Shown: one piece after another, positions 1-64,000 of the stretch
Position numbering within the stretch: the first letter of the stretch is position 1
Layout: the number at the start of each line of letters is the position of its first letter
Assembly: GCA_947470895.1 (NCBI GenBank)
Contig: CANIVF010000013.1
Coordinates: 1 to 64,000 of the forward strand
DNA: 64,000 nt
DNA from: Bacteroidota bacterium
GTDB taxonomy: Bacteria > Bacteroidota > Bacteroidia > Cytophagales > Cyclobacteriaceae
Direction: 5' to 3'
Notes under the pieces: generated by a model
Told to the model about the DNA's origin: nothing
The model's database searches: none
What the model saw: the letters and a program-made list of their open reading frames with translations, nothing else
Program-made: the position numbers and the translations under genes

Positions 1-21
1 TGTGCAAAATAAAGAGGTGAA

Positions 22-1155
22 TCAGGCATGGATAGGAAAGGCTTTAATCACATCACAAATGTATGACAATTGCTCGGGCTTCATCTCGGTATGAATCGGC
101 AAAGAGAGTACCGTTTCCGATAATTGCTCCGTGATCTTAAAAGTTCCTGCCGGATAGGCTGGTCTCCGATAAGCCTCTTGCAAATGAAGAGGAACCGGAT
201 AATAAATCATGCTGGGTATTCCCTTGCTTTCCAGATGCTGTTTCAGTTGGTTTCGATCGATCCCCTTCGTCTTCACGGTGTATTGATGAAATTCATGAGT
301 AGAATAGGGCAGTCGAAAAGGTATTTCCAGAAAAGGTAACGAAGCAAGCTCACGATCATAAAATAATGCTGCCTCATTTCTTCGCTGCGAATACCCATCG
401 AGGTATTTTAATTTCACATTCAAGATGGCCGCCTGAAGCGTATCAAGCCTGCTGTTAACTCCAATGATCGCATGATGGTATTTGATCTTTTGACCATGAT
501 TGGCAATCATTTTAATTTTTGCCGCCAACGCCTCGTCTTGCGTAAAGATCGCTCCACCATCGCCAAAGCATCCCAGATTTTTAGATGGAAAAAAAGAGGT
601 GCACCCAATGGTACCCATGGTGCCAGCCTTCATCATTCGGCCATCGGAGAATGTATATACTGCACCCAACGCCTGGGCTGCATCTTCAATCACATAAAGG
701 CGGTGCTTTTGCGCAATCTTGAGGATGGATTCCATGTCGGCACATTGACCATAAAGATGAACAGGCACGATGGCAACGGTGCGTTCCGTTATCTTCTGCT
801 CCAGCTGATTCACGTCTATGTTGAATGTGTTGGCATCTACTTCAGCAAATACCGGCAATAACCCAAGCAGGGCTATTACTTCTGCTGTAGCGACATAGGT
901 ATGCACAGGGAGTATCACTTCATCGCCAGGCTTGCAGTTTAACGCCATCATGGCAATTTGAAGGGCATCCGTTCCATTGGCGCACGGAATAACATGTTTT
1001 GATTTTAAATAAAGACTAAGCGCTGCGGAAAACTGGGTGACCTGCGGCCCTTGAATGAAGGCTGTAGAGTCCAACACTTCCTGAATAGCTGCATCAATCT
1101 CGCTTTTAATAGTCAGGTATTGACTGTGCAGATCAACCATGTGGATTTTATTCAT
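22..1155 (-). CDS. DegT/DnrJ/EryC1/StrS-family sugar aminotransferase, WbpE-like
   Basis: PLP-dependent aminotransferase of 377 residues that most likely transfers an amino group from glutamate to a keto-sugar nucleotide. Visible motifs are the substrate/PLP-binding CANGTDALQ near residues 58-66, IEDAAQALGA near 156-165 and FFPSKNLGCFGDGGA near 188-202, where Lys192 should carry the PLP Schiff base. The later stretch GVNSRLDTLQAAIL is typical of the WbpE/WlbC group, which makes 3-amino sugars from UDP-3-keto-HexNAcA. The UDP-HexNAc dehydrogenase encoded at 2901-4151 fits that pathway, although the matching 3-dehydrogenase is not in the window. The ATG at 1155 is preceded by a good Bacteroidota-type promoter. 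The family is certain; the exact sugar is inferred. Confidence 0.88.
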   Translation of the reverse strand: MNKIHMVDLHSQYLTIKSEIDAAIQEVLDSTAFIQGPQVTQFSAALSLYLKSKHVIPCANGTDALQIAMMALNCKPGDEVILPVHTYVATAEVIALLGLLPVFAEVDANTFNIDVNQLEQKITERTVAIVPVHLYGQCADMESILKIAQKHRLYVIEDAAQALGAVYTFSDGRMMKAGTMGTIGCTSFFPSKNLGCFGDGGAIFTQDEALAAKIKMIANHGQKIKYHHAIIGVNSRLDTLQAAILNVKLKYLDGYSQRRNEAALFYDRELASLPFLEIPFRLPYSTHEFHQYTVKTKGIDRNQLKQHLESKGIPSMIYYPVPLHLQEAYRRPAYPAGTFKITEQLSETVLSLPIHTEMKPEQLSYICDVIKAFPIHA

Positions 1156-1209
1156 ACCGCGGAGGAATCAGAAATTCGGAATCAAATGATATTTTTTCTA
1201 TTCCAAAGC

Positions 1210-1241
1210 CAAAATTAGCTATTTGTATTTCGGCAGCCAAA
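1210..1241 (-). promoter_or_regulatory. Bacteroidota-type promoter for the WbpE-like gene
   Basis: Read on the minus strand, TTTG (1238-1241) is followed after 20 bases by TAATTTTG (1210-1217). This matches the Bacteroidota -33/-7 consensus TTTG...TAnnTTTG. Transcription would start near 1203, leaving a leader of about 45 bases before the ATG at 1155. Confidence 0.55.
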
Positions 1242-1326
1242 CAAGAAAAGCTGCTGGCCGTGATATCATAAGACTGAATGAATGGCCCGTTGCGGAGTAC
1301 GAATGGTGGAGAATCGTACTGGCATT

Positions 1327-1617
1327 CTAAGCGCCATTTCTCATAAAATCAGCCAGAGCAAGGTGATATAGCGATTTACCTTTCTTCAACTGATTCGTGT
1401 AGCCCGTTTGCAAAGCAGGCGTTCGCATAACTTTTTTGGCATAGGCAACCGCTTTAACAAAACGCTGGTTAGCCTCCTTCTGCTTCCGACTCAACTTCAC
1501 CTTGCTACGATCAGGTCGTTTGGAAACTACAGTGCCATATGAATACTGCTTAAAAACAAGGTCGCCCAGTCTTCCCTTTAAGCCTTCTGCAATATTATTC
1601 TTAATAACCCGTGCCAT
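1327..1617 (-). CDS. Small basic protein of unknown function
   Basis: A 96-residue lysine/arginine-rich protein without signal peptide or membrane segment. It has a glycine-containing start (EGLKGRLGDLVFKQY), a basic middle (SKRPDRSKVKLSRKQKEAN) and a helical alanine/lysine-rich tail. Small proteins with a similar order, GxxGDxVFxQY then a PDxSxxxxSxxQK stretch, are to my recollection common unnamed proteins in Bacteroidota, but I cannot give a function. It sits alone between two polysaccharide genes with about 170 bases on one side and 250 on the other, so it need not belong to their operon. The 250-base gap at 1618-1868 shows nothing I can name. Confidence 0.6.
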   Translation of the reverse strand: MARVIKNNIAEGLKGRLGDLVFKQYSYGTVVSKRPDRSKVKLSRKQKEANQRFVKAVAYAKKVMRTPALQTGYTNQLKKGKSLYHLALADFMRNGA

Positions 1618-1868
1618 GCTTTAATCTGGTTTACTTCGAGGTTGATTCGGGTGCCATTCGGGTATTCTTTAGGGCTTAACCGTGCATTTGCCGTTCTTAT
1701 GCCGTTCTCAGCCCAACTTTTTCTAAGTTTAACTGGACCAACGTGGCTTAGCAAGACGCATCGATATCCTGCCATAAGAACTGTCGGGAACTCATGAAAA
1801 GTATGAATACCTTAATGTTAAAGATAATAACTTCTAGCCAGTTGTTATAACTAACATTTGCTGGTTAT

Positions 1869-2900
1869 TTATCCTCTCAATTTCTTTTCCCAATTCCAGG
1901 CATGCAATAGCGACTCGCCTAATCCATACCTGGGAGTCCAACCGAAAGATTGATTAATTTTCTTTGCATCAGCATAAACCTTTTCAATATCGCCAGCTCT
2001 TCTGGGTCCGATGGTGTAATTAAGTTTGATGCCCGTGACTTCAATAAATTTCTTTACCAATTCCAAAACGGAAACTCCTACTCCGGTTCCAACATTGAAG
2101 GTTTCAAATGTATTTTTTGCTGAGAGATTTTGTACATATTGAATTGCCTTAACATGGGCGGTGGCCAAATCTACCACGTGAATAAAATCCCGAACACAGG
2201 AACCATCCGGTGTATCATAGTCACTTCCGAATACCGTTAATTTTTCTCTAACGCCAGCCGCTGTTTGGGTTACATAGGGAACCAGGTTGTTAGGCACACC
2301 AATAGGAAGCTCACCAATCAAACCGCTTTCGTGTGCTCCAATGGGATTAAAATATCGCAAAGAAATAACTTTAAAACCTACCGTTGCGGCATCTTCGAGA
2401 ATGCGTTCACATACTTGTTTGGTTGCACCATAAGGAGATTCAGCGCGTTTGAACGGAGCCGTCTCATCCACCGGAATCACATCGGGCTGCCCGTATACAG
2501 TACAGGAAGAAGAGAAAATCAAGTCTTTAACCTGATGCTTCTGCATAACTTCCAACAACGTAATGAGCGATCCTACATTATTTTTGTAGTAGCTGATCGG
2601 CTCGGAAACGGATTCATTCACCGATTTGAAGGCTGCGAAATGAATAACCGATGAAAACTTATTTTTTGAAAACAGGTCATCCATGGATGAGTAATCAAGG
2701 CAATCCATTTTATGAAAATCGATTTTGGTTTTCGTGATGGTCTCAACTCCTTCCACGATTTTAAAATCGCTTCGTTCAAGATTATCAGCGACAGTCACTT
2801 GAAAGCCTGCTTTCAATAACTCGACAACCGTGTGAGAGCCGATGTACCCGGCACCTCCTGTGACTAATATATGGTTTCCTTTAATCATCTGTTTATACAT
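1869..2900 (-). CDS. galE: UDP-glucose 4-epimerase
   Basis: Interconverts UDP-glucose and UDP-galactose (or the N-acetyl forms) in the cytoplasm using bound NAD. It is an extended short-chain dehydrogenase of 343 residues, the usual GalE length. The NAD-binding GGAGYIGSH lies near residues 15-23, the catalytic serine in SSSCTVYG near 130-137, and Tyr157 and Lys161 form YxxxK in SPYGATK. The C-terminal half carries GPRRAGDIEKVYAD, typical of GalE substrate binding. Its first codon directly abuts the stop of the upstream UDP-HexNAc dehydrogenase (base 2900 against 2901), so the two are surely co-transcribed. A second in-frame ATG at 2888 (MIKGNHILVTGG) is an equally good start. Confidence 0.93.
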   Translation of the reverse strand: MYKQMIKGNHILVTGGAGYIGSHTVVELLKAGFQVTVADNLERSDFKIVEGVETITKTKIDFHKMDCLDYSSMDDLFSKNKFSSVIHFAAFKSVNESVSEPISYYKNNVGSLITLLEVMQKHQVKDLIFSSSCTVYGQPDVIPVDETAPFKRAESPYGATKQVCERILEDAATVGFKVISLRYFNPIGAHESGLIGELPIGVPNNLVPYVTQTAAGVREKLTVFGSDYDTPDGSCVRDFIHVVDLATAHVKAIQYVQNLSAKNTFETFNVGTGVGVSVLELVKKFIEVTGIKLNYTIGPRRAGDIEKVYADAKKINQSFGWTPRYGLGESLLHAWNWEKKLRG

Positions 2901-4151
2901 TTATAGACGTGCCGAAATTTCCCGAGGATCTAAAAATCCTTTAACATCATAAATGATTGTCTTGTCGGATTTTATTATTGACCAATCAATATCTTTAAAT
3001 TCTTTATGACTCACGGCCAAAACAACGGCCGCATATTTTCTGTCAAGCGCAGGCGTTAAACTTAATCCATATTCATGCTTCACCTCGTCAGCATCTGCCT
3101 GGGGATCGTATACCTCCACATCGGTTCCATAGCTTTTCAATTCGCGAATCACATCAATCACTTTGCTGTTGCGGATATCCGGACAGTTCTCTTTAAACGT
3201 GATTCCAAGCACCAGTATTTTCGCCTTGTTAACCGGAAGATCGTTTTGGGTCATCAACTTAATAACACGGTTGGCAATATGTGCACCCATATTATCATTG
3301 ATTCTTCTTCCAGCCAGAATAACCTCTGGATGATACCCCAAACTCTCTGCTTTATAGGTGAGATAATATGGGTCGACCCCAATGCAATGACCACCAACCA
3401 GGCCGGGTTTATAAGGAAGAAAATTCCATTTCGTTCCTGCCGCATTTAATACTTCATGCGTATCAATTCCCATTTTTTCAAAAATGAGTGAGAGCTCATT
3501 GACAAAAGCAATATTGATATCGCGTTGTGCGTTCTCAATTACCTTGGCTGCTTCAGCGACTTTAATACTGGACGCCTTATGTGTTCCTGCAACAATTATC
3601 TTTTTATAAAGCTGATCTACCCGTTCTGCAATTTCAGGATTACTTCCGCTAGTTACTTTTTTAATACTGGGCAATCGATGCTGCTTATCGCCTGGGTTAA
3701 TTCTTTCGGGAGAATACCCACAGAAGAAATCCACATTGAATTTTAATCCACTAAATTTTTCCAATACAGGAACACAATCTTCTTCCGTGCAACCTGGGAA
3801 GACCGTAGATTCATAAATGACAATATCCCCACGCTTCAACACTTTGCCCACCGTTTCACTAGCCTTTCTTAATGGAGTTAGATCAGGAGTTTTATAGTCA
3901 TCTACAGGAGTGGGAACCGTAACAATATAATGATTGACTGTTCTTAAATCCTCCGGGATAGATGAGAACGTTAATTTTGATGCCGATGTCAACTCTTCGT
4001 TGTCTGTTTCGAGAGTCCGATCAATTCCCTTTTTCAGTTCCTCTATTCTTGCCTGGTTGATATCAAAGCCAACCACATCCAGAATTTTCCCAAACTCAAC
4101 GGCCAATGGCAAACCAACATAACCCAAACCTATTATTCCAATCTTTACCAT
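2901..4151 (-). CDS. UDP-N-acetylhexosamine 6-dehydrogenase (TviB/WbpO type)
   Basis: Oxidises UDP-GlcNAc or UDP-GalNAc at C6 to the uronic acid with two NAD molecules, feeding capsule or O-antigen synthesis. The 416-residue protein has the N-terminal Rossmann motif GLGYVGLPLA (residues 9-18), ESTVFPGCTE near 114-123, GYSPERINPGD near 145-155, AAKVIENAQRD near 201-211 and the catalytic cysteine Cys256 in GGHCIGVDPYYL. The form YSPERINPGD together with IENAQRDINIA distinguishes the TviB/WbpO group from UDP-glucose dehydrogenase. It lies between galE and a UDP-glucuronate 4-epimerase, with 0 and 6 intervening bases, in one minus-strand operon. Whether GlcNAc or GalNAc is used cannot be told from sequence alone. 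Confidence 0.9.
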   Translation of the reverse strand: MVKIGIIGLGYVGLPLAVEFGKILDVVGFDINQARIEELKKGIDRTLETDNEELTSASKLTFSSIPEDLRTVNHYIVTVPTPVDDYKTPDLTPLRKASETVGKVLKRGDIVIYESTVFPGCTEEDCVPVLEKFSGLKFNVDFFCGYSPERINPGDKQHRLPSIKKVTSGSNPEIAERVDQLYKKIIVAGTHKASSIKVAEAAKVIENAQRDINIAFVNELSLIFEKMGIDTHEVLNAAGTKWNFLPYKPGLVGGHCIGVDPYYLTYKAESLGYHPEVILAGRRINDNMGAHIANRVIKLMTQNDLPVNKAKILVLGITFKENCPDIRNSKVIDVIRELKSYGTDVEVYDPQADADEVKHEYGLSLTPALDRKYAAVVLAVSHKEFKDIDWSIIKSDKTIIYDVKGFLDPREISARL

Positions 4152-4157
4152 ACTGAT

Positions 4158-5174
4158 TTATATCTGATAGTACTGCTTGTACCAGTTTACAAAATTTTCG
4201 ATGCCATCCTCAATGGAGGTTGATGGTTTGAATCCTACATCAGTCATTAAGTCATCTACATTTGCATACGTCTCGGGCACATCTCCATCTTGCATAGGGA
4301 GAAAGTTCTTCACGGCACTTTTTCCCAATTTTGATTCCAACACTTCAATGAAATACAGAAGTTCAACCGGCTTATTATTCCCAATATTATAAATCTTATA
4401 AGGAGCAAAGCTGTTAGCGGGATCCGGATTTTCTCCGTTCCAACTTGGATTCCCTTTCGGTACCACAGGTAGCAAGCGCACAATCCCTTCTACAATATCC
4501 GCCACGTAGGTAAAATCGCGTTTCATTTTCCCATGATTAAATACATCAATGGGTTTCCCTTCAAGGATTGCTTTCGTAAATAAAAACAGCGCCATATCAG
4601 GTCTGCCATAAGGGCCATATACCGTAAAAAAACGTAACCCGGTGGTGGGTATATCATAAAGATGAGAATAAGAATGAGCCATTAGTTCATTCGCTTTTTT
4701 CGTTACGGCATAAAGTGCCAATGGATGATCCACATTGTCCTGAACTGAAAATGGCATTTTGCGATTTGCACCATATACCGAACTTGATGAAGCATAAACA
4801 AGATGTTTAACTGGATGATACCGGCAAGCTTCCAGAATATTTAAAAACCCGGTGACATTACTTTCTATATACGCATACGGGTTGGTTATCGAATAACGCA
4901 CACCGGCTTGTGCGGCCAGGTTTACAACATAGTCTAACTGATGTGATGCAAACAAACCATCAATGCCTGCTTTATCCTGAAGATCAATTTTATGAAAGGA
5001 AAAGTTGGGAAGCGCTTTAAGGATACCAAGTCTTGATTCCTTTAACCTGACATCGTAGTAGTCGTTTAAATTGTCGATACCAATGACCTTAATACCTGCA
5101 TCACACAGCCTTTTGGAAAGATGAAATCCAATAAAACCTGCTGCACCCGTAACAAGAACACTTCCCGAAGTCAT
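4158..5174 (-). CDS. UDP-glucuronate 4-epimerase-like NAD-dependent epimerase
   Basis: An extended short-chain dehydrogenase/epimerase of 338 residues, probably making UDP-galacturonate (or an N-acetyl uronate equivalent) by C4 epimerisation. The start has [14 protein letters not shown] for NAD binding, then [17 protein letters not shown], a signature of UDP-glucuronate epimerases. The active-site SSSSVYG and the YAVTKKANE (YxxxK) motifs follow, and [14 protein letters not shown] matches the same subgroup. I chose the ATG at 5174 ([13 protein letters not shown]) over an in-frame TTG at 5195, because it places the Rossmann motif near the N-terminus and leaves room for the -7 box at 5193-5200. 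First gene of the minus-strand polysaccharide operon. Confidence 0.88.
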
Positions 5175-5192
5175 AAAATATAATTTTGGCGG

Positions 5193-5221
5193 CAAAAATA
5201 CGGCTTTTCTAGTTAGATTTG
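5193..5221. promoter_or_regulatory. Divergent -7 promoter elements between the epimerase and Wzz-like genes
   Basis: On the minus strand TATTTTTG occupies 5193-5200, 19 bases before the epimerase ATG. On the plus strand TAGATTTG occupies 5214-5221, 24 bases before the Wzz-like ATG at 5246. Both match TAnnTTTG. I see no well-spaced -33 TTTG for either, so these are partial promoter calls. Confidence 0.4.
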
Positions 5222-5245
5222 AAGAATTATTACAACCAATAAGTA

Positions 5246-6271
5246 ATGGCAGAGAATCAAAAACAAGTCTCCAACTCCGATGAAATAGACCTAGGTGTCC
5301 TGTTTTCCAAAATTGGAGATTTCTTTAAAAACATGGGGCTTGGGTTTCTGCGCTTTCTGGCATTACTCCGCAGGACACCGCTAGAAAATAAGACATTATT
5401 CATCGCATTGATATTCATTGGCATTGCAGGAGGGTTTTCATATTCATCGTTCTTAAAAAAGAAGTTCTATTCCACTACTATGATTCTCAGTTCAGAATAT
5501 CTAAACAAGAGGATTGTAGACAATACGATCGAAAAACTAAATCTGCTGACAGATGAAGATGATAAAAAAGGCTTAGCAAATGTATTGCACATTTCAAATG
5601 AACTTGCCCAAAACATTCATGACTTCGAAGCAAAACCATTTGTTGCAGAAGCAGAACTAATCGAACTGGAAGTTTTGAAAGAGCAATTAAAGAGTTTTCA
5701 ATCAGCCAATAAAAATGAAAAGGTTATTCAACAAATCATTGATCGCATTGAAATTGAAAACCGTCATGCCTTTGAAATAACCGTTCGGGTGTATAATCCC
5801 ACCGTGGTGCGGGAACTGGAGGTTGCGCTAGTGAATTACCTAAGAAGCAATGACTACCTGAAAAAGCGTGTGGAAATAACCAAATCCAATTTACTGGGAA
5901 GGAAACAAAAATTATTAGGCGAATCGAAAAAACTAGACAGCCTTAAATCGGTGATTTACGCAAACTATCAAAATATGGCTACTCAAAGCCGCCAGGGATC
6001 TAATAACGTGATTCTCAGCGATAAAGCAGTAACCAACCCCATTGAAATATTCAAAGAGGATATTGATCTATACAATGAAATTCAGTCCATTGATCGGTCT
6101 TTGTATCTGCAAAATGATTTTGAAGTGGTCGATGGATTCACTGAATTTAGTAAACCTACTAGTGATGGACCGATCAGAACCTCAGGCTATGCAATTTTAA
6201 TCGCCATAGGCTTGGGTTATCTGTTAGTCGCACTCTTCAGTTTCAATAAATATCTCTCCAAACTCGCCTAG
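5246..6271 (+). CDS. Wzz-like polysaccharide chain-length determinant protein
   Basis: A 341-residue inner-membrane protein with one hydrophobic segment near residues 50-70 ([19 protein letters not shown]), a long charged and coiled-coil-prone central part (about 75-300), and a second hydrophobic segment near 314-335. This two-helix arrangement with a large periplasmic middle is that of Wzz/chain-length regulators, and the polysaccharide genes next door support it. Sequence motifs are weak, so the call rests on topology and neighbours. The stop TAG shares its last base with the GTG start of ccmB, so this gene appears translationally coupled to the cytochrome maturation cluster even though the functions seem unrelated. 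Confidence 0.6.
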
Positions 6272-6927
6272 TGATTCTCACTTTACTGAAAAAGGAATTC
6301 ACCCTTGAACTCAGACGTAAGTCTGTCATCTCGGGGTTGGGTCTTTATCTGTTCAGTACAGCGTTCATTTGTTATCTCACATTTAGCCTTAAACAAAACC
6401 AAATCACTCCATTGGTATGGAGTGCATTGTTCTGGATCACCATTCTGTTTACGGTGATCAATACAATCGCCAAAAGCTTTATTGGAGAAAAAAAAGGGCA
6501 AGACATTTACTATTACTCGATCGCCAATCCTGAGATGATTATTCTATCTAAAATCATCTATAATTTTTTGCTCACCTTGATTCTGTCATTTGCTGGATTC
6601 CTGTTGTTCATCATATTATTAAAAAACCCCTTAGCGGATACCGGACAATTTGCCATTCTACTGGTGCTCGGTTCAATGGGCTTTGCTGCTTCGCTTACAC
6701 TACTTTCAGGAATTGCCGCCAAAGCAAACAATAGTAATATTCTTATGGCGGTGCTCAGTTTCCCGATTGTAATTTCTATTTTGTTGGTGGCTATTAAGGT
6801 CACTAAAAACTGTATTGACGGACTCGATCGTTCAGTAAGTTATAACGATATGATAACCCTACTGGCAATAAATTGTCTGATTGCGGCTACCTCATACCTC
6901 CTCTTCCCGTATATTTGGCGAAATTAA
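6271..6927 (+). CDS. ccmB: Heme exporter membrane protein CcmB
   Basis: Membrane subunit of the CcmAB ABC transporter, which drives release of heme-loaded CcmE during cytochrome c maturation. The protein has 218 residues, the normal CcmB size, with six predicted transmembrane segments. The N-terminal LLKKEFTLELRRKS precedes the first helix, and FIGEKKGQDIYYYSIANPEMIILSK corresponds to the conserved cytoplasmic region of the family. Start is GTG at 6271, overlapping the upstream stop by one base. The ATPase partner ccmA is not in this window. Confidence 0.9.
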   Translation: MILTLLKKEFTLELRRKSVISGLGLYLFSTAFICYLTFSLKQNQITPLVWSALFWITILFTVINTIAKSFIGEKKGQDIYYYSIANPEMIILSKIIYNFLLTLILSFAGFLLFIILLKNPLADTGQFAILLVLGSMGFAASLTLLSGIAAKANNSNILMAVLSFPIVISILLVAIKVTKNCIDGLDRSVSYNDMITLLAINCLIAATSYLLFPYIWRN

Positions 6928-6943
6928 TTTAGCTCACCACGCT

Positions 6944-7612
6944 TTGAAACTCTGGTTAAAAATAACAACCATTATCCTTCTCGCCTACACCATAGTGGCT
7001 GGTCTTCTTTTTGATGTGCCCAGGCTCAACATCGTAAACGAAACTATTCGCGCCCTTTATTTTCATGTACCCATGTGGTTTGGGATGGTGGTTCTGTTTT
7101 GTGTCTCAACAGTTTATTCCATTCAATATTTAAGAAATCCATCCATTCAAAAGGATATTAACTCGGTTGAGTTTGCCAACACAGGCCTTCTGCTTGGCCT
7201 CTTGGGCATATTTACAGGAATGGTTTGGGCCAATTATACCTGGGGATCGCCCTGGCATGGAGACCCTAAACAAAATGGAGCCGCCATTTCTCTGCTAGTA
7301 TACCTGGCCTATTTTGTTTTGAGAGGATCTGTGGATAATGAAGAACAGCGAGCCCGCCTTAGTGCTGTATACAACATTTTTGCTTTCGCGGCCATGATTC
7401 CACTTATTTTTATCATTCCGCGCATGACAAGCTCCATGCACCCGGGCAGCGGTGGCAACCCAGGGTTTAATATGTATGATCTGGACAGCAACATGAGAAT
7501 GGTTTTTTATCCCGCTGTGGCCGGATGGATTTTACTTGGCATCTGGATCGCCACCTTGCGCATTCGCATTCGAAACATCGATGAAAAATTAATTGACCTG
7601 GAAAATGAATAA
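6944..7612 (+). CDS. ccmC: Heme handling protein CcmC (CcsA-like)
   Basis: Integral membrane protein that loads heme onto CcmE. Six hydrophobic segments are visible. Histidines that should ligate heme are present in YFHVPMWFGM and SSMHPGSGGNPGF. The tryptophan-rich periplasmic loop reads NYTWGSPWHGDPKQNGAA. It keeps WG and DP but lacks the WWxWD of proteobacterial CcmC, a real deviation. An upstream in-frame TTG (6881) would overlap ccmB by 47 bases. The TTG at 6944 gives MKLWLKITTII just before the first helix and is the better start, as no ATG is available. The stop overlaps the ccmD start by eight bases. Confidence 0.87.
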   Translation: MKLWLKITTIILLAYTIVAGLLFDVPRLNIVNETIRALYFHVPMWFGMVVLFCVSTVYSIQYLRNPSIQKDINSVEFANTGLLLGLLGIFTGMVWANYTWGSPWHGDPKQNGAAISLLVYLAYFVLRGSVDNEEQRARLSAVYNIFAFAAMIPLIFIIPRMTSSMHPGSGGNPGFNMYDLDSNMRMVFYPAVAGWILLGIWIATLRIRIRNIDEKLIDLENE

Positions 7613-7826
7613 GCTCACTTTCATCATAGCATTCTTTGGTTTTGTTTTTCTTAGTAATCTCGCTATGGCCCAAGCCGAAATGGCTGATGCGATGCGCTCG
7701 GAAGGGAAAATCTATGTAGTTGTTGCTATTTTACTGATCATTTTCGTTGGCCTGATTGGCTATCTGGTTATGCTTGACAGAAAAGTATCCCGGATCGAAA
7801 AAAAACTAACTGAGAAGAAAGGTTAA
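7605..7826 (+). CDS. ccmD: CcmD-family small membrane protein
   Basis: A 73-residue protein: signal-like hydrophobic N-terminus ending in AMAQAEMADAMR, one transmembrane helix (YVVVAILLIIFVGLIGYLVML), and a short basic tail (DRKVSRIEKKLTEKKG). CcmD is a small single-helix protein that stabilises the CcmC-CcmE complex; length, topology and place between ccmC and ccmE fit. The ATG at 7605 is inside the end of ccmC, so translation is coupled. The N-terminal secretion-like segment is longer than in proteobacterial CcmD. Confidence 0.78.
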   Translation: MNKLTFIIAFFGFVFLSNLAMAQAEMADAMRSEGKIYVVVAILLIIFVGLIGYLVMLDRKVSRIEKKLTEKKG

Positions 7827-7870
7827 TCACCTGTTAAAAAAAATTCTTTTTTTCTCCCTTTGGCTCTTTT

Positions 7871-7902
7871 GGGCGTACCTTTGAATCTTCAAAAGTACGC
7901 CC
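7871..7902. repeat. 32-bp near-perfect palindrome abutting the ccmE start codon
   Basis: Left arm 7871-7885 and right arm 7888-7902 are reverse complements over 15 bases with one mismatch, with a two-base centre. The outer eight bases are GGGCGTAC and GTACGCCC. The right arm ends exactly one base before the ATG at 7903. A -7-like TACCTTTG lies inside at 7876-7883. It may be an operator for a dimeric regulator, a 5' RNA hairpin that controls ccmE translation, or a processing/termination hairpin after ccmD. No U-tract follows, which argues against a simple terminator. Confidence 0.7.
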
Positions 7903-8313
7903 ATGAAAAAATCATATATCATTGCCATTGTTTTCATAGCCGCTGCGATCGCTATTATCATCAGCACAGCAGGAAATGCCAGCACTTATGTTTCTTTTGA
8001 TCAGGCCTTTCAAATGGCTTCCAGCGGAAACAAAAACCAAATTCACGTAGTTGGGGAGCTGAAAAAAGATGAGGTGGGAAATATTATTGGCATTGAAAAA
8101 AGTGCCGATAAGCTCTCCTTTTCTTTCATCTTGATTGATGAAGAGAAAAAGGAGCAGAAGGTTTATTATAATGAACCGATGCCCCCTGACTTTGCCCGTT
8201 CTGAAAAGGTCGTTGTTATTGGCAATTATTACGAGAATACATTCCTGGCCAACAAGATTTTATTAAAATGCCCTTCCAAGTATCAGGATGAAAAAATCAA
8301 CGCCAGTATTTAA
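7903..8313 (+). CDS. ccmE: Cytochrome c maturation heme chaperone CcmE, CxxxY type
   Basis: Membrane-anchored periplasmic heme chaperone of 136 residues. An N-terminal helix (residues about 4-22) is followed by an OB-fold domain (IHVVGELKK, FSFILIDEEKKEQKVYYNEPMP, EKVVVIGNYYENTFLANKILLKC). Classical CcmE attaches heme through a histidine in HxxxY. Here the equivalent position is Cys123 in CPSKY, giving CxxxY with Tyr127. The CxxxY form is known from some sulfate reducers and archaea, where it goes with an altered set of Ccm partners. Located between ccmD and ccmF on the same strand, with the palindrome directly upstream. Confidence 0.9.
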   Translation: MKKSYIIAIVFIAAAIAIIISTAGNASTYVSFDQAFQMASSGNKNQIHVVGELKKDEVGNIIGIEKSADKLSFSFILIDEEKKEQKVYYNEPMPPDFARSEKVVVIGNYYENTFLANKILLKCPSKYQDEKINASI

Positions 8314-8374
8314 TGCGCCTAACCAACTTCTTTGAGATTGTTCATCTACCCCTGTTCTCCATAACTCTTTTATA

Positions 8375-10888
8375 ATGCATTATTTCATTGGCAACTTGGG
8401 CCACCTTTTTGTAATCACATCTTTTGTTACTTCACTGATCAGCGTCTTCGCATACTTCAAAAGCCAGTTTGCTCCAACAGAAGAAAAAGATCAGTGGCTA
8501 AAAAATGCCCGCATTTCATTTTACGTTCATGGCCTGGCAGTATTAGGTGTTGTCGCTAGTTTGTTCATCATTATATCCAATCACTACTTCGAATATCATT
8601 ACGCTTATAGCCATTCTGATAGTCGCCTGCCACTCCATTATTTGATTTCTACTTTCTGGAACGGCCAAGAAGGAAGTTTTCTGCTATGGATATTCTGGCA
8701 AGCCTTTCTAGGTGTTATTCTGATCAATACTCAACGTGAGTGGGAAGCCCCGGTAATGGTGGTTTTTGGGTTAGTGCAGGCTTTTTTAGCTTCCATGATT
8801 TTGGGTGTAGTGATTCCCCTCATCGAAATAAAACTTGGCAGCTCACCCTTTATTTTATTACGCGATGCCATCGATGATCCCATCTTCAAACTTCAACCTG
8901 ATTTTATCCCGAAAGATGGCAGCGGGCTAAATCCTCTTTTGCAGAATTACTGGATGGTGATTCACCCCCCTACTCTGTTTTTGGGTTTTGCGTTAACGCT
9001 GGTTCCTTTTTCCTTTTGTATTGCCGGCTTATGGTTAAAGAAATATACCGAGTGGATTAAGCCTGCTCTGCCTTGGGCTCTTTTAAACGGGGGCGTTTTA
9101 GGTCTTGGTATTTTAATGGGCGGCTACTGGGCTTATGAAACACTCAACTTTGGTGGCTATTGGAATTGGGATCCTGTTGAAAATGCCGTATACGTTCCGT
9201 GGCTTGTATTGATCGCGTCCATTCACACGATGATTACTTACAAAAACAGTAAGGCCGCCTTGAAAAGCTCCATCATTCTCAATATTGCAGTTTTCATTCT
9301 GATACTATACTCCACATTCCTTACCCGAAGTGGAATTTTAGGTGACGCTTCTGTTCATTCATTTACCGACTTAGGTCTTTCAGGTCAATTGTTGATCTAT
9401 CTTTTATTCTTTACTGTAGCGGCCATTATTCTTTCCATCATCCGATGGAGAGAGGTTCCTACTTCAGACAAAGAATCATCTATTTATTCAAGAGAGTTTT
9501 GGGTTTTTCTCGGAGCCGCTACTCTTTGCCTTTCAGGGTTTCAGGTCATTATTCCGACATCTTTCCCGGTTATTAACGAAGTGGGCAGTTGGTTTGGTGG
9601 TGATTTGAGATTAGCCGTACCCGGTGATCAGGTGCTCTACTATTCTAAATTCCAACTTTGGTTTGCCGCAGCCATTGCAATGATCTCCGGCACCGGACAG
9701 TTCTTCTGGTGGAAAAGAATGGAGAAAGACCAGGTCAAAAAGGAGATCATTCCTCCGATTCTGATTTCATTGGTCGTATTTGCTTTAATCATTGTAATCG
9801 CTAAGGTTTATACACCTGCCTATCTCGTGTTAACACTTGCCGGAGTTTTCATAATCGTGTCCAACATTAAAGTTCTCGCATCGGTATTAAAAGTGAATCC
9901 ATCCTTATCGGGAGGAGCACTCGCCCACATCGGCATCGGCATGATGTTGATCGGTGTGATGTTCTCATCCGGTTATTCAAAAGTAGTGTCATTAAATAAT
10001 ACGGGCATGTTGATCTCCAAAGATCTTCCGACCGAATTCAATCGGGATAATCTTTTACTGTTCATCAATGAGCCTCGCACGATGGCCAGCTATGAGATCG
10101 AATACCTTGGAGAACGTGTTGAGCCAAAGCACGTGAATGGTTATGTAAGCAAAAATGATATTGATCTCACAATCGATCCGTTCACGGTTGTCGCAAAAAA
10201 AGACATCGAATTTCAAGGAAAAAAAATATTGAATGCAAAAGATACATTCGAGATCAATCCTGAGAATACATACTATGAAATAGAGCTTAGAAAAGATGGC
10301 AAAGTAGCCGCAACTCTTTTTCCGCGCATCCAAATAAATCCTTCCATGGGCGGGTTTGTTGCCTCGCCTGATATTAAAAGAAATGTAACCCGAGATTTAT
10401 ATACGCACGTTTCGCTGCCGATGAATCGCGAAGAAGAACCGGAATGGAGTGAAACAGAAGAAACACGTGTTCGCATCGGTCAACAGTTTTTTGTGAATGA
10501 CTATGTGGCCGTATTAGAAAGCGTAACCAAAATTGATCGCATTGAAGGACTTGAACTTGCTGCCGAAGATGTAGCAGTGCAAGCCAAAATAAAAATTACC
10601 GGTGAACGTGATTCTTATTATGCTGAACCCATTTTCCTAATCAAAGACAGAGCCCAGGTGGGCAGGCTATCCTCTGAAATCAATGACTTAGGTGTAAAGA
10701 TCACCTTACTCAATATACATCCTGAAACGAACGAATTCAGCCTGGGCTTAAACACTCGTCAAAAAGACTGGGTGATCATCAAGGCGATGGAAAAACCAAT
10801 GATCAATGTGCTGTGGCTTGGCACCGGAATTCTCATGATCGGATTTTCGATTGCCATGGTGAGAAGGTTCAGAGAATTCAAAAAATAA
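8375..10888 (+). CDS. ccmF: Cytochrome c heme lyase CcmF (CcsA superfamily)
   Basis: Large membrane protein of 837 residues that joins heme to apocytochrome c in the periplasm. More than a dozen hydrophobic segments occupy roughly residues 1-540, and a soluble domain follows (about 545-800) before a last helix near 810-830. The WWD heme-binding motif is present as FGGYWNWDPVENA near residues 258-270, together with STFWNGQEGSFLLW near 92-105 and WMVIHPPTLFLGFA near 193-206, both typical of CcmF. It is longer than proteobacterial CcmF (about 650) because of the C-terminal soluble part. ccmG and ccmH are not seen nearby. Confidence 0.92.
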   Translation: MHYFIGNLGHLFVITSFVTSLISVFAYFKSQFAPTEEKDQWLKNARISFYVHGLAVLGVVASLFIIISNHYFEYHYAYSHSDSRLPLHYLISTFWNGQEGSFLLWIFWQAFLGVILINTQREWEAPVMVVFGLVQAFLASMILGVVIPLIEIKLGSSPFILLRDAIDDPIFKLQPDFIPKDGSGLNPLLQNYWMVIHPPTLFLGFALTLVPFSFCIAGLWLKKYTEWIKPALPWALLNGGVLGLGILMGGYWAYETLNFGGYWNWDPVENAVYVPWLVLIASIHTMITYKNSKAALKSSIILNIAVFILILYSTFLTRSGILGDASVHSFTDLGLSGQLLIYLLFFTVAAIILSIIRWREVPTSDKESSIYSREFWVFLGAATLCLSGFQVIIPTSFPVINEVGSWFGGDLRLAVPGDQVLYYSKFQLWFAAAIAMISGTGQFFWWKRMEKDQVKKEIIPPILISLVVFALIIVIAKVYTPAYLVLTLAGVFIIVSNIKVLASVLKVNPSLSGGALAHIGIGMMLIGVMFSSGYSKVVSLNNTGMLISKDLPTEFNRDNLLLFINEPRTMASYEIEYLGERVEPKHVNGYVSKNDIDLTIDPFTVVAKKDIEFQGKKILNAKDTFEINPENTYYEIELRKDGKVAATLFPRIQINPSMGGFVASPDIKRNVTRDLYTHVSLPMNREEEPEWSETEETRVRIGQQFFVNDYVAVLESVTKIDRIEGLELAAEDVAVQAKIKITGERDSYYAEPIFLIKDRAQVGRLSSEINDLGVKITLLNIHPETNEFSLGLNTRQKDWVIIKAMEKPMINVLWLGTGILMIGFSIAMVRRFREFKK

Positions 10889-11043
10889 TTCTTCCGATAC
10901 GGCATACCACAAATTACACTTGACTTTGTTCTATCGATTGTAATTGGCGATCATGATAGTCGCAGGAGAGCGTTATCAAAAATTCCGACAAAATATCAGT
11001 GCAAATAACCTTCCGAATGAAAGTTAAATCCTGAAATAGTCAT

Positions 11044-11051
11044 TATTTTTG
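11044..11051 (+). promoter_or_regulatory. -7 promoter element before carB
   Basis: TATTTTTG matches TAnnTTTG and lies 30 bases before the carB ATG. I find no TTG at the expected -33 distance, so this is a partial call. Confidence 0.4.
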
Positions 11052-11080
11052 CGCGATTTATCCATTCCTAAACAGCCACT

Positions 11081-13894
11081 ATGCCTAGAGATCGCAGTAT
11101 TCGTTCGGTGCTAATTATTGGTAGCGGACCCATTATTATTGGTCAAGCGTGTGAATTTGATTACGCAGGTTCACAAGCCTCCCGCTCGCTTCGTGAAGAA
11201 GGTATTGAGGTGATCTTGATCAACTCCAATCCGGCCACGATCATGACCGACAAAGTCACTGCCGATCATGTATATCTGTTGCCCCTGGAGAAAAAATCAA
11301 TTCGGGAAATTCTTGAAAAGCATCACATCGATGCGGTATTGCCCACCATGGGAGGACAAACTGCATTGAACTTATGTATTGATTGTGAAAAGGCCGGCAT
11401 CTGGCAACATTATGGCGTAAAGATCATTGGAGTAGATATCAAGGCCATCGAAACCACTGAAGACCGCGAAAAATTCAGGTTAAAAATGATTGAATTGGGA
11501 GTTGGTGTTTGTAAAGGTGCAACGGCCACATCCTTTTTGGAAGGAAAAGAAATTGCCCAGGAAATTGGGTTCCCCTTAGTAATTCGTCCCTCCTACACAT
11601 TGGGTGGAACCGGTGGTGGATTTGTAAATACACCAGAAGAATTTGATGAGGCTTTAAATCGAGGCTTACATGCCTCACCCATTCATGAAGTACTGGTGGA
11701 GCAAAGCATCATGGGTTGGAAAGAATATGAGCTTGAGTTATTGCGAGATGGTGTCGGCAACGTGATTATTATCTGTTCGATCGAGAACTTCGATCCCATG
11801 GGCATTCACACAGGAGATTCCATCACGGTGGCGCCTGCTATGACGCTACCCGATACCGTGTATCAGAACATGCGCAACCTCGCCATCAAGATGATGAACG
11901 GAATCGGAAAATTTGCCGGAGGCTGTAATGTGCAGTTTTCAGTAAATCCGGATAACGATGCGATCATTGGTATTGAAATCAATCCACGTGTATCACGTTC
12001 TTCTGCACTTGCCTCAAAAGCAACTGGATATCCTATCGCAAAGATTGCGGCAAAACTTGCTATCGGTTATAACTTAGATGAATTAAAGAACGCTATCACA
12101 GGCACCACAACGGCCTACTTCGAACCTGCTCTTGACTATGTGATCGTAAAGATTCCGCGTTGGAACTTTGATAAGTTTCAAGGCGCTGATCGCAGGCTCG
12201 GTCTTCAGATGAAATCCGTAGGCGAAGTAATGGGCATTGGAAGAAATTTTCAAGAGGCATTACAAAAGGCTTGTCAGTCACTCGAGATCAGAAGAAACGG
12301 ATTAGGTGCCGATGGAAAAGAAATGACCAAGCAAGCCGATCTGTTATACAGTTTAGAGCATCCGAGCTGGAACCGCTTGTTTCATATTTATGATGCTATG
12401 AAGCTGGGCATCTCTATGAAAACCATTCTTAAACTTACTAAGATTGATAAGTGGTTTTTGGAACAGATCTGGGATTTGATTGAACTCGAAAAAGAAATTG
12501 AAAAGTATCGCCTCGATACAATACCTTCCACATTAATGCGCACGGCAAAAGAGAAAGGATATGCCGATCGCCAGATTGCACACTTGATCGATTGCAGGGA
12601 AAGTGAAGTGCATAAGAAGCGCAGAGAAATGGGTATCAATCGCGTTTATAAAATGGTCGATACCTGTGCCGCTGAATTTGATGCGAGAACAGCGTATTAC
12701 TATTCAACCTTTGATAAGGAAAATGAATCCATTGCCAGCAACAAAAAGAAAGTAATCGTGTTGGGCTCAGGACCTAATCGTATTGGTCAGGGAATTGAGT
12801 TCGATTATTCTTGTGTGCATGGCATTCTGGCAGCGAAAGAATGTGGCTATGAAGCCATCATGATCAACTGCAATCCCGAAACGGTTTCTACTGATTTTGA
12901 TATTGCAGATAAACTTTATTTCGAACCTGTATTCTGGGAACATCTTTGGGATATCATTCAACATGAAAAACCTGAAGGAGTAATTGTTCAGTTGGGCGGA
13001 CAAACGGCTCTTAAGCTTGCCCAAAAACTTCAGAAGTACGGAGTCAAAATCATGGGCACTTCCTTCGAAGCCCTCGATCTTGCAGAGGATCGTGGAAGCT
13101 TTTCTTCCTTATTGAAAGATCTTAATATTCCCTATCCAGAATTCGGTGTGGCCACCGATGCGGATGAAGCGCTTGAGGTGTCTAAAACCATTGGCTTCCC
13201 TCTTTTGGTACGACCATCGTATGTGCTTGGCGGACAAAGCATGAAGATTGTGATCAATGAAAAAGAACTTGAAGATCACATCATCGATATCTGGAAACAC
13301 CTTCCTGAAAACAAAGTATTGTTAGATCATTTTCTGGATGGAGCCATAGAAGCTGAAGCCGATGCCATCTGCGATGGAGAAGATGTTTACATCATCGGGA
13401 TCATGCAACATATCGAACCTGCAGGAATTCATTCCGGAGATTCGTATGCGGTATTGCCGCCATATAACCTGGGCGATTTAGTGATCAAACAAATTGAAAG
13501 CTACACCAAACGCATTGCTGTTGCGTTAAGAACGGTGGGCCTGATCAACATTCAGTTTGCTATAAAAAATGACAAGGTCTACATCATCGAAGCAAACCCA
13601 CGCGCGTCTCGTACTGTGCCATTCATCTGCAAGGCCTATGATGAACCGTATGTGAATTACGCCACTAAAGTAATGCTGGGCGAAAAGAAGGTAAAGGATT
13701 TTACTTTTAATCCGACCAAGAAAGGGTATGCGATTAAAGTACCCGTGTTCTCATTCAGCAAATTCCCAGAAGTAAATAAAGAGTTGGGACCTGAGATGAA
13801 ATCTACCGGAGAAGCAATCTACTTTATCGATGATCTAATGGATGATTATTTTATGAATATTTATTCAGAAAGAAATCTATACCTGAGCCGATGA
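11081..13894 (+). CDS. carB: Carbamoyl-phosphate synthase large subunit lacking the allosteric domain
   Basis: Makes carbamoyl phosphate for pyrimidine and arginine synthesis from bicarbonate, two ATP and ammonia delivered by CarA. The two homologous ATP-grasp halves are clear: the first opens with VLIIGSGPIIIGQACEFDYAG near residues 10-30, the second with VIVLGSGPNRIGQGIEFDYS near 553-572, joined by the oligomerisation region. The 937-residue protein ends just after FPEVNKELGPEMKSTGE. It therefore lacks the C-terminal MGS-like domain of about 130 residues that binds UMP, IMP and ornithine in enterobacteria (about 1,073 residues). To my knowledge shortened CarB is usual in Bacteroidota, so this is not a truncation mutation. 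carA is not in the window. Confidence 0.95.
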   Translation: MPRDRSIRSVLIIGSGPIIIGQACEFDYAGSQASRSLREEGIEVILINSNPATIMTDKVTADHVYLLPLEKKSIREILEKHHIDAVLPTMGGQTALNLCIDCEKAGIWQHYGVKIIGVDIKAIETTEDREKFRLKMIELGVGVCKGATATSFLEGKEIAQEIGFPLVIRPSYTLGGTGGGFVNTPEEFDEALNRGLHASPIHEVLVEQSIMGWKEYELELLRDGVGNVIIICSIENFDPMGIHTGDSITVAPAMTLPDTVYQNMRNLAIKMMNGIGKFAGGCNVQFSVNPDNDAIIGIEINPRVSRSSALASKATGYPIAKIAAKLAIGYNLDELKNAITGTTTAYFEPALDYVIVKIPRWNFDKFQGADRRLGLQMKSVGEVMGIGRNFQEALQKACQSLEIRRNGLGADGKEMTKQADLLYSLEHPSWNRLFHIYDAMKLGISMKTILKLTKIDKWFLEQIWDLIELEKEIEKYRLDTIPSTLMRTAKEKGYADRQIAHLIDCRESEVHKKRREMGINRVYKMVDTCAAEFDARTAYYYSTFDKENESIASNKKKVIVLGSGPNRIGQGIEFDYSCVHGILAAKECGYEAIMINCNPETVSTDFDIADKLYFEPVFWEHLWDIIQHEKPEGVIVQLGGQTALKLAQKLQKYGVKIMGTSFEALDLAEDRGSFSSLLKDLNIPYPEFGVATDADEALEVSKTIGFPLLVRPSYVLGGQSMKIVINEKELEDHIIDIWKHLPENKVLLDHFLDGAIEAEADAICDGEDVYIIGIMQHIEPAGIHSGDSYAVLPPYNLGDLVIKQIESYTKRIAVALRTVGLINIQFAIKNDKVYIIEANPRASRTVPFICKAYDEPYVNYATKVMLGEKKVKDFTFNPTKKGYAIKVPVFSFSKFPEVNKELGPEMKSTGEAIYFIDDLMDDYFMNIYSERNLYLSR

Positions 13895-13933
13895 GAATAT
13901 CTGCTTAACCTTTATTTATTACTCATGGAGAGG

Positions 13934-15566
13934 TCATTCGCTCGTAAATGTCGAACCTTCTCCATGTTTTGTTTCAAAGGAAATTTTTCGATTCGGTTTT
14001 TTAATGGCATCACAGGCTATGAACAGCCCCAACCAGAACCTGAGGAATTCGTGCTGGCCCGATAAAATATTTCAAAGATTCTATCCTGGTAAATATTTTC
14101 AATACCTTCTCCATTATCTTCCTCCTCGATGACCAGGTGATCGTTTATGAAAGATCTGATTTTGATTTCGGGTGTTACTCCTTCCTCTCGCTTTTGAAAT
14201 TTTACTGCATTCGAGATCTGATTGCTTAGTACTACTTTCAATAAGAAACGGTCCGACTTGATTAATGGGCTATCGAGGTGTATCTGAAAATGGATTGACT
14301 AAACCCATTTAAGAATTTTAGGTTATCCAAAATCTCATCCAGTTGATGCTGAAGATTAACTTCTTCAATCTCTATGTTTTTACGGCTTGCCCTCGAGGGT
14401 TAAAAAATCTCTTCGGTAAAATCTTCAAGCTTGCTCACGCTCTGTTCAATTTTAGAGATATAATGAAAATCCGCATTGCCTTTTGATTCCAACTTACTGA
14501 TTGCAATACGCCCCTTGATTGATTTTAATGGCGCGCTGATCTCGTGAGAAACACTATATACAAACCGGTCCATTTCATGATTAGCTTTACTTAGCTGAGT
14601 ATTCATTTCTTCAATATGTTTTTTATGGCTGGTGAGTTCCTGTTCAGAATTTCTCAAATCGCTAATTACGCGCCCAATAAGCGCAGAGCCAAAAAACATA
14701 GTACTCATACCCAAATGAACACTTAATAACTGGGTAGATCCATGAGTACCATTTTCCAGACTACCGAAATTGATTAAGGGCAAAATATAATTGAAAATGA
14801 TCCCATTGATAAAAATCAGATGATAAAACCCATGACGCACCGCAATAAAGGCGGCACACACGCCACAGATAAACCAATATTTATCGAAACTGATAAAGAA
14901 ACCCGGTACAAGAAATAAAATTGTGCTTAAGAAAATTTCTAAAAGTCCTTTATGATTGAGTTGTCTAAATGACCGAGGTTCATTCGGCACAAGCGTAAAA
15001 GACAATAGTGTCTTTTACGGTTTAAAATAATGGAGAATCGGCACAGCTATGGAAAATATGGTAATAAAATCCGATAGCCATAATAAAGCTACCTTTTCCA
15101 GATCTCCACCAACAAAAGTATTGTGATAGGTGTATAATGAATTGATCAAGTCGGGAAGGACTATTACACCAAAAACAAATTTCATAAAGACTTGTGTATT
15201 TGATAGGTCGTTCGATTCGCGAACTAAATTTCTGGAGAAGAACACCGAAGCAAATACAATTACCGGATCGCGCGAAGCCAAAATGAAAATTCTTTCCCAG
15301 GGGCCTGGAGCACTCCATAAAAAAAGTAACAAATAAATTTATAAATGCCAACGGCTAAACGCGAAGCCCAAACTAGTGCACCATAATAAACGCCAGCGAG
15401 GTTGGTAAATAGAGCAGAAGTGCATCTGATATGCTGCGGGCTTGATAAGAAATATAGGAGAGCCTACCAACAAAATAAGCATCAGTAAAACCCATGTTCA
15501 CGGGTTCCATTTCTGGCTTTTTGAATCCGCTAATTGCTGCATAGAGGTTGTAAACATACTATACAT
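13934..15566 (-). pseudogene. Degraded MASE1-like sensor histidine kinase
   Basis: Reading the minus strand through its lesions gives a protein of about 540 residues. It starts at 15566 (MYSMFTTSMQQLA) with MASE1-like membrane segments (LLLYLPTSLAFIM, LLWLSDFITIFSIAVPIL). More helices follow, then a coiled coil (SDLRNSEQELTSHKKHIEEM), the phospho-acceptor H-box VYSVSHEISAPLKSIKG, the N-box NQISNAVKF, the G1 box DNGEGI and a G2-like GSG, ending near SFETKHGEGSTF. Lesions: TGA at 15498-15500, TAG at 15373-15375 and 15355-15357, TAA at 15015-15017 and 14400-14402, and frameshifts near 14284-14297 and 14025-14033, with at least one more switch near 15330. The whole 13.9-15.6 kb gap is this remnant. 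No partner response regulator is adjacent. Confidence 0.85.
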
Positions 15567-15628
15567 TTGTGATTGAAAATGATCAGAATCAACAAAAAAA
15601 CCTCACAAATGCCCTATTCTTATCCCGA

Positions 15629-15656
15629 TTGTATTAATTTGAAACCATTAACTTTG
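15629..15656 (+). promoter_or_regulatory. Bacteroidota-type promoter before the DUF4834-like gene
   Basis: TTG (15629-15631), a 17-base spacer and TAACTTTG (15649-15656) match the TTG/TAnnTTTG promoter form. The ATG at 15689 follows 32 bases later. Confidence 0.55.
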
Positions 15657-15688
15657 CTTTTCAGTTAAGATCATACTACATCAATAAC

Positions 15689-15892
15689 ATGTTCAAATTC
15701 TTACTTATTTTAGGAATCATCGCATATCTTATTTTTAAGATTGGTGGATTCTTTTTCAAAGCAGGTGCCGCTTCACAACAATTTCGTCAACCAGACCGCA
15801 GACCTCAAAATTCAGTTAATTCCGATGCCAAAGAAAAAAAGAATGGCAACATCAAGGGTGGTGAGTATGTCGATTATGAAGAGGTGAAATAA
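15689..15892 (+). CDS. DUF4834-like small membrane protein
   Basis: A 67-residue protein with one N-terminal hydrophobic helix (FKFLLILGIIAYLIFKIGGFFF), a glutamine/arginine-rich polar linker and an acidic end (GGEYVDYEEVK). The pattern of a short anchor, polar linker and terminal GGEYVDYEE matches the DUF4834 family of Bacteroidota, whose function is unknown. It has its own promoter and lies 54 bases upstream of the caspase-like gene, so the two may be co-transcribed. Confidence 0.75.
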   Translation: MFKFLLILGIIAYLIFKIGGFFFKAGAASQQFRQPDRRPQNSVNSDAKEKKNGNIKGGEYVDYEEVK

Positions 15893-15946
15893 TCACCTGA
15901 TTCTTCTTGGATACGCGGTTTACTTTCTGATAATTTTATCAGCTCA

Positions 15947-17677
15947 ATGACGAGAAACATGAAAAAGTGCGCCCTTATTGCAATTGTACTAATACCCTCT
16001 TTTTTATGGGCTCAGTCCTATCAAAAAAGGCTTGCACTGGTAATAGGTAATTCCAACTATCAAAATGGTGGTTCACTACCAAACCCCGTAAATGATGCAA
16101 CCGCTATTGCGACAGCACTTCAGTCGGTAGGCTTTGAAGTAATGAAATACCAAAACGTCACTCAAAAGGAAATGAAAATGGCCATCAATACTTTTGGGAA
16201 AAAGCTAACGGGTTATGAGGTAGGAGTGTTTTATTATGCAGGCCATGGGATTCAAAACAAAGGGATGAATTACATGATTCCCATAGAAGCGGACTTACAA
16301 ACCGAGGAACAAATTGAATTTGATTGCGTAGCCGCTGATCGCGTACTGGCCTACATGGATGCAGCACAGGTAAAAGTAAATGTGATTATCATGGATGCCT
16401 GCCGCAACAATCCTTTTGAGAGAAGTTGGCATCGCAGTGCAAACGGAAATGGTTTGGCAATGATGGATGCACCAACAGGATCATTGATTGCCTATGCCAC
16501 TGCCCCGGGACGGGTAGCATCGGATGGCGCAGGCTCCAATGGATTATATACAAGCGCCTTGTTAAAATACATGGGTGATCCAAAACTGTCCATCGAACAA
16601 GTCTTTAAAAAAGTTCGTACTGAGGTCACTGAAAAATCAGCAGGAGCTCAAGTACCTTGGGAGACTACCTCTCTAACAGGTGATGATTTTTATTTTGCTG
16701 CTGCCAATATTTCTAAAGGGGCTTTGGTAAAAACCGAAGTGTTAGCTAGCAACGCAGAAACTAAAAACACAGTTGTTAAACGGGATTTTAATGAAGTAAC
16801 TGAAGATAATCGAAAAAAAGCCAGTGCATTATTAGATGAAGGCCATACCGCCTACAATGAAGAAAATTATGTAAAAGCTATTGAGTTGTATACGAAAGCC
16901 ATGGAGGCAAATCCAAATTATGATGAAGCTTACTATTGGAGAGCCAGCGCTAAATACACGCAAAAAAAATATAAAGAAGCAATTGCCGATTATGACAAAG
17001 CCATTGAGTTAAATCCAAACAATGAACAAGCATTTTATTATCGGGCCTTAACGAATTATAATCTGGAAGCCTACCGTGAAACCCTCCCTGACTTTGACAA
17101 GGCCATCGAACTCAATCCGGATGTAGCCATTATGCACTACTGGAGAGGCTATGTAAAACAAACACTTGAGCATTACGAAGAAGCAATCATTGATTTTTCT
17201 AAATCGTTGGAGCTGAACAAAAATGATGGATATTCGTTCGCAGGCCGGGCGTACTGCTATTATATGTTGCTGAAGTATAAAGAAGCAAGGATTGATTATG
17301 CCAAAGCCATAGAACTGGCATTAGATGATGTATCTACGTATAAATACTATAGAGGAATTTGCAACTATAATCTGGAGCATACACAGGAAGCTTTTGAGGA
17401 TTTTGTCTCCTACCTCAAAAAAGATCCGAATAATTCTTACATGTTGATAATGACTGCTCATAGTCTTTTCGTATTAAAAGATTATCAACAAGCAACACAA
17501 TACTATACCAAAGCTATTTCCGTAAAGCCAGATTATACAGAGGCTTATTATTGGCGAGGAAATGCCTATTTTAATCTCAATAGAAAAAGTGAAGCAAAAC
17601 GCGATGTTGACAAAGCCCTCTCCTTAGACCCTAAGAATGAAACGTATGCAAAGTTCAAACGCGATAATTTGAACTAA
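15947..17677 (+). CDS. Exported caspase-fold (peptidase C14) protein with TPR repeats
   Basis: A 576-residue protein. An N-terminal signal peptide ends near FLWAQS (ATG at 15947, or 15959 giving MKKCALIA). A caspase-fold p20 domain spans about residues 25-245, starting RLALVIGNSNYQ. The catalytic dyad is visible: His in FYYAGHGIQNKG and Cys in IIMDACRNNPF. About seven TPR units fill residues about 280-570, each with the YxxAIxxYxKAIELNPN pattern. Bacterial caspase homologues of this type cleave after basic residues or act in signalling; the substrate here is unknown. Both catalytic residues are intact, so it should be active. It probably works in the periplasm. Confidence 0.88.
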   Translation: MTRNMKKCALIAIVLIPSFLWAQSYQKRLALVIGNSNYQNGGSLPNPVNDATAIATALQSVGFEVMKYQNVTQKEMKMAINTFGKKLTGYEVGVFYYAGHGIQNKGMNYMIPIEADLQTEEQIEFDCVAADRVLAYMDAAQVKVNVIIMDACRNNPFERSWHRSANGNGLAMMDAPTGSLIAYATAPGRVASDGAGSNGLYTSALLKYMGDPKLSIEQVFKKVRTEVTEKSAGAQVPWETTSLTGDDFYFAAANISKGALVKTEVLASNAETKNTVVKRDFNEVTEDNRKKASALLDEGHTAYNEENYVKAIELYTKAMEANPNYDEAYYWRASAKYTQKKYKEAIADYDKAIELNPNNEQAFYYRALTNYNLEAYRETLPDFDKAIELNPDVAIMHYWRGYVKQTLEHYEEAIIDFSKSLELNKNDGYSFAGRAYCYYMLLKYKEARIDYAKAIELALDDVSTYKYYRGICNYNLEHTQEAFEDFVSYLKKDPNNSYMLIMTAHSLFVLKDYQQATQYYTKAISVKPDYTEAYYWRGNAYFNLNRKSEAKRDVDKALSLDPKNETYAKFKRDNLN

Positions 17678-17761
17678 AAGGCTTTACTGCCTGATTCAGA
17701 ATTACTCGCTGAATTTTTATTTCCAATCTCCTGTTAGTTTTACAGACTCAAAGACCAGAAA

Positions 17762-18556
17762 GTGAAAATCCATTTCCATAAATACCAGGCAACCGGCAAT
17801 GACTTCGTAGTGATCGATAATCGCACGAGTGCATATTTATTTTCAACACAACAAATTGAAAAAATATGCGACCGAAGATTTGGAGTAGGTGCCGATGGCT
17901 TGATGTTGATAGAAAAACATCCAACGGTGGATTTCAACCTGGTATATTATAATAGTGATGGTTCTCAAAGTCTTTGTGGAAACGGTAGTCGCGCTGCCGT
18001 ATTGATGGCAGCAACACTTGGCCTGTTAAAAACCAACACCACATTCAATGCCTATGATGGGTCTCACGAAGCCGAATTACTCAATACGGATATCGTAAGA
18101 CTGAAAATGAATGATGTTCGTGAAGTGAAAAAATTGGGGGACGAATATTTCATCAACACAGGTTCGCCTCATCATTTGCGTTTTGTAAAAGATGTAAACT
18201 CCTATCCGGTTGTAGAGGAAGGACGAAAGATCCGCTACACCGAAATGTATGTGCCCGTTGGCACCAATGCAAATTTCATTCAGTTACTTGATCAAAATAC
18301 CATTTCCGTTCGCACTTATGAACGTGGAGTTGAGGATGAAACGCTCTCCTGCGGAACGGGTGTAACAGCCGCAGCGTTGGCAGCTAGTTTCCACGGATAC
18401 ACTTCTCCGATTCAGATAAAAGTGAAAGGAGGCGAACTGTCGGTAGAATTTAAAGCCACCGACTCCGGCCCGTCTGGCGGTCATCCAGTCACATTTCACG
18501 ATATTTTTCTCATTGGTCCTGCCAAAATGGTGTTTGAGGGCGACTTGGAACTATAA
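17762..18556 (+). CDS. dapF: Diaminopimelate epimerase
   Basis: Converts LL- to meso-diaminopimelate for lysine and peptidoglycan synthesis, without cofactor, using two cysteines. In the 264-residue protein these are in the motifs SLCGNGSRAAV (about residue 73) and SCGTGVTAAAL (about residue 200). The N-terminal FHKYQATGNDFVVIDNR and RRFGVGADGLM are standard for DapF. Translation starts at GTG 17762 (MKIHFHKYQATGND), which fits the family start exactly. It stands between the caspase-like gene and secA on the same strand, with gaps of 84 and 139 bases. Confidence 0.95.
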   Translation: MKIHFHKYQATGNDFVVIDNRTSAYLFSTQQIEKICDRRFGVGADGLMLIEKHPTVDFNLVYYNSDGSQSLCGNGSRAAVLMAATLGLLKTNTTFNAYDGSHEAELLNTDIVRLKMNDVREVKKLGDEYFINTGSPHHLRFVKDVNSYPVVEEGRKIRYTEMYVPVGTNANFIQLLDQNTISVRTYERGVEDETLSCGTGVTAAALAASFHGYTSPIQIKVKGGELSVEFKATDSGPSGGHPVTFHDIFLIGPAKMVFEGDLEL

Positions 18557-18695
18557 TTGCACCCCGAAATCCTTAAATTTGATCCCCTTTATTGGGCTAT
18601 TGAGTAATAGGTTTTAAGTGTTTCAGTTGTTTTAAATATAATCCACTGATAATCCTTACTGCTTCCCCCTCTTAGATGTTAAACTTATTAGGAAT

Positions 18696-21600
18696 ATGCT
18701 AAAACTGATTTCAAAGATTTTCGGAACCAAGTCAGACAAGGACATCAAAAAAATGATGCCGCTGGTGGAGCTCACAAAAAAAGAAGGAGAAAAACTCACC
18801 TCCCTTTCTCACGATCAGCTAAGGGAAAAGACTGCCGAAATTCAGCAATTCATTAATGATCAATTAAAACCAATTGATGTTCAGATTGCCGGACTCCACA
18901 CACGCATCAACGAAGAGACGGACCTGGACATACATGAAAAGGAATCCATCTTTGCTGAAATCGATAAGCTGGAAAGTCAGCGCAACAAAGATCTTGAAGT
19001 AGTATTGATCGAAGTGCTTCCCAAAGCATTTGCTGTTGTTCGTGAAACCGCCAGACGGTTTAAAGAAAATGAATACCTGGAAGTAACGGCAACCCAACAC
19101 GACATCATACACTCAGCAAAAAATTTAAACGTAAAAATTAACGGGGATAAAGCGCAGTGGAGTCGTCATTGGATGGCCGCAGGCAACCTGATTACGTGGG
19201 ATATGGTGCACTACGAAGTGCAGATCATTGGTGGTATCGCCCTGCATCAAGGCAACGTAACCGAAATGGCTACGGGTGAAGGTAAAACTCTCGTAGCTAC
19301 ATTCCCTGCATTTTTAAATGCATTAGCAAAACGTGGTGTTCACATTGTAACTGTAAACGACTACCTCGCCAAGCGCGATAGTGAATGGATGGCACCACTT
19401 TTTCAATTTCATGGTCTGAATGTAGACTGTATTGACAGGCATGAACCCAATTCCGTAGAGCGAAGAAATGCCTATCGTGCCGAGATCACTTATGGTACCA
19501 ACAACGAATTTGGTTTTGATTACCTGCGCGACAACATGGCGCGCGATCCTGAAGAACTCGTGCAACGCGGTCATCATTATGCGATGGTCGATGAGGTAGA
19601 TAGTGTGTTGATTGATGAAGCGCGCACGCCTTTGATTATTTCAGGACCAGTTCCTCGTGGTGATGAGCATGAGTTTTATGATTTGAAACCCCGCATAAAC
19701 AAATTAGTAGACGCGCAAAAGAAATTAATCAATCAATATCTGAATGACGCTAAAAAGCTAATTGCTGACGGCCATGAAAAAGATGGTGGCACCGCATTAT
19801 TTCGTGCGCACCGGGCTATGCCAAAATATAAGCCACTCATTAAAATGCTGAGTGAGATGGGTAACAAATCCATTCTTCAGAAAACGGAAAACTTTTATCT
19901 GCAGGACAACAAAAAAATGATGCCAGAAGCAGACGCTCCGCTCTATTTTGTGATTGAAGAAAAAGACAACAGCGTAGATCTTACCGAAAAAGGAATTGAC
20001 CTGATTACCGGAGAAGGAGAAGATCCTAAATTTTTCATCTTACCTGAAATTGGAATCGAATTAACTAAAATCGAAAAAGATGGTAGCCTGAGCGATGAGG
20101 ATCGCCTTCAAAAGAAAGAAGCTCTCATTCGTGATTACACTACCAAATCGCAACGCATACACAGTGTAAATCAATTACTCAAAGCATACACCCTGTTTGA
20201 AAAAGATACCGAATACATTCTCGTGGATGGAAAAGTAAAAATCGTTGATGAGCAAACTGGTCGTGTGTTGGATGGTCGCAGGTATTCTGATGGATTACAT
20301 CAGGCCATTGAAGCCAAGGAAAATGTGAAGGTGGAAGATGCCACACAAACCTATGCTACCATCACGCTGCAGAACTATTTCCGCATGTATCATAAGCTGG
20401 CCGGTATGACTGGTACTGCCGAAACAGAAGCAGGAGAATTGTGGGATATCTATAAACTGGATGTAGTGGTCATTCCTACCAACAGACCCGTTACACGAAA
20501 AGATCAGGAAGATCTTGTTTATAAAACCATCCGCGAGAAATTCAATGCCGTTGTTGAAGAAGTAGTGAAACTTACACAGCAAGGCAGACCTGTGCTGGTG
20601 GGTACCACTTCCGTGGAAATATCAGAGTTGGTGAGCCGCATGCTTCAGTTAAAAAAAATTAAACACCAGGTATTGAATGCCAAGCAACACCAGCGCGAAG
20701 CAGAAGTGGTTGCCGAAGCAGGAAAGCCAGGTACTGTAACCATTGCCACCAACATGGCTGGCCGTGGAACGGATATTAAACTTACACCTGAATCCCGAGC
20801 TGCCGGAGGATTGGCCATCATTGGAACAGAACGCCACGAATCTCGTAGGGTTGACCGTCAGTTGCGCGGTAGAGCAGGTCGACAGGGTGATCCCGGTACT
20901 TCACAATTTTATGTTTCGCTGGAAGATAACCTCATGCGCATGTTTATGCCGGAGCGTATTGCCCGCATCATGGACAGGCTTGGACTAAAAGAAGGAGAAG
21001 TAATTTCTCACTCTATGGTAACGAGTTCTATCGAGCGTGCCCAGAAAAAAGTAGAGGAAAATAACTTTGGTATCCGTAAGCGATTGCTGGAATACGATAA
21101 CGTCATGAACTCTCAGCGCGAAGTCATTTACAAACGCAGAAGAAATGCACTATTTGGCGAACGCCTTGAGTTAGACATTCTTACTATGTTGTATGACACC
21201 TGCGATGATATGGTGGCTAATGCCAAAGCCGGTGAAGGGGTTGAAAACTTTAAGATCAATGCATTGAGTCTTCTCGGTTTCGATTTCACGATCACGCCCC
21301 AAGAATTTGCAAAAGAAGATCAGGCTGTGATCAGTCAACGTCTTTATGAAGAAGCATTGAAACATTATCAGCATAAAAATAAAATCGCTGGCGAAAAGTC
21401 ATTCCCGATCGTGATGGACATCTTCAAAACACGCGGAGGAACGATCGAAAATATTTTAGTACCCTTCACCGATGGTATAAAGCAAATTGGTGTGGCTGCT
21501 AATTTGAAGAAGTGTGTTGAATCAAAGAATGATGAGTTGATCAAGTCGATGGAGAAAATGATCACTCTGGCCATTATCGATCAGCAATGGAAAGAGCATT

Positions 21601-22046
21601 TGCGCGACATGGATGATCTGAAGCAGTCGGTGCAGAATGCTGTGTATGAACAAAAAGATCCTCTCTTGATTTATAAGTTTGAAGGCTTTGAAGCATTCAA
21701 ACGCTTTATTGCAAAAGTGAATGAAGAAACCATTTCTTTCCTGATGAAAGCCGATGTGCCTGTGCGCGAAGCCGAACAAGTCCAGGAAGCGCGTTCACAA
21801 AAACGTCAGCGCCTTAGCGAACAAAAGGAAGAAACCCGCTCTTTATTACAAGGCGGAGGTTCGCAGCCACAGGCACCTGAACGGCCAGTAGAAGAAAAGA
21901 TTATGCCTGTGAAATCTGAAAAAATAGCTGGCCGAAATGATAAAGTATCGGTTCAATATCTCAATGGCCTGGTGCTCAAAGATGTGAAGTATAAAAAAGT
22001 AGAAGAAGATATTAAGGCTGGTCGTTGTATTGTTATTGAAGGTTAA
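18696..22046 (+). CDS. secA: Preprotein translocase ATPase SecA
   Basis: Motor ATPase that pushes unfolded preproteins through SecYEG. Walker A is MATGEGKT (residues 191-198) and the DEAD-like box is VDEVDSVLIDEARTPL. The preprotein-binding and helicase domains follow, including TNMAGRGTDIKL and RQLRGRAGRQGDPG in the second nucleotide-binding fold. At 1,116 residues it is about 215 longer than E. coli SecA. Part of the excess is an insertion around residues 60-105 and an expanded region near 330-480. The C-terminus ends VSVQYLNGLVLKDVKYKKVEED and lacks the cysteine-rich zinc motif that binds SecB in proteobacteria. This layout is usual in Bacteroidota. Confidence 0.96.
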   Translation: MLKLISKIFGTKSDKDIKKMMPLVELTKKEGEKLTSLSHDQLREKTAEIQQFINDQLKPIDVQIAGLHTRINEETDLDIHEKESIFAEIDKLESQRNKDLEVVLIEVLPKAFAVVRETARRFKENEYLEVTATQHDIIHSAKNLNVKINGDKAQWSRHWMAAGNLITWDMVHYEVQIIGGIALHQGNVTEMATGEGKTLVATFPAFLNALAKRGVHIVTVNDYLAKRDSEWMAPLFQFHGLNVDCIDRHEPNSVERRNAYRAEITYGTNNEFGFDYLRDNMARDPEELVQRGHHYAMVDEVDSVLIDEARTPLIISGPVPRGDEHEFYDLKPRINKLVDAQKKLINQYLNDAKKLIADGHEKDGGTALFRAHRAMPKYKPLIKMLSEMGNKSILQKTENFYLQDNKKMMPEADAPLYFVIEEKDNSVDLTEKGIDLITGEGEDPKFFILPEIGIELTKIEKDGSLSDEDRLQKKEALIRDYTTKSQRIHSVNQLLKAYTLFEKDTEYILVDGKVKIVDEQTGRVLDGRRYSDGLHQAIEAKENVKVEDATQTYATITLQNYFRMYHKLAGMTGTAETEAGELWDIYKLDVVVIPTNRPVTRKDQEDLVYKTIREKFNAVVEEVVKLTQQGRPVLVGTTSVEISELVSRMLQLKKIKHQVLNAKQHQREAEVVAEAGKPGTVTIATNMAGRGTDIKLTPESRAAGGLAIIGTERHESRRVDRQLRGRAGRQGDPGTSQFYVSLEDNLMRMFMPERIARIMDRLGLKEGEVISHSMVTSSIERAQKKVEENNFGIRKRLLEYDNVMNSQREVIYKRRRNALFGERLELDILTMLYDTCDDMVANAKAGEGVENFKINALSLLGFDFTITPQEFAKEDQAVISQRLYEEALKHYQHKNKIAGEKSFPIVMDIFKTRGGTIENILVPFTDGIKQIGVAANLKKCVESKNDELIKSMEKMITLAIIDQQWKEHLRDMDDLKQSVQNAVYEQKDPLLIYKFEGFEAFKRFIAKVNEETISFLMKADVPVREAEQVQEARSQKRQRLSEQKEETRSLLQGGGSQPQAPERPVEEKIMPVKSEKIAGRNDKVSVQYLNGLVLKDVKYKKVEEDIKAGRCIVIEG

Positions 22047-22103
22047 TAACGGTAACTGATCGTAATTCTTTAGAGGACAGAAAAGATTTTCGTAAATTGA
22101 ACC

Positions 22104-22613
22104 ATGATAACTAGTAAACATATTGTTCTTTCAGTGCTTTTAATTCATTCGTTAATGAGTTGCTTTGCTCAGAAAACGAATGACAAGCCCTACTATGAAA
22201 GTCTAGCTGATCTCAGGCCGAGGGTTACCGTACCCGTGGATTCCGCACGCACAACAACCAATACTACATCAGTCAAACAAGAAGCAAAACAAGTTTCGTT
22301 TACCAAAACAGTGAATACAAAAGTGGATTTCGTGCTGGATAGCATCGACAGTTTTAATCTGATGAAGAGGTCGGTCGATGGCTATACCATTCAAATCTAT
22401 TCAGGTCAAAATCGCGAAGAAGCAATGAACATCAAGAAGAAAATGTCAACGAACATCCCTGACCTTAATGCCAATCTTCAATATCAACAACCAAAGTTCA
22501 GGGTTACCGTAGGCAAGTATTACAGCAAACTCGAAGCTTTTCAGGATTTAAATAAATTGCGTAAAGTTTTTTCTTCCGCCATTCTCGTTCCCGAGAAGAT
22601 TGCCATCCGATAA
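22104..22613 (+). CDS. Exported SPOR-domain protein
   Basis: A 169-residue protein with a short hydrophobic N-terminus ending MSCFAQ, which could be a signal peptide or a lipoprotein signal (LIHSLMSC). A serine/threonine-rich linker follows (about 45-85), then a SPOR-like peptidoglycan-binding domain from about 92 to the end (YTIQIYSGQNREEAMNIKKKM, FRVTVGKYYSKLEAFQDL). SPOR domains bind glycan strands lacking stem peptides and often locate proteins at the septum. It ends five bases from the convergent methyltransferase gene. Confidence 0.75.
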   Translation: MITSKHIVLSVLLIHSLMSCFAQKTNDKPYYESLADLRPRVTVPVDSARTTTNTTSVKQEAKQVSFTKTVNTKVDFVLDSIDSFNLMKRSVDGYTIQIYSGQNREEAMNIKKKMSTNIPDLNANLQYQQPKFRVTVGKYYSKLEAFQDLNKLRKVFSSAILVPEKIAIR

Positions 22614-22618
22614 TAACT

Positions 22619-23428
22619 CTAACCTTTTTTCTGCATTACAAATCGGCAATAAGAACGAGAGCCGTCTTTCAACGTAAGATAAAATCGCGAGCCTACTACT
22701 CCAGCAAACTCCGAGAAGAGTTTTTGCCATCGGGCAGGTATTAGTGCTTTGATCCGTGCCGTCTTACGCTCATCTTCCAGTTCAATGGAGTTAATTACAT
22801 TCCTGCTAATATCTTCTTCCTGTAAAAGAACAAGACCGGAGTTTTTTAATTGATCCTTAAAATTAAGGATGGTATTATCACTTCTGAAGTCAACCAGTAA
22901 CAAATACCCACCCGGCTTCAATACACGCTTTACTTCACTAAGAAATTTATCGACTGATCCATACGCATGAGAGGATTCCACATTCACAACAACATCTACG
23001 CTATCCGATTTTACCGGTATTGATTCTGCATTACCTTGAATAAATTTTAAATTGGGTAAGAGGTGAATCTGGTTGGCAAGATCTACAGCACCCTGCGCCA
23101 GATCCATGGCGGTATAAAAAGCTGGGTTGTAAAAACTGGCGATGTGTTTAGCCCCACCACCCCGTCCACTTCCCACTTCCAACAAATGCTTTCCCTCCAA
23201 AGGAATTTTAGCAGCCAGGTAGTGATACATCTGTAATGGGTATTTCTGAATACTGATATCAGCTGGTAATGTTATCGATTTTTCGGATTCGATGGGCACG
23301 TATCCATAATTCATGAAGTGCCAATCTTTGGTAGGCACATTCTTCGCCAAAAGTTCGTATGTCACTTTAGCATTAAATCGTTTGAACCAGGCAAAACGCT
23401 TTAACACAAATATTATCCTCCTGAGCAT
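22619..23428 (-). CDS. Class I SAM-dependent methyltransferase
   Basis: A 269-residue soluble methyltransferase. The SAM-binding motif I is LLEVGSGRGGGAKHIA near residues 79-94, with the acidic residue in YTAMDLAQGAV, then FIQGNAESIPVKSDSVDVVVNVES (motifs II/III) and VLKPGGYLLLVDFR. The central part resembles methyltransferases acting on lipids and polyketides (phthiotriol/sterol type), but the substrate cannot be told. Transcribed alone on the minus strand, convergent to the SPOR gene. Confidence 0.82.
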   Translation of the reverse strand: MLRRIIFVLKRFAWFKRFNAKVTYELLAKNVPTKDWHFMNYGYVPIESEKSITLPADISIQKYPLQMYHYLAAKIPLEGKHLLEVGSGRGGGAKHIASFYNPAFYTAMDLAQGAVDLANQIHLLPNLKFIQGNAESIPVKSDSVDVVVNVESSHAYGSVDKFLSEVKRVLKPGGYLLLVDFRSDNTILNFKDQLKNSGLVLLQEEDISRNVINSIELEDERKTARIKALIPARWQKLFSEFAGVVGSRFYLTLKDGSRSYCRFVMQKKG

Positions 23429-23532
23429 AGGTTTAGGTAACGGTTTAGTGTAGTTAAGATAGAATTAAAAAAGCAAAAAAGAAGAAGGATTTCTGTGTTA
23501 AGTTCATTGATTAGCCTTCACAGAACTCTTTA

Positions 23533-24175
23533 TCACATATCTTGAATCATCCTTGCAAAAACATCATAATTCGCAAGCTCCCTTTGAATGATCGGGTAGC
23601 TCTACCTTAACACTACAAATAACTTATGAAGCGCTGCCATAGAATCAATTTTATTCGAGTTTCGTAGCAATATTCGAATCTCCTGCAACTATTCCAAGAT
23701 ACGATCCATGTTATACAAATACGAGATGGTTAATACTATTGCATATTCAAGGTGATTTATAGTTCCGGTCGCTTTAGCTGACTCCCAGGCTGAGGGATGC
23801 AAAGTAGGATGAGATATCCTACCCAAATGAATGGTAACAGAAGCATTTATATTAGATGATACCGATTCGTTAATTTCGATCCTGAGTATAGGATACACTT
23901 TCAAATTAATTTCCAATGCAGCCCTAGCAGAGCTACTGTACCCAATTTTATCATGGATGTGTAGGATGAGTTCAGACTACAAAACACCAAGTAATTTAAA
24001 GGTCCCATTCACAACCTCATGCATTGCCACTTTTATTGATTTGGATTTTCTGTTTTATCTTTTCGAATGCGTTTAGGGCATCTTCCTAATTATTTTTTGC
24101 ATCACGCCATTGATCTAATGCGATGAGAATGCCAAAGAGCGCACTAAAAAATCCAATCAGGTAATTAGGCAAGTC
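23533..24175 (-). pseudogene. Degraded membrane-anchored protein with only TAG in-frame stops
   Basis: Minus-strand reading gives a continuous protein-like sequence of about 213 codons. It opens with an anchor helix (PNYLIGFFSALFGILIALDQW), then a helical stretch ending near 24040, KIGYSSSARAALEINLKVYP, the conserved-looking SAWESAKATGTINHLEYA, LTISYLYNMDRILE, and a tail SYPIIQRELANYDVFARM before TGA at 23533-23535. It is interrupted by TAG after DAKNN (24086-24088), after KLLGVL (near 23984), after MDRILE (23689-23691) and after FVVLR (near 23594), plus one frameshift in an A-rich tract near 24045. No good ATG is present; a TTG at 24172 precedes PNYLIG. The AW..A..TG.I..L.Y pattern recalls membrane-anchored DUF6090-like proteins, but that is a guess. 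The rest of the 23.4-24.2 kb gap shows nothing else. Confidence 0.6.
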
Positions 24176-24198
24176 AACTTTTCACGCACCCAGTTTCC

Positions 24199-25347
24199 TT
24201 ATGCGATGACTTCATCAAAGGCCTTGACGAAGGCTTTCATCTCTTCGGCTGTACCGATGCTGACACGGCACCACTCCTTCTGCTGATATTCCCAGATGCG
24301 GATTAAAAATCCTTTCTCTTCAAGCTGGGTTAACATTGTTTTACCCTCTTTTGGTGCCGGGAACAACAACACGTTGGTGCGCGATTTTCCGTAGAATACT
24401 TTTTTATGATCGAGATAGTCGGTAAATATTTTTCTGGCTATGGTGTTTTTATCACGTGTCATTTTCATGAAATCTTCGTCACCCAGGCTGGCCTTTGCTG
24501 CTGCAATTGCCGTTTGACTTGCCGAAATGGTATCCCCATATTTTCCTACCTTTTTCACCACATCCGGATGGGCCACGATGTATCCAATGCGCAATCCCGC
24601 CAATCCATAAATCTTAGAGAAGGTTTTTGATACAATCAAATTGGGTGTGCGTTGCACTAACTGCACCATCGATTTTTGATCTGAAGGTTCTAAGAATTCG
24701 ATGTAGGCTTCATCGGCATACACCATTGTTTTCTTTGAAGCTTCTTCGCAGAAAGATTTTACAATGGCAGAATCCACCACAGTGCCGGTAGGATTGTTGG
24801 GATTACAAGAGAAAACCAGCCGGGTGTCACTCTTAATTGACGACAATAATTTCTGATAATCAAACTCAAGCTTTTCGTTAAGATCAACCTTGTCCCATAC
24901 AGCATTCATTTCCTCCGCATAGTTCATCAACAAACCAAATGTAGGATAGGCCGATAAAACTCTACCTCCTTCCAATCCATAGGCAATACCTGTCTGGCAT
25001 AGCAACTCTCCTGAGCCCGCACCTATTAAAATAAAAGAAGGATCCACGCCTTCTTTTTGTGCTATGATTTTTTTAAGGTCTTCCAGTTCATTAAATGCAT
25101 ATCGATTGCCCTCAGTCAAAACCTGCATCACTGCCTTTTTTGCTTTTTCAGATGGCCCATACGGATTCTCATTCGAATTCAATCTCACTTTTGCGCCTGT
25201 TGTTTTTCCTTGTTTCAGAAAAGCTCTCTCAGCTTCACTCACTGGTGCAGCCATCAGGTTTTGTACCAATGCTGGTGTTACAGAAAGGCCAGCGGTGAGT
25301 GCGAGTGAGGTTTTAAACCAGTCTCTGCGATTAAGTTTTTCTTGCAT
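24199..25347 (-). CDS. HisC-like PLP aminotransferase with a twin-arginine signal
   Basis: Fold-type I aminotransferase of 382 residues related to histidinol-phosphate aminotransferase. LNSNENPYGPSEKAKKAV, GAGSGELL, FSCNPNNPTGT, YADEAYIEF and the PLP lysine in SKTFSKIYGLAGLRIGY are all present, as is the phosphate-binding arginine in the C-terminal half. Unlike cytoplasmic HisC it begins MQEKLNRRDWFKTSLALTAG, a twin-arginine export signal (RRDWFK plus a hydrophobic stretch ending near NLMAAP). The folded, cofactor-loaded enzyme would thus be exported by Tat. No his genes are nearby, so a role in histidine synthesis is unlikely; the real substrate is unknown. Confidence 0.85.
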   Translation of the reverse strand: MQEKLNRRDWFKTSLALTAGLSVTPALVQNLMAAPVSEAERAFLKQGKTTGAKVRLNSNENPYGPSEKAKKAVMQVLTEGNRYAFNELEDLKKIIAQKEGVDPSFILIGAGSGELLCQTGIAYGLEGGRVLSAYPTFGLLMNYAEEMNAVWDKVDLNEKLEFDYQKLLSSIKSDTRLVFSCNPNNPTGTVVDSAIVKSFCEEASKKTMVYADEAYIEFLEPSDQKSMVQLVQRTPNLIVSKTFSKIYGLAGLRIGYIVAHPDVVKKVGKYGDTISASQTAIAAAKASLGDEDFMKMTRDKNTIARKIFTDYLDHKKVFYGKSRTNVLLFPAPKEGKTMLTQLEEKGFLIRIWEYQQKEWCRVSIGTAEEMKAFVKAFDEVIA

Positions 25348-25415
25348 AATCAGATGAGTTTGAGTTGATGAAGGTAATCATTAATTCGATTAGTCTTTAG
25401 TAAGAGTAAGATGTG

Positions 25416-26411
25416 TTATCTCCATGGTGCCTTAAGCGTTGCGGTAACATAAGCCTCACCATCTAATACAATCATCGGATCTCCTGAATTCTTCGGATGA
25501 TTTCTCTTTTCTAGTCGATAAGAGCCCTGGCCCTGCGTTTGTGAGTTGTAATAAATCCGATCGCCCTGCACATACCAAGTGCCTTGATCCCCGCCTTGCG
25601 AGGCAGTACCTCCATAGAGTTCAGCCGTATTGACTGTGCGCGAATTTTCACTGTTGTAGGAGTAAGTACCATCTGCATTGAGTGTGATACATCGGTTAGT
25701 ACTACTGTTCAACGAATTATTCATGTAGCACCACTTGCCCACCAACTCCTGTGCTCCATTGCCTCCTCCTGTATTTCTATTTGCTGAAACACCCGAAACG
25801 GTAGTTCCCCGCGTGTATGATACTAGCCGTCCGTTGGCAGTAAGATTCAATTGATTGCCCTGGATAGAATAAGCAAACATGACCTTGACCTGTCCTGTTG
25901 TCAGGATTACATGTCCTTGTGATACCTCATAAGGAAATGTGTTTCCAAGATATATGCACTGCGCATTTGATTTAAATTCAATAGTCTCGCCATTGCCAGA
26001 CCAAACTCCGATTAGGTCGCCAACATTTCCATCATTTACTTTTCTTGTTGTTGGATGGGTTATAATCGCTGGTGATTGTTGAGTTACTTGTTCCGCTGTG
26101 CCGCCTCTTGTAAATGTGATCGCCTTCTCAAGATCGCCACCGGAAAGTGTTAGTGAATTACCTTGTAAAATAAACGTGTAAACCGTGGTTTGACCTCGAT
26201 CAATAATAGATAACTTCGTACCCTCTGAAGTAAATTTTATCATCTCTCCATCAAACTCTCCACTGCCATCCGGATTAAGCATGAGAGTCATCTGATATCC
26301 AAATTGTGAGTTTTTCCAAATCCCATGAATTTTACCTTGCTGCAGCTTGTTACCAATCTGAGCTGTTACCAGCAGAGGTAAAAAGAAAAGGATTAAAAGG
26401 GCCGCTTTCAT
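25416..26411 (-). CDS. Secreted protein with three lipocalin-like repeats
   Basis: A 331-residue protein with signal peptide (MKAALLILFFLPLLVTAQ). Three related beta-rich units follow: about residues 30-107 (GIWKNSQFGYQMTLMLNPDG to ITFTRGG), about 132-205 (GVWSGNGETIEFKSNAQC to LVSYTRG) and about 223-325 (GKWCYMNNSLN to MIVLDGEAY). Each opens with GxW and contains a strand of the type NxLxL followed by a FTRG/YTRG ending, as in META/lipocalin-like domains. Two short linkers rich in T, G and N separate them. Function unknown. Same strand as the HisC-like gene downstream, 68 bases away, so they may be co-transcribed. Confidence 0.65.
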   Translation of the reverse strand: MKAALLILFFLPLLVTAQIGNKLQQGKIHGIWKNSQFGYQMTLMLNPDGSGEFDGEMIKFTSEGTKLSIIDRGQTTVYTFILQGNSLTLSGGDLEKAITFTRGGTAEQVTQQSPAIITHPTTRKVNDGNVGDLIGVWSGNGETIEFKSNAQCIYLGNTFPYEVSQGHVILTTGQVKVMFAYSIQGNQLNLTANGRLVSYTRGTTVSGVSANRNTGGGNGAQELVGKWCYMNNSLNSSTNRCITLNADGTYSYNSENSRTVNTAELYGGTASQGGDQGTWYVQGDRIYYNSQTQGQGSYRLEKRNHPKNSGDPMIVLDGEAYVTATLKAPWR

Positions 26412-26459
26412 AGGCTGATTTTTTTGAATATGGAATCAAGTTAAGAAAAGCGTAAACAA

Positions 26460-28244
26460 CTATAGTGCTTCAGGGGGAATAATACCCATCTTCCTCATCA
26501 AAAAAGTAGCATTGGCCTTTTGAGCAACCCCAGCGTGGAGTGTATAATCGAATGTTAATTGTTCGTTTTCAATCTTTCCCTCAAAACAGGCATTGGCAAT
26601 TTGGGTCGGATATCGCTCTGCGAGATCGCCTAAAGCAATATCGTGCGTAGCCAATGTGACCAGCGCATTCATGTCTTTTAATTGTTTGAGTAATTCGCGT
26701 GAGCCAAGCTGCTTGTCTGTAGAATTTGTTCCCTTCAGGATCTCATCCAGCAAAATAAACATGGGCTTGCCCGAACGAAGTTCTTCCATGATGGATTGAA
26801 GACGATTGAGCTCCGCAAAAAAATACGATTGATGTTCTTGTAATGAATCGGTCGTGCGCATACCGGATCGCAAGGCGATTAAAGGCATACGCCATTTCGT
26901 AGCACACACGGGTGAGCCAATTCTGCCCAACACAAAATTCACACCAAGCGAACGCAGGAATGTACTCTTGCCAGCCATGTTCGCTCCCGTAATCAGATAA
27001 ATTTTTGCAGGCTTACCTAAATCAAAATCATTGTTAACACGAACTGCATCAGGAATTAACAAATGACCTACTTCACGACTCTCCAACACCGGTTGTTCAT
27101 TAACTTCGGCAAAAGCATAGTAAGGATAATTGTAGTGAAGCGTAGCCAGCGAAAGCAATCCATCCCATTCACTCAATGATTCCAGCCAGTGTGGCAAATC
27201 ATTCGCGTTTTCTTCACGCCACTTTTCTAATCTCGCCACAGCGTGGAAATCATAAAGAAACAAACCGTTTCCAAATTGTATGGCAATGGGATTCATGCGC
27301 GACTCCAGCGCATTCACTAAAGAAGAAAACTCTTTCACTTTTTCAAATGCGTCCACCGCAATCTTATGATGCTTCTTCATCAATGGCGACTCAACTTTCT
27401 GTTGGGATAGTAATTCAAAAATGCGTGCATAGTTCTTTAATACTTCGCGAGCCGAGCTAAGTACTCGCTGAAATTCTCCGATTCGCCTAGCCTGAAATCC
27501 AGCTATGATAATCTGGATGATGGCCATCATGAATAATAATGGGAAATAGCTTCCATTATAGATCGTAATTCCTAAAATACTTAACGTGATCGCTGGAAGA
27601 ATCCACCTTATCAACGTGTAAACATTATTCTTGTAAATAAATGGTTTTTCAGAAAGCCAGATCAACAACCTGGATCGATCAAACGAAAGATCATTGATCT
27701 GTTTGCCCACCGCCCAAACTTGCTGACGGAAGTCTATCATCGCCCCTAATTCGCGCACGGCTTCTTCGCGCTGCAGCAATTCTTCCTTTTTATAAGGAAG
27801 AATTTTTAAATCGTGTGCTAATCGCTCTTCACCTAATTGCGTACAACATCGATTGATATATTGAAATACTGAACCTGTTCCAAACAAATCAAGATCATGA
27901 CCATAGGAATGATGCGGATCGGCAAAGCGACGGCCATCGGAAAAATCAGTCGCCTCAAAACGAACGTTTTTTCCTTCCATGTGATTGAGACGCTCCAGAT
28001 AATTAGCCAACTGCTTTTTTTCCTTATGCAACGATTGACGATTGACCAGTGCAATGAAGACACCCAGCGGTGCAATCAACATCCAGAAAAAATAGGGTTC
28101 AGAAAATCCTGCATAAATAAAAATACCCATGATCAGGGCGAGCAGTAAACGGTTCCAGGAATATTGTCTGATTTTTTTTTCAATACATTCGCATTCTTGT
28201 TTGAATTGAAGTTCTCGCTTTTTATAAAATTCGGAGGAAGGCAT
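26460..28244 (-). CDS. Membrane-anchored MutS-like ATPase
   Basis: A 594-residue protein whose C-terminal half is a MutS-type ABC ATPase: Walker A GANMAGKSTFLRSLG near 424-438, signature region TDSLQEHQSYFFAEL, Walker B FILLDEILKGTNS near 498-510, and the switch histidine in LATHDIALGDL. The N-terminal half lacks the mismatch-recognition and connector domains. Instead it has two adjacent transmembrane helices (about residues 31-68) and a further hydrophobic pair (about 214-250), then a lever-like helical part. It is thus not a classical mismatch-repair MutS but a membrane form, whose role is not established. Sixteen bases separate it from the upstream msrC-like gene, so the two form an operon. 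Confidence 0.85.
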   Translation of the reverse strand: MPSSEFYKKRELQFKQECECIEKKIRQYSWNRLLLALIMGIFIYAGFSEPYFFWMLIAPLGVFIALVNRQSLHKEKKQLANYLERLNHMEGKNVRFEATDFSDGRRFADPHHSYGHDLDLFGTGSVFQYINRCCTQLGEERLAHDLKILPYKKEELLQREEAVRELGAMIDFRQQVWAVGKQINDLSFDRSRLLIWLSEKPFIYKNNVYTLIRWILPAITLSILGITIYNGSYFPLLFMMAIIQIIIAGFQARRIGEFQRVLSSAREVLKNYARIFELLSQQKVESPLMKKHHKIAVDAFEKVKEFSSLVNALESRMNPIAIQFGNGLFLYDFHAVARLEKWREENANDLPHWLESLSEWDGLLSLATLHYNYPYYAFAEVNEQPVLESREVGHLLIPDAVRVNNDFDLGKPAKIYLITGANMAGKSTFLRSLGVNFVLGRIGSPVCATKWRMPLIALRSGMRTTDSLQEHQSYFFAELNRLQSIMEELRSGKPMFILLDEILKGTNSTDKQLGSRELLKQLKDMNALVTLATHDIALGDLAERYPTQIANACFEGKIENEQLTFDYTLHAGVAQKANATFLMRKMGIIPPEAL

Positions 28245-28260
28245 AATAACGTTTTCGGGA

Positions 28261-28743
28261 TTAAATCATTTTTTCAATCATGCTCATGACCTGCGCTAAG
28301 TATACTTTATCGGTTTCATCAAAGTCGTTGAGCTGATCACTGTCTACATCCAGCACGAGTGCTACTTCTCCATTTTTTACGACAGGTAAAACAATTTCAG
28401 ATTTAGAATCGGAACTACAGGCAATGTGACCGGGAAACTCATCAACATTAGGCACAATGATCGTTTGCTTCTCTTTCCAGCTTGCACCACAAACACCTTT
28501 TCCAAAAGCAATGCGTGTGCAGGCGATCGATCCCTGAAAAGGACCTAATACCAATTCATTATTTTTTACGATGTAAAATCCCACCCAAAAGAAATTCATC
28601 GATTGCCGAAGTGCTGCTGCGATGTTGGAGAGATTGGCGATCAGATCGGGCTCACCCGAAGTAAGCGCTTCAATCTGAGGAACCAGCATCTGATAACGTG
28701 CAACTTTATCTTTTGATGATGAGATGATCAGGTTTTCAGCCAT
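28261..28743 (-). CDS. msrC: Free methionine-(R)-sulfoxide reductase (GAF domain)
   Basis: Reduces free methionine-R-sulfoxide to methionine. A single GAF domain of 160 residues covers the whole protein, the usual size. The three cysteines of the fRMsr active site are present: Cys75 in GSIACTRIAFGKGVCG, Cys85 in the same stretch, and Cys109 in FPGHIACSSDSKSEIVLP. The acidic residues near DVDSDQLNDFDETD that bind the substrate are also kept. First gene of a two-gene operon with the MutS-like ATPase. Confidence 0.88.
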   Translation of the reverse strand: MAENLIISSSKDKVARYQMLVPQIEALTSGEPDLIANLSNIAAALRQSMNFFWVGFYIVKNNELVLGPFQGSIACTRIAFGKGVCGASWKEKQTIIVPNVDEFPGHIACSSDSKSEIVLPVVKNGEVALVLDVDSDQLNDFDETDKVYLAQVMSMIEKMI

Positions 28744-28795
28744 ACTATTTATAATGGCTCAAAATTGATAAAAAGACCGGTGGTAACCTATCGAC

Positions 28796-28867
28796 TTACG
28801 ATTGATAAAAGAGGATTACAATAATAACGGCTACCAAAATCCCAATTACTGAAAGAATATTTCTCAT
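28796..28867 (-). CDS. Possible 23-residue membrane microprotein
   Basis: A short reading frame with ATG at 28867 and TAA at 28796-28798 encodes MRNILSVIGILVAVIIVILF plus YQS, a single hydrophobic helix with a positive start. Bacteroidota genomes contain many small one-helix proteins of this form. It occupies the otherwise empty 185-base gap between the PLP enzyme and msrC. No conservation evidence is available here. Confidence 0.4.
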   Translation of the reverse strand: MRNILSVIGILVAVIIVILFYQS

Positions 28868-28928
28868 TTTCAAGGAGCATAATTTCCCATGAAGCACTAC
28901 AGGAACTTCTCCCAGCACGACTAATGGT

Positions 28929-30461
28929 CTAATTACCATCTATTGGATAGATGGTTGATCCCGTATTGATGATCAGCATCTTTTCATCTTTGGGAAGCTC
29001 ATCCTTCATTTGAAGTAGCAAGGCAAGACCGGCCACACCGGAAGGCTCGCTTCGGATGGAATGTTTCTTTATAATTTCTAAAGCCTCCTCTACAAAATTT
29101 TCATCTACTTCCAAAATTCCCGAAAGGTTACCGATGCGTTGATTTTGAATGAGTGAATTGATATAAAACTGATAATCATCCAGCGATGGCAGATAGTAGG
29201 AAAAAAGTTTATCCATACGCGAGTTGGAATCGTGCGTGGTGGCGCCTAAAAAATTACACTTGCTTACTTTTTGTATGTCGCCAGAAAAACGCGGATCGTG
29301 TTTATAGATGCGGTTGTTGAACTCGCGCTCAGCAATAATCAAAATATTGACAAACAAATCGCCTGTGCCAAAGGGAACAAAACAATACGAAGGGTTTTCG
29401 TTCATCACCTCATACGAAAGCCAATCATAATAATTATCGTTGTAGCGATCCAGAATTTCGCGGTAGGTGATATCAATACCTTCCTTGTTATTGGTGAGTT
29501 CTTTGATATCTTTTCCGGTAAGTGATTGCTTGCTCAGATCTGTTTCATAAATCTCGCAACCCATTTTGCGCAGCGAGTCTTTGATTTGTTTGCTGATGTT
29601 GTAATCCATCAACACCTTTAGTTTCGTATTTACTTTATACAAATTAAAAAAGTGCTGAATTGCTGCGGCCGCACTGCCCGAAGAAATAATAGAAACTTCT
29701 TTAATATGATAGCGCTTCGCTTTGATCAGAACCTCCCACGCCATGCGCGATTTATGTGTGCCTGTTGGATTGGTGCTTTCATCTTTCAACCACACGTTAG
29801 TGAATCCCGGCACGTCAAGCTTAATCGTGTTTGATGCCGGGAATTTCGGTTCATAAAACGGTCGTGGTGGAAATTCTGGTTTCTGCGGATCGTTTATTGA
29901 AGGAACATATAAACCTTCAATGTCTTCACCAGAAAAAGTGTCTTTCTGCCGCTCATCCTTGAGCTGTTCTTTCAATAAATCAATTTCCTTATTCGATAAT
30001 TTTTCAAACAGCACATTGGCAATCTTGGTGGCAAAGGAATCCATGTTCTCAGCTCCTAATGACTTTGTTCTCTCTTCTTCCAGTTCATCCTCTTCACCAG
30101 CATCTAATAGATTTTTGTACTTTTCGCGAAAGCGCTCGTTGATCAACGCATTCCAATCCCATGAATTTTTAGTGGCAAACAAAGCCAACAAGTTTCGTAG
30201 TGTTTGTGTTGCCCCAGGAGGAGTTTTCAAATTGAATGCTCTTCGCAATAAATCTTCGGATGGCCCTTGCGGATAGCTGAGAGAAAGTTGTGGGTCCAGT
30301 GCCGGAGTATTCTTGACAAAATCCTTCACCGCCTTTTGAAGGCCGTGAATGAAACTCCAACGACCGGTACCTGCCGATTCATGATGACCGGTTCTTGTCA
30401 GTTGTTCACGAACGAGATCGAGGATTTCTTTAGGTATGCGTTTAGCGGAAGCTTTCTTCAT
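28929..30461 (-). CDS. Fold-type II PLP-dependent enzyme (threonine/cysteine synthase-like) with N-terminal extension
   Basis: A 510-residue protein. From about residue 215 onward it resembles tryptophan-synthase-beta-type PLP enzymes: VWLKDESTNPTGTHKSRMAWE (PLP lysine in THKSR near 246), SIISSGSAAAAIQHF, which replaces the usual SSGNxG phosphate/cofactor loop, FVPFGTGDLFVNI and a serine-containing end IINTGSTIYPIDG. The first ~200 residues are mostly helical and charged, with no domain I recognise. The substrate is unknown; related proteins are often annotated as cysteine synthase or threonine synthase, but the altered loops make this doubtful. Transcribed as a single gene. Confidence 0.75.
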   Translation of the reverse strand: MKKASAKRIPKEILDLVREQLTRTGHHESAGTGRWSFIHGLQKAVKDFVKNTPALDPQLSLSYPQGPSEDLLRRAFNLKTPPGATQTLRNLLALFATKNSWDWNALINERFREKYKNLLDAGEEDELEEERTKSLGAENMDSFATKIANVLFEKLSNKEIDLLKEQLKDERQKDTFSGEDIEGLYVPSINDPQKPEFPPRPFYEPKFPASNTIKLDVPGFTNVWLKDESTNPTGTHKSRMAWEVLIKAKRYHIKEVSIISSGSAAAAIQHFFNLYKVNTKLKVLMDYNISKQIKDSLRKMGCEIYETDLSKQSLTGKDIKELTNNKEGIDITYREILDRYNDNYYDWLSYEVMNENPSYCFVPFGTGDLFVNILIIAEREFNNRIYKHDPRFSGDIQKVSKCNFLGATTHDSNSRMDKLFSYYLPSLDDYQFYINSLIQNQRIGNLSGILEVDENFVEEALEIIKKHSIRSEPSGVAGLALLLQMKDELPKDEKMLIINTGSTIYPIDGN

Positions 30462-30527
30462 ATGACAAAAGATCGCAGTATATAAGGATATTCACAACCC
30501 ATTGGCATAATTACCTTTATTACCTTC

Positions 30528-31259
30528 TCAACTTACAGCAGCAGACCCTGCCTTATTCTCCTCTTCAGTTTGAATCGGAGTTTCAGTTGTTAATGTCTCT
30601 TCTGAATTCAACTCTGTTACTGATTCAGCACTTTGCTCATGCTGAATAGCGGATGTGGAAACCTCCTCCACAGATGTTTCTGCAAATTGATCAGCAAAAA
30701 ATCTTCTTTGTGATATCAGTATTGTTGCCACACCAATAAAGATAGATGAATCCGCAATATTGAACACCGGGCTGAAGAACTCAAAATACTCACCACCTTT
30801 CAAGGGAACCCAATCGGGCCACTGAAAATGAAATAACGGAAAATAAAGCATGTCAATCACCTGGCCGTGAAACCATCGCGCGGGTGAATCCACCGGAGCG
30901 TTATTCAAAAACACACCATAAAACGTACTGTCGATTACGTTGCCGATCGCTCCACCTAATATAAGTCCCAAACAAATGAGAAATCCGTTGTGCGCTTTTT
31001 TACGCACCATCGTAATCAGGTAATAGGAAATGCCGAACATAGCTACGATTCTAAAAAGCGTGAGTGCCAGTTTTCCGAATTCGCTTTCCCAACGAATGCC
31101 GAAGGCCATGCCTGGATTAAGTAAGTAATGTAGCCTGAACCATTCACCGATCACATTGATCTCCTGATGAAGATACATGTTGTGATGCACCAATAACTTG
31201 CTAGCCTGATCGATGAAGATCACGCCTAACGCAATCAAAAAATATTTTATATAACCCAT
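30528..31259 (-). CDS. lspA: Lipoprotein signal peptidase (signal peptidase II) with acidic tail
   Basis: Cleaves signal peptides from diacylated prolipoproteins in the inner membrane. The catalytic aspartates are Asp110 in GNVIDSTFYG and Asp170 in FNIADSSIF; the N-terminal FIDQASKLLV and LLNPGMAFG are also conserved. Four transmembrane helices are visible. The protein has 243 residues, about 75 more than E. coli LspA. The excess is a periplasmic insertion of ~40 residues before the second aspartate and a Glu/Thr/Ser-rich tail of ~55 residues. It is 44 bases downstream of ileS, the classic ileS-lspA pairing. Confidence 0.94.
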   Translation of the reverse strand: MGYIKYFLIALGVIFIDQASKLLVHHNMYLHQEINVIGEWFRLHYLLNPGMAFGIRWESEFGKLALTLFRIVAMFGISYYLITMVRKKAHNGFLICLGLILGGAIGNVIDSTFYGVFLNNAPVDSPARWFHGQVIDMLYFPLFHFQWPDWVPLKGGEYFEFFSPVFNIADSSIFIGVATILISQRRFFADQFAETSVEEVSTSAIQHEQSAESVTELNSEETLTTETPIQTEEENKAGSAAVS

Positions 31260-31303
31260 AGTTTATTCCCGCTGCGCAGGACATCCGTTAATAATAACTC
31301 TAT

Positions 31304-34300
31304 TTAACTTATTTTGATTTTAACCCTCAACACAAACTCATCCATATCCACTTCGGTGGCGTCAGCTACGCTGCTCTTTAGCTCCAACGACAATGCTTGT
31401 GTCTCTGCGCTGATGTAATCTTTGTATTCGTTGAGGGCGGCCGTAATGGCTTCACCATCTTTCTCCACTTCAATCGCAATCTTATCCAACACCTGAAGGC
31501 CCATATCCTTACGCAGGTTCTGAATACGATTTACAAAATCACGGGCCACGCCTTCACGCTTCAGTTCATCGGTAAGCGTAATATCCAGCGCAACGGTCAA
31601 TCCGTTTTCAGAAGCTACTGCCCAACCTGGAATATCTTCAGAAGAAATAAGAACATCGTCCAATACCATCTCAAATCCACCTTTGGTTAACGTTCCGCTC
31701 TTTTCAATGACTTGAATATCTTCTTTAGTGAATGTATTAATCACAGCCGATACTTCTTTCATCTTCGGGCCGTATTGCTTACCCAGCTTGGCAAAGTTGG
31801 GTTTCACTTTCTTCACCAACAAACCTGAAGTATCATCGATATACTGAATCTCTTTTACGTTTACTTCTGCTTTGATGATGGCCTCCACACTACGAACGAG
31901 TTGCGAAAATTTTTCATCCAACACAGGAAGCAATATTTTTTGAAGTGGCGTGCGCACTTTGATCTTACTGTTCTTTCGGATAGAATGCACTAACGAACAA
32001 ATGCGCTGTGCATAATCCATCGACTTTTCTAACTCTTCATCTTTTCTCTTTGAATCTGCTTTGATCAATAAGGTATGATGAATTGATTCGTACTGAAGCG
32101 GAGTATTGAGTTGCTTCGCGCGATCACGGATATTGTCCGTAAGATTTTTATACAACCACTCACTGTAGAATGGAGCGATAGGTGCCATCAATTGAGCGGT
32201 CACCATCAGGCACTCATACAAGGTTTCGTACGCGGCACGTTTATCTTCAGACAATGCACTGCCATCTTTGGTCGATACGGATGAAGTAGGTTGCCAGAAA
32301 CGTTTTCTGTTCAAGCGCACATACCAGTTTGATAAATGATCGTTCACAAACTCCTGAATAGCGCGTGCTGCTTTCGTGGGCTCGTACTCATTATATGCAG
32401 CAGTAACTTCTTCAATCAAGGATTGCTCTTTCGTGATGATCCACTTATCCAGCGGAGCCAGTTTATGATGTGGAACATTATTCGTTTCATCTTTTATGAA
32501 GCCATCGATGTTGGCATACAATACAAAGAATGAATACGTGTTACTCAGTGTTCCAAAAAATCTGCGTTGTGTTTCTCCAATGCCGTCAAAGTCAAACTTA
32601 AGGTTGTCCCATGGCGGTGCGTTCTCCATCATGTACCAGCGCACAGCATCAGGACCGTATTTGCTCAATGTTTCAAATGGGTTCACCACGTTGCCTTTGC
32701 TCTTGCTCATCTTGTTGCCGCTCTTGTCGAGCACCAGTCCGTTGGAGATTACATTCTTGAATGAAACTCCACCGTTACCTACTTTCTTATTTACCGCTTT
32801 GATGTCATCACTGCTTTCGCTCAACATAACAGCAATCGCGTGAAGCGTGAAGAACCAACCACGGGTTTGGTCAACACCTTCGGCAATAAAATCAGCAGGA
32901 TAATTTTTTTCGAATACTTCCTTATTCTCAAATGGATAATGCCACTGAGCGTACGGCATGGCACCAGAATCAAACCACACGTCAATCAAATCAGCTTCGC
33001 GATACATCGGTTGGCCTGTTGCACTCACTAAAACAATTTCATCTACGTATGGTCGATGTAAATCATTTAACTCGATGGCAGATGCTGGATTCTGGATACC
33101 AGACATATTGGCTTTCTCAATCTCCGCTCTCAGCTGATCTAAAGAACCAATGCAAAGTTCTTCCTTGCCATCTTTTGATCGCCAGATAGGAAGTGGTGTG
33201 CCCCAGTAACGTGAGCGCGATAGATTCCAGTCAACAAGATTTTCCAACCAGTTGCCAAAGCGACCACTGCCGGTAGATTCCGGTTTCCAGTTAATGGTCT
33301 TGTTTAATTCCACCATTCTATCCTTCAATGACGTGGTTTTGATAAACCAACTATCGAGTGGATAATACAATACCGGCTTATCCGTGCGCCAGCAATGTGG
33401 ATAGGTGTGTTCGTACTTCTCTACTTTGAAGGCTTTGTTCTCTTCCTTCAAGATGATAGAGACGATGACATCCGTGTTTTTATAATCCGGATGGCTTTCA
33501 TCTTCATTAGTATAATTTTTCACATAAAAATCATCCGCGCCAAGCAACTTGTGCGTTTTGATTCCAAACTTCTTCACACCTTCTGCAAGACGCTCGCCAA
33601 TGATCGATATGAATTTTCCTTTCCTGTCAACCGTAGGGACTTCATTATCCAATTCATCTTTGATGGTCAGCGCAGGAATTCCGTTTTGCTTGGCAGCTCG
33701 AAAGTCATCCGCACCAAAAGTCGGAGATATATGCACAACGCCTGTTCCGTCTTCGGTAGTAACGAAGTCACCGGTTATTACCTGAAATGCTTTGTCTGCA
33801 TCATAGAAGGGTTGCAGGTAAGGCATGAGTTGTTCGTAACGAATACCGATAAGACCTTTACCGGTAAACTCTTGAACAATTTCAAATGGAATGTTCTTAT
33901 CACCTGCTTTGAAATCCTCCAGCTTCAACTCTTTATTCTTCTCAGAAAAATATTTTGAAACAAGATCTTTCGCCAATACAATACTCACCGGCTTGTGTGT
34001 GTATTGATTATATGAATTTACCTGGACGTATTTTACTTGTTCACCAACTGCAAGCGCTGTATTGGATGGAAGCGTCCACGGTGTGGTGGTCCAGGCAAGG
34101 ATGAACACTTCACCTTTTGGTTGCTTAAACAAAAACTCCGACTTCGCATCTCTCGTCACGTTAAACTGAGCAACGATCGAAGTATCCTTCACATCTTTAT
34201 AGCAACCCGGCAAGTTCAACTCGTGCGAACTTAATCCTGTTCCTGCGGCAGGAGAATATGGCTGAATGGTGTAGCCTTTATACAATAATTTCTTATCGTA

Positions 34301-34801
34301 CAGCTGCTTTAATATCCACCACAGTGATTCAATGTATTCTTTTTCGTAGGTGATGTACGGTTTTTCAAGATCTACCCAGTAGCCCATCTTCATGGTGAGG
34401 TCGTCCCACTGATCTTTGTATTTCATTACCGTTTCGCGGCACTTCTTATTGTAATCTTCAACAGAAATTTTTCTTCCGATATCATCTTTGGTGATGCCCA
34501 GTTCTTTTTCAACCTGCAGTTCCACCGGAAGGCCATGGGTATCCCATCCGCCCTTGCGGTTTACCTGAAAGCCTTGCAATGTTTTGAAACGGCAGAAAAT
34601 ATCTTTTACCGTACGTGCCATCACGTGGTGAATACCCGGAGTTCCATTGGCAGAAGGCGGACCTTCGTAAAAAGTAAATGATGGCGATCCCTCACGATTG
34701 GTCACCGATTTTTCAAAAATCCGTTCCTGTTTCCAGAACGCTAAAATTTCAGAAGCCACCTGGGCCAGGTTCAATTCCTTAAATTCTCTGTATTTGCTCA
34801 C
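31304..34801 (-). CDS. ileS: Isoleucyl-tRNA synthetase
   Basis: Charges tRNA-Ile and edits mischarged valine. The HIGH-type motif is GTPGIHH in SANGTPGIHHVM and the KMSKS motif is intact in GNKMSKSKGNVVNP. The CP1 editing domain lies between them, including TTPWTLPSN and FVTTEDGTGVVHISPTFGADD. The anticodon-binding part follows (WYVRLNRKRFW). I start at GTG 34801 (MSKYREFKELNL), eight codons inside a longer frame beginning TTG at 34825, because the family begins at this point. The protein is 1,165 residues, the long type used by Bacteroidota, without the C-terminal zinc-binding cysteines of E. coli IleS. Confidence 0.96.
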   Translation of the reverse strand: MSKYREFKELNLAQVASEILAFWKQERIFEKSVTNREGSPSFTFYEGPPSANGTPGIHHVMARTVKDIFCRFKTLQGFQVNRKGGWDTHGLPVELQVEKELGITKDDIGRKISVEDYNKKCRETVMKYKDQWDDLTMKMGYWVDLEKPYITYEKEYIESLWWILKQLYDKKLLYKGYTIQPYSPAAGTGLSSHELNLPGCYKDVKDTSIVAQFNVTRDAKSEFLFKQPKGEVFILAWTTTPWTLPSNTALAVGEQVKYVQVNSYNQYTHKPVSIVLAKDLVSKYFSEKNKELKLEDFKAGDKNIPFEIVQEFTGKGLIGIRYEQLMPYLQPFYDADKAFQVITGDFVTTEDGTGVVHISPTFGADDFRAAKQNGIPALTIKDELDNEVPTVDRKGKFISIIGERLAEGVKKFGIKTHKLLGADDFYVKNYTNEDESHPDYKNTDVIVSIILKEENKAFKVEKYEHTYPHCWRTDKPVLYYPLDSWFIKTTSLKDRMVELNKTINWKPESTGSGRFGNWLENLVDWNLSRSRYWGTPLPIWRSKDGKEELCIGSLDQLRAEIEKANMSGIQNPASAIELNDLHRPYVDEIVLVSATGQPMYREADLIDVWFDSGAMPYAQWHYPFENKEVFEKNYPADFIAEGVDQTRGWFFTLHAIAVMLSESSDDIKAVNKKVGNGGVSFKNVISNGLVLDKSGNKMSKSKGNVVNPFETLSKYGPDAVRWYMMENAPPWDNLKFDFDGIGETQRRFFGTLSNTYSFFVLYANIDGFIKDETNNVPHHKLAPLDKWIITKEQSLIEEVTAAYNEYEPTKAARAIQEFVNDHLSNWYVRLNRKRFWQPTSSVSTKDGSALSEDKRAAYETLYECLMVTAQLMAPIAPFYSEWLYKNLTDNIRDRAKQLNTPLQYESIHHTLLIKADSKRKDEELEKSMDYAQRICSLVHSIRKNSKIKVRTPLQKILLPVLDEKFSQLVRSVEAIIKAEVNVKEIQYIDDTSGLLVKKVKPNFAKLGKQYGPKMKEVSAVINTFTKEDIQVIEKSGTLTKGGFEMVLDDVLISSEDIPGWAVASENGLTVALDITLTDELKREGVARDFVNRIQNLRKDMGLQVLDKIAIEVEKDGEAITAALNEYKDYISAETQALSLELKSSVADATEVDMDEFVLRVKIKIS

Positions 34802-34938
34802 TTCTTGTAAAAATAAAGGCCGCAATTTAGGGTTTTTTGTCCATTGGACAGCAGGAAATTGAGGTGGGTGCGGAGAGTAAAGCTGTGAGTTAACAGCAAC
34901 GAGGAGCTTCTCATAGCTAAAAACTCGTGTCTTGAAGC

Positions 34939-37389
34939 TTATTCCGAAGATCCTTTCCGGTCGTGAATCCTGATTTTACCCAAATCAATCTCTTCATCTT
35001 CCTGTTCACCAATAAAACTGGAATCAAAGTCATCGATAGGAAGGTGCTCCTTCGACTTCTTGGGTTTATCAAACGTCATGATCAGCGCAGGCAGCAAAAT
35101 CAGGTTGGTAAACATAGAGATGATCAGCGTTGTTGAGGTTAGTAACCCCAAAGCAACCGTTCCTCCAAAATCAGAAAAAGCGAAAATGATAAATCCGGCA
35201 AACAATACGACCGAAGTGTATACGATGCTCTTGCCTGTTTCCAAAATGCTTTCGCTCACAGAACGAGGAACAAAAAAACCAGTTGCCAATAACTCTTGTC
35301 GATACTTCGCTAGGAAGCGGATGGAGTTATCGACAGAGATACCGAATGTAATACTGAAGATCAATGCCGTGCTGGCTTTGAGTGGAATGTTGAAATATCC
35401 CATCAGCCCAGCAGTGATCATCAGCGCAATCAGGTTCGGTATTAATGAAATCAAAATCATACGCGCATTAGCAAACAAGATGGCCATTGATAGCGTAATG
35501 AGTATACAGGCCAAGACTAAACTCTCGGTGAGGTTTGCTATTAAAAACTTATTGCCCTTAATAAAAATTTTAGAAGAGCCCGTAACGGTAACGGTTACTG
35601 AATCGCTTTCTGAATGCAAGGTCTTTTTAAGTTCTGCGACCAGCCTATCTGCTTTAGGCTGAATCACCTGGTTTACCAGCGAGTCCATTTTGACAGATCC
35701 AATATCAACCATTTGCAGGGAAATTCGCATTTTGCTATAGGTTGAATCTACAAACGAATTGAATAATCCACTGTTGTCTGATTGTCCTTTCAGGTAACCC
35801 AACACATACTTGGCTTCCATATCCGAACTGGGAAGACCATACCACTCAGGATTGTTTCTATAGTACGCCTGGCGCGAAGCTTTGATAAAACTCAATATGG
35901 AAATCGGGCGAGAAGTTACGGTGATCGAATCGAGTGAAGACTCAAATGATTCAATGGTGCGTGCAATCTTTAGACTTTGAAGAGGCTTCTTTTTTTTCGT
36001 CTTCAGGTCAATCTCAATCTCCAGTGGCATAATACCATTGAAATTCTCCTCCACAAATTTCAGGTCTTTTTTAATATCGCTTTCTTCCGGAATATCATCC
36101 ACCATGTAGGAAACCGAATATAGCCGCATCATTCCAAATATGGCAATAACCGTAATGGCAATCGTAGCGGCATAGATGGCCATGCGATGACGATGAACCA
36201 ACAAATCGATCATCTTAACAAATCCACCTAGTATTTTGAAATTCAAATGCTGCAAATGCTTGGCAGTAGGTTCAGGCATCCATGATAAAATACCGGGGAT
36301 CATCACCAGGCTAACAACAAATAGCGAGATGATGTTGATACCGGCTACAATACCAAACTCGCGCAAAATGGTAATGTCGGTTGATAGTAAAGTCAGGAAA
36401 CCGATAGCAACAGTGAGGTTGGTGAGGAATGTAGCCAAACCCATCTTCTTCACTACCGCCTCAATTGCTTCAAATTTATTTTTGCGATTCACATACTCGA
36501 GGTGATACTTGTTGAGTAGATAAATTGCATTGGTGATGCCAATGGTTACAATGACCGGAGGAATCAATCCGCTTAGCAAACTGATTTTAAAACCTAACAA
36601 CGCTATCGTACCAATCGTCCAGACCACCACCACGCCAATCATGATCATGGAAAAAATAACGGCCCTGATCGACCGGAAGAATAACAACATGATCACCCCT
36701 GTAACGATGGCAGAGAGATACAGGAAAAATGAAAGTTCCTTACGCACCTGAAAGGCCATCACCGAACGTACAAATGGCAGACCGGCATAATGAATCTTTA
36801 TCCCCGTTTGCTCGCTGAATTCGGTTCCGATTTTAATCAACGCATTAGTTACATCAAGCCGTTTGGCTGAGTTGGCATACTCCTTATTCATGGGAGCTAA
36901 TACAAGTGTTGCTCCGTTGTCAACATTGACTAATTGACCCATGTAGAATTTCTGATCTCGTGCAATCGCCAGCAAACTATCAAGCTGTTGTTGCGAGTTG
37001 ATCTCATCCGGAAACAGAGGATCGAGATAGAATTTCTTTTGTACGGTATCCTTTAGGATAATCCGCATCAGCGGTAATGATAAGACTTCGTTTACGCCAT
37101 CTATTTTTTTTACATCATTACTAAACTGCTTGAGCCTTTTAAAAATTTCGAGTTGGTAGATAGCACTGTCTTTGAACCCTATCGCCATCATGTTTCCGTC
37201 TTCGCCAAACTGCGCCTTGAACTTATTCAAGAACACCATTTCAGGATCTTTGGGAGGCACGGTGCGCATAAAATCATAACTCATCTCCACCTTCGAAGCA
37301 TAGTAGCCCATCACCACGGTGATAAGTGCAATGACAACCGTAAGCGGTAATCTAAACTTGATGATAAACTGCGCAGTTTTAGTCCACAT
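34939..37389 (-). CDS. RND/MMPL-superfamily exporter
   Basis: An 816-residue inner-membrane protein with the duplicated RND layout: one helix near residues 12-30, a large periplasmic loop (30-210), five helices (about 215-360), a second helix-loop part starting near 400, and five closing helices (about 620-770). Motifs in the helix bundles such as GLIPPVIVTIGITNAIYLLNKY and FSITFGISVDNSIRFLAKY match the sterol-sensing-like/MMPL group. These use proton flow to move lipids or hydrophobic compounds. There is no adjacent membrane-fusion or outer-membrane partner, so it probably acts alone. The acidic C-terminal tail (FIGEQEDEEIDLG) is cytoplasmic. Confidence 0.85.
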   Translation of the reverse strand: MWTKTAQFIIKFRLPLTVVIALITVVMGYYASKVEMSYDFMRTVPPKDPEMVFLNKFKAQFGEDGNMMAIGFKDSAIYQLEIFKRLKQFSNDVKKIDGVNEVLSLPLMRIILKDTVQKKFYLDPLFPDEINSQQQLDSLLAIARDQKFYMGQLVNVDNGATLVLAPMNKEYANSAKRLDVTNALIKIGTEFSEQTGIKIHYAGLPFVRSVMAFQVRKELSFFLYLSAIVTGVIMLLFFRSIRAVIFSMIMIGVVVVWTIGTIALLGFKISLLSGLIPPVIVTIGITNAIYLLNKYHLEYVNRKNKFEAIEAVVKKMGLATFLTNLTVAIGFLTLLSTDITILREFGIVAGINIISLFVVSLVMIPGILSWMPEPTAKHLQHLNFKILGGFVKMIDLLVHRHRMAIYAATIAITVIAIFGMMRLYSVSYMVDDIPEESDIKKDLKFVEENFNGIMPLEIEIDLKTKKKKPLQSLKIARTIESFESSLDSITVTSRPISILSFIKASRQAYYRNNPEWYGLPSSDMEAKYVLGYLKGQSDNSGLFNSFVDSTYSKMRISLQMVDIGSVKMDSLVNQVIQPKADRLVAELKKTLHSESDSVTVTVTGSSKIFIKGNKFLIANLTESLVLACILITLSMAILFANARMILISLIPNLIALMITAGLMGYFNIPLKASTALIFSITFGISVDNSIRFLAKYRQELLATGFFVPRSVSESILETGKSIVYTSVVLFAGFIIFAFSDFGGTVALGLLTSTTLIISMFTNLILLPALIMTFDKPKKSKEHLPIDDFDSSFIGEQEDEEIDLGKIRIHDRKGSSE

Positions 37390-37509
37390 GATAAGCGAGG
37401 TAATCCATTTTTGATGAAGGCTTAAAACTAAGGATTTTTGGATAGATTCTACCTGACTGAAGTCATTTTACAAACTCGTGATGATCTTCGGGTAGTGTAC
37501 CCTAAATGA

Positions 37510-37536
37510 TAACGGAGGGATATAAACCCTCCGTTA
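37510..37536 (-). terminator. Hairpin terminator downstream of lpd
   Basis: A perfect 10-bp stem, TAACGGAGGG (37510-37519) against CCCTCCGTTA (37527-37536), with a seven-base loop, lies 26 bases after the lpd stop. No long T-run follows on the minus strand, so termination is inferred from stem strength and position. Confidence 0.6.
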
Positions 37537-37561
37537 TTCAATTTAAAAGTATTCGATACTA

Positions 37562-38953
37562 TCATAAGTGAATTACCTCACCGTAAGCGGCAGCCGCTGC
37601 CTCCATAATAGCTTCACTCATGGTTGGGTGAGGATGAACCGTCTTGATAATTTCATGACCCGTGGTTTCCAATTTGCGAGCTGCAACAATCTCAGCAATC
37701 ATCTCCGTCACATTAGCTCCGATCATGTGGGCTCCTAAAACCTCCCCGTATTTTGCATCAAAGATCAACTTCACAAAACCATCTGAAGCACCAGCTGCTT
37801 TCGCTTTGCCTGATGCTGAGAATGGAAACTTACCTACTTTAATCTGATAACCCGCTTTCTTAGCTGCCTCTTCAGTATAACCCACTGAAGCGATTTCTGG
37901 TGAGCAATAAGTACAGCCCGGAATGTTATTATAATCCAATGGTTGTGGATGATGACCAGCTATTTTCTCCACGCAAATGATTCCTTCTGCAGAAGCAACG
38001 TGAGCCAGTGCCTGACCTTTTACAATATCACCAATCGCGTATACATTCGGAATATTGGTTTTGTAATAATCATCAACAATCACCTTTCCTTTTTCAGTCT
38101 TTACCCCTGCTTCTTCAAGACCAAGTCCTTCAAGATTCGTGGAAACACCTACAGCGGAAAGAACGACATCAGCCTCCAGTTTAATTTCACCGGTTGGTGT
38201 CTTCACCGTGGCAACGCATCCTTCACCTGATGTATCTACTTTGGTCACTTCAGAGTTAGTGTGAATCGTAATGCCCGCTTTCTTGAATGATCTTTCCAAT
38301 TGCTTGGAAACTTCCTCGTCCTCTACCGGCACAATGCGAGTAAGGAATTCAACCACCGTTACCTCCGTGCCCAGTGTGCTATAGAAATAAGCAAACTCAA
38401 CACCAATAGCACCAGATCCCACCACCAACATTTTCTTAGGTTGCTGTGGCAATACCATGGCATCGCGATAGCCAACGATTTTCTTTCCATCGATGGGCAA
38501 TGCAGGAAGCTCGCGTGAGCGACCGCCTGTTGCCAGGATGATGTGCTTCGCTTCGTAGTCGGTTTTCTTTCCGGCAGCGTCAGTCACCTCCACTTTATTT
38601 CCTTTTTTCAGCTTGCCGAAACCGACAATCTGTTCGATTTTATTTTTCTTGAAAAGAAACTGCACGCCTTTGCTCATGCCGGCAGCCACATCTCGGCTAC
38701 GCTTTATAATAACAGCAAAATCGGCCGAGGAATCTTTCACATTGATTCCATAATCACTGGCATGCTTGATGTATTCAAACACATAGGCACTCTTTAACAA
38801 TGCTTTGGTAGGAATGCAACCCCAGTTAAGGCAGATACCACCCAGTTCGGCTTTCTCCACTACACCCACCTTCATGCCCAGTTGGGAAGCCCGAATAGCG
38901 GCTACATATCCACCCGGACCACTGCCAATGACAATCAAATCATAATTAGCCAT
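37562..38953 (-). CDS. lpd: Dihydrolipoyl dehydrogenase (E3)
   Basis: FAD enzyme that reoxidises dihydrolipoamide in pyruvate and 2-oxoglutarate dehydrogenase complexes. The FAD-binding GSGPGGYVAAIRA, the redox disulfide CLNWGC in GGICLNWGCIPTK, the NAD-binding GSGAIGVEFAYFY, the second FAD motif YAIGDIVKG and the catalytic His-Glu in HPHPTMSEAIMEA are all there. I start at ATG 38953 (MANYDLIVIGSGPGG). A longer frame from 39067 would add 38 residues unlike the family. Result is 463 residues, a normal length. A TATATTTG -7 box precedes this start. Confidence 0.95.
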   Translation of the reverse strand: MANYDLIVIGSGPGGYVAAIRASQLGMKVGVVEKAELGGICLNWGCIPTKALLKSAYVFEYIKHASDYGINVKDSSADFAVIIKRSRDVAAGMSKGVQFLFKKNKIEQIVGFGKLKKGNKVEVTDAAGKKTDYEAKHIILATGGRSRELPALPIDGKKIVGYRDAMVLPQQPKKMLVVGSGAIGVEFAYFYSTLGTEVTVVEFLTRIVPVEDEEVSKQLERSFKKAGITIHTNSEVTKVDTSGEGCVATVKTPTGEIKLEADVVLSAVGVSTNLEGLGLEEAGVKTEKGKVIVDDYYKTNIPNVYAIGDIVKGQALAHVASAEGIICVEKIAGHHPQPLDYNNIPGCTYCSPEIASVGYTEEAAKKAGYQIKVGKFPFSASGKAKAAGASDGFVKLIFDAKYGEVLGAHMIGANVTEMIAEIVAARKLETTGHEIIKTVHPHPTMSEAIMEAAAAAYGEVIHL

Positions 38954-38977
38954 AGATATAATCTTTAAAATTTGGCC

Positions 38978-38985
38978 CAAATATA
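38978..38985 (-). promoter_or_regulatory. -7 promoter element before lpd
   Basis: Minus-strand TATATTTG fits TAnnTTTG and lies 25 bases before the ATG at 38953, supporting that shorter start. No convincing -33 element is seen. Confidence 0.4.
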
Positions 38986-39101
38986 AGGCTATGAATTCAT
39001 TTAGGAAGATTTCAGAAGCGTAATTCCGCTTGAATGTCCTTTTTGAAAAGGCTTTGAAAATCCACACCTTTGAGGCCTCATTATTCTAAATTTTCATCCG
39101 A

Positions 39102-39848
39102 ATGAAACTACTTCAAGGTAAAAATGCCCTCGTTACCGGGGCTTCGAAAGGAATCGGCCGGGCCATTGCCATTCGCTATGCAGAACAGGGCGCCAATGTC
39201 GCATTCACTTATCTTTCCAGTGTAGAGCAAGGTCAGGCGCTGGAAGCAGAACTTGCGTCCAAAGGTGTGAAAACAAAAGGCTATCGCTCAGATGCTTCCG
39301 ATTTTGCACAGGCTGATAAACTCATTAATGATGTAGTGATCGATTTTGGTTCGATTGATATTCTGATTAACAATGCAGGCATCACGATGGACAACCTGCT
39401 GCTTCGCATGACCGAAGAAATGTGGGATAAAATCATGAACGTGAATTTGAAATCATGTTTCAATACCGTGAAGGCAGCTACCAAGCCCATGATGAAACAA
39501 AGAGGCGGCTCTATTATTAATATGACTTCTGTGGTTGGATTGAAAGGCAATGCCGGTCAGGCCAACTATGCAGCATCAAAAGCGGGCATTATTGGATTCA
39601 CCAAATCAGTAGCACTTGAATTAGGATCGCGCGGCATTCGTTCCAATGCTATCGCTCCAGGTTTCATCGAAACGGAAATGACTGGAAAACTTGATGAAAA
39701 AACGGTACAAAGCTGGCGCGATGCTATTCCATTGAAGCGCGGTGGCAAACCAGAAGATGTTGCCGATGCATGTGTTTTCCTTGCATCAGATATGTCATCC
39801 TACATCACCGGACAAGTGATTCAGGTGGATGGAGGAATGCTGACTTAA
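39102..39848 (+). CDS. fabG: 3-oxoacyl-[acyl-carrier-protein] reductase
   Basis: Reduces beta-ketoacyl-ACP with NADPH in fatty-acid elongation. A classical 248-residue short-chain dehydrogenase: TGASKGIGRAIA near residues 14-25, NNAG in LINNAGITMDN, the catalytic Ser in MTSVVGLKGNAGQ, Tyr and Lys in NYAASKAGIIGF, and the FabG-typical end SSYITGQVIQVDGGM. No acpP or fabF is adjacent, so assignment to FabG rather than another short-chain dehydrogenase rests on overall similarity. Followed by a clear terminator. Confidence 0.9.
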   Translation: MKLLQGKNALVTGASKGIGRAIAIRYAEQGANVAFTYLSSVEQGQALEAELASKGVKTKGYRSDASDFAQADKLINDVVIDFGSIDILINNAGITMDNLLLRMTEEMWDKIMNVNLKSCFNTVKAATKPMMKQRGGSIINMTSVVGLKGNAGQANYAASKAGIIGFTKSVALELGSRGIRSNAIAPGFIETEMTGKLDEKTVQSWRDAIPLKRGGKPEDVADACVFLASDMSSYITGQVIQVDGGMLT

Positions 39849-39869
39849 AGATCTTTTAACCTTACATTC

Positions 39870-39897
39870 AAAAAGCCTGACCTGTTCAGGCTTTTTT
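39870..39897 (+). terminator. Rho-independent terminator of fabG
   Basis: AAAAAGCCTGA (39870-39880), a five-base loop, then TCAGGCTTTTTT (39886-39897): an 11-bp perfect stem ending in a T-run, 22 bases after the fabG stop. Confidence 0.9.
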
Positions 39898-39998
39898 ATT
39901 TTATCCGTGCCGGTACGGATAGTAAATACCTTCCTGCTGGTATTGTGGTTTCTTGCCATGTAGATCAATTTTGATTTAAACTTTTTAATCAAAATAAG

Positions 39999-41471
39999 AT
40001 GCAAAAGAAACTCTATGGCCCGGTGATCCTGATGATGCTCATCACTTTGTCATCTGCACTAGCCCAGCAACTGGAAATTGAAAAGACATATACGATATCC
40101 AGAGCCTCAAAAAGAGGTGAGCTTTCCAGTCTGGATTATGACAAAGAAGCCAAGACCTATACGCTCACGTACTTTACAGGCCAAAAGAAAAACACATTCA
40201 AATACGAACAATATGTATTTGACACCGATTTCAATTTCATCAAAGACGGTGAGTTTGAAGAAGAAGCGGAAAAAATGAAAAAGAAATTCAAGTGGTTTCG
40301 ATACAAAGGAGAAACCTATGTTACCGAAGGAAACACCATGGAAAATAATATGATGGGCACATTGGTATTAAAAAAGAAAAGAATTACGAACATCTATAAA
40401 TGGTTATTGGGTGGCTATACCAGCAAGACCGACATCTTGGAAAAAGTAAAACCAAAAACTGACGATGGTAATACCTATACCGCACTCACTTCTGCGGAGG
40501 ACGACCTTAATGGAGACCTTTACATTTTAGTTACCGTTAAACCAAAAATGAGTGCCAAAGGAAACCAAGATGTCGGAGCCATCCGGCTTTTAAAATTTAA
40601 TAAGGATCTTGATTTAGTAAAGACTCTTGATTTTGATTTTCCATATACGCAAGCTTTTGCTTTTGCACGCACTATGGAAGTACCCGATTTTGATAACCCG
40701 GAAACCACAGGTGTTGAAGGTCTTGTATTTGTTTTTGCTCCCTCCAATGCCATGGGCAAAAAGAAAGCCGATCCTAACAATAATAATTACACCTACATCG
40801 CGGTTAACGCTGATTGTAAAATCACCGAGCGATTCAGTTTCGAAAGCCCTGCCAGTTACTGGAGAATTGATGAAGTGCTCACTTTTGATAATGGTGATAA
40901 ATATTTTAATGAAGGAGTAAAACCAGGGTTCGGAAATCAAAATGGTGAAGTAAAATATAAAGCCGTCCAATTGTTAAAAGCATCCGGTGGCAAACTTGCT
41001 TATATCACAGAAACAAGTCTTGACGAATTTAAAGCAAAGCAACAATTTCCACCTAATCAGAAAAAGACTCCCGACTACAATGGACAAGAGTTTGCGGTGA
41101 GGTCATATAAATTTGGTACTAATGGAGATCTCTATGTACTAGGCCAAAACTATGACAAGAACAAAGAGGGTCAGATCAAGCAATTTGAAGATGTGCTTGG
41201 ATTTCATTTCGACACCACCGGAAAGCTGAAAGCACAGTATGGACTTGATACCAAAGAAGCTGGCGTTACCATTGAAACCAGCACCCAATATCATATCACC
41301 TATAAAGTGGTTAGTCAATTGACCACCACGTATGCTTGTCCTCAGCAATTAATCGAAGGTACTGATGGAAACTTGTATTGGATATTGCAAGAAATTAAAG
41401 GCATGCGTGAAGGCAAATTACTCACGTATCCACGTATTGGTCGAATTACACCAGGTAGTGTGCTACTATGA
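39999..41471 (+). CDS. Secreted protein of unknown function, 3' end frameshifted
   Basis: A 490-residue protein with a signal peptide (ILMMLITLSSALAQ) followed by beta-strand-rich sequence with no domain I can name; repeated strands of the form DGNLYWIL, NGDLYVLG and NGDLYILV suggest a beta-propeller-like fold. It ends abruptly at TGA 41469-41471 after RITPGSVLL. The next frame continues with 50 residues of the same character (41468-41620), ending in the plausible strands ETLVFFGADKP and LWFARVKLK. The intact ancestral protein was therefore about 540 residues, and this is the truncated product. A terminator follows at 41647. Confidence 0.7.
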   Translation: MQKKLYGPVILMMLITLSSALAQQLEIEKTYTISRASKRGELSSLDYDKEAKTYTLTYFTGQKKNTFKYEQYVFDTDFNFIKDGEFEEEAEKMKKKFKWFRYKGETYVTEGNTMENNMMGTLVLKKKRITNIYKWLLGGYTSKTDILEKVKPKTDDGNTYTALTSAEDDLNGDLYILVTVKPKMSAKGNQDVGAIRLLKFNKDLDLVKTLDFDFPYTQAFAFARTMEVPDFDNPETTGVEGLVFVFAPSNAMGKKKADPNNNNYTYIAVNADCKITERFSFESPASYWRIDEVLTFDNGDKYFNEGVKPGFGNQNGEVKYKAVQLLKASGGKLAYITETSLDEFKAKQQFPPNQKKTPDYNGQEFAVRSYKFGTNGDLYVLGQNYDKNKEGQIKQFEDVLGFHFDTTGKLKAQYGLDTKEAGVTIETSTQYHITYKVVSQLTTTYACPQQLIEGTDGNLYWILQEIKGMREGKLLTYPRIGRITPGSVLL

Positions 41472-41620
41472 CGGATCTGGTTACATTCGGTAAAGGAGCA
41501 GGATATTACCTCAATCCAAATTACCCAACATTAGAAACAGACAAGGGGGAAACGTTAGTGTTCTTTGGAGCTGACAAACCAGGAAAAGAACTTTGGTTTG
41601 CGCGGGTTAAACTAAAATAG
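41459..41620 (+). pseudogene. Displaced C-terminal part of the preceding secreted protein
   Basis: The frame from about 41459 reads ATMTDLVTFGKGAGYYLNPN and goes on for another 32 residues to TAG at 41618-41620. It begins where the upstream frame stops, has the same composition, and no own start signal apart from an ATG at 41468 inside the overlap. A single-base change between 41459 and 41468 would join it to the gene at 39999. It may be a real mutation or a sequencing error. Confidence 0.6.
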
Positions 41621-41646
41621 GTTTAGGGTTATCGGTTGTTTAATCT

Positions 41647-41680
41647 GAAGCGTGAGAGCAATCTCGCGCTTCTCTTTTTT
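41647..41680 (+). terminator. Rho-independent terminator
   Basis: GAAGCGTGAGA (41647-41657), loop GCAA, TCTCGCGCTTC (41662-41672), then TCTTTTTT. The 11-bp stem has one G-T pair. It closes the frameshifted secreted-protein gene, 26 bases after the displaced stop. Confidence 0.88.
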
Positions 41681-41734
41681 GTGATCGTCCGTATTTTGGG
41701 TTAGTTCTTAGCCCCCAACAAGGCAAGACAGGTT

Positions 41735-41750
41735 ATGCAAACGTTTCGCT
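41735..41750. promoter_or_regulatory. Candidate LacI-family operator before the FAD oxidoreductase
   Basis: GCAAACGTTTCGC is centred on the palindrome AAACGTTT (41739-41746), close to the LacI/GalR consensus TTGCAAACGTTTGCAA. It lies 81 bases before the ATG of the Tat-exported oxidoreductase and about 1.7 kb from the lacI-type gene. The same core occurs twice upstream of susC. Confidence 0.65.
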
Positions 41751-41830
41751 TGTCTTTTGTTGATAAAATCAGGCGTGAAAGAACTATCATTGTTAATACT
41801 TCACATTACACATTCACAACCTCCACACTT

Positions 41831-43294
41831 ATGAGCAATTTAAAACGAAGAGATTTTATAAAACATTCTATGTTAGCTGGTCTTGGCACATCACTCGTTG
41901 ATCTTGAAGTTTCAGGAAAACCAATTGAACAAAAAGAGAACAATGAAACTCCACTCGTTTCTTCTTCGCCAAAAAAAGTAATTGTCGGGGGTGGCGGGAT
42001 AGGTGGATTGTGCACCGCCTATGAGCTAATGAAAAAAGGACACGATGTAACTCTGCTCGAAGCCTCAGGCCGACATGGAGGACACGTGTTTACCGTGCAT
42101 GATGGTTTGTCGGACGAACTATATGGTGATTTCGGCCAGGAGCACATCACCAAACCCGGATATGACTTGTATTGGGGTTATATTAAAGAGTTTGGGCTTA
42201 CGGCACTTCCATATCCTCGCAGAAAGAATGTGCTGCGCAGGATCAACGGAAAATTTTATTCAGAGAAAATGCTCAACGAGCCTGCCCTATTAAAAGGGTT
42301 TGGATTCAACGACAGAGAAGTAAAATTTCTCTCTAAAAACCCGTGGTGGAGTCTGAAGTCACTATTTGTGGCACCATACCTCGATAAATTCAAAGATGAA
42401 TATCAGCCTTTTAATGTTGGTTACGATGAGATGGATAACATCCCGATGTCTGACATTTATAAGAAAGAAGGTGCATCACCAGCAGCACTTGACATGCTGG
42501 GGGGAAATAACTCATCGGCCCTGTTTGAACTTTGGATGTCGGCCATTTTAAAAATGCGTGGTGTCCCTGAGGGCCCTCCAGAAGTTTTCAGGCTAAAGGG
42601 GGGTAATCAGATGTTGCCAAATGCTTTTGCAAAAAGGTTAGGTGCACGAGTACAATTGAACAGTGCCATTCAATTAATCCGGCATAACGATAAGGGTGTA
42701 ACGGTTACTTACAAACAAAATAATACACAGCATGAACTCACTGCCGATTTTTTTGTGAACTGTATTCCGTTGCCAGCGTTGAAAAACGTACAGTTCGATC
42801 CGGTGTTGCCCCCCGAAAAGCAGTACCTCTGCGACACCATTGAGTATGATTCCTATCAACGATTTGTTTTTCAAGCCAGTTCTAAATTTTGGGAAGCGGA
42901 TGGACTTAGCATTAACCTGGAACTTGATCATCCCGATCTTTGGAGTGTGTGGCAATCAGCCGAAGAGGTAGACACACACCGGGTTATCGTATTAGGAACC
43001 GGTGCCGGTGGAATTTCTCCTCAGCGTGCTCTAGCCGTTTTTCGCGAACTGTATCCTGGCAAAGGGGACACAATAGAACAAGCGTTGGGTAAAGACTGGA
43101 CGAAAGATTCCTTTTCACCTATGTGCGAAAGACGACCATTTCCTATTGGGCAACTTCATAAATTCTGGCCAAACCTGATGCAACCAATCGGGCGCATTCA
43201 CTTTGCCGGAGCTTATGCCGACAATCTGAATTGGGGAACAGAAGCTGCCACCCGATCTGCAAACCGTGTAGCCAACGCCATCGATAAGGCTTAA
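41831..43294 (+). CDS. Tat-exported FAD-dependent amine oxidase-like oxidoreductase
   Basis: A 487-residue flavoprotein. It starts at ATG 41831 (MSNLKRRDFIKHSMLAGLG), a twin-arginine signal with KRRDFIK. An upstream in-frame ATG (41735) overlaps the proposed operator and adds an unlikely N-terminus. The dinucleotide-binding fold VIVGGGGIGGLCTAYELMKKG follows near residues 47-67, with GRHGGHVFTV (second FAD motif), FRLKGGNQMLPNAF and IHFAGAYADNLNWGTEAAT near the C-terminus, as in the monoamine oxidase/phytoene desaturase group. Substrate unknown. It precedes the LacI-family regulator gene in the same direction. Confidence 0.83.
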   Translation: MSNLKRRDFIKHSMLAGLGTSLVDLEVSGKPIEQKENNETPLVSSSPKKVIVGGGGIGGLCTAYELMKKGHDVTLLEASGRHGGHVFTVHDGLSDELYGDFGQEHITKPGYDLYWGYIKEFGLTALPYPRRKNVLRRINGKFYSEKMLNEPALLKGFGFNDREVKFLSKNPWWSLKSLFVAPYLDKFKDEYQPFNVGYDEMDNIPMSDIYKKEGASPAALDMLGGNNSSALFELWMSAILKMRGVPEGPPEVFRLKGGNQMLPNAFAKRLGARVQLNSAIQLIRHNDKGVTVTYKQNNTQHELTADFFVNCIPLPALKNVQFDPVLPPEKQYLCDTIEYDSYQRFVFQASSKFWEADGLSINLELDHPDLWSVWQSAEEVDTHRVIVLGTGAGGISPQRALAVFRELYPGKGDTIEQALGKDWTKDSFSPMCERRPFPIGQLHKFWPNLMQPIGRIHFAGAYADNLNWGTEAATRSANRVANAIDKA

Positions 43295-43422
43295 ATAGTT
43301 GCAAATAAGAAAAGGATATTTGAAAAGGTGGTTTTATGTTTACAGTCCGTTACATTCACAAACTGGTCAAAGAAGCTCGAACATCATCGTTTTAAAACCA
43401 TGATCTCACATTTAAATCATAC

Positions 43423-44451
43423 GTGAAAAAAAGAGCCCCTACCATAAAAGAAATAGCGAAGATGCTGAACCTGTCAGCGTCAACAGTATCGCGTGCTCTA
43501 CACGATAGTAGGAATATCAGTCCTGCCACGATAAAGCGTGTTAAAGAAGTGGCTGCAGAATTGGAGTATGAGCCAAACCAAACGGCTATGTTTCTTCAAT
43601 CTGGAAAAACACTCACACTAGGTGTTATTCTTCCTCATTTGACTGAGGCTTTTTTTTCGCAAGCGATAAGTGGTATTGAAGATTTTGCCAGCGAGCATAA
43701 CTACAATGTATTGATGGGGCAGTCGCACGATGATACCAATCGTGAGAAGAAAATTGTAGAGGCCATGAAAAACCATCGTGTAGATGGTCTCCTTATTTCA
43801 ATTGCTAAAAACACGAAAGACTTTTCTCATTTCGAAGCACTGAGAAAATATGATATCCCCGTGGTTTTCTTTGATTGTGCTCCGGAAACAAGCGATATCC
43901 ATTCAGTAACCTGTAAACTTGAAGCCGGGATGAATGAGGCGGTTGAGTTTCTGTCGAAGAAAGGACACACCCGAATTGCTTACATCAGTGGTCCCAGGGA
44001 TTTGTTAGCCAATCGCGAACGCATGGCCGGCTATCACTCGTCCTTAAAATTATTGAACATAGCATTCAACCCGCAATATGTAGTCCATTCTGACTTATCA
44101 AAAGAATCAACCCATTATGCTATGCAGAATTTGCTTTCGCTGAAAGCGGGACCAACCGCGGTGATTGCATTTAATGATTATGTTGCTCTGGATGCCATGC
44201 AATATGCCAGCAAAATGAACATACGAATCAATAAGGATATTAGCTTTGTGAGCTTTTCGAATCTACCGGTGTACAATTACATGGAAAATCCTCCACTCGC
44301 TTCAGTCGAACAGTTTCCCTACAGGCAAGGGCAACGGGCTACTGAATTGTTGTTAGAGATTCTGAATACAGTTAAAGGTGAAAGAGCACAAGGACCCTTT
44401 CAAAAAATAATACTCGAGCCACGGTTGTTTATTCATACCCGGTTTAGTTAA
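43423..44451 (+). CDS. LacI-family transcriptional regulator
   Basis: A 342-residue regulator. The N-terminal helix-turn-helix TIKEIAKMLNLSASTVSRALHDS (residues about 7-29) and hinge helix (PNQTAMFLQSGKT) precede a periplasmic-binding-protein-like sensor domain from about 60 (TLGVILPHLTEAFFSQAISGIEDFA). Start is GTG 43423. It most likely controls the surrounding locus, since AAACGTTT-centred sites typical of this family occur before the FAD oxidoreductase and in the susC/NagX-like gap. The inducer is probably a sugar or sugar phosphate. Confidence 0.9.
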   Translation: MKKRAPTIKEIAKMLNLSASTVSRALHDSRNISPATIKRVKEVAAELEYEPNQTAMFLQSGKTLTLGVILPHLTEAFFSQAISGIEDFASEHNYNVLMGQSHDDTNREKKIVEAMKNHRVDGLLISIAKNTKDFSHFEALRKYDIPVVFFDCAPETSDIHSVTCKLEAGMNEAVEFLSKKGHTRIAYISGPRDLLANRERMAGYHSSLKLLNIAFNPQYVVHSDLSKESTHYAMQNLLSLKAGPTAVIAFNDYVALDAMQYASKMNIRINKDISFVSFSNLPVYNYMENPPLASVEQFPYRQGQRATELLLEILNTVKGERAQGPFQKIILEPRLFIHTRFS

Positions 44452-44480
44452 TATGAATACTGATTAATTTATCTATCAAA

Positions 44481-45593
44481 ATGATCGCAACGATTCTCAA
44501 CGAATACGGAATTAAACTTAAACAATGCAAGGCAGATCCCTTAGTAAGCGGACTCATTAACAAGACCTGGAAAATTACGTGTGGCGATAAGGCCTATATT
44601 CTTCAACGGATAAATGATCATGTTTTCAAAAAACCCAATCAGATTGCTGAAAACATCCGGATGATTGATGACTATTTGAAAAAGAATAGCCCAGATTATC
44701 TCTTTGTGTCTCCCATCAAAAATCTAAGGCAAGAAGAAATGGTACACCATGCGCAGGGGGGATATTTCAGACTGTTTCCATTTATTGAAGGATCGCGCAC
44801 CATCAATGTAGTATCCTCACCCGATCAGGCTTTTGAAGCGGCATTTCAGTTTGGAAAATTCAGCCGCCTGGTATCAGGCTTTGATGCCACTCGGTTACAC
44901 ACTACCATCCCCAATTTTCATAACCTGTCGTTGCGCTATGAACAATATGAAGATGCATTGAAGCATGGAAACACTAGCCGAATAAGAATTGCTAAGCAAC
45001 TAATTGACGATCTTAAAAAATACACCTACATCCTCAATGCCTTTGAGAAAATACATTCGAATAGTGACGTAAAAAAGCGAGTCATGCATCATGACACTAA
45101 AATCAGTAATGTATTATTTGATCATGCCGGAAAAGGAATCGCCATCATTGATTTGGATACCGTGATGCCGGGATACTTTATCAGCGATGTAGGCGATATG
45201 ATGCGCACCTATCTATCTCCGGCCAACGAAGAAGAAAATGATTTTTCGAAGATTGAAATACGGGATGATTTTTTCCGTGGCATTGTGCATGGTTATGTGA
45301 GCAGCATGGGCGATGAACTAACCGAAGCCGAGCATGATCTTATTCTCTATTCTGGTCAGTTTATTATCTATATGCAAGCCATTCGCTTTCTGGCCGACTA
45401 TTGCAACAACGATTCGTATTACGAAGTCAATTATGAAGATAACAACTTAGTGCGTGCCGGAAATCAGATCTGCCTGTTGAAACAACTGGAAGAGAAGACT
45501 TCCGTATTGAAAGATATTATTAAGGACGAATTAAAAGTCCGATCTCATGTGTTTATGGAGACCGGTCATACATCAAAGAAATGGATCGGCTAA
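44481..45593 (+). CDS. Aminoglycoside-phosphotransferase-fold kinase, NahK-like
   Basis: A 370-residue small-molecule kinase. The catalytic loop is VMHHDTKISNVLFD, where the aspartate is the base and the asparagine binds magnesium. The DFG-equivalent is IIDLDTVMPGYFISDVGDM, and the nucleotide-binding start is SGLINKTWKITC. The form DTKISNVLFD...DLDTVMPG...DVGD is close to N-acetylhexosamine 1-kinases (NahK), although related proteins phosphorylate other sugars or homoserine. It begins 29 bases after the LacI-family gene and is followed after ten bases by an amidohydrolase, so lacI-kinase-amidohydrolase form one unit. Confidence 0.8.
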   Translation: MIATILNEYGIKLKQCKADPLVSGLINKTWKITCGDKAYILQRINDHVFKKPNQIAENIRMIDDYLKKNSPDYLFVSPIKNLRQEEMVHHAQGGYFRLFPFIEGSRTINVVSSPDQAFEAAFQFGKFSRLVSGFDATRLHTTIPNFHNLSLRYEQYEDALKHGNTSRIRIAKQLIDDLKKYTYILNAFEKIHSNSDVKKRVMHHDTKISNVLFDHAGKGIAIIDLDTVMPGYFISDVGDMMRTYLSPANEEENDFSKIEIRDDFFRGIVHGYVSSMGDELTEAEHDLILYSGQFIIYMQAIRFLADYCNNDSYYEVNYEDNNLVRAGNQICLLKQLEEKTSVLKDIIKDELKVRSHVFMETGHTSKKWIG

Positions 45594-45603
45594 CCTATTC
45601 ACC

Positions 45604-46689
45604 ATGAAACACAACATTTCAATAATCATCTTCCTTTTGTTGGTGATCAGCGCACAGATTAAATGTGTAGCTCAGCAGGTCAATGAAATTAAGCTGAAGG
45701 ACTACCGCCCAAAATCAATTTATAAAATTCCAATTTCAAACATTCCTAAGGCTAAATACCCAGTGATTGATATGCATTCACACGCCTATGCAAACACGGA
45801 AGCAGAGCTAGCTCAGTGGGTAAAAACCATGGATGCTGTAGGTGTCGAGAAGACCATCGTGATGACGCAATTCACAGGAGCAAAGTTTGATAGCGTGTAT
45901 GCCAGGTATGCCCAATACGGAAATCGCTTTGAAGTGTGGTGCGGCTTTGATTATACTGGCTATCCAAAACCAGGATGGATCGACCATGCTGTAAAAGAAT
46001 TAGAGCGCTGTTTTAAAGTTGGTGCAAAAGGAGTAGGCGAACTGGGCGATAAAGGAATGGGAGAATTAAATTCATATCCGGTGCCGGGTTACGGATTGCA
46101 TTTCGATGACCCGCAAATGAAACCTTTGTTTGAGAAATGTGCAGCGTTAAAACTTCCCGTAAACATTCACGTGGCTGATCCATATTGGATGTATCTTCCG
46201 ATGGACTCTACCAATGATGGGCTCATGAATGCCTACACGTGGAGAATTGATCTCACTAAAAAAGGAATATTAAACCATGGACAATTAATCAAAACATTGG
46301 AGAATGTAGTACGCGATAATCCAAAAACAACCATCATCGCATGTCATTTAGCTAACTGCGAATATGATCTTGAAATGCTGGGAAGCATGCTTCAGAAATT
46401 TCCTAATCTGTATGCTGATTTTGCTGCACGCTTTGGTGAAACGGCTCCCATCCCACGCTATATGAATGCATTTTTCGAAAAATATCAGGATAGACTTTTA
46501 TATGGCACCGACATGGGCGTAGATCCATCCATGTACGCAACCACTTTCCGAATACTGGAATCCAACGATGAACACTTCTATGAAACCGAATTGTTCGGTT
46601 ATCATTGGGCTCTTCATGGGTTTGGATTGAAAGACAGTGTGCTGAAGAAAATCTATTCAGGTAATGCGAAAAAGATTATCGCTCGTTGA
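45604..46689 (+). CDS. Exported amidohydrolase-2-like metal-dependent hydrolase
   Basis: A 361-residue protein. The N-terminal hydrophobic signal (IIIFLLLVISAQIKCVAQQ) includes IKC, so it could also be a lipoprotein. A TIM-barrel amidohydrolase follows: metal-binding DMHSHAYA (HxH near residues 56-58), the VGELGDKGMGEL stretch, NIHVADPYW, ACHLANCEYDLEML and YGTDMGVD with the late aspartate. These are the PF04909-type ligands. I start at ATG 45604; a frame beginning at 45547 overlaps the kinase end and adds 19 unrelated residues. It ends base-to-base with the convergent NagX-like gene (46689/46690). A second amidohydrolase closes the locus at 59945. Confidence 0.85.
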   Translation: MKHNISIIIFLLLVISAQIKCVAQQVNEIKLKDYRPKSIYKIPISNIPKAKYPVIDMHSHAYANTEAELAQWVKTMDAVGVEKTIVMTQFTGAKFDSVYARYAQYGNRFEVWCGFDYTGYPKPGWIDHAVKELERCFKVGAKGVGELGDKGMGELNSYPVPGYGLHFDDPQMKPLFEKCAALKLPVNIHVADPYWMYLPMDSTNDGLMNAYTWRIDLTKKGILNHGQLIKTLENVVRDNPKTTIIACHLANCEYDLEMLGSMLQKFPNLYADFAARFGETAPIPRYMNAFFEKYQDRLLYGTDMGVDPSMYATTFRILESNDEHFYETELFGYHWALHGFGLKDSVLKKIYSGNAKKIIAR

Positions 46690-47799
46690 TTACACCTTAA
46701 AGAAAATTCCTTTCCTATAAAGAAACCGGCACAAGTTCCACTCCAGTGCAAAAATGACTAGTGACGTAATGATGGCCGTTAGCGCATGAGGAACGTTGAT
46801 CATTCCCATAAGCCCATTTGTAATGGCTCCGATATAATCATTAAACCACCGGCTGGCTACAATTTCAAAGAAGAGGTAAATGAATAATGAATTCATTCCA
46901 ACGATGACAAAAAAGTTGAGGCGCTTTTTATGGTCCTTGATGTCAATCCACCAATAGAACAGCGCCAGTGCCAGAAGGCACCATCCGCCAGAGGCGAGCG
47001 TAAATGAACTGGTGGCAATTCTTTTGATGATGGGCGTGATGGTTGCATCCATTGCAAACCCGATAATCAATCCGGCAACACCACCGATCACAAGCCATTT
47101 TATCTTTTCCGTTCCTGATCTATCAGAAAGCAGAAGTTTGCCAGCCAAAACCCCCCAAATGGTATGTGCTGCGGTAGGGATACAATTAATCGCAACCCAA
47201 CCACCGCTGTTTATTTTGTTCATTAGCAAAAGATCAACGTAGTTGCCAAAATTGTGTTGATCTGTAAATGGTTGATCAAACCCGGGCACATTTACAAAGC
47301 GATATAAGATTTCTGTGAGGAGTAGTAAACCGAAACTAAAAAGAATCTGATTGGTGTATGACCATCGGAAAATCAAAAAGGCAATTAATGTGGTGACCGA
47401 TAATTGTGTGAGCACATCCCACAACTCGAATGATAGTCCACTCGGACGCACGGCATAATCCAACACACCAAAGAAAAATAACCAACCTGAGCGTCTTAAA
47501 ATTTTTAAAAATGATTCACTCCACTTCATGCCGTTTACTTGCTGGCGATTCAGCGAATAAGCCATAGCGGTGCCGGCCATAAACATGAATCCTGGTTGAA
47601 TGAGATCCCAAAAACGCAATCCGTTCCATTCATGATGAAAGAATTGAATAAATAAAAAATCAAAATTGGAGTCTTTGGTTACTTCAAAGAGGTTATCATA
47701 CAGCCTCGTGCTTTCGAGCATAAGCAAAACCATGATAAGGCCTCGCATGAAATCAAGTGAAAGAAGACGTTGGTTCGCGGATTGATTCATCATAGACAT
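46690..47799 (-). CDS. NagX-like membrane acyltransferase (COG4299/DUF5009)
   Basis: A 369-residue protein with about ten transmembrane helices. The opening RLLSLDFMRGLIMVLLMLE and FWDLIQPGFMFMAGTAMAYSL match the heparan-alpha-glucosaminide N-acetyltransferase-like family called NagX in GlcNAc-utilising bacteria. The family histidine/aspartate region is represented by FDQPFTDQHNFGNYVDLLLM. It faces away from susC across a 213-base gap that holds two LacI-type operators and the DnaA-box palindrome. This is consistent with co-regulation and with an amino-sugar theme alongside the NahK-like kinase. Confidence 0.82.
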   Translation of the reverse strand: MSMMNQSANQRLLSLDFMRGLIMVLLMLESTRLYDNLFEVTKDSNFDFLFIQFFHHEWNGLRFWDLIQPGFMFMAGTAMAYSLNRQQVNGMKWSESFLKILRRSGWLFFFGVLDYAVRPSGLSFELWDVLTQLSVTTLIAFLIFRWSYTNQILFSFGLLLLTEILYRFVNVPGFDQPFTDQHNFGNYVDLLLMNKINSGGWVAINCIPTAAHTIWGVLAGKLLLSDRSGTEKIKWLVIGGVAGLIIGFAMDATITPIIKRIATSSFTLASGGWCLLALALFYWWIDIKDHKKRLNFFVIVGMNSLFIYLFFEIVASRWFNDYIGAITNGLMGMINVPHALTAIITSLVIFALEWNLCRFLYRKGIFFKV

Positions 47800-47874
47800 T
47801 GAATGTATTAAAAGTTCTGTGCTTTCTAAGTTTAATAAAACTCACCTATTAAGATTAATGATAAATGGCAGATG

Positions 47875-47909
47875 ATACAAACGTTTTAATCTTAGTGAAA
47901 CGTTTGCAT
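47875..47909. promoter_or_regulatory. Two candidate LacI-family operators in the NagX-like/susC gap
   Basis: Two AAACGTTT cores lie at 47879-47886 (ACAAACGTTTTA) and 47898-47905 (TGAAACGTTTGCA), centres 19 bases apart. The second matches the consensus half TTTGCA exactly. They lie 76 bases before the NagX-like start on one strand and 108 bases before susC on the other, suiting joint control of both. Confidence 0.7.
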
Positions 47910-47916
47910 TGATTAT

Positions 47917-47943
47917 TGTGGATAAATAAGTGGTTTATCCACA
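47917..47943. repeat. Palindrome of two perfect inverted DnaA boxes
   Basis: TGTGGATAAA (47917-47926), seven bases, TTTATCCACA (47934-47943): a perfect 10-bp inverted repeat. Each arm contains a consensus DnaA box (TTATCCACA or its complement). It is flanked downstream by very AT-rich DNA to about 48000. It could be a DnaA-binding control site for susC or simply an RNA hairpin in the leader. Confidence 0.6.
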
Positions 47944-48012
47944 TCAGCCTACGGGTAATTTAATTAATATTAAAAAATTTCTACCCAAATACTAAACAAA
48001 ATAACTTAAACT

Positions 48013-51000
48013 ATGGTAAAATTTACAAAAAACATTGTGTGCACTTTTCTCTTCTTTTCATTCTCTCTTCTCGCCAATGCGCAGGACAGAGATGTGAAGG
48101 GAAAAGTCACAGACAATGAAACCAAAGAAAACCTTCCTGGGGTTAATATCATCGTGAAAGGAACAACCCAAGGCACAACCACTGATGCCAATGGAGAGTT
48201 TAAACTTTCCGTCTCAGCAAATGCCACGCTGATTTTTAGCTTTATCGGTTACGAAACACAAGAAGCCACAGTGGGTAATCAAACAACCCTAAACATTTCT
48301 CTTGCTTCCGATTACAAAGCATTGGAGGAAGTAGTCGTGGTTGGCTACGGTACACAACGCAAAGTTGACTTAACTGGTGCAGTAGGTTCATTACGTGCTT
48401 CTGATATTGATATCGGCTCAAAGCCCATTACCAGCCCTGATCAGTTATTGGCAGGTCGTGTAGCGGGTGTACAGATTACCAACCGCAGTGGTGATCCGGG
48501 TGCACCGATTGACGTCCGTATCCGTGGTGTAGGAACAGCAGGTGTCAATTCACCGCTATGGGTAATTGACGGTGTACCTATTGTGCAGACAGGAAATATT
48601 ACCGTTAATACTTCTTCCACAACAGAATCAAATCCATTGGCTGGTATTAACCCTTCCGATATTGAATCAATTGATGTGTTAAAAGATGCCTCTGCTGCCG
48701 CAATTTATGGAGCGCGTGCTGCCAATGGTGTTATTATCGTTACTACTAAAAGAGGTAAAGAAGGGAAAGCACAATTGACGTATGATGGATACTTAGGTGC
48801 CGGAACAGCCTGGAAAAAACTGGATGTTTTAAATACAGCTCAATATATTGATATTCAAAATCAACTTGGCCGCAACTTTAGTCAATTTGCAGGGCAACCT
48901 GACGTAAACTGGCAAGATCAGGTATTCAGAACTTCTAAAGTACAAAATCACAACATTGGCATTAATGGTGGAAGCGCCACTGCCAATTATTTTGTCGGTG
49001 TAGGTTACATGGATCAACAAGGTCTGGAATCAGGTCAGAGTTTCAAACGTTACTCACTTAAGGCGAATTCAGATATCAAAGTTGGAAAGCGTATTAAAAT
49101 CGGAGAGTCTATACTATTAAGTTCTTTTGACAGGTCTGTTCAGCCTGAAGAAGCTACTTATGCGGGAGCACGCTCCGCACAGAACCAACCCTTTTTTAAA
49201 GTGTATGACCCTAATGGACCCGGTGGTTACAATGCCGAGACGGTAGCCAATAGAGGTACTGGTGGCAATAGTTCAAACTTTTTGATGCGCACCGATCCTA
49301 ATTTTGTTTATACCACTGTGGCGAGTAACAAGGTTCTGGCTAACGTATATGGTGAACTGGAGATTCTGGATGGACTTAAATACAGAATTTCAGGCGGAGT
49401 TGATTACAATGTGGGTGTTGGCGATTATTTCGCAGGCGATCTTGATTTCAATGGATTTTCTAAATCATCTTTTCTGGTGCAGGAAAGACCCATTGAACGA
49501 ACTACAAACTTTAACCAAACACTTACCTATATAAAGGCATTTGGCAAGCATAATTTCACCTTCCTGGCTGGTCATGAAGAAACTAATTTCCAATATGATA
49601 AACTCAGGGTGCAAGGAAATAGCCTTTTCAACCCGGCTATCAAGTTTGCTTCTACTGGTGTTCAGGTTGGTGCCGCCAATGAAGCTGATCATTGGGCTTT
49701 GCGCGGATATCTGGGCCGAGTAAACTATTCGTACAACGACAAATACTTATTCACATTCAACATAAGAAATGATCTTTCTTCACGATTCTCGAAAGAAAAT
49801 CGCTCTCAAGCCTTCCCTTCATTTTCTGCAGGATGGCGCCTTAGCCAGGAATCATTTTTTCCTAAAAGCGCAATCATTGATGATGTGAAGATCAGAGCAG
49901 GATGGGGCCAAACCGGTAACCAGTTTACAGGTACTAACTTTGCATTCGTGTCCACACTTCAACCCACAATCTTCTATGTAGTGGGTGGTGGATCACAAAC
50001 TGTGGTAAGAGGTCCTGCCTCTATCAATTTCGTTAATCCAGACTTACGTTGGGAAACAAACACCCAGTTTGATATTGGAACCGATATGAGCTTATGGGAT
50101 GGAAAAGTGAATATTACTTTTGATTTCTATAATAAGATTTCAAACGACATTCTTCTTGGAAAGCCACTGCCATATACTTCAGGTTTCTTTCTGCCAACAG
50201 ATGCTAACATTGGTACAATGCTAAACCGTGGTATCGAGTTATCCATCAACTATAATAACAAGTTGGGTAACCTTAAATACAGTGTGGGTGGTAATTTAAC
50301 TACTGTTCACAATGAAGTGCTTGATCTTGGAAACATCAATGAAATAATTTCAGGGGTTGGTGGTGCATCTACGCACCGCACAAGAGTAGGCGATCCTCTT
50401 GGAAGTTTCTATGGATACAAGACCGATGGAATTTATCAGAATCAGGCCGAAGTGGATGCCGCTTTACCAGATGCTAACTCTTCGGGTCCCGCTCCTGGAG
50501 ATATCCGATTTAAAGATGTGAGCGGACCTAATGGAGTTCCGGATGGTAAAATAGATGCGAATGACCGCACTAACTTAGGCAGCGCAATTCCCAAATTTTA
50601 CTATGGAATAAACGGATCAGCATCTTATATGAATTTTGATGTGTCGTTATTATTGCAAGGCGTAAGTGGTCAAAAAGTTTATAACCAAAACCGTGCTGGC
50701 ATGGAAGATCTGAGAGGCGCTCAGAATTTTCTTACATCTACACTGGATCACTGGACTGTTTCAAACCCGAGCAATACTATGCCCCGCGTAACGCAAAGTG
50801 ATGACAATCAAAATAACCGCTATTCAGATCGTTGGATTGAGACCGCAAGCTTTATGCGAATCCGCAATATTCAACTTGCTTATTCTGTACCGGCTGCCAA
50901 ACTTGAAAGTATGACAAAAGGTATGATCAACAGGTTCCGTATTTATGTTGCTGCACAAAACCTATTTACTTTCACGAAGTATACAGGCTTTGATCCGGAA

Positions 51001-51114
51001 GTAACACGCGGTCAGAGTTACCAAAAAGGCGAAACACCATTATCGAATGGTCAGGATGGGGGTAGTTCTCCGCAACCACGAATTATTCAATTCGGATGGC
51101 AAGTAACTTTTTAA
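48013..51114 (+). CDS. SusC/RagA-type TonB-dependent outer-membrane transporter
   Basis: A 1,033-residue receptor that takes up oligomers through the outer membrane using TonB energy. The signal peptide ends SLLANAQ. A carboxypeptidase-regulatory-like domain follows (VKGKVTDNETKENLPGVNIIVKGT, residues about 27-110), then the plug domain with VVVVGYGTQRKVDLTGAVGS and the SusC signature DGVPI, and a 22-strand barrel (about 240-1033) ending in ...FGWQVTF with the terminal aromatic residue. No N-terminal signalling extension, so it is not coupled to an anti-sigma factor. It is followed after 28 bases by its SusD partner. Substrate not known; neighbours suggest an amino-sugar or glycoside. Confidence 0.93.
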   Translation: MVKFTKNIVCTFLFFSFSLLANAQDRDVKGKVTDNETKENLPGVNIIVKGTTQGTTTDANGEFKLSVSANATLIFSFIGYETQEATVGNQTTLNISLASDYKALEEVVVVGYGTQRKVDLTGAVGSLRASDIDIGSKPITSPDQLLAGRVAGVQITNRSGDPGAPIDVRIRGVGTAGVNSPLWVIDGVPIVQTGNITVNTSSTTESNPLAGINPSDIESIDVLKDASAAAIYGARAANGVIIVTTKRGKEGKAQLTYDGYLGAGTAWKKLDVLNTAQYIDIQNQLGRNFSQFAGQPDVNWQDQVFRTSKVQNHNIGINGGSATANYFVGVGYMDQQGLESGQSFKRYSLKANSDIKVGKRIKIGESILLSSFDRSVQPEEATYAGARSAQNQPFFKVYDPNGPGGYNAETVANRGTGGNSSNFLMRTDPNFVYTTVASNKVLANVYGELEILDGLKYRISGGVDYNVGVGDYFAGDLDFNGFSKSSFLVQERPIERTTNFNQTLTYIKAFGKHNFTFLAGHEETNFQYDKLRVQGNSLFNPAIKFASTGVQVGAANEADHWALRGYLGRVNYSYNDKYLFTFNIRNDLSSRFSKENRSQAFPSFSAGWRLSQESFFPKSAIIDDVKIRAGWGQTGNQFTGTNFAFVSTLQPTIFYVVGGGSQTVVRGPASINFVNPDLRWETNTQFDIGTDMSLWDGKVNITFDFYNKISNDILLGKPLPYTSGFFLPTDANIGTMLNRGIELSINYNNKLGNLKYSVGGNLTTVHNEVLDLGNINEIISGVGGASTHRTRVGDPLGSFYGYKTDGIYQNQAEVDAALPDANSSGPAPGDIRFKDVSGPNGVPDGKIDANDRTNLGSAIPKFYYGINGSASYMNFDVSLLLQGVSGQKVYNQNRAGMEDLRGAQNFLTSTLDHWTVSNPSNTMPRVTQSDDNQNNRYSDRWIETASFMRIRNIQLAYSVPAAKLESMTKGMINRFRIYVAAQNLFTFTKYTGFDPEVTRGQSYQKGETPLSNGQDGGSSPQPRIIQFGWQVTF

Positions 51115-51142
51115 TCACTCAACTAATTTAACTAGATAAACT

Positions 51143-52714
51143 ATGAAAAAAATATTAACCATAGGGATTGTCTTACTGATGTTTAACTCATGTAACAATC
51201 TTGACCTGGTACCACTAGATAAACTGCCTGCTGATCAGTATTACAAGACAGCAGCTGAATTTGACGGGGCCATCTTTGCAGCTTATTCATCCATTCAGGA
51301 TTTTTGGGGGACCAGCACTGAAACCATTGGTGAATTTGGTGAATACTGGAAAATCACCGATGCCATTAATGATGATGTTAAGGCCGAGCCGAATTCAGCA
51401 GATCAGGAAACAAAAAATGCTGATAACCTGAATATCCGCTCAACAGACAAACCATTTGCTGCGATTTATACTCAGATTTACGAAGGTATTTATCGTTGCA
51501 ATACGGTATTAGAACATCTCGAAAAAGAAAATGAGCTTACCGCTAATGAGAAAAAACTCTATGAAGGTGAAGCCAAATTCTTGCGTGCGTTCTTTCACTT
51601 TGAAGCTTTAAAACTTTGGGGAACACCCCCATTAGTAGTGGCAACGTTTAAGAGCTTAAATGAACTATCCGTTCCCAATGCTACCAAGGATGCACTATAC
51701 ACGCAGATCTTAGCTGATTTTGGTGTTGCATTCACCAACCTTCCTGCCGCCTGGGATGGAGGAAATACTGGCCGTGCAACAAAATGGGCAGCCAGAGCCT
51801 ATGTAGGAAAAGTGAACGTTTGGAAAAATGATATGGATGCTGCCATCACTGCATTTGAAGATGTAATTACCAACGGGGTAGGCGCAGCCGGAAAGTATGA
51901 ACTTATTGATACTAATAATCCAGCGCAGGATCTTGAAGATGTTTTTGCTTTCGATAACGAAAACAATAAAGAATCCATTTTTGAAGTACAGTTTGGCGGC
52001 CCTCATTCGGACGATAACATCTGGGTGTTTGACGACACACACTCTGAAAGTTTCAAAGCGTCACAAGGCACAGGTCGTTCATGGTTTTGGGATGCCGGAA
52101 ATTTTAATGCATCTGAAGGTGCACCGGGTGGAAAACTCGGATTCTTCACACCTACGCAAGATCTGGTAAGCACTTTTGAATCTGGTGATGCGCGTCTTAA
52201 TGCATCTGTTTATAAAGCTGGAGACACTTATTATGTTTGGAATAGTAGTGTTGTTGAGGTGCCATTTGATCCAGCCTGGTCTTCTACAGGTTATGTGGTG
52301 AAAAAATATGCTGGTAAGCGCAACTCTGTTGGTGGTGATTTTTCAGGTAACAATCAGGGAAACTTTAACAACGAGCGTACCTTCCGTTTTTCAGAATTGA
52401 AATTGCTTTATGCTGAAGCATTGCTTGCAAAAGGAAGAGCAGCAGAAGCAACAACTCAAATCAATGAAATACGCAACCGCGCAGGACTTGCTAACCTTGC
52501 CGGTGTAGCAACCCTCGCTGATTTGAAGCATGAAAAGCGTGTAGAGCTTTGCTTCGAAGCTCATCGTTGGTTTGACATTGTTCGTTGGAATGATGGCCCA
52601 ACCATCTTCGGATCTGATTGGAATACTAAGTTTTCCGTATTTCCTTTCCCTCAAACGGAAATTGACCGCACCAAAGGAACGACTGGCGAAATCAAACAAA
52701 ATACCGGATACTAG
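51143..52714 (+). CDS. SusD/RagB-type outer-membrane nutrient-binding lipoprotein
   Basis: A 523-residue surface lipoprotein that captures the ligand and closes over SusC. The lipobox is LMFNSC with the cysteine near residue 17, followed by NNLDLVPLDKLPADQYY, a typical SusD start. TPR-like helices lie in the N-terminal half (YEGEAKFLRAFFHFEALKLWG, RATKWAARAYVGKVN). The C-terminal motif FSELKLLYAEALL...INEIRNRAGL and RVELCFEAHRWFDIVRW mark the RagB/SusD family. A strong terminator follows, so SusC/SusD form a two-gene unit within the locus. Confidence 0.93.
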   Translation: MKKILTIGIVLLMFNSCNNLDLVPLDKLPADQYYKTAAEFDGAIFAAYSSIQDFWGTSTETIGEFGEYWKITDAINDDVKAEPNSADQETKNADNLNIRSTDKPFAAIYTQIYEGIYRCNTVLEHLEKENELTANEKKLYEGEAKFLRAFFHFEALKLWGTPPLVVATFKSLNELSVPNATKDALYTQILADFGVAFTNLPAAWDGGNTGRATKWAARAYVGKVNVWKNDMDAAITAFEDVITNGVGAAGKYELIDTNNPAQDLEDVFAFDNENNKESIFEVQFGGPHSDDNIWVFDDTHSESFKASQGTGRSWFWDAGNFNASEGAPGGKLGFFTPTQDLVSTFESGDARLNASVYKAGDTYYVWNSSVVEVPFDPAWSSTGYVVKKYAGKRNSVGGDFSGNNQGNFNNERTFRFSELKLLYAEALLAKGRAAEATTQINEIRNRAGLANLAGVATLADLKHEKRVELCFEAHRWFDIVRWNDGPTIFGSDWNTKFSVFPFPQTEIDRTKGTTGEIKQNTGY

Positions 52715-52741
52715 TCTGGTTCTTTTCGTACTTTAATTAAC

Positions 52742-52780
52742 AAGCAGCGAAGGGGCAAAACCTCTTCGCTGTTTTGATTT
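52742..52780 (+). terminator. Rho-independent terminator after susD
   Basis: An up to 14-bp stem formed by 52742-52755 and 52761-52774 (core CAGCGAAG against CTTCGCTG) with a five-base loop, then a T-rich run, 28 bases after the susD stop. Confidence 0.82.
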
Positions 52781-52863
52781 TAATCCGATGATCTTCAGAT
52801 GTTCTGTCTAAAAATAATTCTTTGGTACTAGACGGAAGATTCGTGTAGATTAATGTCTTTATT

Positions 52864-52871
52864 AACTTTGA
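52864..52871 (+). promoter_or_regulatory. -7 promoter element before the ASPIC/UnbV gene pair
   Basis: TAACTTTG matches TAnnTTTG and stands 13 bases before the ATG at 52885, implying a very short leader or a slightly later start. No well-spaced -33 element is seen. With the terminator at 52742 it suggests separate transcription from susCD. Confidence 0.35.
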
Positions 52872-52884
52872 TTTTATTCGTTAC

Positions 52885-55800
52885 ATGATCAACCTTATAC
52901 AAAGGATAAAATATTCTTATATCATAGTACTTGCAGCGCAGGTTTCCTGCACGGATAACTCTGCGCGGATGTATGAAGCATTGTCGCCTGAGCAAACCGG
53001 GATTTCGTTTGCCAATAATCTAGTCTATTCCGACTCACTGAGCGTTTTGGATTTTGAATATCTTTTTAATGGCGGTGGTGTTGCTGTAGGAGATATCGAC
53101 AACGATGGCCTTCAGGATTTATACTTCACAGGCAACATGACATCCGGCAAATTATACCTGAACAAGGGTAATTGGAAATTTGAAGACATTTCCGAAAAAG
53201 CAGGCGTTACCAGTTCAGTTTGGCAGAATGGAGTAACGATGGTGGATATCAATCAGGATGGATTCAAAGATATTTTTGTTGCTGTTGCCGGCACCCGCCA
53301 CACACCAAAAGATAAAAGACGTAATCTGCTCTTTATCAATAATGGCAATAGCACCTTCACAGAATCTGCTTTGCATTACGGCCTGGAGGGAACAGGTCAT
53401 AATATTCAAACAGCATTTTTAGATTATGACAAAGACGGTGACCTCGATGTTTACTTTTTACGAAACGCCTTTGTGGAATACAGTCGCAACCGCGCACGTC
53501 CCAAATCAGTAAAGGGCGAATCGTCAACAACCGATCAATTATATCGCAACAATGGCGACAATACATTTACGAATGTATCCGATCAAGCCGGAATTTTAAT
53601 TGAAGGCTTCGGTCTAGGTGTTCAGGTTTGTGATATCAACGAGGATAGCTGGCCCGACATTTATGTTTCGAATGATTTTATCACGAACGATTTACTATAC
53701 ATCAACAATCAGAACGGAACCTTCTCCAATAAAGCAGGTGAATACTTCAAACACGCTACCTACAACGCTATGGGCAATGATATTGCCGACTTCAACAATG
53801 ATGGATTGGTCGATGTGGTAGAAGTTGACATGCTCCCGCCTGATAATTATCGCTGGAAAGTTACCATCATGGGCAACACCTACGATGAATTTCAGAATAG
53901 CATACACTATGGGTACGAGCCGCAATACATTCGCAATACATTACAACTTAACAATGGCAATAACACATTCAGTGAAATCGGATACTTAGCAGGCATTGAA
54001 GCCACCGACTGGAGTTGGAGTCCACTCCTTGCTGATTACGACAATGATGGACTAAAAGATCTTTTTATCACCAATGGCTATCGACAAGATATCACCAATC
54101 TTGATTTCATAAAATTCAGTGAGCAAACTTCACGCATGGGCACAGCTGAAGCAAATAAGAAAGATCGTCTTGCTATGCTCGCCAAAATCTCGGGGATTAA
54201 AGTTCATAAGTATGCATATCAAAACAATGGCAATCTCACCTTCACCGATCAATCCGAGGCATGGGGATTATCTTCATTCTCCTATTCCAATGGTGCCGCC
54301 TATGCCGACCTTGACAAGGATGGCGATCTTGATCTTGTAACCAACAATATTGATGAATCCGCTTCGGTATTTAGAAATTCAAAAAACAATGGTAAGGACT
54401 CAGTAAATTTTTTACGGATTGGCTTTATCGGCCCATCATTGAACCGCGAAGGTCTTGGAGCTAAAGTCTATCTTCGAAACAAAGGCAAATTACAATACCA
54501 ATACTTCACTCCCTTCCGGGGATTTCTTTCATCCATGGAGCCCTATCTTCATTTCGGATTAGGTAGTAACTCCATAATCGATTCACTCGAAATCATCTGG
54601 CCAGACGGAAATGCACAACTCATTCAACAGGTAAAAAGTAATCAGATAATCATGTTGAAGTATACCGATGCCAAGCCTCAGATTGAAGCAAATAAAATTA
54701 CATTAACTCCTCTTTTCACAGAAGTAACTGAGACCTCAGAAATCAATTATGTTCACACTGAAAATGATTTTGTTGATTTTAAAGTGCAGCCCATTTTGCC
54801 ACACATGCATTCAAAAAACGGTCCGGGCATAGCCGTGAGTGATGTGAATGGAGATGGTCTTGAAGATTTCTATGTTGGTGGCGCGCTCGGTCAAGAAGGT
54901 TATTTGATTCTTCAAAAGCAAAATGGAAAATTCAAAAAAAGTATTTCTATAAAAACAGATACCCTTGCGGATGAAATGGGAATGTTGTTCTTCGATGCTG
55001 ATCAGGATGGAGACAATGATCTCTATAAAGTTACAGGAGGCACAGAAGAACCAAAAGAATCAGTCGCATACGCTGATCATCTCTACATCAATGATGGAAA
55101 AGGAAATTTCACTGAAGCCATTAACGCTCTTCCTGAAATTCATCAAAGTGGGTCTTGTGTAATTGCGTCTGATTATGATCATGATGGAGACCTCGATCTT
55201 TTTATTGGAGGAAGAATTATTCCTGGAGAATATCCGATGCCCGCCAACAGCTATCTATTACGAAATGACTCCAAAGGAAAAGCGGTTCAGTTTACCGATG
55301 TTACCAAAGAGATAAGTCCTGGTTTACTCAATCTAGGATTAGTCACTTCTGGATTGTGGACCGATGTAGATGATGATGGATGGATGGACCTTTTAATCGT
55401 GGGTGAGTTTATGCCCATCACTTATTTCAGAAATAAAGAAGGGTCAGGCTTTGAAAAAAAAGAAAGCCCATTATTAGCACATAGCACCGGATGGTGGAAT
55501 AGTTTAACGGCAGGTGATTTCGATCGCGATGGAGACATGGACTACCTCGCGGGCAATCTCGGTTTAAACTCCCGTTATAAGGGCACCATTAAAGAACCAC
55601 TTTGTATAAACGCTAATGATTATGATAAAAATGGATCGATTGATCCCGTGATGAGCTTGTATATCAATGGTGAAAAACAAATAGCTCATTCTTGGGATGA
55701 TTTAGTGAGGCAGATGAATCCTATACGTGCGCGCTTCAGAACCTATGATCCGTATGCGAAAGCAACCTTCGAAAAATCGTTCTTACCGGAAGAAATCGGA

Positions 55801-56394
55801 GCCTCTTATCAGGTCTGTGTGGAGTGGTTTGAAACCAGCTACATCGAAAATCAAGGCAAGGGAAATTTTTTAATTAAACCATTACCCATTCAACTTCAAT
55901 TCTCCCCCACATACGGTGTGGTTGTAAATGATTACAATCACGATGGCAATCTTGATGCATTGCTCGTGGGCAATTCATACGCGACAGAAGTTTCTACGGG
56001 AAGATATGACGCATCGATTGGATCATATTTGCGTGGCGATGGTAAAGGGAATTTCACTACCACTTCGGTCACTTCCTCTGGCTTTATGATCGATCAGGAT
56101 GCGAAAGGTTTATCATCCTTGATTGCTGGTGATGGAAGAGAACTTATTCTGGCAGGAATCAACAATGGAAAATTAAAAGTCCATAGCACGAATACCTCCG
56201 CAAAATATCTTTCCCCCAAAGCAAATGACGCTTACGCGATTGTCAAACTTAAAACAGGAGTAACCTATAAGCATGAGTTCTATTATGGATCAAGCTATCT
56301 ATCCAATAGCAGCCGGAAATTTCCATTGACCAGTGAAATAGTCGAAATTACTGTGCATAGTTTTTCTGGTGAGAAGCGGATAGAAAAACCATGA
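52885..56394 (+). CDS. FG-GAP/VCBS-repeat lipoprotein with ASPIC/UnbV domain (first of pair)
   Basis: A 1,169-residue exported protein. The N-terminal signal ends VLAAQVSC (lipobox-like, Cys near 22). Many FG-GAP/VCBS blades with calcium-type loops run from about 65 to 490, such as DIDNDGLQDLYF, DINQDGFKDIFV, DYDKDGDLDVYF and DYDNDGLKDLFI. An ASPIC/UnbV domain lies near 505-590 (LRNKGKLQYQYFTPFRGF, YLHFGLG, WPDGNAQLI). A second set of blades spans about 640-1110, and LPHMHSKNGPGIAVSDVNGDGLEDFY marks its start. Such CRTAC1-type proteins often accompany SusC/SusD pairs in Bacteroidota, but their role is unknown. The stop overlaps the next gene by ATGA. Confidence 0.88.
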   Translation: MINLIQRIKYSYIIVLAAQVSCTDNSARMYEALSPEQTGISFANNLVYSDSLSVLDFEYLFNGGGVAVGDIDNDGLQDLYFTGNMTSGKLYLNKGNWKFEDISEKAGVTSSVWQNGVTMVDINQDGFKDIFVAVAGTRHTPKDKRRNLLFINNGNSTFTESALHYGLEGTGHNIQTAFLDYDKDGDLDVYFLRNAFVEYSRNRARPKSVKGESSTTDQLYRNNGDNTFTNVSDQAGILIEGFGLGVQVCDINEDSWPDIYVSNDFITNDLLYINNQNGTFSNKAGEYFKHATYNAMGNDIADFNNDGLVDVVEVDMLPPDNYRWKVTIMGNTYDEFQNSIHYGYEPQYIRNTLQLNNGNNTFSEIGYLAGIEATDWSWSPLLADYDNDGLKDLFITNGYRQDITNLDFIKFSEQTSRMGTAEANKKDRLAMLAKISGIKVHKYAYQNNGNLTFTDQSEAWGLSSFSYSNGAAYADLDKDGDLDLVTNNIDESASVFRNSKNNGKDSVNFLRIGFIGPSLNREGLGAKVYLRNKGKLQYQYFTPFRGFLSSMEPYLHFGLGSNSIIDSLEIIWPDGNAQLIQQVKSNQIIMLKYTDAKPQIEANKITLTPLFTEVTETSEINYVHTENDFVDFKVQPILPHMHSKNGPGIAVSDVNGDGLEDFYVGGALGQEGYLILQKQNGKFKKSISIKTDTLADEMGMLFFDADQDGDNDLYKVTGGTEEPKESVAYADHLYINDGKGNFTEAINALPEIHQSGSCVIASDYDHDGDLDLFIGGRIIPGEYPMPANSYLLRNDSKGKAVQFTDVTKEISPGLLNLGLVTSGLWTDVDDDGWMDLLIVGEFMPITYFRNKEGSGFEKKESPLLAHSTGWWNSLTAGDFDRDGDMDYLAGNLGLNSRYKGTIKEPLCINANDYDKNGSIDPVMSLYINGEKQIAHSWDDLVRQMNPIRARFRTYDPYAKATFEKSFLPEEIGASYQVCVEWFETSYIENQGKGNFLIKPLPIQLQFSPTYGVVVNDYNHDGNLDALLVGNSYATEVSTGRYDASIGSYLRGDGKGNFTTTSVTSSGFMIDQDAKGLSSLIAGDGRELILAGINNGKLKVHSTNTSAKYLSPKANDAYAIVKLKTGVTYKHEFYYGSSYLSNSSRKFPLTSEIVEITVHSFSGEKRIEKP

Positions 56395-59300
56395 AGCCTT
56401 TCTGTAGTCATCGGATTAAAAAAAACAAGAGGAACATTTCTCTTCTTTTATCTTTTCTCATCATCCTGATCTTTACATCCTGCGAATCTCGTAAGGATTC
56501 AGTCTTTTCACTTCTTCCTTCCAGCCAAACTAATATCCATTTCAATAACGTGCTGGATGAAACCGAAGAGCAGAATGTAAATACCTACATGAACATTTAC
56601 ACAGGCGCTGGCGTAGCCGCAGGAGATATTAATAATGACGGACTTGCCGACTTGTTCTTTAGCGGAAATCAAATAAGCAGCAGACTCTATATAAATAAAG
56701 GCGATCTGGAGTTTGAAGATATTACTAAAACTTCCGGAATATTCAATAACAGCTGGGCAACCGGAGCAGTAATGGCCGATGTGAACCAGGACGGATGGCA
56801 GGATATTTATATCTGCGTATCTGGTAACGCATCTGATAAAAGAAATTTACTATTCATCAATAATCAAAATAATACGTTCACTGAATCTGCAGCCCAATAT
56901 GGAATCGCAGATCAACGACTATCCATGCATGCTTCTTTTTTCGATTATGATCGCGATGGAGACCTCGATCTCTTCATCATCACCAACCCTGCTTCGTATG
57001 AAAATAAAGTAAATCACCTTCAGCTCAGAAAATTAAAAGGCGAGAGTTCGAGTTCAGATATTCTCTATCGCAACAATGGTAACAATACCTTCACCGATAT
57101 TTCACGAGAAGCCGGAATTTTAATAGAAGGATATAGCCTTGGTCTTGCCATTAGCGATATTAATAATGATCAATGGCCAGATATTTTCATCTCAAATGAT
57201 TTCGTTGGCAACGATATTCTGTACATCAACAATCATGATGGAACATTCACCAACCAGGCCGCCATATATTTTAAACACACCAGCTTTGCAGGCATGGGCA
57301 ATGATGTGGCCGATATAAATAATGATGGGTTGGTCGATATCATAGAATTGGATATGCGGCCTGAAGACAACAAAAGACAGAAGCTGATCATCCCCCCTAC
57401 GGGTTATGATAAATTTCAGTTGTCGTTGCGCATGGGATATGAGCCACAATTCACCCGCAATGCACTACAGTTGAACAGAGGAAATAATACATTCAGTGAA
57501 ATTTCATTCTTGTCTGGTGTTAGTAGTACCGATTGGAGCTGGAGTCCCTTACTGGCCGATTATGATAACGATGGTGATAAAGATCTCTTCGTTACCAATG
57601 GCTTCCTTCGCGATCTGGGCAATATGGATTTCATTACCTATCAAAACATCTATAATACTCCGCTCGGAACAGTGCAATCGAAGACCGATAAGAAACTCAA
57701 CACCATCAAAGCGTTAGAAGGAGCTGCACTACGAAATTACTTCTATGAAAACGATGGGCATCTTTCTTTTACCGATCAATCAGAAGCATGGGGTATTAAA
57801 GAAAAAGGATTTTCACACGGTGCTGCCTATGCCGATCTAGACAATGATGGAGATCTTGATCTTGTGGTGAATAACATGAATGATGAGGCGCATATCTATC
57901 GAAACAATAGCAACAACCTTTTTGCGCGTAACTACCTGCGCTTAAAATTTATCGGTAGTGAAACAAATCATGATGGGATTGGAACAAGCATAACAGTTTA
58001 TCATCATCCACGGAAACAATTCGCTGAACACTACATGGCTCGTGGCTTCGAATCATCCATAGACGGAGTGATGCACTTCGGGCTGGACTCTGCTCGCATG
58101 ATTGATTCCCTTGAGGTTATGTGGCCTGATGGAAAATATCAGATCCTGAAAAAAATCAAGTCGAATCAATTGTTAGAAGTAAATTACAAAGATGCCTATC
58201 AAAAAGTGCCAAGGATAAAAAAAGAAGATCCTAAACTTTTCACATCCATAGAAACTACCGGAATCAATTACACACATGAAGAAAATGAATTTGTTGATTT
58301 TAAAGTTCAACCCTTACTTCCTCACATGCATTCTAAGAATGGACCGGGCATCGCAGTGAGCGATGTGGATGGCGATGGGTTGGAAGATTTTTTTATTGGG
58401 GGCGCGTCTAATCACTCAGGCGCTTTGTTCACTCAGCAAGCTGATGGAAAATTCAAAAGAAGTTCTTCATCCGTGGTTGATAGCCTGGCCGATGCGATGG
58501 GCGTTCTATTCTTTGATGCTGACCAAGACGGAGACGATGACTTATATGTGGTGACGGGTGGATCAGAACAAATAAAAGAATCTACTTCGTATCTGGATCA
58601 TCTTTATGTCAATGATGGAAAAGGAAAATTCACTGAAGATGCTAATGCCTTGCCAGCAATCGTGCAAAGTGGTTCGTGTGTTATCGCGTCAGACTATGAC
58701 CATGACGGTGATCTTGATCTTTTTATTGGAGGACGATTGATTCCTGGAAGATATCCGCTTGCCGCTGATAGTTATCTGTTACGAAATGATTCCGATTCAA
58801 AAATATGTCGATTCACCGATGTAACAAAACAAGTTGCACCAAATCTTCTGGCACTGGGCATGGTTACTTCTGGTTTGTGGACTGATGTTGACAATGATGG
58901 TTGGACAGATCTACTACTCGTTGGCGAGTTTATACCAATCACCTATTTTAAAAACAAAGAGGGAAAAGGTTTTGTGAAGATGGAGAGCCCTTCATTGGCA
59001 AATAGTAGCGGGTGGTGGAACAGTTTAACTGCCGGAGATTTCGATCAGGATGGTGACATGGATTATATTGCAGGAAACCTGGGATTGAATACTCGATATA
59101 AAGGAACCAGAAAAGAATCACTTTGCATTTATGCCAAAGACTATGATAAGAACGGATCGATTGATCCTGTGATGACCTATTATCTTCAAGGAAAAAAACA
59201 TATCGTTCATTCACGCGATGAGTTGATTAGTCAGATCAGTGTTATGAAACTACGCTTCAACAATTATAAAGATTATGCAGAAGCAACATTTGACGAATCG

Positions 59301-59930
59301 TTTTTAAAATCTGAACTGGAAGGAGCCTATGTCGTTTGTGCCGAATGGTTTGAAACATCCTACATCGAAAATAAGGGTAATGGGAATCTTGACGTGAAAG
59401 CATTGACCTTGGAAACACAGTTTGCTCCTGTAAACGGAATGGTGGTTGATGATTTTAATAACGATGGATTTTTAGATGCACTATTAGCAGGAAACCTCTA
59501 CGCTACTGAAGTCTCCAGCGGAAGATATGATGCCGGTGTCGGGATATCTCTGCAAGGCAATGGTCGCAATGACTTCAAAGTGATCCCTGCGCTAGAGAGT
59601 GGCTTCTATGCCGATACGGATGCAAAAGGAATGGCAAAACTCATTACAGCAAACGATGAAACATTACTGCTCGTTGGCAATAACTCTGGAACTATAAAAA
59701 CCTATGCCGTTCAGCAAAAGACAAAACAAATCCTGATTGAAAAAGATGATGTTTATAGCCTCCTCACCCGAAAAGGCGGTGCGATTTCCAGGCAAGAGTT
59801 TTATTATGGATCAACTTATCTCTCACAGTCATCCCGAAAACTTTCACTATCCGATGATGTCATTTCAATAGAAATCATCAATAGAAAAGGAGCGTCACGT
59901 AAAATTAATATTAATCCAACCCTTCATTAA
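56391..59930 (+). CDS. FG-GAP/VCBS-repeat lipoprotein with ASPIC/UnbV domain (second of pair)
   Basis: A 1,179-residue paralogue of the preceding protein with the same order: lipoprotein signal (LIILIFTSCESRK), FG-GAP blades (DINNDGLADLFF, DVNQDGWQDIYI, DYDRDGDLDLFI), ASPIC/UnbV domain (GIGTSITVYHHPRKQ, VMHFGLD, WPDGKYQIL), and second blade set opening LPHMHSKNGPGIAVSDVDGD. Long identical stretches shared with the first copy, for example NGPGIAVSDV, ADQDGD and WWNSLTAGDFD, show tandem duplication. ATG 56391 overlaps the upstream TGA, so translation is coupled and the two proteins may act together. 14 bases separate it from the second amidohydrolase. Confidence 0.88.
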   Translation: MKPFCSHRIKKNKRNISLLLSFLIILIFTSCESRKDSVFSLLPSSQTNIHFNNVLDETEEQNVNTYMNIYTGAGVAAGDINNDGLADLFFSGNQISSRLYINKGDLEFEDITKTSGIFNNSWATGAVMADVNQDGWQDIYICVSGNASDKRNLLFINNQNNTFTESAAQYGIADQRLSMHASFFDYDRDGDLDLFIITNPASYENKVNHLQLRKLKGESSSSDILYRNNGNNTFTDISREAGILIEGYSLGLAISDINNDQWPDIFISNDFVGNDILYINNHDGTFTNQAAIYFKHTSFAGMGNDVADINNDGLVDIIELDMRPEDNKRQKLIIPPTGYDKFQLSLRMGYEPQFTRNALQLNRGNNTFSEISFLSGVSSTDWSWSPLLADYDNDGDKDLFVTNGFLRDLGNMDFITYQNIYNTPLGTVQSKTDKKLNTIKALEGAALRNYFYENDGHLSFTDQSEAWGIKEKGFSHGAAYADLDNDGDLDLVVNNMNDEAHIYRNNSNNLFARNYLRLKFIGSETNHDGIGTSITVYHHPRKQFAEHYMARGFESSIDGVMHFGLDSARMIDSLEVMWPDGKYQILKKIKSNQLLEVNYKDAYQKVPRIKKEDPKLFTSIETTGINYTHEENEFVDFKVQPLLPHMHSKNGPGIAVSDVDGDGLEDFFIGGASNHSGALFTQQADGKFKRSSSSVVDSLADAMGVLFFDADQDGDDDLYVVTGGSEQIKESTSYLDHLYVNDGKGKFTEDANALPAIVQSGSCVIASDYDHDGDLDLFIGGRLIPGRYPLAADSYLLRNDSDSKICRFTDVTKQVAPNLLALGMVTSGLWTDVDNDGWTDLLLVGEFIPITYFKNKEGKGFVKMESPSLANSSGWWNSLTAGDFDQDGDMDYIAGNLGLNTRYKGTRKESLCIYAKDYDKNGSIDPVMTYYLQGKKHIVHSRDELISQISVMKLRFNNYKDYAEATFDESFLKSELEGAYVVCAEWFETSYIENKGNGNLDVKALTLETQFAPVNGMVVDDFNNDGFLDALLAGNLYATEVSSGRYDAGVGISLQGNGRNDFKVIPALESGFYADTDAKGMAKLITANDETLLLVGNNSGTIKTYAVQQKTKQILIEKDDVYSLLTRKGGAISRQEFYYGSTYLSQSSRKLSLSDDVISIEIINRKGASRKININPTLH

Positions 59931-59944
59931 ATAAACCAATACCC

Positions 59945-61021
59945 ATGTTCAAGCCAATCGTTATCATTCAAGCTGTTCTTGTGCTGGCATTCACTGGCGC
60001 CTGCTCAGGAGATTATTATTCTGAAAGTGATTTTCAAAAGGTAAAGAAAATCGACACGCACATGCACCTTCATGCGGAAAGCACAATTCTATCCGAGTTG
60101 GCAAAAGAAAATAACTTCAAGTTACTAGATGTAATGGTGGATGTTCCTTCCTATCCACCTATTGAAGAACAGGAGAAACATGCTTTACATCAAACCCAGG
60201 CTTTTCCAGAACAGGTAAATTACCTCACGGCATTCACTCTCAATAATTGGGACTCTGCAGGCTGGGCCGATAGAACCATTGCTAAGTTAAAAACCTCTTT
60301 CGATCATGGAGCGCTGGGAATAAAACTGTGGAAGAATATTGGCATGGTCTACAAAGACTCTGCTGATAAATTCATCATGGTTGATGATCCAAGACTCGAT
60401 CCTGTTATTCAATACATTATTGATCAAAATAAAACAGTGATGGGTCACCTGGGCGAACCAAAAAACTGTTGGCTGCCCATTGATAAGATGACTGTGAATG
60501 GTGATAAAAGTTATTTTAAAAATAATCCACAGTACCATATGTTCCTGCATCCTGAATATCCATCCTACGAAGATCAGATCAATGCGCGGGATCGTTTCAT
60601 AGCGCGTCATCCTGACATGCGATTTGTTGGAGCACACCTTGGGAGCTTAGAGTATGATGTTGATTCACTGGCAAAGCGTTTGGATAAATTCCCAAATATG
60701 GCGGTGGATATGGCCGCACGCATTTCACATCTGCAGTACCAATCTAAAACCAACAAGGAGAAAGTGCGCAACTTTATCATTAAATATCACGATCGACTCA
60801 TTTATGCTACCGACTCAGGAATATCCTCTACATCTGTTCCGGAAGAATCAAAGAACGAGCTGCATAGCCGTTGGCTTAGTGACTGGAAGTATTTCGTTAC
60901 TGATCAATCAATGACGGTGGCTGAAGTAGATGGCGAATTTTCTGGTCTAAAGCTTCCTAAAAATGTAATTGATGATATCTATCACAATAACGCGGTGAGG
61001 TGGCTTCTTATTAAGAATTGA
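59945..61021 (+). CDS. Exported amidohydrolase-like lipoprotein
   Basis: A 358-residue protein with lipoprotein signal (VLVLAFTGACSGDYY, Cys near residue 20). It then has a TIM-barrel metal-dependent hydrolase: DTHMHLHAES (HxH near 37-39), LGIKLWKNIG, VMGHLGEPKNCWLP, FVGAHLGSLEYDVDSLAKRL and LIYATDSGIS with the final aspartate. It resembles the first amidohydrolase of the locus (45604) in size and motif order but is not a close copy. Both enzymes are exported, so amide or lactone bond cleavage would occur outside the cytoplasm. Last gene of the ASPIC operon, closed by a clear terminator. Confidence 0.82.
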   Translation: MFKPIVIIQAVLVLAFTGACSGDYYSESDFQKVKKIDTHMHLHAESTILSELAKENNFKLLDVMVDVPSYPPIEEQEKHALHQTQAFPEQVNYLTAFTLNNWDSAGWADRTIAKLKTSFDHGALGIKLWKNIGMVYKDSADKFIMVDDPRLDPVIQYIIDQNKTVMGHLGEPKNCWLPIDKMTVNGDKSYFKNNPQYHMFLHPEYPSYEDQINARDRFIARHPDMRFVGAHLGSLEYDVDSLAKRLDKFPNMAVDMAARISHLQYQSKTNKEKVRNFIIKYHDRLIYATDSGISSTSVPEESKNELHSRWLSDWKYFVTDQSMTVAEVDGEFSGLKLPKNVIDDIYHNNAVRWLLIKN

Positions 61022-61048
61022 GGTTAAGGTTAATATAAATTTTGATGA

Positions 61049-61085
61049 ATCTTCCGGTATAGTAGTTACCGGAAGGTTTGTTTTT
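61049..61085 (+). terminator. Rho-independent terminator after the amidohydrolase
   Basis: CTTCCGGTA (61051-61059), loop of seven, TACCGGAAG (61067-61075), then GTTTGTTTTT. Nine-bp perfect stem, extendable by two pairs, about 30 bases after the stop codon. Confidence 0.85.
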
Positions 61086-61194
61086 GCTTGATCCTGAGCA
61101 AGTCAGGGATAATATTAAAATCCCTAATTAATTGCTTTTTTTAACTAACATCCGTCAGTAAAGAATTTTTTTTTACAATTTTTTTGATGTGCCC

Positions 61195-61225
61195 TTGGAA
61201 ACTCTACCAAACAGCTATACGTTTG
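61195..61225 (+). promoter_or_regulatory. Promoter of the methionine operon
   Basis: TTG (61195-61197), 20 bases, TACGTTTG (61218-61225) fits the Bacteroidota promoter form. Transcription would start near 61232, about 26 bases before the riboswitch P1 stem. Confidence 0.55.
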
Positions 61226-61257
61226 TGACATCATAGTCGGTGAGGCCCTTTCGCTTA

Positions 61258-61380
61258 ACCGATTTATAAAGAAGCGTGGAGAGTACAGGCTCTTTGAAGC
61301 GCTAGCAACCAGTCCAGAAGAAGGAAAAAAGGTGCTAAATCCTGCTCCTGGCAAGGTGCCAAGGAGAGCTATAAACCGGT
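61258..61380 (+). ncRNA. SAM-I (S-box) riboswitch
   Basis: S-adenosylmethionine-sensing leader RNA. P1 is formed by 61258-61268 and 61370-61380 (one mismatch). The conserved S-box segments appear in order: TATAAAGAAGCGTGGAG (61265-61281), GCAACC (61305-61310) and GGTGCTAAATCCTGC (61331-61345). A P4-like hairpin CTCC..TGGCA/TGCCA.GGAG covers 61346-61367. It lies 290 bases before metY but only eight bases before the start of a 44-codon leader frame. Confidence 0.88.
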
Positions 61381-61388
61381 AAACTAAC

Positions 61389-61523
61389 ATGAAAACACAA
61401 TATTTCAACTGCCAAAAGCGATCACTCCTTCAAGCTTTGAAAGCGTCTCTCGAGAAACAATTTCATCTTGTTATTAATCTTATTGAACAAAGCAATGCAC
61501 CTGCCATGCGGTGTATGTGTTGA
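61389..61523 (+). CDS. Possible leader peptide ending Met-Arg-Cys-Met-Cys
   Basis: A 44-codon frame from ATG 61389 to TGA 61521-61523. The middle is ordinary (KRSLLQALKASLEKQFHLV), but the end reads APAMRCMC before the stop. Two Met and two Cys codons in the last five sense codons, just before a hairpin and a methionine-biosynthesis gene, are what a ribosome-stalling or attenuation peptide for sulfur amino acids would look like. The start codon is eight bases downstream of riboswitch P1, so SAM binding could also affect its translation. Expression is not shown. Confidence 0.45.
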   Translation: MKTQYFNCQKRSLLQALKASLEKQFHLVINLIEQSNAPAMRCMC

Positions 61524-61527
61524 TTGA

Positions 61528-61561
61528 TGTTGTTCCGTTAAGCGCATCGCTTTCAACAACA
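61528..61561 (+). promoter_or_regulatory. Hairpin directly after the leader frame
   Basis: TGTTGTT (61528-61534) pairs with AACAACA (61555-61561), and inside AAGCG (61540-61544) pairs with CGCTT (61548-61552). It starts four bases after the leader stop codon. No T-run follows, so it is more likely an antiterminator/attenuator or RNA-stability element than a terminator. Confidence 0.5.
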
Positions 61562-61600
61562 CACTAACCTATGGTTTTGCCATGTGACAGGCAGCTTTAA

Positions 61601-62980
<1,380 letters not shown>

Positions 62981-63010
62981 TTAGTCTGATGAAATAGCTA
63001 CAAGCTATGA

Positions 63011-63033
63011 GGGACGAGCCTCGGGCTCATCCT
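63011..63033. promoter_or_regulatory. Hairpin between metY and metX
   Basis: GGGACGAGCC and GGCTCATCCT pair around TCG with one C-A mismatch and one G-T pair. It lies between the metY stop (62980) and metX ATG (63061) with no T-run, so it may adjust expression of the second gene rather than stop transcription. Confidence 0.3.
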
Positions 63034-63060
63034 CACCGCTTGGATATTAAGAAAGATTAC

Positions 63061-64000
63061 ATGTTAAAAATCGATTCCATATTTCACTTTGACAGTGAAT
63101 TCCAGTTGGAGGCCGGGGGTTCGCTCTCAGGCCTCCAACTTAAATACACTACTTTTGGTCAACTCAATAAAGACCGAAGCAATGTAATATGGATTTGTCA
63201 TGCTCTTACGGGTAGTTCCGATTTTACAGATTGGTGGAAAGAACTATTCACCGAAGGCACGCCATTTGATCCGCGTGACTATTTCATTGTTTGCGCTAAT
63301 GCGCTCGGTGGTTGCTACGGTTCAACCGGGCCGCTTTCACTGAACCCGAAAACAGGTCAATCCTTTTATCATGAATTTCCAGCTATTACCAATCGTGATA
63401 TTGTCAATGGATTCGATTTATTGCGTCAGCGTCTAGGCATTAAGAAAATTCATACACTCCTTGGTGGATCATTAGGTGGACAACAAGTTTTGGAATGGGC
63501 CATTCAACAGCCTGAAGCATTTGATCACATCATACCGATTGCTACCAATGCTTTTCATTCTCCTTGGGCCATTGCCATCAATGAAGCACAGCGTATGGCC
63601 ATTGAAGCCGACAGCACCTGGAAAGAAAATGATCCGCGTGCCGGCAGTGAGGGGATAAAGGCAGCACGCGCGATGGGCATGATTTCCTTCCGCACGTATG
63701 AAACCTATAAGCAAACACAAAGCGAAAAGAGTTTAGATACGCTGGATAATTTCAGAGCATCATCGTATCAGCGCTACCAGGGACAAAAACTCTCCAATCG
63801 CTTCAATGCATTTTCGTATTGGGCACTCACCAAGGCGATGGACAGCCACCATGTTGGCCGTGGAAGGGCAAGCGAGGAAGCTGCATTGAAAATCATCACA
63901 GCAAAAACATTAGTGATTGGCATTGATAGTGATTTGTTATTCCCCATTCACGAACAAAAATATTTAGCACAAAAAATTAAAGGAGCACAATTTGCCACCC
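63061..64000 (+). CDS. metX: Homoserine O-acetyltransferase, 3' end beyond the window
   Basis: Acetylates homoserine for methionine synthesis; alpha/beta-hydrolase fold. From ATG 63061 (MLKIDSIFHFDSEFQLEAGG) 313 codons are visible, and about 350 are expected. Visible are LKYTTFGQLN, the oxyanion-side ICHALTGSSDFTDWW, NALGGCYGSTGPLSLNP, the nucleophile elbow GGSLGGQQVLEW (serine; usually GGSMGGMQ) and the catalytic aspartate in IGIDSDLLFP. The catalytic histidine lies past the window end. Directly after metY in the same operon. Confidence 0.93.
   Translation, partial: MLKIDSIFHFDSEFQLEAGGSLSGLQLKYTTFGQLNKDRSNVIWICHALTGSSDFTDWWKELFTEGTPFDPRDYFIVCANALGGCYGSTGPLSLNPKTGQSFYHEFPAITNRDIVNGFDLLRQRLGIKKIHTLLGGSLGGQQVLEWAIQQPEAFDHIIPIATNAFHSPWAIAINEAQRMAIEADSTWKENDPRAGSEGIKAARAMGMISFRTYETYKQTQSEKSLDTLDNFRASSYQRYQGQKLSNRFNAFSYWALTKAMDSHHVGRGRASEEAALKIITAKTLVIGIDSDLLFPIHEQKYLAQKIKGAQFAT

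Follow-up and report, generated by a model that had tools for sequence, protein, structure and literature searches.

A SAM-I riboswitch followed by a cysteine-tailed leader ORF upstream of metY in Bacteroidota

It is usual to regard a riboswitch and an amino-acid leader peptide as alternatives to each other. The Salmonella mgtA leader, which is riboswitch-like and carries the proline-rich mgtL, joins an ion-sensing leader RNA to a tRNA-sensing peptide; in this it is like the leader described here, from which it differs in signal, phylum and layout. Runs of Cys codons in short open reading frames (sORFs) that precede sulfur genes, as here, occur in mycobacteria, for which the source study is reportedly Canestrari 2020. 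In the portions of the reports covered here, these polycysteine sORFs are Cys-responsive attenuators (PMC9094748, PMC9031893 and PMC13236596) and are leaderless, that is, the transcript starts at the sORF, whereas the ORF considered here is preceded by a SAM-I riboswitch aptamer of about 120 nt, belongs to another phylum and is enriched in Met as well as in Cys. A Cys upstream ORF (uORF) with tandem Cys codons, uORFC-8-2, precedes cysS in Rhodobacterales and has an intrinsic terminator, and the sections covered of the paper that describes it mention no riboswitch (PMC8632094); here the gene is metY, a SAM-I riboswitch is present and the stretch from the leader stop to metY contains no hairpin followed by a U run. 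In Mycobacterium tuberculosis, the first target of a riboswitch can be a small uORF, as we propose here: this is the case for the ppe2 B12 switch (PMC11260477) and the pe20 Mbox (PMC12810186), for the latter of which Rho is implicated, and the portions of these papers covered do not describe the uORFs as amino-acid sensors. For Flavobacterium, the covered part of one study gives clues for leader-peptide attenuation before amino-acid operons (PMC9723704).

Here we describe a locus in which an aptamer that matches the SAM-I (S-box) riboswitch family RF00162 at 64 bits precedes metY, and in which the riboswitch appears to act on a sensor leader ORF and not on the gene itself or on a terminator. 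A literature search of open-licence papers found no description of a Cys leader coupled to a SAM riboswitch, although other papers could contain one; the components are known and their combination in series appears to be new. In much of one phylum, riboswitch and leader peptide appear to be connected in series, with tail codons that match the pathway. If this is true, Bacteroidota, which lack Shine–Dalgarno signals, would clearly exemplify the gating of initiation on a sensor ORF by a riboswitch. The arrangement would also explain why metY genes so often lie around 200–400 nt from their riboswitch in this phylum. The arrangement is directly testable in culturable strains.

Anatomy of the locus

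The window is a 64,000-nt stretch of DNA from a Bacteroidota bacterium (Cyclobacteriaceae; contig CANIVF010000013.1, positions 1 to 64,000, forward strand). The locus lies near its end (Table 1), and we have high confidence in its anatomy. The covariance model of RF00162 matches 61261–61377 with 64.0 bits (gathering score 44.4, E 1.4e-12), and RF00162 is the only Rfam family that exceeds its gathering score in the window; this score places the RNA in the family, and SAM binding is predicted. In the predicted fold, three further pairs (61258–61260 with 61378–61380) extend P1, which then runs from 61258–61380 to 61268–61370, and the leader ATG follows 8 nt past the extended helix. A sequence-only reading of this DNA had placed the riboswitch 290 bases from metY and had described a 44-codon frame opening eight bases past P1, ending in Met-Arg-Cys-Met-Cys and followed four bases later by a hairpin. 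Every coordinate that was checked holds: metY starts 292 nt beyond the Rfam match, and TGTTGTT (61528–61534), 4 bases after the leader stop, pairs with AACAACA (61555–61561). The putative promoter fits the sigma-A consensus that is given for Flavobacterium in the covered part of PMC9723704.

Table 1 Features of the metY locus in the window
Feature	Coordinates	Strand	Remarks
TACGTTTG	61218..61225	+	Putative promoter, inferred from sequence; fits TAnnTTTG; 35 nt before the Rfam match
SAM-I riboswitch aptamer	61258..61380	+	Rfam match 61261-61377, P1 lengthened by 3 pairs
Leader ORF MKTQYFNCQKRSLLQALKASLEKQFHLVINLIEQSNAPAMRCMC	61389..61523	+	44 codons; ATG 61389, TGA 61521
Terminal Met-Arg-Cys-Met-Cys codons	61506..61520	+	The window's version of the Cys-rich (Cys and Met) tail
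Hairpin of the sequence-only reading	61528..61561	+	TGTTGTT/AACAACA, inner AAGCG/CGCTT
CAACAACA	61554..61561	+	3' arm of the 61528-61561 hairpin; complementary to Cys codons (UGUUGY)
Element B, conserved structured RNA	61554..61612	+	Three short helices, 8-nt loop holding GUGAC
metY, O-acetylhomoserine aminocarboxypropyltransferase	61670..62980	+	TIGR01326, 670.3 bits, cut-off 495.1; regulated gene
metX, homoserine O-acetyltransferase	63007..63999	+	Truncated by the window end; TIGR01392

The truncated metX frame matches TIGR01392 with E 3.9e-97 and 325.5 bits, which is under the curated cut-off of 500. Its first ATG is probably too early, and a later in-frame ATG (MLKIDSIFHF) looks likelier. 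Upstream of the locus, a strong hairpin with a T-rich tail at 61044–61082, just past the end of the preceding gene (61021), is likely to be a transcription terminator.

Cys-tailed leader ORFs in relatives

On its own the window makes a weak case, having only two terminal Cys codons. Relatives have an ATG within about 10 nt of the metY riboswitch that opens an ORF ending in a Cys cluster, for example CMCCCC, CCCCCCC, RMCCCCCCC or CTCTCCCC. We searched RF00162 in the window's own genome together with relatives (58 genomes in all, 52 of them positive) and in a phylum sample (127 of 148 genomes positive), and assembled 201 riboswitch loci, comprising 110 from the window's genome and relatives, 90 among the phylum-sample matches listed, and the window; one genome of the window's genus (G202) was left out. 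A blind rule required that the first ATG lie no more than 25 nt past the riboswitch and open an ORF of 15–70 codons with at least 3 Cys among its last 10 residues, which excludes the window itself. The rule was satisfied at 49 of the 201 loci, in 42 genomes. When the first 400 nt of the same loci were dinucleotide-shuffled 100 times, it was satisfied at a mean of 0.13 loci and at most at 1; a chance origin of the Cys-tailed leaders is thereby ruled out. At other positions downstream of the same riboswitches 12 of 298 ORFs qualified, a count that is not a clean null, as internal ATGs can re-find leader frames.

Within the window's genus, at least 3 Cys occur in the last 12 residues at 31 of the 33 metY or osmC–metY loci examined, the exceptions being the window, with 2, and L060, with none; the window is therefore a reduced member of a strong family. 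Clustered relevant codons that are conserved in relatives, one of the marks of a ribosome-mediated attenuator, are thus found in this family and are weak in the window (2 terminal Cys). Cys runs were also sought genome-wide, using an exact pattern of four Cys codons followed by TRR that also admits TGG and that shorter runs escape. This gave 34 matches in 9 genomes, 22 of them with a true stop; among the 21 of these that were inspected by eye, the only frames next to a gene that began with ATG and had the length of a leader were L282, L294 and L309, all already known riboswitch–osmC–metY loci, and the remaining true-stop match (G009:C24) falls at leader L062.

The arrangement extends well beyond the genus. 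With the MetY of the window as query, we took the best 80 named metY loci of a longer list and found RF00162 upstream in 77; it was not found upstream of L249 (in 357 nt of upstream sequence), L279 (862 nt) and L276. When ORF starts within 30 nt are considered, the final 12 residues contain 3 or more Cys at 60 of these 77 loci, 2 at 4 loci and fewer at 13, the last group including L270 and L275, in which Cys-rich frames are present and a start codon is absent from the 30 nt scanned. Carriers include Chryseolinea (Cytophagales), Chryseosolibacter, Parachryseolinea, Hymenobacter, Marivirga and Adhaeribacter, as well as Mucilaginibacter (Sphingobacteriales) and a Sediminibacterium metagenome-assembled genome (Chitinophagales). 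The two-layer control put forward in the sequence-only reading, SAM sensing by RNA plus a Met/Cys leader, depended on the frame and its terminal codons being kept in relatives with the same riboswitch. They are kept (31/33 genus loci, 60/77 named loci), and this comparison supports the proposal.

In Algoriphagus, Aquiflexum and Cognataquiflexum, all 12 of 12 loci have the leader ATG at exactly +9 and a tail with 0–2 Cys, and therefore argue against a strict need for a Cys tail. Across these genomes the comparison suggests that the join between riboswitch and ORF is the more constant part and the Cys tail the less constant one. Among the Algoriphagus loci, L240, L242, L245, L246, L250, L255, L259, L262, L268 and L274 retain the ORF at +9 and have apparently lost the second sensor. 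Two Belliella loci have 2 tail Cys.

Coding signals in the leaders

The leader sets used below comprise 105 loci, of which 93 are distinct, with 94 distinct peptides in 73 clusters; the named loci in them were chosen by a Cys tail within 600 nt of metY and not by proximity to a riboswitch. In 45 of the 49 blind-rule carriers the leader ATG lies 6–14 nt past the Rfam match, and in the other 4 it lies 1 or 3 nt past it. Start contexts were compared in 85 distinct leaders, left from the 105 loci once repeats and 11 loci with fewer than 8 nt of sequence before the ATG had been removed. Position −3 is A in 69% of them, and each of the four positions that follow the ATG is A in 82–87%. In Bacteroidetes an A at −3 promotes initiation, according to the covered part of PMC6847099, and this context supports the view that the leaders are translated.

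Cys accounts for 253 of 588 residues in the tails versus 36 of 1425 upstream, a contrast that is partly built in because the set was selected for at least 3 tail Cys; the tail Cys codons are TGT (175) and TGC (78). Met, for which the set was not selected, accounts for 83 of 876 tail residues versus 40 of 2161 upstream (one representative for each of the 73 clusters), and occurs among the last 12 residues in 73 of 94 peptides and among the preceding 12 in 33 of 94. This enrichment therefore supports the description of the leader as Met/Cys-ending in the sequence-only reading, with an adjustment of weight: Cys is the dominant and defining residue. In a codon-position test on the tails of close pairs, third positions accounted for 41 of the 101 differences (p 0.08, not significant), and 48 of the 69 tail codon differences in that test were non-synonymous.

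Genes that carry the leader and the P1 strand

Genes downstream of the 201 riboswitches were assigned to classes by tblastn, each class being represented by a single reference, and leaders were called Cys-tailed if at least 3 of the last 12 residues were Cys. Such leaders occur at 35 of 80 metY, 7 of 7 osmC–metY, 3 of 4 YceI, 4 of 5 ATP-grasp (RimK-like; L051 is counted here, though its next gene encodes a TonB receptor) and 2 of 4 TonB-receptor (SusC/RagA family) loci. None was found at the 58 metH, 16 metX, 1 metF-like or 7 other loci of the same sample, nor at its 19 metB-like loci, a class that could be gamma-synthase or lyase, because none of the 25 NCBIfam matches shown for its reference (L003) exceeds the cut-off. 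Many metY loci of the phylum sample are entirely without a leader.

This distribution bears on whether the product controlled by the riboswitch is a small protein with a function of its own, a Cys-rich peptide that would be made at low SAM and would bind metal or sulfane sulfur. Cys clusters can bind metals, and the ORF starts are well placed for translation, both of which would suit such a peptide. The tail, however, tracks the function of the next gene, the number and spacing of Cys vary widely, the peptides have little sequence in common (94 fall into 73 clusters), and the peptide of the window has no match in Pfam or NCBIfam; we consider a functional peptide quite improbable.

The 3' strand of P1 also separates the loci. 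It reads UAUAAA in 46 of 52 carriers (window included) versus 16 of 149 others, in which it is mostly GAUAAG and variants. P1 may therefore, by inference from this strand, double as an AU-rich initiation region.

Several riboswitch loci of the same sample deserve mention in their own right. One of the 'other' loci (L045, genome G036) has a SAM riboswitch and a short ORF ending in CCRY before a PAPS reductase gene (cysH), and sulfate assimilation may therefore share the circuit. Three SAM riboswitches lie within about 12 kb in G008 contig C6 (L006, L043 and L078) and in G009 contig C23 (L007, L038 and L064), preceding metB-like, YceI and ATP-grasp genes; those before YceI and ATP-grasp have Cys-tailed leaders, and the metB-like L006 has, by eye, a terminator-like hairpin. 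The SAM riboswitches of the metH class in the same genomes (L074 and others) often show GGCUCUUUCUGG ... AGAAAGA-GUG, which by eye resembles a hairpin that masks the start codon and would be a third output type besides terminators and leader ORFs.

Proposed mechanism

We propose, with moderate confidence, that the locus carries a composite leader: the SAM-I riboswitch probably gates translation of the sensor ORF, and the fate of the ribosome on the terminal Cys (and Met) codons probably controls metY. With SAM bound, P1, about 6–14 nt from the AUG, would exclude the 30S subunit, leaving the leader untranslated and metY low. When SAM is low, P1 would open, and its UAUAAA 3' strand, together with the A-rich stretch before the AUG, would form the initiation region. 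Under scarce Cys-tRNA, ribosomes would come to a halt within the Cys run at the end of the leader; by occupying these codons they would release an RCARCA segment where one is present, and metY expression would most likely be permitted. When Cys is ample, ribosomes would finish the leader and release.

Classical amino-acid leaders turn genes on when the amino acid is scarce, and the proposed direction, in which low Cys would switch metY on, is chosen because they behave in this way. The same parts could work in the opposite direction, low Cys keeping metY silent and thereby giving cysteine synthase priority for sulfide; a cysK-type gene that would compete for sulfide is present in the genome (371.6 bits, cut-off 344.15). 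The behaviour of classical leaders speaks against this arrangement, as does the Cys leader of cysS, uORFC-8-2, which is proposed in the covered sections of PMC8632094 to switch on at scarcity. We think the opposite direction unlikely.

A more direct route would be control of metY by transcription termination at the riboswitch, the ORF being a spacer. Some metB-like SAM loci of related genomes (L006 and L014) do show a hairpin with a T run by eye; in the window, however, no terminator-like hairpin with a U tract was found between the leader stop and metY, and the enrichment of Cys tails (49/201 loci versus a shuffle mean of 0.13) also speaks against this route. We regard direct termination as highly improbable. 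The sole match of a terminator scan in the leader region of the window, at 61495–61516, lies inside the ORF and has a poor tail.

For the output step of the composite leader, our first guess is Rho acting on the exposed transcript, because no intrinsic terminator was found in the window's leader, because the folds reveal no masking of the start codon and because of the analogous Mbox-controlled uORF in the covered portion of PMC12810186; the alternatives are a hairpin or access to the start codon. Folding 28 loci with a ribosome masked changed the value for element B, a structured RNA described below, from 0.61 to 0.65 and left gene-start access at 0.62 (0.62 before), and therefore no switch that reaches metY is visible in these folds. 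Masking of the metY start codon by leader hairpins was considered as a candidate and rejected, as it did not change under the ribosome mask in 29 loci, or again in the 28 that remain without L100, which lacks GTGAC.

Pairing downstream of the leader

The hairpin at 61528–61561, to which the sequence-only reading drew attention, is present, and by eye similar arms occur in near relatives and, as a rule, not in other clades; it is, however, not the best-conserved RNA feature of the leader, which is the covarying element B just 3' of it. Its 3' arm, CAACAACA, is similar to RCARCA, a segment able to pair with Cys codons. RCARCA occurs within 90 nt past the leader stop at 38 of 93 distinct loci, compared with 11.9 expected from shuffles. 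Duplexes of the Cys tail with the 90 nt that follow have energies that improve only slightly on those of shuffles (mean z −0.69). In the folding model, pairing between tail and RCARCA falls from 0.66 to 0.07 (mean of 28 loci) when the last Cys codon is masked by a ribosome.

The enrichment of RCARCA, along with the excess of TGT over TGC, would be expected if the UG-rich tract mattered as RNA that pairs with RCARCA and the reading frame were incidental. Yet 55 of the 93 distinct carriers have no RCARCA within 90 nt, the duplex energies exceed shuffles only slightly, Met is enriched along with Cys, start contexts are A-rich, and the tracts terminate reading frames whose starts lie next to P1; together these make a role as RNA alone very improbable, and we retain the composite leader as the preferred reading.

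Element B

Element B consists of three short helices (61565–61569 with 61605–61609, 61572–61576 with 61599–61603, and 61578–61581 with 61590–61593) together with two loops, one internal and small, the other of 8 nt and holding GUGAC at 61584–61588. RNAalifold recovered only the top helix from the raw alignment, because lengths differ in its middle; the fuller structure was set by hand. The first count used 20 of the 31 alignment rows; the 11 omitted include the two worst fits (L069 and L210), and L058, L092, L215 and L100 had been omitted earlier. A covariance model built from these 20 sequences found 34 copies in 47 sources. Paired cells make up 95.8% in the 20 sequences (12.5–40.4% in slid versions) and 94.8% in the 34 model-fitted ones (14.5–40.9% slid). 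Among the 20 sequences, 25 cells changed on both sides (reached in 0 of 500 shuffles), and neither the number of pairs with two-sided changes (5; 76/500) nor that of pair types (14; 374/500) exceeded shuffles. Among the 34, every measure exceeds shuffles: two-sided changes affect 7 of 12 pairs (0/500) and 45 cells (0/500), and there are 17 pair types, the measure with the smallest excess (15/500). The counts on both sets are flattered, as these sequences served to draw the structure, to which the alignment of the 34 was then fitted. By these comparisons element B is a structured, covarying RNA. Its loop reads GUGAC in 33 of the 34 sequences and GUGGC in L100, a constancy that is partly built in because the sequences were first picked by GTGAC.

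A whole-genome search with the model found one copy in each of 24 of the 58 genomes, all of one genus and including that of the window, and all 24 copies sit just downstream of metY or osmC–metY riboswitches. Element B is also present at named loci of Chryseosolibacter histidini, Parachryseolinea and Chryseolinea; among 62 sources, mostly carriers from other clades, it was found in the window alone and in none of the other 61. Element B appears to be a new RNA: in an Rfam scan of 61000–61800 with 4227 models, up to E 5, no match overlaps 61554–61605, and a sub-threshold match to CRISPR-DR8 lies at 61606–61639 (20.8 bits, cut-off 39).

Element B may be the output device of the window's clade. 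We hold it to be about an even call that a two-input series gate operates across several Bacteroidota orders, in which the SAM riboswitch would determine whether the sensor peptide is translated and its polyCys/Met tail would sense the charging of Cys and Met tRNAs, in which sulfide-fixing and sulfur-uptake genes would be on only when SAM and Cys are both short, and in which element B would deliver the answer in the window's clade. Two candidate partners of its loop were considered by eye: a pseudoknot between GUGAC and a downstream GUUAC was rejected, as sequences with GCUAC break the pairing, and for a possible kissing interaction between the GUGAC loop and the AUGUCA start of metY, both sides hardly vary.
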